Shown: positions 1 to 35,429 of the stretch, piece by piece
Numbering within the stretch: the stretch's first letter is position 1
How the letters are laid out: every line of letters begins with the position of its first letter
Assembly: GCA_005887685.1 (NCBI GenBank)
Contig: VBHJ01000024.1
Span: 1-35,429 of the forward strand
Origin: Chloroflexota bacterium
GTDB lineage: Bacteria; Chloroflexota; Dormibacteria; Dormibacterales; Dormibacteraceae
Reading direction: 5' to 3'
DNA: 35,429 nt
Translations under genes and position numbers: made by a program
The notes under the pieces: generated by a model
What the model saw: only the letters and a program-made list of their open reading frames with translations
Told to the model about the DNA's origin: nothing
Database searches by the model: none

Positions 1-2
1 CC

Positions 3-107
3 TACGTGCTCACGGTGATGACCGACGGCATCGGAGGCGCTGCCGGCTGGCGGGTGATCGCGGAAATCTCGTCGGAGGTCTGGAGCTTCGAAGCCGCGCG
101 CGCCTGA
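3..107 (+). CDS. C-terminal fragment, possible serine hydrolase (class A beta-lactamase-like)
   Basis: Only the last 34 codons are in the window, in frame 3, ending at TGA 105-107; the start lies upstream of base 1. The visible peptide begins YVLTVMTDGIG and ends with a helix-like stretch (VIAEISSEVWSF). A strand reading YVL-x-V-(M/L)-T followed by a helix with IA-x-IS is typical of the end of penicillin-binding or class A beta-lactamase-like serine hydrolases, where the last strand packs against the C-terminal helix. No catalytic motif is visible, so the family call is a resemblance only. It converges with the ferritin-VIT1 gene, leaving 16 bases between the two stops. Confidence 0.4.
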   Translation, partial: YVLTVMTDGIGGAAGWRVIAEISSEVWSFEAARA

Positions 108-123
108 GGCCGATGCCGAAAGC

Positions 124-1293
124 TCAGCCGCCGACTCTCAACACGAGTCCAAGGGCGTATGTGATTCCGCCGACGATCACGCCGGCCAGCGTCATCTCGA
201 GTCCCGCCGACCACCACGTCCGCAGCGTGAAGAGCGCCTTGGATGCACCAACCAGGAAGTGCGCGATGAGGGAGACCACGGCGGCCGTGATGACGCCGGC
301 CCCGCCGCGGAGCCAGAAGAAAGGCATCACCGGCACCATCGCGCCGACGAAGGTGCTGATTCCCGCCGCGACTGCGGCCTGGACCGGACGCCCGGTCCCT
401 TCGGCGGCGCCCAGCTCCTCCGGAGCGTGCAGCTTGAGCAGCGCGTCAGGGTTTTGCGCCAGCTGCTCGGCCAGCCGGTCAGCGGTCTCCTTGTCGAGGC
501 CCTTGAGCTGGTAGAAGAGCGAAACCTCTTCCTTCTCCTCGTCGAGGTGTTCGCCGATCTCCTGGCGCTCGCGTTCCACGTTCGCGTCGGCGACCTCACC
601 CTCAGACCGTTCGGCGAGGTACGCGCCGGTCGCCATGGACAGTCCCGACGCGATGGCGCCGAAGAGGCCCGCGGTGAGCACGAAACTGGATCCTCCGGTC
701 GCGCCGGACACGCCGGCGACGATGCCGAAGACGGCTGCCAGGCCGTCGTTGGCGCCGTAGATCGCGCCCGAGATCCAGCCTGCGCCTGTGCGGTGCCACG
801 ATTCTCGGCCCAGGATTCGGTTGAGCCGGCTCTGCACGCTCGAAGGCGCCGGGTCGGTGGCCCGATGCGCGACCTCCATGGATTCGAGGGAGCGTGAGTG
901 CCCCTGCTCCTCGACGCGGATCTGCTCCAGCACGGCATCGGTGTCGGGATCTCCCGTCGTCCGCTTGTAGCGGTCGGTGATCTCGACCTCCTCCGCCGCC
1001 TCCATCCTCTGAATCACCATCTCGACAGGCGCCAGCCGCGCCTGCAACTTCTGCAGCGGCGACAGCTTCACGGACGACGGATCGGGCACCGGCTGGCCGA
1101 GCTCGCGCAGCCGCCTCTCGATCCGCTCGCGATGCGATGCCTCGGCCGAGGCGATGGCGCGGATGATCTCCGCGCGGCGCGAATCGCCCATCCGGTCAGC
1201 GAGGATCGTGTACATCGCGCGCGCCTCCACCTCGCCGTGCCAGGCCTGGAGCAGGCGCGCGACAGCTTCGGTGGATGCGGTTTGTCGAGCCAC
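124..1293 (-). CDS. mbfA: MbfA-like membrane-bound ferritin: ferritin-like domain fused to VIT1/CCC1 iron transporter
   Basis: A 389-residue two-part protein. Residues about 8-145 form a ferritin/rubrerythrin-like four-helix domain with candidate metal ligands E21, E51 and H54 (pattern E-A-S-H) and a later E-E-Q-G-H motif near residue 130. From about residue 170 the VIT1/CCC1 domain starts with the typical GAIYGANDGLAAVFG segment and runs through several membrane helices to the C-terminus. The same order is known in MbfA proteins of rhizobia and Agrobacterium, which export iron from the cytoplasm and protect against iron and peroxide stress; Mn2+ is an alternative substrate in the family. The start is GTG at 1293, 10 bases after the stop of the sulfite-oxidase-like gene, so the two are probably co-transcribed. 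No Shine-Dalgarno is obvious. Family call is firm; metal specificity is inferred. Confidence 0.85.
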   Translation of the reverse strand: MARQTASTEAVARLLQAWHGEVEARAMYTILADRMGDSRRAEIIRAIASAEASHRERIERRLRELGQPVPDPSSVKLSPLQKLQARLAPVEMVIQRMEAAEEVEITDRYKRTTGDPDTDAVLEQIRVEEQGHSRSLESMEVAHRATDPAPSSVQSRLNRILGRESWHRTGAGWISGAIYGANDGLAAVFGIVAGVSGATGGSSFVLTAGLFGAIASGLSMATGAYLAERSEGEVADANVERERQEIGEHLDEEKEEVSLFYQLKGLDKETADRLAEQLAQNPDALLKLHAPEELGAAEGTGRPVQAAVAAGISTFVGAMVPVMPFFWLRGGAGVITAAVVSLIAHFLVGASKALFTLRTWWSAGLEMTLAGVIVGGITYALGLVLRVGG

Positions 1294-1303
1294 TCAGATC
1301 AGG

Positions 1304-2458
1304 CTAAGGCAACGAGGATCGACGCCAGGGCATGTCCGCGGCGCCTTGTTTGCCGCTTGCCGTGCCCACCACGACGCGCACGCGCTGCACCGCGTTGTTC
1401 TGGACCCCCTCGAGGTTCCAGCTCTGATCGAGAGGCTGGACATTGCCGGCGGCGTCGGCGGCCCGGACGCACAGCTCGTATTCGCCCGGCTTCCTGATGT
1501 CCCAGCGCGCGCTCCAGCGACGCCACGCATAGGGCGACAACGGCTCTTCGAGGACCGCCGCGGACCATGACCGGCCTCCGTCTGAGCTGAAGTCGACTCT
1601 TACGATCGGCGCGCGGCCGGACCACGCGCGCCCCTCGACCAATTGCAACGAAGGTTCGACGAAACGCGTACGCGACATGAAGTCGGGCACGCCCGGAGGA
1701 ACCATCAACGCGCGCGGGAGCATTCGCGTCACCGGAACGCCGGGATCGCCCTCGACGGTGCGGTAGTGATAAGCGGTGGCCTGCTGGTACCCGTCAAAAG
1801 GCCGATCGGTCACAGTGATCGAACGCAGCCATTTCACCTGAGTCATGCCGTACCACCCAGGCGCGATCAGCCGGAGCGGAAAACCATGCTGGGGCGGCAG
1901 AGGCTGTCCGTTGATCGCGTAAACCAGCAGCACGTCATCCTGCATCGCATCTGGAAGCGAAAGGCTTCGCTCGTAAAACTGATCGATCCCGCCCTGCAGG
2001 CCGCGGTCCAACCCCGTGAAGACAACTTCGGCGGCGCCCTCCTTCAAGCCCGCCTCCTGAAGGATCGGCGCGAGGGCCGTTCCGGTCCACTCGGCGGTGC
2101 CCACCGCTTCTCCGAGCCAAGGCTGGCTCAGCGGGCGTGGGGAGAGCCGCGCGCGGCCATTGCCGGCGCATTCGAGCGTGACCGCCAGCGTGGTGGCGGG
2201 CCTTGACTGGAGATCCTCGAAACTCAGGCGAAGAGGCTTCTTCACATGTCCGCCTACCCCAAGCTCGTACTGAGCGGCGTCGACCATCGGGATGTCGAAA
2301 TGGATCAAGAGGTAGTGCAGACCGACCGGCGTGATCTCGTAGCGAAGCGCTTCGAGCGGCATCGAGTGATTGCGGACCGCCAGCTGCAACTCGTCCGGCG
2401 TGATCTCGGGAGTCTCGATAAGAGTGCCGGCAGGTCTCGATCGTGAAACTCTCTCCAC
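1304..2458 (-). CDS. Sulfite-oxidase-like molybdopterin oxidoreductase
   Basis: A 384-residue protein of the sulfite oxidase family. The molybdopterin domain (about residues 50-250) contains LECAGNGR with C97 as the expected Mo-ligating cysteine, and later GFPLRLIAPGWYGM, the characteristic cofactor and substrate pocket segment. Residues about 265-375 match the Mo-co oxidoreductase dimerisation domain (Ig-like), including VDFSSDGGRSW and a W-x-x-x-W core. No heme b5 domain is present and no twin-arginine signal is visible, so it looks cytoplasmic or exported by an unseen route; electron acceptor unknown. Start GTG 2458 gives the N-terminus MERVSRSRP; a TAGACT hexamer (rc of 2471-2476) lies 12 bases upstream, suggesting a very short leader. 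The gene is divergent from the acidic protein gene at 2515 and precedes the MbfA-like gene. Substrate cannot be told from sequence. Confidence 0.85.
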   Translation of the reverse strand: MERVSRSRPAGTLIETPEITPDELQLAVRNHSMPLEALRYEITPVGLHYLLIHFDIPMVDAAQYELGVGGHVKKPLRLSFEDLQSRPATTLAVTLECAGNGRARLSPRPLSQPWLGEAVGTAEWTGTALAPILQEAGLKEGAAEVVFTGLDRGLQGGIDQFYERSLSLPDAMQDDVLLVYAINGQPLPPQHGFPLRLIAPGWYGMTQVKWLRSITVTDRPFDGYQQATAYHYRTVEGDPGVPVTRMLPRALMVPPGVPDFMSRTRFVEPSLQLVEGRAWSGRAPIVRVDFSSDGGRSWSAAVLEEPLSPYAWRRWSARWDIRKPGEYELCVRAADAAGNVQPLDQSWNLEGVQNNAVQRVRVVVGTASGKQGAADMPWRRSSLP

Positions 2459-2470
2459 CTCGATCGGGCT

Positions 2471-2476
2471 AGTCTA
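2471..2476 (-). promoter_or_regulatory. Candidate -10 (TAGACT) for the sulfite-oxidase-like gene
   Basis: TAGACT on the minus strand, 12 bases before the GTG at 2458. It fits TANNNT and would place transcription start only a few bases ahead of the codon. No clear -35 was found. Confidence 0.4.
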
Positions 2477-2502
2477 GAGTCGATCCCCGCCTCCCCGCGT
2501 TC

Positions 2503-2508
2503 TAGTCT
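2503..2508 (+). promoter_or_regulatory. Candidate -10 (TAGTCT), leaderless start of the acidic protein gene
   Basis: TAGTCT ends 6 bases (GGAGAC) before the ATG at 2515. A start of transcription 6-7 bases after the -10 would fall on the ATG itself, as in leaderless genes. The GGAG in the gap is too close to the ATG (2 bases) to act as a normal Shine-Dalgarno. Confidence 0.45.
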
Positions 2509-2514
2509 GGAGAC

Positions 2515-2922
2515 ATGCAGGAAAGAAGCGAAGAGCAGATCATGAGCAGGCTGCTCGAGCTCGAGAACGACGGCCAGGCCGAGCGCCGCGCGCAGCTCAG
2601 CGGCGAGCGATTCCTTTCGCTGCTCAACGATCCTGACACCGGTCGCAGCTACATCCTTCGCCACGGCACCGACGAGACCGAGGGCGCCGAGATTCCTCAG
2701 GGCACCGAGTTCTATGAATACCCGTCCGCCGACCTCGCGCAGCGCGCGTACGAGCAGCTTCTCGAAGAGTCAAGGGGCGCAGGTGAGCTCGTCGAGGAGG
2801 ATTCCACCGATGACATCGGCGACTTCGAGTCGAGCGGCGCCGAGGTCCGCGACCTGTTCGCGGACAGCAATGAGGACGAGCTCTCCACGGACCCGGTGAT
2901 CAGCGAGGAAGAAGAGCCCTAA
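2515..2922 (+). CDS. Acidic hypothetical protein
   Basis: A 135-residue protein I do not recognise. It is strongly acidic, particularly after residue 90, where Asp and Glu dominate and the end reads SEEEEP. The N-terminal half is predicted to be helical (EEQIMSRLLELENDGQAERR). Residues about 35-75 (FLSLLNDPDTGRSYILRHG, then EIPQGTEFYEYPSADLAQRAYEQL) look like a small folded unit. There are no cysteines, signal peptide or membrane segment. Composition and the even reading frame argue that it is real. It is divergent from the sulfite-oxidase-like gene and followed after 70 bases by the YceI gene. The ATG at 2515 follows a TAGTCT -10 by 6 bases, which supports this start. No function is proposed. 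Confidence 0.7.
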   Translation: MQERSEEQIMSRLLELENDGQAERRAQLSGERFLSLLNDPDTGRSYILRHGTDETEGAEIPQGTEFYEYPSADLAQRAYEQLLEESRGAGELVEEDSTDDIGDFESSGAEVRDLFADSNEDELSTDPVISEEEEP

Positions 2923-2992
2923 CCCGCGCCTCACAGACTCTTCCCAGCTTTCTCACAGGAGCGGGCCAGCCGGCTGACAGACGATTGGGACC

Positions 2993-3706
2993 ATGTCACG
3001 AAAACTCTTGATCCCGATCGTCGCCGTCGCGGCGCTTGCCGTGCTTGGCGGCGGGGGCGCGTACGTCTACTACTTCTCCGGCCTGCGGACCGCCCCACCC
3101 TCTCTCGCGCTGTCCTCTCCCACAGCGTCGGCTTCGAGCGCGGCCAGCGCCGGCACAGGGGCGTGGACCATCAGTGCGGGGTCGCTGGCCGGATACCGGG
3201 TCAAGGAACAATTCGTGGGCCAGAGCTCGGTCCACGAAGCCGTGGCACGCACGAGCGACGTGACAGGTCAGGTCTCGATCGCGCAATCCGGCACCACGTA
3301 CCAGCTCACGTCGGCGACGGTGGCCGTGCGGCTTGGCAGCCTCGCCAGCGTCGACCAGGTCGCGGGCTACAACGTCACGAATCGCGACCGCATCGTCCAG
3401 GGGTCTCTCGGCGTGAGCTCGTTTCCGACCGCGGTGTTCGTCGCTCAGCCGGTGACGCTACCTGCCGGCGTCGAGACAGGTCAGACGGTGAACGTGACCG
3501 TCCCCGGGAAGCTCACGATCCACGGTGTGGCCAGGGACGTCACCGCGAATTTGCAGCTGCGGGTCAGCGGGACCGCGGTGGAGATCGCGGGAACGATCGC
3601 GACCAACATGACCGACTTCGGGATCTCTCCGCCGAGCATCGGATTCACGACCGTGCAACCCGCGGTGACGATCGAGGTCTCGCTGAATCTGACCCAGGGA
3701 GCCTAG
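2993..3706 (+). CDS. YceI-family lipocalin-like protein, membrane-anchored
   Basis: A 237-residue protein. Residues 6-28 form an uncleaved-looking N-terminal membrane segment (LLIPIVAVAALAVLGGGGAY), followed by a Ser/Ala/Thr-rich linker and, from about residue 55, a YceI domain: WTISAGS-LAGYRVKEQF at its start, NVTNRDRIVQGSLG in the middle, and KLTIHGVARDVTANLQL with NMTDFGISPP near the end. YceI proteins are extracytoplasmic beta-barrels that bind isoprenoid or other long lipids; the ligand here is unknown. The ATG at 2993 is the only sensible start, because it precedes the membrane segment. The gene converges on the NIPSNAP gene, and their stop codons share the palindrome CTAG at 3703-3706. 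Confidence 0.85.
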   Translation: MSRKLLIPIVAVAALAVLGGGGAYVYYFSGLRTAPPSLALSSPTASASSAASAGTGAWTISAGSLAGYRVKEQFVGQSSVHEAVARTSDVTGQVSIAQSGTTYQLTSATVAVRLGSLASVDQVAGYNVTNRDRIVQGSLGVSSFPTAVFVAQPVTLPAGVETGQTVNVTVPGKLTIHGVARDVTANLQLRVSGTAVEIAGTIATNMTDFGISPPSIGFTTVQPAVTIEVSLNLTQGA

Positions 3707-3999
3707 ATCGACGTCATGAGCCGCGCGTTGACATGCGCGAGGTGGCGCGCGGGGTCAGGGTCGATTGCCTTCCGCTCAGGCGACTGGTAGTAGTCCGCGT
3801 CGGCTTCTTGCCATGACTTCGGTCCCTCGTAGCCGACGATCCAGATGAACTGGTCCGTCCCATCGACTGTCCATGAACCCAGGACCTGGAAACCCTGGCG
3901 AAGACGGAGCGGAACTATCCTGGCCCGCCACTCCTCGATCCACTGGTTCATCTCGCCGGGCTTGACCGTGTATTCGCGAATCTGCCAGGTCTGATTCAT
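3703..3999 (-). CDS. NIPSNAP-family small protein
   Basis: A 98-residue ferredoxin-like (dimeric alpha-beta barrel) protein. The N-terminus QIREYTVKPGEMNQWIEEWR and the later QFIWIVGYEG and W-Q-E-A-D-A-D-YYQSPERKA follow the NIPSNAP pattern (R-x-Y-x-x-x-P-G-x-x, then a strand, then a helix before a short C-terminal tail). The family has no agreed enzymatic role in bacteria; members resemble small monooxygenase-type folds, and nothing here shows a cofactor site. GAGGAA lies 10 bases before the ATG at 3999. The gene follows the secreted Asp-box protein gene on the same strand but a hairpin at 4020-4044 separates them. Its TAG stop overlaps that of the YceI gene within CTAG. Confidence 0.75.
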   Translation of the reverse strand: MNQTWQIREYTVKPGEMNQWIEEWRARIVPLRLRQGFQVLGSWTVDGTDQFIWIVGYEGPKSWQEADADYYQSPERKAIDPDPARHLAHVNARLMTSI

Positions 4000-4019
4000 A
4001 AGGCGATTGTTCCTCGGAA

Positions 4020-4044
4020 GGGGGAGCCGTCGACCGGCTCCCCC
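4020..4044 (-). terminator. Strong hairpin between Asp-box protein gene and NIPSNAP gene
   Basis: GGGGGAGCCG (4020-4029) pairs perfectly with CGGCTCCCCC (4035-4044) across a 5-base loop. It lies just after the stop of the Asp-box protein gene on the minus strand. Only a short, imperfect T stretch follows, so it may be a weak intrinsic terminator or an mRNA 3-prime stabiliser. Confidence 0.55.
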
Positions 4045-4051
4045 AAAGAGA

Positions 4052-5623
4052 CTATTTCTTCTTGGTCAGGATGCAGGTGCCCGACGTCTGGTTGGCCGCC
4101 CGCAGCAGGTTCACCAAGTTGTCGTCCGAGTACGCGATATGGGCGCAGCCGTTCGGATCGAGATCCTCGGAGATGAAATCGAGCAGGTTGCGGTTCGAGC
4201 TTGGGGCAAGACAGAAGATCCCGAGGTTGCAGATGTCGCCGATGTGCACGGGCGTCGTCGTGATCGGGGTCACGGACCAAGTCGCGCCAGACGTGCCCGA
4301 TGCCAGGTTGAGCGATTGGGCGGCATAGAGGTTCCACTGGCAGGGCGGCGGATAGTTAGGCGGATTTCCGTTGGCCGGACCGGGGCCTGCGCATCCACCG
4401 GGGTTCGCCTTGCCGAACGCGTCGGTGGGCAGGATCTCCGTCGTGCGGAGGTAGGCGACGTCGACCTTGCCCGGATCGCCCGCCGCGATCGTCGGGAAGA
4501 AGTGAGTGCCTCTCTCAGCCGTTGGGTTGACGCGGTACGCCTTGCCCGCGCTGCCCGGGATCAGACCACCTCCGCCGTCCCAGGTCTGGCCGCCGTTGGC
4601 GGACCACACCACGTACATGTCGTACTCGCAAGAAGTGTCTGACTGAACCGTGCCGGCGCTGGATTCGGCGGAGCACGTCGCGGGATTGGAGCTCAGGTTG
4701 ATGGCGAAGCCGAAGTACGGGTTGCCGGCTTTGTCCAGCGTGAAGCCGACAAACGGCGTGGACGAGTCGTGCCCGAAGCCTGCGTCGAAGGCCTGCTGCG
4801 GGGTCCAGGTGCTGCCGTTGTCGTCGGAGTACGAGATCCAGAGCGTGTGGAATGACTGCAGCATCGTGACGTTGCATCCGGTTGCGTTCTGAGCCAGGTC
4901 GGATGCAATCCAGGCGACCATGATGCGACCCGCGTGTGGAGTGCCCGGAGGCGCGATGCCGACGCCGGCCGGAACCGTGTTGCAGAACGTGTAGCCCTCC
5001 GCCACCAGGGTGCCGCTCACCGCTCCAGGAGTCACGGCGGGGCTGGCAAGCACTTCCTGGGGCGCGCCAAACGTCGCGCCGCCGTCGCGCGAGATGTTGA
5101 CCCAGATCTGACTCGGGCCATAGAAGTCGTGGTACATGAGCACGACTTCGGCCTGGGACGTCGACGTGGCCGGCGGGAGGATCGAAGCGGCGACCCAGTC
5201 GCGATCGACGCCGAACGGGCTGCAGCTGGTCGCGCACTGCGGAATGGCACCCGCGCCGTGCGTCCAGGTGCCGCCGTGGTTGACCGATTTCCAGACGTCG
5301 GCCTGCAGCGGGGCCACTCCCTCGCTGCCCGCCAGGTTGCACAGGTAGACGGAGTTCGCCTGGTCGGTCGCCAGGCAGTCGTCGCCGCTGCTCCAGGTCA
5401 GGCCGTGGTTGGCCGAGGTGTAGGTGATCGTGCCTCCGCTCGGCGTCGTGTCGTAGAGCCGCCCGAGACTGTCGGACACGATCGACGGTTCGCCGCCATA
5501 CGCGCCGACGTTGGCGACGGTGTAGCCAGGCGGTTGGGCGGCGAGAACGCCAGGCGACAGACCCACGGCCGCGGCCACGACGGCCGCAATGCCAGGCGCA
5601 GCGACGAACCGGACTATTCGCAT
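4052..5623 (-). CDS. Secreted Asp-box (BNR) beta-propeller protein, sialidase-fold, function unknown
   Basis: A 523-residue protein with a Sec-type signal peptide: basic MRIVR, hydrophobic core FVAAPGIAAVVAAAVGLSPG, likely cleavage after VLA-A. The mature part carries at least five Asp-box repeats of the form S-x-D/N-x-G-x-T-W/F: SANHGLTW, SVNHGGTW, SRDGGATF, SDDNGSTW and SANGGQTW, which mark the blades of a sialidase-like six-bladed propeller. The sialidase arginine triad and FRIP motif are not evident, so glycosidase activity is not claimed; many such proteins are surface-binding or degradative with unknown substrate. The longest frame begins at GTG 5632, but GGGAGG sits 8 bases before the ATG at 5623, so I use that ATG. 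The leader contains two overlapping hairpins (5636-5663) and, 55 bases upstream, a block also found upstream of the subtilase gene. Confidence 0.75.
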   Translation of the reverse strand: MRIVRFVAAPGIAAVVAAAVGLSPGVLAAQPPGYTVANVGAYGGEPSIVSDSLGRLYDTTPSGGTITYTSANHGLTWSSGDDCLATDQANSVYLCNLAGSEGVAPLQADVWKSVNHGGTWTHGAGAIPQCATSCSPFGVDRDWVAASILPPATSTSQAEVVLMYHDFYGPSQIWVNISRDGGATFGAPQEVLASPAVTPGAVSGTLVAEGYTFCNTVPAGVGIAPPGTPHAGRIMVAWIASDLAQNATGCNVTMLQSFHTLWISYSDDNGSTWTPQQAFDAGFGHDSSTPFVGFTLDKAGNPYFGFAINLSSNPATCSAESSAGTVQSDTSCEYDMYVVWSANGGQTWDGGGGLIPGSAGKAYRVNPTAERGTHFFPTIAAGDPGKVDVAYLRTTEILPTDAFGKANPGGCAGPGPANGNPPNYPPPCQWNLYAAQSLNLASGTSGATWSVTPITTTPVHIGDICNLGIFCLAPSSNRNLLDFISEDLDPNGCAHIAYSDDNLVNLLRAANQTSGTCILTKKK

Positions 5624-5635
5624 TTTCCGCACCCT

Positions 5636-5663
5636 CCCGAAAATTCGGGTCCCCCCGGACCCG
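5636..5663 (-). promoter_or_regulatory. Overlapping, mutually exclusive leader hairpins
   Basis: CCCGAA-AA-TTCGGG (5636-5649) and CGGGTCC-CCCC-GGACCCG (5646-5663) share bases 5646-5649, so only one can form at once. The first includes part of the Shine-Dalgarno GGGAGG of the Asp-box protein gene. Seen directly; regulatory effect is inference. Confidence 0.35.
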
Positions 5664-5677
5664 CACAGCCACCATCA

Positions 5678-5705
5678 ACGTATCACGAGAGGTGGGCGTA
5701 CATAG
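5678..5705 (-). promoter_or_regulatory. Upstream block shared with the subtilase gene
   Basis: On the plus strand it reads ACGTATCACG, then GAGGTG, GGCG and CATAG. The same ordered elements occur at 10181-10210. Both copies lie upstream of minus-strand genes for secreted proteins, so a common promoter or operator is possible. Confidence 0.45.
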
Positions 5706-5732
5706 GCCGCGCGCGAGAGCGGTGCGTGCCGG

Positions 5733-6452
5733 CTAGGCGTGCGTCCTGATGCCAAGCTCGTCGATGTGCTCGAGCAGGTCCTGCGGATCGTCGTACACAC
5801 GGTAGGCGCCCGCGGTCTCGAGCTCCTCACGCCCGTAGCCTCCTGACAGCACTCCGATGCCAAGCGCGCCGGCGCGCTGCGCGGCCAGCAGGTCCCAGAC
5901 GCTGTCCCCGACGACAAAGCTCTCGCCGATCGGCCGACCAAGCGCTTCCGCCGCGGCAAGAAACAGGTCGGGGTTTGGCTTCGCGTACTGGACCTGGTCG
6001 CGGGTGATGACCGGGACGCCGGGAGGAATCTCGAGCAGACTCAGCGAGGTCTTGGCCGTAGCCTCGCTGCTGCTGGTGGCGATCGCCCAGGGCACGCCCG
6101 CGGCGGAGAGGAGCTGGAGCAATGCCTCGGCCCCGGGAAGCGGCCTCACCTCCGAGATGCGGCGCCTGTAACCCTCCTCGTGGAGGACGCGCAGGCGATC
6201 GGCTTCGGCGGCGCTGAGGTCGCGCCCCGTCTCGCGGACAAGCGCGCGCAAGAACAATCCGCCGCTCATTCCGATACGGCGATGAATGCGCCAGATCGAT
6301 AGCGGAATGCCGGCCGATTCGAGCGCTTCCTTCCACGCGATGACATGCTGATAGACGCTGTCGAGCAGGGTTCCGTCGAGGTCGAACAGCAGGGCGGGGC
6401 GGTCCGTGTGCACGTCCGGCGAGGACTCGTGGGGCCGGGTCGCCGGGCGCAT
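5733..6452 (-). CDS. HAD-superfamily hydrolase, phosphoglycolate-phosphatase-like
   Basis: A 239-residue cytosolic HAD phosphatase with all four motifs: LLFDLDGTLLD (nucleophile D24, acid/base D26), the Ser/Thr motif in AIATSSS, the lysine in YAKPNPD, and GDSVWD for Mg2+. A helical C1 cap lies between motifs 1 and 2 (about residues 38-100). Length and motif spacing fit the Gph/beta-phosphoglucomutase branch, which removes phosphate from small sugar phosphates or glycolate phosphate; the substrate cannot be set. Start ATG 6452 is 6 bases from a TACAGT hexamer and has no Shine-Dalgarno, so it is probably leaderless. The gene is head-to-head with the M50 protease gene, with 25 bases between start codons and overlapping -10 candidates. 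Confidence 0.85.
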   Translation of the reverse strand: MRPATRPHESSPDVHTDRPALLFDLDGTLLDSVYQHVIAWKEALESAGIPLSIWRIHRRIGMSGGLFLRALVRETGRDLSAAEADRLRVLHEEGYRRRISEVRPLPGAEALLQLLSAAGVPWAIATSSSEATAKTSLSLLEIPPGVPVITRDQVQYAKPNPDLFLAAAEALGRPIGESFVVGDSVWDLLAAQRAGALGIGVLSGGYGREELETAGAYRVYDDPQDLLEHIDELGIRTHA

Positions 6453-6458
6453 TGGCTA

Positions 6459-6468
6459 ACTGTAGACT
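6459..6468. promoter_or_regulatory. Overlapping divergent -10 elements
   Basis: Minus-strand TACAGT (6459-6464) lies 6 bases before the HAD ATG; plus-strand TAGACT (6463-6468) lies 9 bases before the protease GTG. They share two bases. Simultaneous use by two polymerases looks impossible, so expression may be mutually exclusive. Confidence 0.4.
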
Positions 6469-6477
6469 CGCTGCAAC

Positions 6478-7608
6478 GTGACCCCCAGCATCCGGCTCGG
6501 GCGGTTGTTCGGAATCGAGGTCGGCGCCAACTGGAGCCTGATCTTCATCTTCGCCCTGGTGACCTGGACGGTCGCCACGGCGGTGCTGCCGGTGGACGTC
6601 CCCGGCCAGAGCCCGCTGGTTTACTGGCTGACCGCCGGAGTAGGCGCCATCCTCTTCTACGTCTGCTTGCTGGCGCACGAGTTTTCCCACGCGCTGGTCG
6701 CGCGAAGCCACGGAGTAAAGGTCGAGGGCATAACGCTGTGGCTTTTCGGAGGCGTGTCAAGGCTCGAAGGCGAACCGACCAGCGCTCGCTCGGAGGCGCT
6801 GATCGCGGGCGTCGGACCGTTGACGAGCTTTGTCGTCGCGGCGCTCGCTTTCGGCATCGCGCTGGCCACCCAGGCCAGCCCGCTCGTCTCCGACCTCTTC
6901 AGCTGGCTCACCTTCGTCAACCTCGCGCTCGGCCTGTTCAACCTGGTGCCCGCGTTTCCGCTGGATGGCGGAAGGCTGCTGAGCTCGTTTCTGTGGTGGC
7001 GTTCCGGCAGCCGGCAGCGCGGCGTCCACAACGCGGTCCGCGTGGGCAGGGTGTTCGCCTACCTGATGATCGCGGCCGGTGTGCTCGAGCTCTTCTTCGG
7101 TCAGGTCGCGAACGGTTTGTGGATTGCGTTCGTCGGGTGGTTCCTTCTTTCAGCCGCCGCCTCTGAGGAGGCGGGCTCGAATATCCGGACGCTGCTGCGC
7201 TCAGTCCCGGTCTCGGCGGCCATGCGGTCGCCTGTGGTCACGCTGCCGGACTGGGTCACGGTCGAGCAGTTCCTCGAGTCGGTGGCCCCGAATCACAGCT
7301 TCACCACCTATCCAATCCATGAACCTTCGGGCAAGCTGACCGGCGTGGTGCGGCTGTCAGACCTCGTGCGGTTGCCGGCGTCGGATCGCGCATCGAAGCA
7401 TCTCATCGACGTGGCGCGACCGATCGCGGAAGTTCCCGTGACCAATCCCCGGGAGGACCTCGCCGCGCTGATCCAGCGCATCGGCGCCGGGCTCGAGCAG
7501 CGCGTCCTGGTTTTTGACAACGGCACGCTGGTCGGCATACTCTCGCCGGCCGACGTTGCGCGCGTGCTGACGCTCAGGCAGTCGATGCCGGCAGCGCCGA
7601 AGACTTAG
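6478..7608 (+). CDS. M50 site-2 protease with CBS pair (Rip3/SpoIVFB-like)
   Basis: A 376-residue intramembrane zinc metalloprotease. Membrane helices cover residues about 18-40, 48-70, 100-125, 135-160 and 185-225. The zinc motif HEFSH is at H67-E68-H71 and the third ligand is D163 in NLVPAFPLDGGRLL; both are intact. Residues about 240-370 form a CBS pair (AAMRSPVVTLPDWVTVEQFL; VLVFDNGTLVGILSPADVARVL), which in this family may bind adenine nucleotides and gate activity. Such proteases typically cut membrane-bound anti-sigma factors or other single-pass proteins; no anti-sigma gene lies nearby, so the substrate is unknown. The start is GTG 6478, 9 bases after TAGACT, with no Shine-Dalgarno. 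Divergent from the HAD gene and convergent with the small orphan at 7611. Confidence 0.88.
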   Translation: MTPSIRLGRLFGIEVGANWSLIFIFALVTWTVATAVLPVDVPGQSPLVYWLTAGVGAILFYVCLLAHEFSHALVARSHGVKVEGITLWLFGGVSRLEGEPTSARSEALIAGVGPLTSFVVAALAFGIALATQASPLVSDLFSWLTFVNLALGLFNLVPAFPLDGGRLLSSFLWWRSGSRQRGVHNAVRVGRVFAYLMIAAGVLELFFGQVANGLWIAFVGWFLLSAAASEEAGSNIRTLLRSVPVSAAMRSPVVTLPDWVTVEQFLESVAPNHSFTTYPIHEPSGKLTGVVRLSDLVRLPASDRASKHLIDVARPIAEVPVTNPREDLAALIQRIGAGLEQRVLVFDNGTLVGILSPADVARVLTLRQSMPAAPKT

Positions 7609-7610
7609 CT

Positions 7611-7925
7611 CTACTTCTTCTCGGTGGGCCTTCGCACGGCTTTCTCGATCTCGTCGCTGAGGTCGCGAAAAGTTTCCGCGATGGCCATGCCGAAGGAGCG
7701 CGCGGTCTCCTTCGTCTTGGTCCGCACCTCCGGATCGCGGGTCGCGGTCTCGAGCGACCTGAACACCGCGTCGGCGGCCTGGCGAAGCTGGTCGAGCGAC
7801 CGGTTCAGCTCGGCGGTGTGTTGCTCGTCGCCGGCGCTGCGGTAGTGGCGCTTCAGCTCGCCGGCGAGCCCCTGGATATCGGACTCGAAGCGGTCCCAGG
7901 CCTTCTTGTTGCCTTCGTTCGACAT
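7611..7925 (-). CDS. Small helical hypothetical protein
   Basis: A 104-residue protein, almost entirely predicted helix and rich in charged residues, with a regular hydrophobic pattern (WDRFESDIQGLAGELKRHY; AELNRSLDQLRQAADAVFRSLE) suggesting a coiled coil or small helical bundle, and a Lys-rich end (RRPTEKK). No signal peptide or membrane segment. I do not recognise a named family. The longest frame starts at ATG 7931, only 1 base after AGGAGG; the next ATG, at 7925, has the ideal 7-base spacing, so MSNEGNKKAW is the likely N-terminus. Convergent with the M50 protease gene with 2 bases between stops, and divergent from the NUDIX gene. Confidence 0.7.
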   Translation of the reverse strand: MSNEGNKKAWDRFESDIQGLAGELKRHYRSAGDEQHTAELNRSLDQLRQAADAVFRSLETATRDPEVRTKTKETARSFGMAIAETFRDLSDEIEKAVRRPTEKK

Positions 7926-8011
7926 CAGCATTCCTCCTTGGTGCCCAAGAACCTGATCATTACACGATCCCTCTTAGAGCCTATTGACCACCAGGAGACG
8001 CGCAAGTACCC

Positions 8012-8485
8012 CTGAGCAAAGAATCCGCCGGGCTGCTGCTCTATCGGTCTGTCCAGGGCGAGCTGGAGGTCCTGCTCGTTCACCCAGGCGGCCCGTTCTG
8101 GAAGCGCCGCGACGATGGCGCGTGGTCGATCCCGAAGGGCGAGATCGAAGCGGGCGAGACACGCGAGAACGTGGCGCGGCGCGAGTTCGCGGAGGAGCTT
8201 GGCCAACCGCCGCCCGGCGGTGACCTGACTCCACTCGGTTCCGTGCGGCAGGCCGGCGGCAAGGTCGTGCATATATGGGCGGGCCGCGGCGACCTCGACG
8301 TCTCACGGGTGAAGAGCGCCTCGTTCGCGATGGAGTGGCCTCCGAAGTCAGGCCGGATGCAGGATTTTCCGGAGGTGGACCAGGCGGCCTGGTTCGCCCT
8401 CGCCGAGGCACGGCGGAAGATACTGCCTGCGCAGAGCGCATTCCTCGACCGCCTGGAAGCCGTGCTCTCGGCCGAGGAATCGTGA
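8012..8485 (+). CDS. NUDIX hydrolase with probable CTG start
   Basis: A 157-residue NUDIX protein. The box at about residues 49-71 is complete: G-E-I-E-A-G-E, seven residues later REFAEELG, i.e. GX5EX7REXXEEXG with hydrophobic positions filled. The protein begins LSKESAGLLLYR and continues with VLLVHPGGPFW and AWSIPKGE, matching NUDIX proteins acting on dinucleoside polyphosphates or similar nucleotides, where the first residue before S/P-K-x-SAGLL is the initiator Met. In this frame the preceding stop is TGA 7985-7987 and there is no ATG, GTG or TTG before residue 54, which is inside the NUDIX box; CTG 8012 aligns with the expected Met. AGGAG sits 14 bases upstream, rather far. A GTG at 8171 would destroy the domain. 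A sequencing error at the start codon is the alternative. Confidence 0.8.
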   Translation: MSKESAGLLLYRSVQGELEVLLVHPGGPFWKRRDDGAWSIPKGEIEAGETRENVARREFAEELGQPPPGGDLTPLGSVRQAGGKVVHIWAGRGDLDVSRVKSASFAMEWPPKSGRMQDFPEVDQAAWFALAEARRKILPAQSAFLDRLEAVLSAEES

Positions 8486-8509
8486 GGGCGGCCGCGCCCG
8501 GCCGCCCTC
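8484..8509 (+). terminator. Terminator hairpin after NUDIX gene
   Basis: GAGGGCGGCCG (8484-8494) and CGGCCGCCCTC (8499-8509) form a perfect 11-bp stem with a 4-base loop, starting inside the NUDIX stop codon and followed by GCGTTGTGTCT. The T content after it is modest. It lies between convergent genes and could stop either transcript. Confidence 0.65.
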
Positions 8510-8518
8510 GCGTTGTGT

Positions 8519-10051
8519 CTAGCTGACGGCGGACAGGGCGTTCACCTGCCCGTGGCCGTACCAGGAGTTGTAACCCGGACCGCCTGCGCACTGTTGCGCA
8601 GCACCGTTGTTCACCGAAGGGAAGAACGCATACATCGCAAGCTGGGAAGCGGTCGGACACGGCATCGCGTCGGCCGTGTTGTCGATTCGCGCCTGGACCG
8701 CACCGGGACGCGTTATGCCAAGGCTCTCGATCAGTGCAGCCACACCGGCCACGTGCGGTGACGCCATCGACGTCCCCTGCGCGTAGCAGTAGACCACCGT
8801 CGGCTCATTCGGGTCGCTGCTCGACTCCTTGACCGAACGCGAGCACGGTATGTAGGCCGGCCAGGTCGAAAGGACCCGTCCGTTGGCTGCCTCAGCCGTT
8901 TTCTCCAGGATGCTGTCGCCTCCGGGTGCGACCACCTGGGTCACGCTGACGCCGTAGTTGGAGTAGAACGACTTCATCCGCATGTTGCCGTCGGCGGTGA
9001 CACCGATGACCCCAGGGATCTCGACCGGGACAACCACGCACTCGTTGCCCACCGGCCGAACCACGGGGGTGGTGTTGTCAGGGCTCTGAGTGTCCTGCGT
9101 CGGGTGGGCCATGTCATCGGCGAAGTTGCCTTCGGCCGCCACGACCGTGACTCCGTTCTGCATGGCGAAGCGAATCGCACGATCCTCGGCCTTCCATATC
9201 GCACGCTGCGTCGCGTCGTTCCTGCAGTTGAAATAAAACGGATCGGCGAAATAGCTGTTGTTGGTCACGTTGACGTGGTGCGTGCCCGCCCACATGAACG
9301 CGCACACGACGGCCTCGGGAAAGAAGAACCCGGCTGCGTCGCCGGCTTTGATCGCGGCCAGCTTGACGTTCGGAGCCACCCCGACGATGCCGAACCCGTT
9401 GCGCGCGGCGGCGATGGTACCGGCGGTATGGGTGCCGTGGCCGTTGTCGTCCTTCCACGCCAGGCGTGAGCTGTTGGGCGTCCCACCTATGCATGACACG
9501 CTGTTGGCGAAATCGATGTTCTGAGCGAGGTCTGGATGGAGGTAGTCAACACCGGTGTCGATGTCGCCTACGATCACCGACGGACTGCCGCCCGTGATCG
9601 ACTGCGCCTCGAATGCGTGGATCTGGCGCATGTCCCACTGCAGGGGCGAAAGGCTATCCCCCGGCGCTGCCGTCGCTGCCGGAGCACCGTCGCTACCGTT
9701 GGCGTCAGGTTCCGCGCCCTTCAAGCGGGTCGCGGCCTGCGCGGTCGCGGTCACCGAGTCCACGTTTGAGCTCGCCTGCAAGCTGGATGCGAAGTCGCTG
9801 CGGTTCGACTTCGCGACGACGACGCCGATCTGCTGGTAGTTGTAGACGACCGCGCCGCCCGCGCCCTGCACCTGCGCCGCGGCGTCGCTCGAGGACTGGC
9901 CGTCCTTGTAGACGACCACGTACGACTGCACCGAGCCGATCGTGGAAGCGTGCACCGGGCCTGCCGATATGCCCAGCAACGCCAGCGAAGCAGCGGTCAG
10001 CAACGTGCCGAGACGCGGCGAAACACGACTGGGTCGCAATGAACGCACCAT
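8519..10051 (-). CDS. Secreted subtilisin-like serine protease (S8)
   Basis: A 510-residue subtilase. After a basic N-terminus (MVRSLRPSR) comes a hydrophobic signal segment (LLTAASLALLGISAGPVHAS) with a plausible cleavage after VHA. Residues about 35-100 resemble an inhibitor I9-type propeptide (YVVVYKDGQSSSDAAAQVQ). The catalytic triad is intact: D165 (VGDIDTGVDYLHPD), H205 (DNGHGTHTAGT) and S428 (GTSMASPHVAG), with the oxyanion Asn expected in the AAEGNFADD region. Paired cysteines in the mature part (SCIGG, VVCAF, NCRND, NECVV, PCSRS, YCYA) suggest disulfides. It probably degrades extracellular protein. The longest frame starts at 10072, but GGGGGAG just upstream of the ATG at 10051 favours that start. 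A shared upstream block lies at 10181-10210. Confidence 0.9.
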   Translation of the reverse strand: MVRSLRPSRVSPRLGTLLTAASLALLGISAGPVHASTIGSVQSYVVVYKDGQSSSDAAAQVQGAGGAVVYNYQQIGVVVAKSNRSDFASSLQASSNVDSVTATAQAATRLKGAEPDANGSDGAPAATAAPGDSLSPLQWDMRQIHAFEAQSITGGSPSVIVGDIDTGVDYLHPDLAQNIDFANSVSCIGGTPNSSRLAWKDDNGHGTHTAGTIAAARNGFGIVGVAPNVKLAAIKAGDAAGFFFPEAVVCAFMWAGTHHVNVTNNSYFADPFYFNCRNDATQRAIWKAEDRAIRFAMQNGVTVVAAEGNFADDMAHPTQDTQSPDNTTPVVRPVGNECVVVPVEIPGVIGVTADGNMRMKSFYSNYGVSVTQVVAPGGDSILEKTAEAANGRVLSTWPAYIPCSRSVKESSSDPNEPTVVYCYAQGTSMASPHVAGVAALIESLGITRPGAVQARIDNTADAMPCPTASQLAMYAFFPSVNNGAAQQCAGGPGYNSWYGHGQVNALSAVS

Positions 10052-10180
10052 GCATCTCCCCCTGCGGTACATGAACCCCCGACGAAGCCACTTATGAGCT
10101 TATCAATCCATCAATGCGGGTGACTGTCGCCGGACGTTCCTCCGCCACGAATAAAGGCTGGGCAGATTCGGTTCCTCCAT

Positions 10181-10210
10181 ACGTATCACGGAGGGTGCGG
10201 CGATTCATAG
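10181..10210 (-). promoter_or_regulatory. Second copy of the shared upstream block
   Basis: ACGTATCACG, GAGGGTG, GGCG and CATAG in the same order and nearly the same spacing as at 5678-5705. It sits 130 bases upstream of the subtilase start and also just upstream of the plus-strand orphan at 10224, so it could serve either gene. Confidence 0.45.
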
Positions 10211-10223
10211 ATTTGGTGATGAG

Positions 10224-10595
10224 ATGAGCACGATACGAATCGAGGCCGATGGCGCCGGCGATCTTTCGTCGGTCTACGACTGGTTCACACGACATCGCGG
10301 AGACGTAGTCGAGCTCGATCGGGGCAGGACCGTCGCGTTTGGAATCCCGATCGTCGGCGCACGTGCTGTGATCGTCGCGGTCACGCTGCAAGACGAAGGC
10401 CAGAGCGGGCCCCAGCTGGGCGGCGTCGTCCGCGCCATCTCGAACCGGACGAACCTGGAGCCGGTCCGTCTCGTTTTCGAGGGGCGTTCGCCGGCCGGTT
10501 TGGCGCCGGACAAAGCCGAGGCGCTCGCTACACAAATCCTGGATGTCGTATCGAAGGAGATCACCACCGGCGAGCTGGCCGAGAGGGTCGCTTAG
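10224..10595 (+). CDS. Hypothetical protein, 123 aa
   Basis: An alpha/beta-looking protein that I cannot place with certainty. It begins with a strand (STIRIEADGAG), has a helix with SSVYDWFTRHRG, a hydrophobic strand (GARAVIVAVTLQDE) and a C-terminal helix (KAEALATQILDVVSKEI). The order resembles small conserved effector-associated domains found beside signalling and stress proteins in actinobacteria, but this is only a resemblance. No signal peptide, membrane helix or catalytic motif. ATG 10224 follows GGTGATGAG and a TAGATT hexamer (10208-10213), so either a weak Shine-Dalgarno or a short leader. Divergent from the subtilase gene and 61 bases upstream of the TreT-like gene on the same strand. 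Confidence 0.65.
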   Translation: MSTIRIEADGAGDLSSVYDWFTRHRGDVVELDRGRTVAFGIPIVGARAVIVAVTLQDEGQSGPQLGGVVRAISNRTNLEPVRLVFEGRSPAGLAPDKAEALATQILDVVSKEITTGELAERVA

Positions 10596-10656
10596 TCCCG
10601 CGGCGAGATTCGCCCCGTAGAGTCGGCACGGGCCGTGCGTTCCAGGAGGTATGGCC

Positions 10657-12072
10657 GTGACCAAGGCAGTCATTCAGGCGGTCGACGTAGGTTCGGCGCC
10701 GATCGATCGGTACCGCGACCTCCTGGGTGCCGAGGCGTGGAACGCTTTCGAGCTCGGCATGCGCGACTTCGCGGACCGGATGCGCGGACGGACCCTCTGG
10801 AACGTCAACTCGACTCCACGGGGCGGCGGCGTCGCGGAGCTGCTGGCTGCACTCATCCCCTACGATCGAGGCGCAGGCGTCGACGAGCGATGGCTGGTCA
10901 TCGAAGGCTCGCCCGAGTTCTTCGCCATCACAAAGAAGATCCACACCCTCCTCCACGGCGTCGCTCCGGACGGCTCAGAGATAACGCCCGTCGAACGAGG
11001 CGAGTACGAGCAGGCCATGGCGCGGAACTCCGCGGCGCTGCTCGACCAGGTGAGGCCGGGCGACGTGGTGCTCCTCCACGATCCACAAACCGCGGGACTT
11101 GTGTCCCCTCTGAGCTCTCGCGGGATCACCGTGATCTGGCGCTCGCATGTCGGCGTCGACCGGCCGAACGCCATGGTGCGCAACGCGTGGAAGTTTCTGA
11201 CGCCTTACATGAACGGCGCATCGGCGTTTGTTTTCTCTCGGCGAGCTTACGTATGGGATGATCCGGACGGCTCTCGCATCCACATCATCGCGCCGTGCAT
11301 CGATCCGTTTACCACTAAGAACAGGGATCTTGATGTGAGTGAGACGGCGCGGATCCTGGCGGCGGCGGGCGTCCTTCGTGGAATCGACGGAGAGGCCACG
11401 TTCTTGCGGCACGACGGACGTAGGGGGCGGGTGACGCACACCGCAGCCATCGGCTCAACACCTCCGAGCGACGCGCGCCTCGTCGTCCAGGTCTCGCGCT
11501 GGGACCGGCTCAAAGATCCGATCGGCGTAACCGAGGCTTTTGTGCGCCACATCGCGCCGAGGACGGACGCCTGGCTCGTGTTGGCGGGACCTGCAGTGGA
11601 CTCCGTCGACGACGATCCGGAGCAACCTCAGATCTTGGCTCAGCTGCAAGCGATCCGCGACCGCGTGCCACGCGGGATGCGGGAGCGAATCGTGGTCGCC
11701 GAATTGCCGATGCAGGACATCGAGGAGAACGCGGCGATCGTCAACGCACTGCAGCGCCGTGCCGACGTGGTCGTCCAGAAGAGCCTCGCGGAGGGATTCG
11801 GCCTGACGGTGGCGGAGGCCATGTGGAAGGGCCGCGCGGTGGTCGCCAGCCGCGTCGGCGGGATCGAGGACCAGATCGAAGACGGAGAGAGTGGAGTTCT
11901 GATCGACGACCCGACGGACCTCGACGCTTTCGGCTCGGCGGTGGTGGATCTCCTGCACGACCCGCAGAGAGCCGCGGCGTTCGGCCGCGAGGCAAGGCTC
12001 CGCGTCATCCGGGAGTTCCTTGCGCCACGACACCTGATGCAGCAGGCGCAGCTGGTCATCAGCGTGATCTAA
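10657..12072 (+). CDS. treT: TreT-like trehalose synthase, GT4 glycosyltransferase
   Basis: A 471-residue GT-B glycosyltransferase. The N-terminal half has LWNVNSTPRGGGVAELL (nucleotide-sugar glycine-rich loop) and WRSHVGVDRPN, both typical of trehalose synthases that join NDP-glucose and glucose. The C-terminal half has the GT4 signatures QVSRWDRLKDPIG, WLVLAGPAV and the EX7E region QKSLAEGFGLTVAEAMWKG-RAVVASRVGGIEDQI. A trehalose phosphorylase of the same family is the main alternative; direction of reaction cannot be read from sequence. Trehalose would serve as osmolyte or desiccation protectant. ATG 10651 lies 1 base after AGGAGG, while GTG 10657 has a 7-base gap, so I start at GTG (MTKAVIQAVD). 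The cupin gene follows 11 bases after the stop. Confidence 0.8.
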   Translation: MTKAVIQAVDVGSAPIDRYRDLLGAEAWNAFELGMRDFADRMRGRTLWNVNSTPRGGGVAELLAALIPYDRGAGVDERWLVIEGSPEFFAITKKIHTLLHGVAPDGSEITPVERGEYEQAMARNSAALLDQVRPGDVVLLHDPQTAGLVSPLSSRGITVIWRSHVGVDRPNAMVRNAWKFLTPYMNGASAFVFSRRAYVWDDPDGSRIHIIAPCIDPFTTKNRDLDVSETARILAAAGVLRGIDGEATFLRHDGRRGRVTHTAAIGSTPPSDARLVVQVSRWDRLKDPIGVTEAFVRHIAPRTDAWLVLAGPAVDSVDDDPEQPQILAQLQAIRDRVPRGMRERIVVAELPMQDIEENAAIVNALQRRADVVVQKSLAEGFGLTVAEAMWKGRAVVASRVGGIEDQIEDGESGVLIDDPTDLDAFGSAVVDLLHDPQRAAAFGREARLRVIREFLAPRHLMQQAQLVISVI

Positions 12073-12083
12073 CATCGCGCTCC

Positions 12084-12425
12084 GTGGCGATCCGGTTCTT
12101 CCGTTCCGACGACCTGCCCCGAGATGTGATCTCCCGTGACTTCGTCGGCGAGAAGCACGGCGGAATTGGAGCTTGCGTGCTGTTCGTCGACGCCGGCCCG
12201 GGTGAGGGGCCCCGCCTCCACCGGCATCCCTACGTCGAGATCCTGATCGTGCTCGAAGGGACGTCGACCTTCGACGATGGCCAATCCAAACGGATCGTCG
12301 AAGCCGGCGAGATGGCGGTGGTCGAGGCGGGCCAGGCCCACGCCTTCACCAACTCAGGCCTCGGCCGGCTGCGGCAGATCGACATCCACCTCGCCCCGGC
12401 ATTCGCCACCGAATGGTTGGCCTAG
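12084..12425 (+). CDS. Single-domain cupin protein
   Basis: A 113-residue cupin. Cupin motif 1 is GPRLHRHPYVEILIVLEGTSTF, with metal-ligand candidates H-x-H and E, and motif 2 is AGEMAVVEAGQAHAFTNSG, with the last His. A single small barrel like this may bind a metal and a small ligand; role unknown. The start is GTG 12084; the larger open frame reaching back into the TreT-like gene is not needed. A TAACAT hexamer at 12070-12075, overlapping the TreT-like stop codon, lies 8 bases upstream and there is no Shine-Dalgarno, so leaderless initiation is possible, as is read-through from the upstream gene. The DUF72 gene begins 12 bases after the stop. Confidence 0.8.
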   Translation: MAIRFFRSDDLPRDVISRDFVGEKHGGIGACVLFVDAGPGEGPRLHRHPYVEILIVLEGTSTFDDGQSKRIVEAGEMAVVEAGQAHAFTNSGLGRLRQIDIHLAPAFATEWLA

Positions 12426-12428
12426 TCT
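12423..12428 (+). promoter_or_regulatory. Candidate -10 (TAGTCT) of DUF72 gene
   Basis: TAGTCT overlaps the cupin stop codon and ends 9 bases before the DUF72 ATG at 12438. The same hexamer lies 6 bases before the ATG at 2515. There is no Shine-Dalgarno between. Confidence 0.4.
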
Positions 12429-12437
12429 GAATCGGAC

Positions 12438-13439
12438 ATGCCCAGGACCGACCCTCATGACGATGGAGTAGAGGTCGCGCGGCGGCGCTCCGAGGAAGCG
12501 GGTGACGCGGCGCGTTCGCCGATTCGAGTCGGGAAAGACGAGGCGCGCTTCGGCACCGCTAGCTGGACAGACCCGACCATGACCGCGCCTGGCGTCTTCT
12601 ATCCGAAGGGGGCCGACACCGCCGAGGAGCGCCTGCGCTTCTACGCGAGCCAGTTCTCGATGGTCGAGGTCGACTCGACCTACTACGCGCTTCCCAACAA
12701 GCGCACCGCGGAGGCCTGGGTCGAGCGCACCCCGAAAGACTTCGTGTTCGACATCAAGGCACATGCGCTGATGACCGGCCAGCCGACCGAGCTCGTGCGC
12801 CTGCCCAAGGCGATCAGGGAGGAGCTTCCCGCCGAGCTGAAAGAGAAGAAGCGGATCTATCGCAAGGACATGCCGGGCGAGCTGCTCGACGCCGTCTATC
12901 AGCAATTTCGCGAGGCGCTGCAACCCCTGCTCGATGCAGGCAAGCTCGGCGCTGTGTTCGTGCAGTTCCCCAAGTGGGTCTTTCCTTCCAACGAAGCTCG
13001 CGAGCTCATCCTCGAGACTCGCCGCCGTCTCGAGCTGCCGATCGCGGTGGAGTTCCGGCACGGCAGCTGGTTCAACGAGAAGAACGCCGAGCGCACCGTG
13101 CGGTTTCTGCAGGACAACAAGATCCCCTACGTCGCGGTCGACGAGCCGCAGGGATTCAAGAGCTCGGTGCCACCGGTCGTCGTGCCGACGAGCGACGAGC
13201 TTGCCGTCTTTCGATTCCACGGCCGCAATGCGGAGAACTGGGAGAAAAAAGACATCCCTCCGTCGGAGCGCTTTCGGTACCTGTACGACCAGGACGAGCT
13301 GGCCGACTGGACACCGAAGATCGCGAGCGTCGCGAAGACGACGCGGCAAACGCACGTGGTCTACAACAACTGCTTCTCGAACTATGGGACGACCAACGCG
13401 CGCGAGGCGGCGCGACTACTGGCGGATATGCAGAGCTAG
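12438..13439 (+). CDS. DUF72 (YecE-like) protein
   Basis: A 333-residue TIM-barrel-like DUF72 protein. Landmarks are FGTASWTDPTM near residue 40, GVFYPKGADTAEERLRFYA, the acidic strand SMVEVDSTYYALPN, FDIKAHALMTG, VFVQFPKWVF, IAVEFRHGSWF, YVAVDEP and the terminal HVVYNNCFSNYGTTNA with the conserved N-N-C/H. The family is widespread and its activity is not established; a nuclease or sugar-related role has been suggested but I do not assign one. The first 35 residues are polar and outside the domain, so a later start is possible, but the -10 placement supports ATG 12438. The TAG stop shares CTAG (13436-13439) with the convergent DUF2461 gene. Confidence 0.85.
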   Translation: MPRTDPHDDGVEVARRRSEEAGDAARSPIRVGKDEARFGTASWTDPTMTAPGVFYPKGADTAEERLRFYASQFSMVEVDSTYYALPNKRTAEAWVERTPKDFVFDIKAHALMTGQPTELVRLPKAIREELPAELKEKKRIYRKDMPGELLDAVYQQFREALQPLLDAGKLGAVFVQFPKWVFPSNEARELILETRRRLELPIAVEFRHGSWFNEKNAERTVRFLQDNKIPYVAVDEPQGFKSSVPPVVVPTSDELAVFRFHGRNAENWEKKDIPPSERFRYLYDQDELADWTPKIASVAKTTRQTHVVYNNCFSNYGTTNAREAARLLADMQS

Positions 13440-14074
13440 TTCTTTTTCTTGTCCAGGTACTTGGCGCACCACGCATCGAGCTCCGCCCCATCTCGCCACA
13501 CCTGCGCAACCCGCTCTCGCGCCTTTGCCGTCGCGATCCACGGCTCGACCGGCCAGCGCTTCCAGTAGATGAGCCGCTTGTGCCGGAGCAGGTCGCCGCG
13601 AGGGTGGTCCTGCGGGAAGGGAGACGGCACCCGCTTGAGCTCCTGGCCCTCCACGTCGTAGCCCTTCTTGCGTAATGCGGCCACGATGGAGACCAGCGCA
13701 TCGCCTGACCTGCCGGCCGCGATCGCATCGCGCAACCGCTTCAGCTGCACGTCGTCCACCATGTAGCGGCCACCTGCCGCGACCAAACCCTCGGCGTCCA
13801 GCGCGACATAGCCGCCGCGCTCGACGTCCGCGTAGATGTTCAGCTTGTAGGGCGATTTGTCGGCCGAGAACCGGATGTCGCGATGGGGCCGTGAAACGCG
13901 GTGCGGTGGACCGAACTCGGCCTCCAGGTCGGCGAGCAGCGCGAGCATCGGGCCCTTGACATCGTCCTCGTACTGCCGCCGGTGCGCTTCGAAGTAGGCC
14001 TTGTTGTTGTTCGCTCGAAGGCCCAGGAAGAAGCCTTTGAAGTCGCCCTTCCAGCCCGCGAACGTCCCTGCCAC
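13436..14074 (-). CDS. DUF2461 (TIGR02453) family protein
   Basis: A 212-residue protein with the DUF2461 hallmarks: a short lead FKGFFLGLRANNNKAYFEAHR, then YEDDVKGPMLALLADLEAEFG, the central HRDIRFSADKSPYKLNIYA, GGRYMVDDVQLKRLRDAIA and the basic C-terminal block (FPQDHPRGDLLRHKRLIYWKRW). Function of the family is unknown. The usual Asn/Lys/Tyr core (NNKAYFEAHR) and Arg-Phe-Ser-x-Asp-Lys-Ser-Pro-Tyr motif are intact, so it is not decayed. Start is GTG 14074; TAATCT lies exactly 6 bases upstream with no Shine-Dalgarno, a good leaderless candidate. Convergent with DUF72, sharing CTAG for the two stops. Confidence 0.85.
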   Translation of the reverse strand: MAGTFAGWKGDFKGFFLGLRANNNKAYFEAHRRQYEDDVKGPMLALLADLEAEFGPPHRVSRPHRDIRFSADKSPYKLNIYADVERGGYVALDAEGLVAAGGRYMVDDVQLKRLRDAIAAGRSGDALVSIVAALRKKGYDVEGQELKRVPSPFPQDHPRGDLLRHKRLIYWKRWPVEPWIATAKARERVAQVWRDGAELDAWCAKYLDKKKN

Positions 14075-14080
14075 GCTGGC

Positions 14081-14086
14081 AGATTA
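14081..14086 (-). promoter_or_regulatory. Candidate -10 (TAATCT), leaderless DUF2461 start
   Basis: Minus-strand TAATCT ends 6 bases (GCCAGC) before GTG 14074. This gap would place the first transcribed base on or next to the start codon. Confidence 0.5.
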
Positions 14087-14160
14087 GCGCCGCCGGGACA
14101 TCAATAAAGGACGAGGCTCAGCGTTATCCCGAAAAGACGCGTGATGACGTAGCCAGGTGG

Positions 14161-14194
14161 CAAAAAGCAAAGGGCCGCCACGACGGCGGCCCTT
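14161..14194 (-). terminator. Intrinsic terminator after lactonase-like gene
   Basis: AAGGGCCGCC (14170-14179) and GGCGGCCCTT (14185-14194) form a perfect 10-bp stem with a 5-base loop. On the minus strand it is followed by TGC and TTTTT, and it lies 20 bases after the stop of the lactonase-like gene. This is the best intrinsic terminator in the window. Confidence 0.8.
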
Positions 14195-14213
14195 CACCTG
14201 GATAAGAAACGGA

Positions 14214-15344
14214 TCAGCTTGTCGCGATGCCTTCCTGGCTGCCGCCGCCGGGGACGGCGACGACCTGGACCGGCGTCAGCGAGCCGCCCGAGCCGATGCT
14301 GAAAACGTGCACCGTGCTCAACAGCCCGCTCTGCACGTAGAGGAACCTACCCGTAGCCGCCGAATCGGTCGCGCCCGGAATGCCAGACGCCGCGACCGCG
14401 TTGACCAGGACGACGGTCCCGTCGGGATTGATCCGGAACTGGCTCACGGAGCCGCTTCCGGTGTTGGACGTGTACTCATAGCCGCGAGCCGCCGTGACCC
14501 AGCAAAGTGCAGCCTGGGTGTCCGAGACGGGAGCGCTCACCGGCGTGATCGTGTTGTCCGAATTGACGGTAAAGGTCTCCAGCGAGCTGGTGCCCGCGAA
14601 GTTCAAGATCAACCGACCCTCGTGGTCGAAGACGAACGCGAACGGCACTGGCGCCTCTGCGTTCTTGACCGGCGCCGCCGACAGACGCCCATCCGGACCC
14701 GCCGAGAAGACGTCAACCGTGTTGTGGGTCTTGGTGGTGACGATCAGGTGCTCGCCGCCGGGCGTGAAACCGACCTCGGCGGGCGAGCTTAGGAAGAACG
14801 GCACCGGCGCGTTGCCCAGCAGCAACGTCCGGGTCGAGCCCTCGATAGGGTGCAGCCGGCCGCCCGCGATCCTGTAGCCCGAGACGAAGCCCTGGCCCCC
14901 GGCGTCGAGGACATAGACAAGGTTGTCCTGGACGGCGAACGCAGTCGGGAACGGCCCGCCGGAAGGCAGGACCTGCCTCAGCTCGAGCCGGTCGCCGTCA
15001 ACGTGAAAAACCGAGATGGTGTCGCTGCCCGCGTTGACCGCGAGCAGCAGACCCGCGTCCGGGACGAGAGTGAGCGATCCCTGCGTCGCCAGGGGGTCGG
15101 AGCCCGCACCCGCCTCGCGGCCGCCCCTGCCGCCGGTCGAGTAACTCTCGGCAAACGTCAGCGAGCCGTCCTCGTCGCGATGGTAGGCGGCGATGGAATT
15201 TGCGCTGGGGTCGTTGGTCTGTACGAACACCCCGCGGCCCGAGGAGTCGTCTGAGCCTCCCGCAGCCTGGCCGGGAATCGCGACCACCACCGCCGCAGCG
15301 ATGACCCCAAAGACCAAACCAACCAGACGAATCTGCGTTTTCAT
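14214..15344 (-). CDS. Secreted lactonase-family seven-bladed beta-propeller protein
   Basis: A 376-residue protein with signal peptide MKTQIRLVGLVFGVIAAAVVVAIPGQAA, probably cleaved after QAA. The mature part has repeated blades of the form G-x-L-x-x-x-x-x, S-N-S/T-I-S-V-F/Y and F-x-P-D/G-G, for example SANSIAAYHRDEDGSLTF, GSDTISVFHVDGDRLEL, KTHNTVDVFSAGPDGRLSA, GSGSVSQFRINPDGTV and LSTVHVFSIGSGGSLTP. This is the 6-phosphogluconolactonase/carboxymuconate-cyclase-like (YbhE) propeller; its export argues against cytosolic 6-phosphogluconolactone as substrate. GTG 15350 lies 1 base after AGGAGG, while ATG 15344 is 7 bases away, so ATG is used. A 10-bp tandem repeat lies upstream (15410-15429) and a clear terminator downstream. 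Confidence 0.75.
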   Translation of the reverse strand: MKTQIRLVGLVFGVIAAAVVVAIPGQAAGGSDDSSGRGVFVQTNDPSANSIAAYHRDEDGSLTFAESYSTGGRGGREAGAGSDPLATQGSLTLVPDAGLLLAVNAGSDTISVFHVDGDRLELRQVLPSGGPFPTAFAVQDNLVYVLDAGGQGFVSGYRIAGGRLHPIEGSTRTLLLGNAPVPFFLSSPAEVGFTPGGEHLIVTTKTHNTVDVFSAGPDGRLSAAPVKNAEAPVPFAFVFDHEGRLILNFAGTSSLETFTVNSDNTITPVSAPVSDTQAALCWVTAARGYEYTSNTGSGSVSQFRINPDGTVVLVNAVAASGIPGATDSAATGRFLYVQSGLLSTVHVFSIGSGGSLTPVQVVAVPGGGSQEGIATS

Positions 15345-15409
15345 ACACACGCCTCCTGAGCGAGATTTCCGATTCGCACATGAGGCTGACCTGGTCGTGT
15401 TGAGGGAAG

Positions 15410-15429
15410 GTTACGTGCCGTTACAAGCC
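15410..15429 (-). promoter_or_regulatory. Tandem repeat GTTACNNGCC, candidate response-regulator site
   Basis: GTTACGTGCC and GTTACAAGCC are directly adjacent. Tandem half-sites one helical turn apart are the usual target of OmpR/PhoB-type regulators, and such a regulator is encoded at 16522-17214. The site is 66 bases upstream of the lactonase-like start. An inverted repeat (TGCCGTT/AACGGCA, 15416-15444) overlaps it. Confidence 0.35.
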
Positions 15430-15449
15430 CGACACAAAACGGCAGGGCG

Positions 15450-16520
15450 CTAGGCGATGGGCAGGCTGAACCAGAACCGCGTGAAGTGACTGTTCGAATC
15501 CGCGCCGACGCGTCCGCCGAACCCTTCGACGAGCTGTTTGACGATGGCCAGGCCGATGCCGGCTCCCCCTCGTGCCGCGTCGCGCGATTTCTCCACCCGA
15601 TAAAAGCGCTCGAAGACGTGGGGCAGGTCATCCGCAGGAATGCCCTCGCCCGTGTTGGTGATCGAGACGAGGACCCTCGAGCGGGCTCGCTCGGCGTCGA
15701 TCGACGCCCGGCCGCCACGCGGCGTGTAGCGGGACGCATTCTGCAGCAGGTTGGCGAGAACCTGAGCCAGGCCATCCGGCTCAGCCCGCGCGACCAGGCC
15801 CGCCGGGACGTGCATCTCGACGTCGATCTCCTTCGCTTCGAATGCCGGACGCGCAACCTCAAACGCGGAACGGACCGCTTGCGGCAGGTCGACGTCCTGG
15901 CACGCGGCGATCCGATCACCGCGCTCGTTGTCGGCGAGTGCGTCGAGCGAACGCGAGAGCCGCACCAGGCGCTGTGCCTCTTCGTGGAGCGAGCCGAACT
16001 GCTCCGGCGTAGGCGCGATCACACCGTCGCGGAGCGCCTCGAGGTAGCCCTGGAGGTTGGTGAGCGGCGTGCGAAGCTCATGCGCCGCATTGACGATGAA
16101 ATCCCTTCGCTCGCGTTCCTGCTCCGACAGGCTGACCGCCATCTGGTTGAAGGAGTCGGCCAGGGACGCGAGCTCGTCCGGCCCGGCCTTCGGGACTCGT
16201 GCTTCGTAGTCACCGGCGGCGATGCGTTCGGCCGCGCGCGCCATGTGGCGAAGGGGCATCGCGAGACGTGCCGCGAGGATGACTGCAAGGGCAACGCTGA
16301 TGGCCACGGCTATGAGCACTGCGATCAGAAAGATCGTGGCCACCCCGTGGTCGAACATGGCTTGCGCATCCGCCGCCGGCGTCCCGGCCTGGACCATGAG
16401 GCGATTGAACGTGGATTGGGCGACCACCAGCACGCCCACGACGATGATCGCGATCGCTATGAATGCGACCACGATCGAAACGAGCGTGATCCCGGTGGCG
16501 AGGCTGCGGAGCCGCCGCAA
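15450..16520 (-). CDS. Two-component sensor histidine kinase (HAMP-HisKA-HATPase)
   Basis: A 356-residue sensor kinase. Two membrane helices (about residues 8-35 and 65-90) flank a short extracytoplasmic loop of only about 30 residues, so it probably senses a membrane or envelope signal. A HAMP linker follows (AARLAMPLRHMARAAERIAAGDYEARVP), then HisKA with H147 in NAAHELRTPLTNLQGYLE and a HATPase domain with N-box LLQNASRYTPRGG, G1 ITNTGEGIPADDL, F-box RFYRVE and G2 GAGIGLAIVKQL. All catalytic elements are intact. The open frame continues upstream into the regulator gene, but TTG 16520, one base after the regulator stop, gives a compact N-terminus (MRRLRSLATG); GTG 16550 is an alternative overlapping start. 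Co-transcribed with the regulator. Confidence 0.88.
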   Translation of the reverse strand: MRRLRSLATGITLVSIVVAFIAIAIIVVGVLVVAQSTFNRLMVQAGTPAADAQAMFDHGVATIFLIAVLIAVAISVALAVILAARLAMPLRHMARAAERIAAGDYEARVPKAGPDELASLADSFNQMAVSLSEQERERRDFIVNAAHELRTPLTNLQGYLEALRDGVIAPTPEQFGSLHEEAQRLVRLSRSLDALADNERGDRIAACQDVDLPQAVRSAFEVARPAFEAKEIDVEMHVPAGLVARAEPDGLAQVLANLLQNASRYTPRGGRASIDAERARSRVLVSITNTGEGIPADDLPHVFERFYRVEKSRDAARGGAGIGLAIVKQLVEGFGGRVGADSNSHFTRFWFSLPIA

Positions 16521-16521
16521 G

Positions 16522-17214
16522 CTAAGCGACCGCGCGGTAGCCGAGGCCACGCACGGTGACGATGTAGCGCGGCGTGCCGACCTCTTCACCGAGCTTTTCG
16601 CGCAGCCTTCCGATGTGCACGTCGACCGTTCGCTCGAGCGCGTCGCCCTGCGACGGCCCATAGAGCGAGTCGAGCAGGGCCTGTCGCGTGAGCACGCGGC
16701 CATGCGCCTGCACGAGCGCGACCAGCAGGCGGAACTCGGCGGGTGTCAGGGGCACCGCCTTGCCCGCGCGCCGCACCTCGATCCGGTCGAGGTCGATCAC
16801 GAGGTCACCCTGCTCGAGGACCCCATGCCCTTTCGCCGACCCGTTGAGCTCTTTGCCTCGTCGCAGCACCGCCTTGACGCGGACCACCAGCTCGGCGGGC
16901 GAGAACGGCTTGGCCAGGTAATCGTCGGCACCCTCGTGGATGCCGTACACGCGGTCCGCGACCTGGGCTCGGGCGGACAGCATGACGATGGGCACGCTCG
17001 AGCGCTCGCGAAGGATCCGCATCAGCGCGAGCCCGTCGAGCTCGGGCAGCATGATGTCCAGGACGATCAGGCGAGGATGAAATTCACTGAAGGCCTCGAG
17101 CGCCGACTGTCCGTTCGCGGCCGTGATGACGCGAAAGCCCTCACGCTCGAGATAGGTCTTGACGAGAGACACGATTTTGGGGTCATCGTCGACGACGAGG
17201 ATCGGCGCCGTCAT
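16522..17214 (-). CDS. OmpR/PhoB-family response regulator
   Basis: A 230-residue regulator: receiver domain with D9-D10-D11 acidic cluster, phosphoacceptor D53 (LIVLDIMLPE), Ser (VMLSA) and Lys (YLAKPF), then a winged-helix DNA-binding domain (LTPAEFRLLVALVQAHGRVLTRQALLDSLYG ... VDVHIGRLREKLGE ... YIVTVRGLGYRAVA). It forms a two-gene unit with the histidine kinase at 15450. ATG 17226 is four codons further upstream, but a -35/-10 pair (TTGACG, 16-base gap, TACGAT) has its -10 overlapping that ATG, so transcription would begin downstream of it and ATG 17214 would be read from a very short leader. A perfect dyad covers the -35 and could mediate autoregulation. Confidence 0.9.
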   Translation of the reverse strand: MTAPILVVDDDPKIVSLVKTYLEREGFRVITAANGQSALEAFSEFHPRLIVLDIMLPELDGLALMRILRERSSVPIVMLSARAQVADRVYGIHEGADDYLAKPFSPAELVVRVKAVLRRGKELNGSAKGHGVLEQGDLVIDLDRIEVRRAGKAVPLTPAEFRLLVALVQAHGRVLTRQALLDSLYGPSQGDALERTVDVHIGRLREKLGEEVGTPRYIVTVRGLGYRAVA

Positions 17215-17224
17215 GTCGAGACCC

Positions 17225-17261
17225 ATCGTAGAGGCGAAATCTAGACCGTCAATGTGACGGT
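17225..17261 (-). promoter_or_regulatory. Promoter of the two-component pair with overlapping dyad
   Basis: On the minus strand, TTGACG (17247-17252) and TACGAT (17225-17230) are 16 bases apart. The perfect dyad ACCGTCA-ATG-TGACGGT (17245-17261) overlaps the -35, a placement expected of a repressor or autoregulatory site. Confidence 0.55.
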
Positions 17262-17282
17262 GGTTTGAAGCCCGCCGCGGGC

Positions 17283-17747
17283 CTAAGCCTTGACTCGGAC
17301 CGCGTCACCCAGATTGATTCGCCCGCTGGACAGGAGGTCCGCGCGCAGTCCGCCGCGGTGTGTGAGGGGTTTGATGACCGGCTTGCCGGTCAGCGCGACG
17401 AGGTGGGTGCAAGGCTCACACACCTCGGTGGCACGCGCCAGGACGCTGCCGATCCAGAACTCTTTGCCGACCAGCTCGTTGAGGCGGATGCCACGGGTGG
17501 TCAGGTTGCGACGCGAATCGCCGGGCCCGAGCTCGATCCCGGCTTCTGCAGCGAGCCGCTCGATCTCCTCGGCTTCGATGAGCGTCACGTCGCGGCTCTC
17601 TTCGCCGTCCTCCTTCCAGAATCCCTCCCGCCTCGAGTAACGGTCCCCGGTCAGGCCGACTCCGGCCACCGCCTCGACCGACGGCAGCGATTGCATAGGC
17701 GACCCGGCGGAGGGCGCGATGTGGATGTGCTCGAGCTTTCCGTTCAA
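17283..17747 (-). CDS. MOSC domain protein
   Basis: A 154-residue stand-alone MOSC protein. Features: IHIAPSAGSPMQSL, GVGLTGDRYSRREG (the conserved G-D-R-Y), DVTLIEAEEIE, SRRNLTTRGIRLNELVGKEFWIG and ATEVCEPCTHL with the conserved cysteine, ending in GGLRADLLSSGRINLGDAVRV. MOSC domains bind or transfer sulfur to metal cofactors, and this one may relate to molybdenum cofactor chemistry; the only molybdoenzyme gene in the window is at 1304. Start TTG 17747 is preceded by GATAAT 9 bases upstream, with no Shine-Dalgarno. A GC-rich short hairpin (17271-17283) after the stop could weakly terminate before the two-component promoter. Confidence 0.85.
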   Translation of the reverse strand: MNGKLEHIHIAPSAGSPMQSLPSVEAVAGVGLTGDRYSRREGFWKEDGEESRDVTLIEAEEIERLAAEAGIELGPGDSRRNLTTRGIRLNELVGKEFWIGSVLARATEVCEPCTHLVALTGKPVIKPLTHRGGLRADLLSSGRINLGDAVRVKA

Positions 17748-17756
17748 GGGAGACGC

Positions 17757-17762
17757 ATTATC
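17757..17762 (-). promoter_or_regulatory. Candidate -10 (GATAAT) of MOSC gene
   Basis: Minus-strand GATAAT ends 9 bases before the TTG at 17747. This is the same spacing as at 6478 and 12438. Confidence 0.4.
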
Positions 17763-17845
17763 CAGCCGCCGCCACTCCGTCTGCTCGGCACGAATGATCT
17801 GCGTGCCGCCGGCGACGTTTCCCGCCGAGAGCTCGGAACACCCGG

Positions 17846-18118
17846 CTACCTGATCTCCTGGTCGTATTCCGGGAAGTAGCGCTGGATGGTCGACAGGTCG
17901 AACCTGCGGAGGATCGAGCTCGGTGGCTCACGCGTCAGCAGGAACTCAAAGCTCCGCTCGACGAGCTCTTCGACGTCACGCGGCTGGTCGCCGCGGCCCC
18001 AGCGCGCTTGGTCCGCCGCGGACACCTTGACGGTGTGCTGGGTGCGTTCGCCCCCGTGGTCGACATCGACCTGGCAGATCCAGCCATCGGCGTCGGGCCT
18101 GGCTTCGACTTTCACCAT
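17846..18118 (-). CDS. Conserved-looking hypothetical protein, 90 aa
   Basis: A compact 90-residue protein. The first half is a beta-hairpin with alternating polar residues (WICQVDVDHGGERTQHTVKVSAADQARW), the second a helix and a basic/aromatic tail (VEELVERSFEFLLTREPPSSILRRFDLSTIQRYFPEYDQEI). I recall proteins of this shape as small uncharacterised ones in actinobacteria and Chloroflexota-related genomes, but know no function. No signal or membrane segment. ATG 18118 is the only reasonable start. It is divergent from the PAS-GAF-LuxR gene with 53 bases between start codons, and 98 bases from the MOSC gene downstream. Confidence 0.7.
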   Translation of the reverse strand: MVKVEARPDADGWICQVDVDHGGERTQHTVKVSAADQARWGRGDQPRDVEELVERSFEFLLTREPPSSILRRFDLSTIQRYFPEYDQEIR

Positions 18119-18171
18119 CGCGACCCGTTTCCCGGCCTAAATGTAATGATCGTCCAGCCGGCGGCGAGATA

Positions 18172-19860
18172 ATGCGGCCAACCTTGGCCGAAAACTGGGC
18201 ACTTAACGACGTTCCGGCGCCGATCGTGGTTTACGACGGCGAGGGACGCGCCGTCCAGGCCAACGACCAGGCCTACTCCCTGCTCGGGCTGACCCCTGGC
18301 GCCCTCCTCGGAGCCAGCCCCGAGGAGTCGGGTTGGCTGGTCGTGGAATCGGTCGAGGGGCCCATCACCGTCCACCCGGTGGTCGCCGCGTTGAGGTCGG
18401 GGCAACGCGTGCGCGGCGTGCTGGTCCGCGCGCGGCGGCCGGGCGGCGCCGACGTGTGGCTGCTGGTCGATGCGATACCGCAGCCAGGCGGCGACCGGGT
18501 CGTGGCGACCCTGACCGACGTCACGCATCTCATCGCCTACAGCAGGGTGTCCAGCCGCTCGGCCGGGGACCACATAGTGGACGAGGTCACCGACCGGCTC
18601 GCCCAGGCCCGGATGGAGCCTCGGGCCATCCTGACCACGGTCACCAGGGCGCTGAGCAAGCTCAGGCCTGGCATCTGGGTCGCGTCGCTGATGGGCAAGG
18701 ATCCTTCCGACATGCAGATCGTCGCCACCAACGACGACGATGACGAGAAGGATTACGCCGCGAGCTACGTGGAATCGATGAGGCTGGCGGGAGCCCTGGA
18801 GACGACGCCTATCTCGTCTCGCGTCATCGAATCGGGACAGCCATTGCTGATTCCCGACATCACCGTCGGAGACCTGATGGGCTTCCTGAACGACACCGTG
18901 CGCGCCTACCTGGCGATCCATCCGTGGCAGTCGCCGGAGATCCATCTCGGCGTGGTCGTCGTCCCGATGCGGGCTCGAGGCGCCACCATCGGCACGCTCG
19001 GCCTGTTCGAACGGCGGAACTCGAATCCCCTGACGGACAAAGACACCCTCTGGATGCAGTCGATCGCCGATCGAACGGGCCTCGCCGTGGAGAACGCGCA
19101 GCTTTACTCGGACGCGGTCAACCGCCTCGAGCGGCTGGCGGCGCTGCAGAGCGTGAGCCTGGCGATCAGCGCGAGCCCCGACCTGAGGCTGACGCTCAAG
19201 GTGATCCTCGACCACGTCACGTCCCAGCTCAAGGTGGATGCGGCGGACGTGCTGCTGCTGGATGAGAGCGACAACACGCTCACGCTGTCCGCCAGCACCG
19301 GCTTCCTGGCGACAGCCGTGCCCGACTACCGGCTGCCGGCCGACGATGGCGTCCCCGGCCGTTCCGTGATCGGCCGGAGGATCGAGACCGTGACCGCGAT
19401 GAGCGCTTTCTCCCAGTTCCGCCGGCGCTCGCTCTTCGCGCGGGAGGGGTTCAAGGCCTATGGCGCGGTGCCGCTGATCAGCCGCGGCAAGCTGCTCGGC
19501 GCGCTCGAGGTGTTCCACCGCTCGCCCCTGACCCCGGACCAGGAGTGGCTCTCCTTCCTCGACGCCCTCGGGAGCGTCGCCGCCGTGGCGATCGACAGCG
19601 CGACCATGCAAGAACGGCTCCGCCACAGCCGGTGGCCCGCCCAGGCCCAAAAGCCCACGCGGATCTCGCCGGAGATGAGCCGCATGGAGACCGAGATCAT
19701 GCGGCTGGCGGCGGAGGGAATGACCAACCGGGAAATCGCGGCCAGGGTGCACCTGAGCCAGAACACGGTCAAGTTCCATATGCGCCAGATTTTCCAGAAG
19801 ACCGGCGCCGCCAACCGAACCGAGCTGGCGCACGAGGCGGCGAAGCAAGGCTGGCTTTAA
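18172..19860 (+). CDS. PAS-GAF-GAF-LuxR transcriptional regulator
   Basis: A 562-residue cytosolic sensor-regulator. PAS: about residues 10-125 (DVPAPIVVYDGEGRAVQANDQAYSLLG). First GAF: about 145-310, ending GVVVVPMRARGATIGTLGLF and TGLAVENAQLYSDA. Second GAF: about 325-480 (LQSVSLAISASPDLRLTLKVILDHV ... GYGAVPLISRGKLLGALEVF type core). The last 58 residues are a NarL/LuxR helix-turn-helix (EIMRLAAEGMTNREIAARVHLSQNTVKFHMRQIFQKTG). There is no receiver domain, so the ligand or redox state sensed by PAS/GAF is the likely input. ATG 18172 has only a weak purine-rich GGCGAG upstream. It lies directly upstream of the signalling operon, and a perfect palindrome 19 bases after its stop is a plausible target for it. 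Confidence 0.85.
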   Translation: MRPTLAENWALNDVPAPIVVYDGEGRAVQANDQAYSLLGLTPGALLGASPEESGWLVVESVEGPITVHPVVAALRSGQRVRGVLVRARRPGGADVWLLVDAIPQPGGDRVVATLTDVTHLIAYSRVSSRSAGDHIVDEVTDRLAQARMEPRAILTTVTRALSKLRPGIWVASLMGKDPSDMQIVATNDDDDEKDYAASYVESMRLAGALETTPISSRVIESGQPLLIPDITVGDLMGFLNDTVRAYLAIHPWQSPEIHLGVVVVPMRARGATIGTLGLFERRNSNPLTDKDTLWMQSIADRTGLAVENAQLYSDAVNRLERLAALQSVSLAISASPDLRLTLKVILDHVTSQLKVDAADVLLLDESDNTLTLSASTGFLATAVPDYRLPADDGVPGRSVIGRRIETVTAMSAFSQFRRRSLFAREGFKAYGAVPLISRGKLLGALEVFHRSPLTPDQEWLSFLDALGSVAAVAIDSATMQERLRHSRWPAQAQKPTRISPEMSRMETEIMRLAAEGMTNREIAARVHLSQNTVKFHMRQIFQKTGAANRTELAHEAAKQGWL

Positions 19861-19878
19861 TCAGGTTGGGTTAACAGA

Positions 19879-19896
19879 ACTACCCACATGGGTAGT
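19879..19896. promoter_or_regulatory. Perfect 18-bp dyad ahead of the signalling operon
   Basis: ACTACCCA-CA-TGGGTAGT, arms 8 bp and spacer 2 bp. It lies in the 112-base gap between the LuxR-type regulator gene and the operon beginning with the 53-aa protein. Symmetric sites of this length suit dimeric LuxR/NarL helix-turn-helix proteins. Confidence 0.5.
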
Positions 19897-19972
19897 GAAT
19901 TGGCCCTTCGGAGAGTGAACCGCTAAGCAATGGCTTCTTACGCTCACACCCAAGGGAGCGTGGTTGCTTTAC

Positions 19973-20134
19973 ATGGACGTGGTCACCACCTGGGTAAGGA
20001 CCGCCGATACCGGGGAGGCTGATGGCTGGTCCGGCCGTCAGTTCCTGGTCCTCGGCGTGCTGGCGCTGGCGCTTGCCCTGATGGCGGTGCCCCCGGTCGT
20101 GGCCACCCTCGCGCTGCTTGGCTTGATCTCGTGA
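19973..20134 (+). CDS. 53-residue membrane protein coupled to the Ser/Thr kinase gene
   Basis: An open frame of 53 codons: a polar N-terminus (MDVVTTWVRTADTGEADGW), then QFLVLGVLALALALMA, a PP turn and VVATLALLGLIS, giving one long or two short membrane segments. Its TGA (20132-20134) overlaps the kinase GTG (20131) as GTGA, the coupling used throughout this operon, which argues that it is translated. AAGGGAG at 19952-19958 is 14 bases before the ATG but 5 bases before an in-frame TTG at 19964, so translation may begin at the TTG. I know no family. It could recruit the otherwise soluble kinase to the membrane, or simply act as a leader peptide; both are inference. Confidence 0.55.
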   Translation: MDVVTTWVRTADTGEADGWSGRQFLVLGVLALALALMAVPPVVATLALLGLIS

Positions 20135-21975
20135 GCACGCCCGAAGGCATGACGCTGGGCCCGTACAGGGTCATGGAGCGGATCGGCCGCGGCGGGATGG
20201 CAAGCGTGTACCGCGCCTATCACCCGGCCCTCGACCGCTACGTGGCGATCAAGATCCTCCCCGATTTCTTCGCCGACGAGCCGGAGTACCGCGAGCGCTT
20301 CCAGCAGGAAGCCAGGTCGGTCGCCCGGCTGAAGCACCCGAACATCCTCGAGATCTTCGACTTCGGCTACGAGGGTGGTCTCGCCTACCTGGTCCTGGAG
20401 CTCGTCGAGGGCGGCACGCTCGCGGACCACGTCGGCAAACCGATGGACCTGCACGAGGTCGTCCGGCTGATCGAGCAGCTGGCGGCCGCGCTCGACCACG
20501 CGCATGCGAACGGCATCCTTCACCGCGACATCAAGCCGTCCAACATCCTGATCCACAAGGACGGGACGCCCGTGCTCGGCGACTTCGGTCTCGCCAAGAT
20601 GGCCGGATCTCTGCGGCGGTTGACCGGCTCCGGCACCGTGATGGGGACGCCTGAGTACATGTCCCCGGAGCAGGCAGCCGATGAGCCGCTCACCGCGGCA
20701 TCAGACGTCTATTCGCTCGCCATCGTGGCCTACGAGATGCTGACCGGGCGCGTGCCCTTCGAGGCCGACACGCCGGCCGCAACCCTGCTGTCGCATGTGA
20801 CCAAACCGATGCCGGCGACGCGTGAGCTGAGGGGCGAGCTCTCCGCCCACGTGGAAGACGTCTTGCGCAAGGCGCTCGCCAAGAGCCCGCAGGATCGCTA
20901 TCAGACCGCCGCGGCTTTCGCCGCCGCGCTCAAACCGGCCGCCTGGCCGAACCGCCGCGGCGACGACCTGTCCGGGCTCGTCGCGCCAACACGACGCGTC
21001 AGCCGGCCCGACCGCATCCCGGTCGTGCTGGTGGTGGATGACGGACCGGCGAATCGCGAGCTCATCGAAGCCTGCCTTGCCGACGTGGATTGCCAGGTCC
21101 GGACCGCTGAGGACGGGGCGGCCGCATTGAAAGCGATCCAGGCCTGGCATCCTGACCTGGTCCTGCTCGACGTGCAGATGCCAGGCATGGACGGTTACGA
21201 GGTCTGTCGCAGGATCAAGGCGACTCCCGGATCGAGGCTGCTGCCTGTCGTGATGATCACCTCCCTCGACGACACGAGCGACCGAATCCACGCCCTGGAA
21301 GCAGGCGCCGACGATTACATGACCAAGCCCGTGGACCGCGTCGAGCTGGTGGCGCGCGTGCGGTCGGCGCTTCGCTTGAAAGGCGTGTACGACTCCCTGG
21401 ACAGCGCGGAGCACGTGATCTTCGCCCTGGCGGCCGCGGTCGAGGCCAAGGATCCATACACCGAAGCGCACACCCAGCGGGTCGCGGAGTCGGCGCGGCG
21501 GATCGGCGCGGGCCTCGGCCTTTCGGCTCCTGACCAGGACGCGCTCTACCGCGGCGGGCTCATCCACGACATCGGCAAGATCGGCATCCCCGATGCGATC
21601 CTGCTCAAGCCCGGTCCGCTCGACGCCCGCGAGCTCGCGACGATGCGCCTTCATCCCACCATCGGCGAGAACATCGTCGCCCCGCTGCGCTCGGCCGCGG
21701 CGCTGCTGCCGATCATCCGTCACCACCATGAGCACTACGACGGCAATGGTTATCCTGACCGCCTCGCGGGCACCGGCATACCGCGACTGGCCCGGATCAT
21801 CGCCGTCTGCGACGCGTTCGACGCGCTGGTGAACGACCGTCCGTATCGCGCTCGCAAGACAGCGGAGGAAGCGCTCGCCACCCTGCGAGCAGGGGCCAGG
21901 CGGCAGTGGGACCCGGAGGTCATCGACGTCTTCGTCAGCGACTTCGGCGCGGTAAGCAGAATGGGCGCGGCCTGA
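20131..21975 (+). CDS. Ser/Thr protein kinase - receiver - HD-GYP fusion
   Basis: A 614-residue soluble three-domain protein. Kinase (about 12-265): G-R-G-G-M-A-S-V-Y, catalytic K41, HRDIKPSN at H131-R132-D133, DFGLAK at D151, GTPEYMSPEQ; a complete Hanks-type kinase. Receiver (about 295-415): VVDD, phosphoacceptor D347 in LLDVQMPGMDG, MITS, MTKP. HD-GYP phosphodiesterase (about 430-600): metal pair H479-D480 in IHDIGKIGIP, HHEHYDGNGYP with G540-Y541-P542, and the D-A-F-D-A-L end. All active-site motifs are intact, so it could phosphorylate Ser/Thr, accept phosphate from a histidine kinase and cut cyclic-di-GMP. There is no PASTA or membrane segment. Start GTG 20131 overlaps the 53-aa protein stop. 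The next gene begins 9 bases downstream with AGGTGAG before it. Confidence 0.92.
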   Translation: MSTPEGMTLGPYRVMERIGRGGMASVYRAYHPALDRYVAIKILPDFFADEPEYRERFQQEARSVARLKHPNILEIFDFGYEGGLAYLVLELVEGGTLADHVGKPMDLHEVVRLIEQLAAALDHAHANGILHRDIKPSNILIHKDGTPVLGDFGLAKMAGSLRRLTGSGTVMGTPEYMSPEQAADEPLTAASDVYSLAIVAYEMLTGRVPFEADTPAATLLSHVTKPMPATRELRGELSAHVEDVLRKALAKSPQDRYQTAAAFAAALKPAAWPNRRGDDLSGLVAPTRRVSRPDRIPVVLVVDDGPANRELIEACLADVDCQVRTAEDGAAALKAIQAWHPDLVLLDVQMPGMDGYEVCRRIKATPGSRLLPVVMITSLDDTSDRIHALEAGADDYMTKPVDRVELVARVRSALRLKGVYDSLDSAEHVIFALAAAVEAKDPYTEAHTQRVAESARRIGAGLGLSAPDQDALYRGGLIHDIGKIGIPDAILLKPGPLDARELATMRLHPTIGENIVAPLRSAAALLPIIRHHHEHYDGNGYPDRLAGTGIPRLARIIAVCDAFDALVNDRPYRARKTAEEALATLRAGARRQWDPEVIDVFVSDFGAVSRMGAA

Positions 21976-21984
21976 GGTGAGCCG

Positions 21985-24039
21985 GTGAAGGAGCTGGTTC
22001 CCTACCTGCAGGACGCGACCGCCATCGCGTTCGTCGTCCTCGGCGTGGTCACGGCGATCACCTGGCTGCGCCGGCGCGACCGTTCGATGGCGTTCCTGGC
22101 CCTGGCCATCATCCTGCTCTCCGCGGTCTCAGGCCTGGGTCGGCTGCAGGCACACCTCTGGTTCATGCTGCCGCTCCTGGGCTCGATCGAGCTGCTCGCG
22201 TTCATGGGCACCGCCTACGCCCTGCTCCTGTATCGAAACGCACTCATCCCCCTCCCCCGGCGCTGGCACGCCGCCGCTGTCGTTTCGTTGGTGGCTGCCA
22301 GCGTCCTTTTGTTTGGCGCGGTGGCGCTCTCGGCCAGCCGCGGCGTGCTCACCGTCATCGCGGTCCTGTTCGTCCTCGTGTGGTCGGCGTGCGTGGGCGA
22401 GCCGGCGCTCAGGTTCTGGCGCGTCGCGCGAAATCTACCCGCGGTGCAGGCCTGGCGCCTGCGGTCGCTGAGCCTGGGCTTCGGAGGCATCGTGGTCATC
22501 CTGCTGTTCGCCGTGTCGATCGGATTGCTGGTCAGGCAACCCGTGATCCAGGTCCTGGTCGAGCTGGTGGTGCTCGCCATCATCCCCCTCCTCTACGCCA
22601 GCTTCTCGCCGCCCGCCTGGCTGCGCCGCCAGTGGCGCGCGGCGGAAGAAGAAGGCCTGCGTGGGTTCATGGAGGATCTCCTGGTCAGCGAAGACCGCGA
22701 CGCCCTGGCCAATCGTGCGGTGGAGTGGGCGATGCGGCTTGTCGGTGGCGCCTCGGCGGTGCTGTTCGACGCTTCCGGCAAACCCACCGCCAGCCTCGGT
22801 CTCGATGCCGCGCAGGTGGCTGCGACTGCGGTTGAAGTGGCTGACCTTGGTGAGGGCGTCAGCCGGCTGAGGCTTGACGGTGTCGAATCCAACGTGCTGT
22901 CGGTGCCGGTCAAGGGATTGACGGCGTCGGCCAACCTCGTCGTCCTTTCCGGACCCTTCAGCCCGGCGTTCGGAGGCGAGGAGGCGACCCGCATGCAGCA
23001 GCTGATGAGCGTTTTCGTCACCGCGCTCGATCGCCGCCACCTCATCCAGGAGCTCGAGGAGAGCAATACGGCGCTCATCGAGGCGAACCAGCACAAGAGC
23101 GTCTTCCTCGCCAACATGAGCCACGAGCTGCGCACCCCCCTCAACTCGATCATCGGCTTCTCCGAGCTGTTGACCGATGCGCGCGAGGGGCAGTTCGACG
23201 ACGCGACTCGCAGACGCTTCGTCGGCCAGATCATGACGAGCGGCAAGCACCTGCTTGGTTTGATCAATGACATCCTCGACCTTTCCAAAGTCGAGGCGGG
23301 CCAGATGGAGCTGCGGCTCAACATGATGTCGGTCGCGGAGTCGGTCGATCAGGTGACCAAGACGGTCGAACCCCTTCTGGCCAAGAAGAACATCAAGGTC
23401 ACAACCAGCGTCGCCGGCGCAGGCGACATACTGGCCGACGCCGGCAAGGTGAAGCAGATGCTGCTCAACCTGGTCTCGAACGCGATCAAGTTCACACCTG
23501 ATGGGGGCACCGTCACGATCAGCGCGCTGCGTATCAAGGACACGATCGAAATCTCGGTTGCGGACACTGGGATCGGGATCGCCGAGGAAGACCAGAAGTC
23601 GATCTTCCAGGAGTTCCATCAGCTCGATCAGGGTCCCGGCCGCAAGCACGAAGGCACCGGGCTTGGCCTCGCGTTGACCAGACGGTTCGCGCGACTGCAC
23701 GGCGGCGATGTGCGCGTCACGAGCCGTGTCAACAAAGGCAGCGTGTTCACGCTGAGCCTGCCCATTCGTGGAGCCGCGGCGCCCGCCGCTGAACCTGTTC
23801 CCACCTTCGCGAAGAACGGACACGGCTCCGGGCCACTGATCCTTGTGGTGGAGGACGACCCCGCCGCGGCGGAGCTCCTCACTCGCCAGCTCGTCGCCGC
23901 CGGCTACCGCACCGAGGTGGCCCGTACGGGAAGGGAGGCATTGGCCCGGGCGCGGCAGCTGCAGCCCGCCGCGATCACCCTCGACATCATCCTGCCTGAG
24001 GTCGACGGCTGGGGAGCGGAATACCGATTGTCGTGGTGA
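21985..24039 (+). CDS. Membrane hybrid histidine kinase with truncated receiver
   Basis: A 684-residue kinase starting at GTG 21985 (AGGTGAG upstream). Residues about 5-205 hold six or seven membrane helices, followed by a GAF-like segment (about 215-345), a coiled linker, HisKA with H380 in NMSHELRTPLNSIIGF, and a full HATPase (LLNLVSNAIKFTPDGG, VADTGIGIAEEDQ, GTGLGLALTRRF). A receiver begins at about 613 (LILVVEDDPAAAELL) and reaches its phosphoacceptor D667 (ITLDIILPEVDGW), then runs into GAEYRLSW and TGA. The missing part, from IPIVVVSVVDN onward, continues in another frame just downstream, so the receiver has been split by an out-of-frame deletion of roughly 34 bases. The kinase should still autophosphorylate; the receiver cannot fold as a whole. 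Confidence 0.88.
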   Translation: MKELVPYLQDATAIAFVVLGVVTAITWLRRRDRSMAFLALAIILLSAVSGLGRLQAHLWFMLPLLGSIELLAFMGTAYALLLYRNALIPLPRRWHAAAVVSLVAASVLLFGAVALSASRGVLTVIAVLFVLVWSACVGEPALRFWRVARNLPAVQAWRLRSLSLGFGGIVVILLFAVSIGLLVRQPVIQVLVELVVLAIIPLLYASFSPPAWLRRQWRAAEEEGLRGFMEDLLVSEDRDALANRAVEWAMRLVGGASAVLFDASGKPTASLGLDAAQVAATAVEVADLGEGVSRLRLDGVESNVLSVPVKGLTASANLVVLSGPFSPAFGGEEATRMQQLMSVFVTALDRRHLIQELEESNTALIEANQHKSVFLANMSHELRTPLNSIIGFSELLTDAREGQFDDATRRRFVGQIMTSGKHLLGLINDILDLSKVEAGQMELRLNMMSVAESVDQVTKTVEPLLAKKNIKVTTSVAGAGDILADAGKVKQMLLNLVSNAIKFTPDGGTVTISALRIKDTIEISVADTGIGIAEEDQKSIFQEFHQLDQGPGRKHEGTGLGLALTRRFARLHGGDVRVTSRVNKGSVFTLSLPIRGAAAPAAEPVPTFAKNGHGSGPLILVVEDDPAAAELLTRQLVAAGYRTEVARTGREALARARQLQPAAITLDIILPEVDGWGAEYRLSW

Positions 24040-24551
24040 GCGTGGTGGACAACCCTGAGCTCGGGCTCGCGCTGGGCGCGATGGACTACCTCGTCAAACC
24101 GATAGAAGCCGACGACCTGATCCAGAGGCTCAACCGCTTCAACCTGAGACGCTCCTCGTCCGACAACGCTCTTCGAGTGCTGGTGGTGGATGACGACGAC
24201 GCGTACCGGACGCTGCTCACCAAAACGCTCGAGCCGGCCGGCTTCACTGTCGTCCCCGCCTCGGGGGGCCGCGAGGCAATCGAGCTGGCGAAGTCGATGA
24301 AGCCGGACCTCGTGCTTCTCGACCTGATGATGCCCGAGGTCACGGGTTTCGACGTCGTTGAAGCTCTGCACGCCGATGAGTCCACGCGCGACACGCCGAT
24401 CATGGTCATCACAGCAGCCAACCTGTCCGACGCGGACAAACGCCTTCTCAATGGAAGGGTCTCGAAGATTCTGAGCCGCGGCTCGGTTGCCACCACCGAC
24501 GTCGTCGGCATGCTCAAGAAGGTCGTTGCTCATCGCAACGGCATGACATGA
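24033..24551 (+). CDS. Remainder of split receiver plus a complete receiver domain
   Basis: A 172-residue product from GTG 24033 (or 24036), overlapping the preceding TGA as GTGA. The first 33 residues (SVVDNPELGLALGAMDYLVKPIEADDL) are clearly the end of the receiver begun in the kinase gene, including its conserved K22-P23. After a linker, a full receiver follows: LRVLVVDDDD, phosphoacceptor D97 in LVLLDLMMPE, MVITAA and a variant end (RVSKILSRGSV) where the usual K-P is replaced by K-I. Originally this was probably one kinase with two tandem receivers. The current reading frame is open and in the right place for coupled translation, so a separate double-duty receiver protein may be made. 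A sequencing or assembly error is the alternative. Confidence 0.75.
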   Translation: MVSVVDNPELGLALGAMDYLVKPIEADDLIQRLNRFNLRRSSSDNALRVLVVDDDDAYRTLLTKTLEPAGFTVVPASGGREAIELAKSMKPDLVLLDLMMPEVTGFDVVEALHADESTRDTPIMVITAANLSDADKRLLNGRVSKILSRGSVATTDVVGMLKKVVAHRNGMT

Positions 24552-24952
24552 AAGACAAGGGGCTGATCCTTGTCGTCGAAGACAACGAGGCGAACCAGAT
24601 GCTTGTCCGGGCCGTGCTCGAGCTGGAGGGTTATCGCGTGGAGCTGGCAGGCTCCGCGTTAGAGGCGGCCCAACAGCTTCGAGATTCTCCGCCTGACCTC
24701 ATCCTGATGGACGTCCAGCTTCCGGGCGAAGACGGGCTTTCGCTGACCCGCCGGCTAAAGGCCGACCCGGCGACCACCGCCATCCCGATCGTCGCTCTCA
24801 CCGCCCACGCGATGACGGGCGATAGGGAGCTGGCGTTGAACGCCGGCTGCGCGGGCTACATCTCGAAGCCGATCGACACTCGAACCTTTGGCCTCCAGGT
24901 CACCCAGTACCTCGTCGACAACCAGAGCAATGGCCGTTTGGTGGCCTTGTGA
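24548..24952 (+). CDS. Single-domain response regulator
   Basis: A 134-residue stand-alone receiver: acidic pair E11-D12 (VVEDNEAN), phosphoacceptor D55 (LILMDVQLPGEDG), Thr in VALTAHAM and Lys in YISKPID, all intact. The VVEDNEANQML and LTAHAM motifs are those of receivers that accept phosphate from hybrid kinases, like DivK. No output domain, so it is likely a phosphate shuttle or acts by protein binding. ATG 24548 overlaps the preceding TGA as ATGA; its own end overlaps the next gene start by 4 bases. Confidence 0.88.
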   Translation: MKDKGLILVVEDNEANQMLVRAVLELEGYRVELAGSALEAAQQLRDSPPDLILMDVQLPGEDGLSLTRRLKADPATTAIPIVALTAHAMTGDRELALNAGCAGYISKPIDTRTFGLQVTQYLVDNQSNGRLVAL

Positions 24953-25323
24953 GTGGGCTTGCTCGAATTCTCGTCGCCGACGACGACCCAGCGAGCGCCG
25001 AGCTCCTCAAATATTTCCTGGAGTCCAACGGGTTCACGGTGGAGGTCGCGCCCGACGGCAACCGCGCGCTGGAAATGGGCACGAGCGGCGACTTTCAGCT
25101 GGTGATCCTGGACATGCACATGCCCATGTACGACGGCGTCGAGGTCCTCGAGTTCCTCCGCAAACGCCACGTCTTGCACCCGATCAAGACCATCGCGGTC
25201 ACCGGCGATGTTTCCGACGAAGTCAGGGGTGACCTCGAAGCCGGCGGGGTCGACAGCTTCCTGACCAAGCCGGTCGACCTCCAGCTACTTCGGGATGAAG
25301 TCAATCGTTTGATGGCCGGCTGA
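24949..25323 (+). CDS. Single-domain response regulator
   Basis: A 124-residue receiver with D11-D12-D13 (VADDDPASAELL), phosphoacceptor D55 (LVILDMHMPMYDG), Thr in AVTGDVS and Lys in FLTKPVD, all present. No output domain. GTG 24949 overlaps the previous TGA by 4 bases (GTGA). It is the third receiver in a row in this operon and only loosely similar to its neighbour, so it may have another kinase partner. Confidence 0.88.
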   Translation: MSGLARILVADDDPASAELLKYFLESNGFTVEVAPDGNRALEMGTSGDFQLVILDMHMPMYDGVEVLEFLRKRHVLHPIKTIAVTGDVSDEVRGDLEAGGVDSFLTKPVDLQLLRDEVNRLMAG

Positions 25324-25331
25324 GAGCCGTC

Positions 25332-25565
25332 GTGATCGCCATCACCCCGGATGCGGTCGCCAAACCGGCCGTCGGGGTGACGCCCTGGATCCTGCTCGTC
25401 GTTTCCGACGAGCGTCAGCGGCGCATCGCGCGAAGCGCCTGGGAAGAAGCCGGATTCGCGGTCGAGGTCGCGGCGAGCGCCCTGGACGCGCTCGAATGCC
25501 TCAAGGTGATGACCCCGTCCCTCGTCGTCGTCGACGACTGGCTGTACAGGCCGGCCCCACGCTGA
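25332..25565 (+). CDS. Half-length receiver-like protein
   Basis: A 77-residue protein. After 17 polar residues it matches the first half of a receiver: strand WILLVVSDERQ, helix RRIARSAWEEAG, strand AVEVAA, helix LDALECLKVM and strand SLVVVDDW with D68 in the phosphoacceptor position. It then ends with LYRPAPR and TGA; the last two strands, the Thr and the Lys are missing. It begins at GTG 25332, 8 bases after the previous gene, and its TGA shares one base with the next ATG (TGATG). The acidic pair is D26-E27 rather than the usual D-D. Truncated by decay or kept as a docking module; no remaining half was found downstream, where the next kinase starts at once. Confidence 0.6.
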   Translation: MIAITPDAVAKPAVGVTPWILLVVSDERQRRIARSAWEEAGFAVEVAASALDALECLKVMTPSLVVVDDWLYRPAPR

Positions 25566-27667
25566 TGCGGCGCTTCATGCTGGTCGCGTCTGCCGCGGCC
25601 ATCGCGCTGGCGGCGATCACGTTCGTCCTCGCAGTCGCCACGCCACCCGGCGGGCAAGGTGCGCTGAACGCGATTCGTGACGGGGGCCAGGCGGTGCTCG
25701 CCTTCGCCGCTCTGGCGAGCTGCGGACTGGCGTCCAGGCGCTCGATCGGCCGCACGCGTTGGGCCTGGGGATTGCTTGCCGCGTCAGCAGGCACCGCACT
25801 CGCGGGCGAGATAGGCGCGGCGCTTGACACCCTGCTCCAGGGCCCAGCGCCGGTTCCGTCGATCGCGGACCTGGGGTTCATCGGGGCGGTGCCGTTTGCG
25901 GTCGCCGGGTTGCTCGCCTTCCCCGCGGCTGCGAATCAATTCGCCACCCGCCGCCGCGCCGCGCTCGACCTGGCCATGGTCGCCCTCTCCCTGACCTTTG
26001 TCAGCGCGGCCCTGTCGCTGCCCCAGGCGTACCTGAATCCGGGATCACCCCTCTCTTCGTGGGTGAGCGCGGCATTTCCGCTGTCGGACATCGCGATCAT
26101 CGCGGTGATCTTCGTCAGCGTTCGCCGCAGCCTGGCGACCCAGGGCGGGCGCCTGGTGCTCGTGGTGTGCGGCCTTGCGATCATCGCCATCTCGGACAGC
26201 GCAGTCGCTTTCCTGTCCGCGACGGGCGACCTGCCCGGGCTCAGCTACCTGCTTGGAGCAGGTTCCATCTACGGATATGCGCTGATCGCGCTGGGACCGT
26301 TCTGGCCAGAGCGCCGGAAGGAAGAGCGGCCGGACGAGATGGCGCTGTGGCAGGACCTCATCCCCTATGTCGGCGTCACCGCGGTGGCCCTGACGGCCCT
26401 GACCCTGTGGCTCGGCCATCGGCACATCGACGCCGTCGCCGTGATCCCGGGCGCCAGCCTTCTCGTTGTGCTGCTGGCCAGCCAGCTGGTCTCGCACGCC
26501 GAGGCGCGTGCCCTGCTGCAGCAGAGCAGGCTCGCCGAGGCCCGCATCAGGGAGCGTGAGACGATGCTCAACAACGTGATCGACCACGCCCCGCAGGGGG
26601 TGGCTTCGATTGCAGTCGACAGGCGGATCATGAACGCCAACCCACGCCTGGCTTCGATGCTATATGCGCCGCTCCAGGTACTCCTCGGGGCCAGTACCGA
26701 CGGCTTTCTCCCGCCCGACTATGTAGCGCGCGTGTTCAAGTCTTTCGGGCCCTCCGGCGACGGCTCGGCGGAGACGTATGAATCCGACTGCCAGGTGAGA
26801 AGAGCCGATGGGAGCCAGTTCTGGGTCCACTGGAGCGCCAACCCGATCCGCAAGGGGGACGGTTGCATCGATTACTTCCTCGCCACTTTCGAGGACGTCA
26901 CCGCCAAGCGCGAGGCGGACGAGACGGCGGTGGCCAACCTCGCGCAGCTCGAGAAGCTCAACCGGCTCAAGAGCGAGTTCGTCTCGATGGTCAGCCACGA
27001 GTTCCGCACCGCGCTGGTCGGGATCCAGGGTTTCAGCGAGCTCATGCGGGAGCAGGAGATGGGCACCGTGGAGATCCAGGCGCTCGCCGGTGAGGTCTAC
27101 AACGAGGCCCAGCGACTGAACCGGATGATCACCGAGATGCTCGACTTCGACCGGCTGGAGGCCGGCAAGCTCCGGCTCGACCTGAAGCCGCTCGACATCA
27201 ACCAGCTGGTCCGCGAGACTGTCGGCCGAGCGGCCGTATCCAGCCCGAAGCATGTGATCAAGGCCGAGCTTCAGCTCGCGCTGCCCGCGGCGTTCGGGGA
27301 TTCCGATCGTCTCACCCAGGTGCTCACGAATCTCCTGAGCAACGCGGTCAAGTACTCACCGAAAGGTGGAGAGATCTGCGTGCGGACGCGTTTGAACGGC
27401 GGCTCCGTCGAAGTTGCGGTCAGCGATCACGGTTCCGGCATTCCGGCCGAGTTCATCAGCCGGCTGTTCGGCCGCTACGAGCGATACGAGGACAAGCACG
27501 CGGGCAAGATCATCGGCACGGGGCTTGGCCTCGCGATCACACGTCAGATCGTCGAGATGCACGGGGGCAGGATCTCGGTCGACAGCGTCGTCGGCAGCGG
27601 GTCGGAGTTCAGGTTCACCGTGCCGCTGGCGACCACCGTCGCGGCTGCGGTCACCAGGTCCGCGTGA
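25565..27667 (+). CDS. Membrane PAS sensor histidine kinase
   Basis: A 700-residue kinase. About eight or nine membrane helices cover residues 5-310, similar to integral-membrane sensor modules of unknown ligand. A PAS domain follows (about 335-455: NNVIDHAPQGVASIAVDRRIMNANPRLA; PAC end DYFLATFEDVTAKREADE), then HisKA with H478 in SMVSHEFRTALVGIQGFSEL and HATPase (LTNLLSNAVKYSPKGG, VSDHGSGIPAEF, GTGLGLAITRQIV). The H-box has Ala where Pro is usual. No receiver is attached, so the single receivers upstream are likely partners. The longer open frame begins at 25496, but ATG 25565 joins the previous stop as TGATG and precedes the first helix. It converges with the SIS gene, with 17 bases of coding overlap. 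Confidence 0.9.
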   Translation: MRRFMLVASAAAIALAAITFVLAVATPPGGQGALNAIRDGGQAVLAFAALASCGLASRRSIGRTRWAWGLLAASAGTALAGEIGAALDTLLQGPAPVPSIADLGFIGAVPFAVAGLLAFPAAANQFATRRRAALDLAMVALSLTFVSAALSLPQAYLNPGSPLSSWVSAAFPLSDIAIIAVIFVSVRRSLATQGGRLVLVVCGLAIIAISDSAVAFLSATGDLPGLSYLLGAGSIYGYALIALGPFWPERRKEERPDEMALWQDLIPYVGVTAVALTALTLWLGHRHIDAVAVIPGASLLVVLLASQLVSHAEARALLQQSRLAEARIRERETMLNNVIDHAPQGVASIAVDRRIMNANPRLASMLYAPLQVLLGASTDGFLPPDYVARVFKSFGPSGDGSAETYESDCQVRRADGSQFWVHWSANPIRKGDGCIDYFLATFEDVTAKREADETAVANLAQLEKLNRLKSEFVSMVSHEFRTALVGIQGFSELMREQEMGTVEIQALAGEVYNEAQRLNRMITEMLDFDRLEAGKLRLDLKPLDINQLVRETVGRAAVSSPKHVIKAELQLALPAAFGDSDRLTQVLTNLLSNAVKYSPKGGEICVRTRLNGGSVEVAVSDHGSGIPAEFISRLFGRYERYEDKHAGKIIGTGLGLAITRQIVEMHGGRISVDSVVGSGSEFRFTVPLATTVAAAVTRSA

Positions 27668-28643
27668 CCTTCTGAATCGCGCGCGGCCGGTCAGGGTCGA
27701 TGCCCCTCGCAGCCGCGACGCGGTGAGCCAGCAGCTGGCCTAGCACGGCCAGCGGAATCGGGGTCAACTCTTCGGGCAAGCCGGAGACGTCGAACAGGTG
27801 CAGGACGTGGCAGCCTTTTGCCTCGAGGCGCGCCTTTATCGATTCCAGGTCGGGAGCGACGCGTCCTTTTCCGTCCACGATCAGAACCGGCAGTCCAGCT
27901 TCGACGATCGCGATGGGGCCATGCTCGAAATCCGCGACCGACCATGCGCGCGCGAGAACGTAGCTCGTTTCGCTGAGCTTCAGCGCTATCTCCTCCGCGG
28001 TCGAGAAGTTGAAGCCACGGCCGAGCACTACCGCGCGCGGACCCATCAACGGCGGCACCAGCGGCGCCAGCTCGTCCTCTCTGTCGAGCGCGCGCGAGAT
28101 GGCGCCGGGCACGGCCGCCAGCGCCGCGGCGAAGGCCGGGTCGGGATCCATCGCTTGAGAGATCAGCGCCAGGGCGAGAAGGCTCGCGGTGTAGGTCTTC
28201 GACGCCGGCACACTGAGCTCAGGGCCCGCTTCCATCAGCATCGTGAGCTCCGCGGCCCGGGCCAGCTTGGATGCAGCGTGGTTGGTGATCGCCACCGTCA
28301 GGCACCCCTGCCTTCTCGCCTCCTCGATCACCGCGATCACGTCCGGAGATTCGCCTGACTGCGAGATTCCGATCACGCACTGGCCGTCCAGTCGAGGCGG
28401 ACGTGCGTAGTGGGTGAACAGCGACGGCGCGGCGAGCGCGATGAGGGCCTGGTTGCGCACGCCGTACAGGTACTTCGCGTAGAGGGCGGCATTATCGGAG
28501 CTGCCACGCGCGGCGATGACGAAGCCGCGCGGCGGAGACTCCCGGATCCTCTCCCCTATAGCGCTCGCCGCCGCAGCTCCAACCTCGAGCAGGCGCTGTG
28601 CGACGTCTACCTGTTCGCCGATCTCCGTTCGAAAGCGGCTCAT
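27651..28643 (-). CDS. SIS-domain sugar-phosphate deaminase/isomerase (NagB-II/GlmS C-terminal-like)
   Basis: A 330-residue protein with two SIS domains and no glutaminase domain. Domain 1 has FVIAARGSSDNAALYAKYL and CVIGISQSGESPDVI; domain 2 has AVVLGRGFNFSTAEEIALKLSET and DFEHGPIAIVEAG. These are signatures of the isomerase half of glucosamine-6-phosphate synthase and of stand-alone glucosamine-6-phosphate deaminases (NagB-II). It is the last gene of the amino-sugar operon and no other nagB is in view, so conversion of GlcN-6-P to fructose-6-P plus ammonia is the best role. ATG 28643 overlaps the kinase TGA (ATGA). The extended frame to 28709 is not needed. It converges with the histidine kinase gene at 27667, overlapping it by 17 bases. 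Confidence 0.82.
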   Translation of the reverse strand: MSRFRTEIGEQVDVAQRLLEVGAAAASAIGERIRESPPRGFVIAARGSSDNAALYAKYLYGVRNQALIALAAPSLFTHYARPPRLDGQCVIGISQSGESPDVIAVIEEARRQGCLTVAITNHAASKLARAAELTMLMEAGPELSVPASKTYTASLLALALISQAMDPDPAFAAALAAVPGAISRALDREDELAPLVPPLMGPRAVVLGRGFNFSTAEEIALKLSETSYVLARAWSVADFEHGPIAIVEAGLPVLIVDGKGRVAPDLESIKARLEAKGCHVLHLFDVSGLPEELTPIPLAVLGQLLAHRVAAARGIDPDRPRAIQKVTRTW

Positions 28644-29497
28644 CTCTGAAGCAGTTCCCCGGCGAGACGGACCGCGCCCTCCACCGGCGGGAGCTCCAGG
28701 CGCACGCAAGGGAGCCCGACGCTGTCCCGCACGGCCATCTCGAGCCGCGGCTGGTTCAGGAGAAGCCCTCCGGCCAGCACGAGCGGGCCGGCAACGCCAA
28801 GCGTGTGGCGCACATCAACGACCAGCCTGATGAGCTCGGCCGCAGCGCGTCGGACGATATCGCGCGAGCCGGCGTCGGAATCGGCGGTGTCGAAGACAAC
28901 CGAGGCCAGCGCCGCCCACTCCATCGGCTCGTGCCTCGCGTGCAGGTTTGCAATCAGCTGGAGGGCATCCCGTGCGCCGCACGCGACAAGCAATGAATCG
29001 CCAAGCGCTCCGAGCGGCGAACCGGCGTCGTGGCGCGCCATCAGCAGTCGTGCCGCCTCGCGCGTGATCCAGACGCCTCCTCCTTCGTCTCCGATCATCC
29101 ATCCCCATCCGCCCCGCTGGACTTCGCGGCCGTCGAGGGTACGGCCGTACGCCACCGACCCGGTGCCGGCGATCAGCGCGATGCCCTCGTGCAGGCCCGC
29201 GGCCGCCAGGACAAGCCTCGCGTCGTGAACCACGCTGAGCCGGCAGTCGGGCAGCAGGCGCTCGAGCAGCTTCTCGAGCCGCGTCCTTCCAACGGAAACC
29301 TCCGCACCGGCCGCACCCGCGCAGCAGGCGATCGGCCGGATGGGTCCGAGCTTGGCGAGCAGCTGCGTGAGCCTGTCGTCGACCAGCTCGGAGTCGAGCG
29401 TGGCGACGTTGGCCCCCGGTCCCTCGGCGTCGACGTCCCCGTGCGCGTCTCGGCGCAGCCGCGCGCGGCTCGCGGATCCGCCGATGTCGAGACCCAA
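28640..29497 (-). CDS. BadF/BadG-family amino-sugar kinase (GlcNAc/MurNAc kinase-like)
   Basis: An ASKHA-fold kinase of about 285 residues. It starts with phosphate-1 motif GLDIGGSASRARL, then CCAGAAG, phosphate-2 IAGTGSVAYGRTLDG, and the adjacent RGGWGWMIGDEGGGVWI with the conserved G-D-E-G; the adenosine-side LAGGLLL is near the end. The family includes eukaryotic-type GlcNAc kinase and clostridial MurK, which phosphorylates both GlcNAc and MurNAc. With murQ and nagA in the same operon, a MurK-like dual role is the best guess. There is no ATG or GTG near the start; TTG 29497 (MGLDIGG) is 11 bases after the NagA stop, and CTG codons slightly upstream would also fit. The TGA overlaps the SIS gene ATG. 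Confidence 0.78.
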   Translation of the reverse strand: MGLDIGGSASRARLRRDAHGDVDAEGPGANVATLDSELVDDRLTQLLAKLGPIRPIACCAGAAGAEVSVGRTRLEKLLERLLPDCRLSVVHDARLVLAAAGLHEGIALIAGTGSVAYGRTLDGREVQRGGWGWMIGDEGGGVWITREAARLLMARHDAGSPLGALGDSLLVACGARDALQLIANLHARHEPMEWAALASVVFDTADSDAGSRDIVRRAAAELIRLVVDVRHTLGVAGPLVLAGGLLLNQPRLEMAVRDSVGLPCVRLELPPVEGAVRLAGELLQR

Positions 29498-29508
29498 CAG
29501 CGTTTCAT

Positions 29509-30648
29509 TCAGTAAGGGCGCTGAAACTTCACCACCCCTCGGATCATCGTCAGCCGCACGCGGAGGTCGGCGTCGAGCACGACGATGTCCGCGCATGCGC
29601 CCGCCGTGAGGCGACCCATGCGCCGCTCGCCCAGGACACGCGCGGGGACTGATGAGGCAAGACTGATCGCGCGCGCCACCCCGACTCCGGGTAGGCGCGC
29701 CATCAGGCGGACGAGGTCCGGCATCGTCGCGGCGCTTCCCGCCAGGGTTCCGTCTTCGAGGCGAACGACTTTGCCGTCGCTGACCACGGAACGGCCCGAG
29801 AGGGCGTACGTGCCGGGCGGCTGGCCGGCCGCCGAGGTCTGGTCCGTCGTCAATGCGACGCGCGAGTAGCCCTTGACCCGAACCAGCTGCTCGCAGACCG
29901 ACGGATGCACGTGCTCACCGTCGGCGATCAGGCCCGCCGTCACTCGAGGGTCGAGCGCGAGCGCGAGCGCGATGCCAGGGCGCCGATGGTGAACCTGGGG
30001 CATGGCGTTGTAGACGTGCGTCGCAAAGCGGACTCCGGCCGCGATCGCCTTTCGGCCCTGCTCAAAATCGGCGCCGGTGTGCCCGGCGGCGACGACGATG
30101 CCGGCGCGGTGCAGCCGCTCCGTGGCGGCCAGGCCCCCCGGCAATTCCGGCGCGAGGGTGACCAGGCGCGGCCGGGCCGCCAGCACAACGTCCACGTTCT
30201 CGGCGGTCGGCTCGGACAGATGGTCGCGCAGGTGCGCTCCCCTGAACGAGGGATTCAGGAACGGGCCCTCGACATGAGCGCCGAGGACCCTGGCTCCGGG
30301 CGCTTCGGAGGCGGCCCCCACCGCTGCGGTGAAAGCCGCGCCGACCTCGACGGGCTCCGAGATTATGGTCGGCAGAAACGCGGTCACCCCGGTCGCCGCC
30401 AGGCCTTCCGACATGGCGGCGATCGCGTCAGCGCCCGTGGCGGCGTCATGACCCGCGAATCCGTTCACCTGCAGGTCGATGAAGCCAGGCGCGATGACTT
30501 CTCCCGGTGCGGCGACGACCTCGTCATCGGGTCGCTCCGGTGGCCGGCCGCGACCGACCCAGGTGATGGTGTCGCCTTCGACGAGCACGCTGTCCGGGCC
30601 ATCTGTCGCATTCGCGCCGTGAACCTTGCCGCGCAGGAGGATCCTCAA
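29509..30648 (-). CDS. nagA: N-acetylglucosamine-6-phosphate deacetylase
   Basis: A 379-residue amidohydrolase with all NagA landmarks: PGFIDLQVNGFAGHD, metal-binding E in GAHVEGPFLNPSFRGAH, GHTGAD and THVYNAM with the two metal His positions, ADGEHVHP, the catalytic Asp in ALTTDQTSAAG, and LAGSAATM. It removes acetate from GlcNAc-6-P to give GlcN-6-P, the substrate of the downstream SIS protein. The start is TTG 30648, overlapping the MurQ TGA as TTGA. The gene ends with VKFQRPY, 11 bases before the kinase TTG. Confidence 0.93.
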   Translation of the reverse strand: MRILLRGKVHGANATDGPDSVLVEGDTITWVGRGRPPERPDDEVVAAPGEVIAPGFIDLQVNGFAGHDAATGADAIAAMSEGLAATGVTAFLPTIISEPVEVGAAFTAAVGAASEAPGARVLGAHVEGPFLNPSFRGAHLRDHLSEPTAENVDVVLAARPRLVTLAPELPGGLAATERLHRAGIVVAAGHTGADFEQGRKAIAAGVRFATHVYNAMPQVHHRRPGIALALALDPRVTAGLIADGEHVHPSVCEQLVRVKGYSRVALTTDQTSAAGQPPGTYALSGRSVVSDGKVVRLEDGTLAGSAATMPDLVRLMARLPGVGVARAISLASSVPARVLGERRMGRLTAGACADIVVLDADLRVRLTMIRGVVKFQRPY

Positions 30649-31508
30649 GGCCTGCGCGACTCCGCCAGCACGGTCCCGAGATCGCCATTCGCCGCAGCCA
30701 GCAGCGCGCGCGCCTCATCCGCGGTCACGCCGCGGCGCAGCATCACGATCGCCACCTTCGGGTTTCCTCCTGCGCCATCGAGGGCACGGGCAGCTTCCTC
30801 GGTCGAACCTTCGCCGACGTCGGCGACGAGCCGCGCGGCCCGGGCGCGAAGCTTGTCGTTGGAAGCCACCACACCGACCATGCGGCCTCGATGCGTCCGA
30901 GCAAGACGCGTGAAGACGGCAGTGCTGAGCATGTTGAGAACCAGCTTCTGGACCGTCCCTGCCTTCAATCGCGTGGACCCGCCGATCACCTCTGGACCGG
31001 TCTCGACCTCGATCGCGACGTCGGCGGCCCGAGCCAACGGCGACCCGGGATTGCAGATGACCGCGACCGTCAGCACGCCATCGGCGGCGGCGCGCTCGAA
31101 CGCGCCCAGGACGTACGCGGTGCGTCCACTTGCGCTGATGCCGACGACCGCATCGCTCGAGCCGAGACGGGCTTTGGTCGCTTCGGCGATGCCCAGTCGC
31201 CGATCGTCCTCCTGGTCAGGCTCGTCCGCCGAGTGTGCCTGCACGAGGTCGGCGGCGACGCCGAACGTGGCTGGGCATTCGGCGGCATCGAGCCTTGCCA
31301 CCAACCCGCTGGTTCCGGCGCCGAAATAGTGGAGCCGGCCCCCGGCCCCCAGGCGCGTCGTGATCTCCTCGACGGCGCGCGCCACCTGGCGGAGCTGGGG
31401 CCGGATCGCCTCGACCGCCGCGAGGTCCTCGGCGTGCATCAGCTCGACGAAATCGAGCGCGGTGAGGTTGTCGAGCTCGTCGGCCCTGGGATGCAGGTCC
31501 TCGCTCAT
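30645..31508 (-). CDS. murQ: N-acetylmuramic acid 6-phosphate etherase
   Basis: A 287-residue SIS-type lyase. Motifs: LDFVELMHAEDLAAVEAI, GRLHYFGAGTSGLVARLDAAECPATFG, the conserved E-P-D-Q-EDD segment, VVGISASGRTAYVLGAF, CNPGSPLARAADVAIEVETGPEVIGGSTRLKAGTVQKLVLNMLSTA. These are typical MurQ sequences; it removes the lactyl ether of MurNAc-6-P to give GlcNAc-6-P and D-lactate. The C-terminal helical part (KVAIVMLRRGVTADEARALL) is complete. ATG 31508 overlaps the NagZ TGA (ATGA). Its presence shows that the operon serves cell-wall sugars and not only chitin GlcNAc. Confidence 0.93.
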   Translation of the reverse strand: MSEDLHPRADELDNLTALDFVELMHAEDLAAVEAIRPQLRQVARAVEEITTRLGAGGRLHYFGAGTSGLVARLDAAECPATFGVAADLVQAHSADEPDQEDDRRLGIAEATKARLGSSDAVVGISASGRTAYVLGAFERAAADGVLTVAVICNPGSPLARAADVAIEVETGPEVIGGSTRLKAGTVQKLVLNMLSTAVFTRLARTHRGRMVGVVASNDKLRARAARLVADVGEGSTEEAARALDGAGGNPKVAIVMLRRGVTADEARALLAAANGDLGTVLAESRRP

Positions 31509-32926
31509 GGGCGCAGGACCTCGGCCGCGGCTGCGGCGCAGACACGCGCCGAGCCATAGGTGGCGATGTAGGCCTTCGCACCGCGAGGGCGGTAGGCGGG
31601 CAGGCCCATCTCGACCACGACCGCGTCGGGGCGGCGCGTCAACAACTCCTCGATATGGGCGACGTTCTCCTGCTGGCGGTGAAGGTCGCGCACGACCAGG
31701 ACCAGGCTCGTATCAGGCGGCACCGCCGCAGCATCGACCGATCCGGCTTCGCGAGCCTCCACGTGCACGCCGCGCGCGGACAGGGACTCGGCTACGCCCC
31801 ACGGCACGTCGCCGGCGGCAATCGACAGCGCCGCCGGGAAGCGCACGACGACAGCCGTATCGCTCACCCGAACCGGGCCGTCGAAGCGAACGGCTTTGCG
31901 CGCGGCGGTGAGTCCAACCCCGTCAGGCGACACCCCCACCTCGTGCTGCCCCGCGCGCCACGCCGCGAGCGAATCCACCCGGCCGGCGGCCTGCGCCAGC
32001 CGTTCCTCGGCCAGCCGGCCGGTTCGAACGGCGCCGGCGATCGCGGCGAGGACCTGTTCGACCACGTCTTCGCCGGCCAGCCGGCCTCCGATGCAGAGGG
32101 CATCGCAGCCGGCGATCAACGCCAGGACCGCGCTCTCCGCGACGCCGCGACCTCGACTCAGGCCCCGCATCTCGAGCGCGTCACTCATCGCCACGCCCTG
32201 AAAACCGAGCTCGTCGCGCAGCAGCCCCATCATTACTTTGCTGCTGATCGTCGCGGGCAGATCGTCGATCGCGGGAGCCACGATGTGCGCGCTCATGATG
32301 GCGCGCACGCCAGCCGCGATCGCCGCCTTGAAGGGCTCGATGGCGTGCAGGCGAGGGTCCTCGCCGGCGATGGGCAGAGCGAGGTGCGAGTCGACGGCGG
32401 TATCGCCGTGGCCCGGGAAGTGTTTCGCGCACGCGGCGACGCCAGTGCGCTGCAGGCCGGCTACCCACGCTGCGGTCTGGCCGGCGACGGCCTCCGCGTC
32501 TGACCCGAACGACCTGACGCCGATGACCGGGTTCAGCGGGTTGCTGTTGACGTCCGCCACGGGGGCCAGGTCGAGGTCGATCCCGACGCGGTTCAACTCC
32601 AATCCGATGGCGGAAGCGACGTCGGCCGTCAGGCATGGATCGGCGGCTTCGCCCAGCGCGAGGTTGCCCGGGTATGAGCTGCCGGTGCGGGCTTCGAGTC
32701 GAGTGACGTCTCCCCCCTCCTCGTCGATCGCGATCAGGAGGCCTGGGCGCTCCGAGTGCAGCGACGCGGTCAGCGTTGTCAGCTGCTCCGGGCTCTCGAC
32801 GTTGCGTGCGAACAGCACCAGGCCACCCAGGCCGGAGGCGGCGCGGCGGCGTACCCAGTCAGGCGCCTCGGTTCCGATGAAACCGGGCAGGATGCAGCGC
32901 AACGCGAGCGCCTCGACGGAGCTCAT
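31505..32926 (-). CDS. nagZ: Beta-N-acetylhexosaminidase, GH3 (NagZ-like)
   Basis: A 473-residue GH3 enzyme. Landmarks: GLVLFARNVESPEQL, LLIAIDEEGGDVTRL, DLAPVADVNSNPLNPVIGVRSFG, CAKHFPGHGDTAVDSH (the NagZ loop with catalytic His/Asp), and the nucleophile region GVAMSDALEMRGLS. The catalytic domain ends about residue 340; an extra 130 residues form a second alpha/beta domain (VRVSDTAVVVRFP ... VVVEMGLPAYRPRGAKAYIATYGSARVCAAAAAEVL), as in longer Gram-positive and actinobacterial members. There is no signal peptide, so it acts in the cytosol on imported GlcNAc-MurNAc disaccharides. ATG 32926 overlaps the permease TGA (ATGA); the longer frame to 33037 runs inside the permease gene and is rejected. 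Confidence 0.9.
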   Translation of the reverse strand: MSSVEALALRCILPGFIGTEAPDWVRRRAASGLGGLVLFARNVESPEQLTTLTASLHSERPGLLIAIDEEGGDVTRLEARTGSSYPGNLALGEAADPCLTADVASAIGLELNRVGIDLDLAPVADVNSNPLNPVIGVRSFGSDAEAVAGQTAAWVAGLQRTGVAACAKHFPGHGDTAVDSHLALPIAGEDPRLHAIEPFKAAIAAGVRAIMSAHIVAPAIDDLPATISSKVMMGLLRDELGFQGVAMSDALEMRGLSRGRGVAESAVLALIAGCDALCIGGRLAGEDVVEQVLAAIAGAVRTGRLAEERLAQAAGRVDSLAAWRAGQHEVGVSPDGVGLTAARKAVRFDGPVRVSDTAVVVRFPAALSIAAGDVPWGVAESLSARGVHVEAREAGSVDAAAVPPDTSLVLVVRDLHRQQENVAHIEELLTRRPDAVVVEMGLPAYRPRGAKAYIATYGSARVCAAAAAEVLRP

Positions 32927-33828
32927 CCCTTCACCGCACCGGCGGTCAGGCCGCCGGCGAGGTAGCGCTGCAGGACGAGGAAGAATGCGACGACGGGCAA
33001 GCCGGTCAGGGTCGCGCCGGCCATGAGCGGCCCCCACTCAGGCCCATGGTTGGTGGTGAATGAGGCGAGCCAGACGGTCAAGGTCTGGTTGGTCGGGCTC
33101 GAGAGGAGGACGTAGGCGATGATGTACTCGTTCCACGCCTGGATGAAGCCGAAGATAGCGGTCGCGACCAGTCCAGGACCGACGAGCGGAAACGTGATGC
33201 GCAGGAAGGCGCCCACTCGCGTGCAGCCGTCGATCATCGCCGACTCCTCGAGCTCGACCGGGATGTTGGCGACAAAGCCGCGAAGGGTCCAGACCATGAA
33301 GGGCAGGACCGCCGCCAGGTAGACGGCGATGACGCCTGGAAGCGCATCGACCTGGCCGACCGAATCCAGCATCAGGTACAGAGGGATGATCAGCGCGTTC
33401 AGGGGCACCATCTGCACCGCGATGATCATCACGAGGAAGGCGGTGCGGCCCTTGAATCCGAAACGCGCGGTCCCCACCGCAGCGAGGAAGGCGAGCGCCA
33501 GGGCCAGCGCAAGCATCACGGCGACGATGATCACGCTGTTCCGCACGTCTTCGAGAAAGAAGGGGCGTGCGATCGCGTCGCGAAAGTTTTGCAGCGTGAA
33601 CGGCGACGGAAACCATTTTGGAGTCAGGGCGAGGATGTCGCGCCCCGGTTTGAACGCGGTGGCGACCATCCAGTAGATCGGGAAGAGCATCAGCACCGCT
33701 ACGGCGACCCCCGTCGCATCGAACAGCAGCTGCTTGGAGCGCTGCCACAAATTGAGCTCGACATTGGCCTGCGCCTCAGCGCGGGCGCGACCCAGCTGAA
33801 CACCTTGCGCGGTCCCGGGCGCGATCAA
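32923..33828 (-). CDS. Sugar ABC transporter permease, MalG-type
   Basis: A 301-residue inner-membrane permease with six helices: about 38-60, 100-122, 132-155, 165-188, 215-240 and 270-290. The EAA loop (ELEESAMIDGCTRVGAFLRITFPLVGPGL) is where the ATPase docks; its ATPase is not in view and may be a shared MsiK-type subunit encoded elsewhere. The start appears to be TTG 33828, overlapping the upstream permease TGA as TTGA. Substrate inferred from operon content: GlcNAc- or MurNAc-containing saccharides. Confidence 0.9.
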   Translation of the reverse strand: MIAPGTAQGVQLGRARAEAQANVELNLWQRSKQLLFDATGVAVAVLMLFPIYWMVATAFKPGRDILALTPKWFPSPFTLQNFRDAIARPFFLEDVRNSVIIVAVMLALALALAFLAAVGTARFGFKGRTAFLVMIIAVQMVPLNALIIPLYLMLDSVGQVDALPGVIAVYLAAVLPFMVWTLRGFVANIPVELEESAMIDGCTRVGAFLRITFPLVGPGLVATAIFGFIQAWNEYIIAYVLLSSPTNQTLTVWLASFTTNHGPEWGPLMAGATLTGLPVVAFFLVLQRYLAGGLTAGAVKG

Positions 33829-34778
33829 GCGATCTCCGCCACTTTGACCGTCTCCCTCACATAGAAGAAGGTGACGAAAACGAGGACGATCACCATCACG
33901 ACGGCGATCGACGCCCCGAGCCCGTACTGCGTCACCCCAAATGACTCGCGGTATGAATAGATGGCGATCGTGAAGTAATCAGAGCTGGGACGAGCGTTCA
34001 GCATCACGTAGATCTGGTTGAACACTCCGAAATCCCAGATCGTCGAGAGACAGATCACGATCAGGAAGATGGGCTTGAGAATCGGCGCGGTGACAAACCA
34101 GAAACGCTGCCAGGCGCCCGCGCCATCCACCTGGGCCGCGTCGATGACGTCGCTCGGCACCTGGAGCAAGCCCGCGAAAAGCGTGATCGTCACAAACGGG
34201 ATCGCACCCCAGACGACGACGAGCACCAGGACGCCCAGCCCCTGGACCGGGTTGTCGAACCAGTTGTGGTGGATGAAGTTGCCCACGTGCAGCTGGGTGA
34301 GCAGGTAGTTCATCACACCAAACTCGTAGTCGAACATCCACTGCCAGATGTCGACGCTGACGATCACCGGCGTCGCCCACACGAAGACGAGAGCGCTCAT
34401 GACCAACACGCGGACTACACGCCGGACCTTCAGCAACAGGAGAGAGAGGAGGGTGCTGAGGACCAAGGTCAAGACGACGCATGCGAACGTGAAGAGGAGC
34501 GATCGAACGATGACCTGGTGGAACAGGGGATCGACCAGGATGGACCGGTAGTTGTCGAGACCCACCCACCGCCCCTGGTGGGCGATCAGCTCGCGCAGTC
34601 CGTAGTGCTGTAGCGAGAGCCACACCAGCATGCCGAGTGGAAAGGCCAGAATGCCGCCGATGACGGCGACGCTTGGGCTGATCAGGGCGTAAGGGAGGAA
34701 GTTGGAACGCAGCCACGCGCGGCGCCTGAGCATCGGGGGGTCTGGTTCCGGGTCCGGCGCCAAAATCGCCACTCCCAT
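33825..34778 (-). CDS. Sugar ABC transporter permease, MalF-type
   Basis: A 317-residue permease with six membrane helices (first at about 29-51: LPYALISPSVAVIGGILAF) and the EAA motif DVIDAAQVDGAGAWQRFWFVTAPILKPI. The first 20 residues (PDPEPDPP, then MLRRRAWLRS) are polar, so the second Met is a possible start, but GGGGGA lies 8 bases before ATG 34778 and supports it. It pairs with the MalG-type permease through a 4-base overlap, and lies 36 bases after the substrate-binding protein gene. Confidence 0.9.
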   Translation of the reverse strand: MGVAILAPDPEPDPPMLRRRAWLRSNFLPYALISPSVAVIGGILAFPLGMLVWLSLQHYGLRELIAHQGRWVGLDNYRSILVDPLFHQVIVRSLLFTFACVVLTLVLSTLLSLLLLKVRRVVRVLVMSALVFVWATPVIVSVDIWQWMFDYEFGVMNYLLTQLHVGNFIHHNWFDNPVQGLGVLVLVVVWGAIPFVTITLFAGLLQVPSDVIDAAQVDGAGAWQRFWFVTAPILKPIFLIVICLSTIWDFGVFNQIYVMLNARPSSDYFTIAIYSYRESFGVTQYGLGASIAVVMVIVLVFVTFFYVRETVKVAEIA

Positions 34779-34814
34779 TGAACCAGTCCCCCTTTGCCCT
34801 GTGAACTTGCGGTC

Positions 34815-35429
34815 TTAGCCGCCGCCGTTGAGGATCGAGGTGATCCGGGTGCTGGCGGCCGCTGTCGCGTCCGGGACCTTCTGCTGCCCGGTGAATATCT
34901 TGACGAGCATGTCGGGAAGCACGTTCGCGTTCTCGACGTTGGCCCAGTTCTCCGAGTTGGGCACGAACTTGCTGTTCTTGGCTGCGTTGAAGAAGACCGA
35001 GTTGAGACCGGTGCCGAGGCCGAGCATGGAGGTGGTGTTCGGAATCACGCCGCCCACGGTGGCCATCTCGGTCATGTGCTTGCTGCCGGTCAGCATGGCG
35101 ATCCAGTCGTTGGCCAGGTTTTGGTGCTTGCTCTTCGCCGCGACGCCTAGGTCGGAACCGCCGAGAAACACCGGAGCGGTCTGGCCTGCCACGTGGCTTG
35201 GGATCGGGAAAGCGCCGAGCTTGTCAGCCAGGCTCGGGTCGCCGCCCGTCGCGCTGGTGATGACGCCGACTTCCCAGCCGTTCGCGATGATCATCGCGAT
35301 GTGGCCCTGCGCGAAGGCCTGGTCCTGCTTCGCCTCATCGCCGGTCTTGTCCGCGCGAGAAAGCTTGGTGACCAGGTTGTCGAGGGTGGTCAGGCCTTGC
35401 TGCGAGTTCGATGAGCTCAGCGTGCCCTG
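34815..35429 (-). CDS. Sugar ABC transporter substrate-binding protein (partial)
   Basis: The last 204 codons of a family 1 extracellular solute-binding protein; the frame stays open to the window edge and its start lies beyond it. Visible parts: LTTLDNLVTKLSRADKTGDEAKQDQAFAQGHIAMIIANGWEVG (the 'F-x-x-G-x-x-A-M' ligand-lobe motif), LGAFPIPSHVAGQTAPVFLGGSDLGVAAKSKHQNLANDWIAMLTG, and a terminal region with FTGQQKVPDATAAASTRITSIL. These match the C-terminal lobe of sugar-binding lipoproteins of this class. It is the most upstream gene of the operon seen here and its promoter lies outside the window. Confidence 0.88.
   Translation of the reverse strand, partial: QGTLSSSNSQQGLTTLDNLVTKLSRADKTGDEAKQDQAFAQGHIAMIIANGWEVGVITSATGGDPSLADKLGAFPIPSHVAGQTAPVFLGGSDLGVAAKSKHQNLANDWIAMLTGSKHMTEMATVGGVIPNTTSMLGLGTGLNSVFFNAAKNSKFVPNSENWANVENANVLPDMLVKIFTGQQKVPDATAAASTRITSILNGGG

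Follow-up and report, generated by a model that had tools for sequence, protein, structure and literature searches.

A conserved palindrome behind a PAS-GAF-GAF-LuxR gene as a probable operator for control of the neighbouring signalling operon

An 18-bp palindrome at positions 19879-19896 of the window (i.e., the whole stretch of 35,429 nucleotides analysed here) is best explained as the main operator of the PAS-GAF-GAF-LuxR protein encoded directly upstream, whose most likely role is to activate the promoter of the signalling operon that follows; on the basis of sequence comparison, we assign to this reading a probability of about 0.7. The palindrome would probably serve as the docking site through which the regulator controls its neighbours. 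Four kinds of observation carry the argument, namely the sequence of the site, its conservation, its spacing relative to further elements and its linkage to the regulator gene.

The palindrome, ACTACCCACATGGGTAGT, hereafter dyad 1 (ACTACCCA-CA-TGGGTAGT; 19879-19896, no strand; core TACCC-N4-GGGTA), has perfect arms of 8 bp around a centre of 2 nt. It lies 18 bases past the luxR stop codon (19858-19860), in the gap of 112 bases that extends to the ATG at 19973; direct reading of the sequence confirms the exact palindrome with uninterrupted 8-bp arms reported in the preliminary description. Perfect arms of 8 or more, with a centre of 0, 2 or 4 nt, arise in 9 of 3000 (0.3%) first-order Markov shuffles of this gap, and eight such palindromes occur in the whole window, compared to a simulated mean of 4.0 (10 simulations); it is thus the location, not the existence, of the palindrome that is unusual, and symmetry alone is unconvincing. 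Another palindrome, GAGGGCGGCCG-CGCC-CGGCCGCCCTC with perfect 11-bp arms, is found at 8484-8509. With up to three mismatches allowed, the 18-mer occurs nowhere else, either in the window or in the 3.05-Mb assembly (264 contigs), the sole other match being the identical place on the opposite strand; the genome-wide search proposed earlier for this 18-mer yields therefore no second copy, but the dyad is conserved upstream of orthologous operons (see below).

The regulator (562 aa; 18172-19860, + strand), the proposed DNA-binding partner, contains, according to Pfam, a PAS_4 domain, GAF domain in two stretches and, at residues 502-556, a C-terminal GerE helix-turn-helix (HTH) domain (PF00196, E 3.2e-16), which places it among the LuxR/NarL (GerE) transcription factors. 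In a structure comparison whose query was the 73-aa HTH stretch only, this part resembles by sequence SdiA, GerE, VraR, NarL, DevR and EL222 (E 1.2e-9 to 7.9e-6), the sensor domains of which are unlike those of the present protein. The presumed operon begins with a 53-aa ORF (19973-20134, + strand), read from the sequence and aligned in congeners over its C-terminal part, for which translation might instead begin at the in-frame TTG at 19964; its place is kept in the aligned congeners, its C-terminus is hydrophobic as judged by eye, and a GTGA overlap joins it to the start of the kinase gene. The latter, the proposed regulated gene, encodes a Ser/Thr kinase-receiver-HD protein (20131-21975, + strand; Pfam Pkinase, Response_reg and HD_5), followed by two histidine kinases and three receiver proteins (21985-27667, + strand; Pfam), which, judging from their spacing, appear to belong to one operon.

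In a protein search of 101 genomes (the own genome and 100 relatives), close luxR orthologs (61-100% identity) were found in 16 of the 17 genomes of the genus; 15 of the 16 genomes other than our own hold an ortholog at 61-93% identity, and one (G016) a relative at 52% only. The best homologs of the kinase/HD protein adjoin the luxR ortholog in 15 other genomes of the genus, that of G016 being located elsewhere. The dyad is present directly behind the luxR ortholog in all 16 gaps, where CTACCC begins 13-32 bases past the first base of the stop codon. Exact TACCC-N4-GGGTA is kept in 14 of these gaps, extended to CTACCC-N4-GGGTAG in 12 and to TTACCC-N4-GGGTAG in 2; of the altered loci, L009 reads CTATCC-N4-GGATAG, both arms having changed together, and L010 reads CTACCC-N4-GAGTAG, with a single arm altered. 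The two central bases of the dyad vary freely among orthologs. The congeners share ancestry, so that 16 of 16 is not equivalent to 16 independent tests. The outcome that, in the preliminary description, would speak against its proposal, namely no other copies and no conservation upstream of orthologous operons, is not what is seen, the dyad being kept throughout and altered in two loci.

The loci are highly conserved from some 10 bases 5' of the dyad through a -10-like element (see below), beyond which conservation falls sharply. Upstream, the flank GGRTTAAC (19868-19875, + strand; 16-locus alignment), which ends 3 nt before the dyad's AACTACCC, is altered in L009 and L010 and has T as its first base in L008. 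A block CGCTAAGCAATNNCTTCTTA at 19922-19940, between dyad 2 and the -10-like element, is strongly conserved in congeners and is accounted for by neither operator nor promoter; a similar TAAGCACT(C/T)GCTT lies 5' of the dyads in L018 and L019.

A second, weaker dyad (dyad 2, YCC-TWCG-GRG; 19901-19916, no strand), the proposed promoter-proximal site, is centred 20-21 bp downstream of dyad 1. At least five of the six bases of its CCC/GGG core are present in 12 of the 16 home-genus species, and four of six, with symmetric arms, in L017; dyad 2 is imperfect in the home genus and falls under the threshold of our script in L005, L006 and L011 (3 of 16). Tandem dyads at 21-22 bp recur in the genera g2, g6 and g7 and in one paralog group: g2 has three dyads spaced 20-22 bp (the third of L020 can be placed at two neighbouring positions), and g6, g7 and the paralog group of G002, G001 and G010 have two dyads 22 bp apart. 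TTGACC-GTTA-GGTCAA is found in L023 (g9), with a degenerate copy 22 bp further on, recognized by eye; GCC-GTTA-GGTC was likewise read by eye, below the script threshold, in L024 and L025 (g3), and in the G011 paralog (L064), one strong dyad stands without a partner at 21-22 bp. A core score averaged over seven groups, for which the reference dyads of loci outside the genus had been selected by hand, is highest at +22 and +21; at 2.88, its maximum lies above every one of 500 flank shuffles (largest value 2.39).

The -10-like hexamer TACGCT (19939-19944, + strand) is centred 54 bp from the centre of dyad 1; TANNNT occurs at this distance in 15 of 16 congeners and at 55 bp in the remaining one, the background in loci outside the genus being about 0.008 per base. 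In the three g2 loci, the distance from TANNNT to the last dyad is 33-34 bp, and a dyad also lies 54-55 bp from it; in g7, the hexamer lies 54 bp from the main dyad, with three more TANNNT elsewhere, and in g6, 57 bp from the second dyad. It is absent from the expected place in L059, L064, L065 and L077; in L059, L065 and L077, inspection by eye showed only an ATAACT, some 34 bp away from the second dyad. A possible weak -35 element, GTGAAC (19915-19920, + strand; 18-nt spacer), was recognized by eye only, and a sigma-70 consensus scan of 19800-20140 returned no promoter, a result which fits an activator-dependent promoter but leaves the promoter assignment uncertain. The promoter may be of the class II activator-dependent kind, in which an activator is centred near -42 beside a poor -35; the observations that bear on this are the constant distance of the -10-like hexamer within the genus and the lack of a consensus promoter in that scan. 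From the hexamer at 19939-19944, transcription would be estimated to start near 19951, placing the dyads near -63 and -42, an arrangement which makes activation of the signalling operon promoter the most likely outcome. Of the further inverted repeat to which the preliminary description drew attention, ACGCTC (19940-19945) and GAGCGT (19956-19961) do exist, separated by 10 nt; a role as operator is not supported, the repeat being kept, as judged by eye on the alignment, only in L002-L004 (3 of 16 species) and overlapping the conserved TACGCT.

The distribution of the motif among genomes points to the same regulator. CTACCC-N4-GGGTAG is found at 15 places in 14 of 42 genomes of the family: 12 are orthologous gaps, one lies behind a luxR paralog (G011:C122) and two are not at luxR; these last were rejected as luxR operators, since one (G016:C194) is near the start of an unrelated ORF and the other (G021:C55) sits between two non-luxR genes. 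For the shorter TACCC-N4-GGGTA, the 17 genomes of the genus yield 24 places, 17 of them at the orthologous luxR locus or at that of a paralog (14 orthologous gaps, two places behind luxR paralogs in G011 and G002, and one at G010:C352). Among the seven others, four are within long ORFs (G003, G008, G014 and G016), one falls within a tRNA-Ser gene (G000), another is where a LuxR-like ORF begins (G002:C171) and one is in G015, 25 bases behind a Crp-type regulator gene. This last site (L083 1682-1695; G015:C108) is an exact TACCC-N4-GGGTA within GATTAACTACCC-GGAC-GGGTAATCGTTAA; in the luxR gap of G015 itself, dyad 1 is good but one-sided. The strict motif is concentrated at the PAS-GAF-GAF-LuxR regulator; it is not enriched genome-wide, since the reversed control gives 39 places, compared to 24, in the same 17 genomes. 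In our own assembly, the two TACCC-N4-GGGTA places are the palindrome and one inside the tRNA-Ser gene on C171, so that a genome-wide regulon is not seen there with the strict motif, with room left for weaker sites. As for autoregulation through a dyad upstream of luxR, a scan of up to 350 bases upstream of the luxR open frame and 200 bases into it gave, over 16 home-genus loci, a sole match of at least 8/10, in L017, and the idea was set aside.

Whether the dyad follows the regulator or the operon can be judged from the loci in which the two are separated. Behind the luxR paralogs of G011, G002 and G001, what comes after the dyad (changed on one side in G001) is a histidine kinase and not the kinase/HD protein; and upstream of eight out of eight kinase/HD homologs with no detected luxR neighbour, hand-picked from a list of well over 100 matches, no TACCC-N4-GGGTA match above 7/10 was found within up to 400 bases (234 for L102 and 91 for L120). 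L102 and L118 also span the kinase part, the other six being homologous over the receiver-HD part. Because paralogs keep their dyads before a different gene, and because kinase/HD homologs with no detected luxR lack a good match, the dyad more probably belongs to the LuxR protein than to the operon. It is conserved at the orthologous place and tracks the regulator gene, the exception being 7 of 34 aligned regulators (L022, L057, L058 and L060-L063) with no clear dyad behind the gene, two of which (L060 and L061) face convergent genes. The earlier suggestion of a candidate operator for the PAS-GAF-GAF-LuxR protein gains support, by inference, from the presence of the dyad in 16 of 16 close-ortholog gaps (two of them altered), in other genera and behind paralogs.

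Two loci deserve separate mention. A second GAF-LuxR paralog (40% identity; L060 5436-6764, i.e., G000:C263:49438-50727, minus strand) is found on the same contig at a distance of about 30 kb, where it runs towards a convergent small ORF and a convergent adenine deaminase gene and has no dyad behind it; a 9/10 match 0.9-1.0 kb behind this paralog is inside the adenine deaminase gene and was dismissed. In G010:C352 (L077 2402-2500), a dyad pair and kinase gene 96% identical to those of G002 are present and the luxR paralog is gone, homology to G002 beginning at the last codons of luxR; the missing gene may reflect loss, rearrangement or mis-assembly.

Other explanations have to be weighed against the same observations. 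The dyads might be the operator of the LuxR protein and yet serve to repress the operon, with RNA polymerase blocked at -35 through dyad 2 and DNA bending. The linkage evidence is shared by activation and repression, and dyad 2 (19901-19916) touches the possible -35 element; however, the sites lie upstream of the -10 element and of the estimated start and not over them, no consensus promoter was found, as expected of an activator-dependent one, and tandem sites of which the last is near -42 are reminiscent of an activator promoter such as ogt, all of which makes repression unlikely. A somewhat fainter prospect is that a different transcription factor uses the dyad as its operator, the site being kept at this place by happenstance. 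Further regulators are indeed encoded nearby, including an OmpR-type receiver protein (16522-17226), and both the G015 site behind a Crp-type gene and L120, a kinase/HD homolog with no detected luxR that has two CCC-N4-GGG cores, might be quoted in its favour. The cores of L120 have poor flanks and are 31 bp apart, on a contig that ends after 91 bases, too soon to exclude luxR; against another factor are the dyads behind luxR paralogs with a different downstream gene and the eight homologs described above, all without a match above 7/10.

It is very improbable that the dyad acts at the RNA level, folded within the luxR transcript into a hairpin with a 4-nt loop (stem ACUACCC-ACAU-GGGUAGU), either as terminator or as stability element. 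A CCC-N4-GGG sequence suits such a stem equally well and the gap folds, with an outer stem, at z = -1.99 (6 of 200 shuffles fold as well as it does); yet there is no terminator call and no T-run, so that the GC stem followed by a T-run typical of intrinsic terminators is not found, 19700-20200 has no Rfam match up to E = 1, and the dyad spacing of 21-22 bp and the fixed distance to the -10-like element suit dimers on DNA. The outer stem in question (GGGUUAA/UUGGCCC, enclosing the dyad hairpin when 19868-19906 is read as RNA) is kept in some species only, one pair being broken in 7 of 16 species and another in 4 of 16; with neither an Rfam match nor a conserved outer stem, the RNA element was set aside.

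If the palindrome is, as preferred here, the main operator of the adjacent regulator, a dimer of C-terminal GerE-type domains would read TACCC-N4-GGGTA, one TACCC/GGGTA half-site per subunit, and the weaker dyad, which lies some two helical turns further downstream and on the same side of the helix, would be bound by a second dimer; once a signal had brought the PAS/GAF part into its active state, the regulator would activate, rather than repress, the promoter of the operon encoding the 53-aa protein, the kinase-receiver-HD protein, the histidine kinases and the receivers, with transcription presumably starting at the place estimated above. As for the recognition helix, the residue preceding TVKFH/TIKFH is N in all regulators whose dyads are of the ACCC type; L021, with GCCC and AGCC dyads, has H in its place, and L023-L025 have S (GACC type in L023, that of L024 and L025 being read by eye); N is also found in the seven regulators with no clear dyad, and the N/S/H pattern, resting on two lineages, involves too few of them for a code. 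It is tempting, and rather speculative, to regard these loci as plug-in modules, in which each duplicated GAF-LuxR protein carries behind its gene its own spaced dyad array, controlling whatever signalling operon follows, the helix residue N, S or H setting the half-site ACCC, GACC or GCCC, so that each regulator would diverge in step with its operator and cross-talk would be avoided.

A likely binding site, a target and a promoter layout are thereby proposed, from sequence alone, for a family of regulators in a poorly studied bacterial group, and would place a kinase/HD-domain signalling operon under the control of a PAS/GAF sensor; the regulator-operator pairs, whose small differences are coordinated, lend themselves to tests in vitro. 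Among the papers listed from the open-licence part of PMC, none was found on this palindrome as an operator or on LuxR operators in Dormibacterota. Among known systems, the GerE, DevR, VraR and LuxR-box operators are two-fold symmetric sites for a GerE-domain dimer, the lux box being centred near -42; the palindrome seems to differ from them in half-site sequence and spacing. Its half-site is presumably TACYYM-like, as in the NarL consensus, and its arms (CCC-N4-GGG) are two bases closer than those of the NarL 7-2-7 operator, which are separated by N6; TACCC-N4-GGGTA is therefore not a 7-2-7 site. The nearest likeness, comprising a GerE-type HTH, an inverted repeat and tandem sites, is offered by the E. 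coli ogt promoter, at which NarL alone is sufficient and activates from tandem sites at -44.5 and -77.5, one of them abutting -35, each operator consisting of 7-base inverted elements with 2 bp between them (PMC7419079). The dyads of the PAS-GAF-GAF-LuxR protein are 21-22 bp apart, compared to 33 for NarL at ogt; moreover, NarL is a receiver protein acting at many promoters, whereas the regulator described here has a PAS-GAF-GAF architecture and one target carrying the strict motif. Judging by this analogy, the site probably works like a NarL-type activator site, though not a 7-2-7 one; the kind of operator is familiar, following a textbook principle, and the instance is new.
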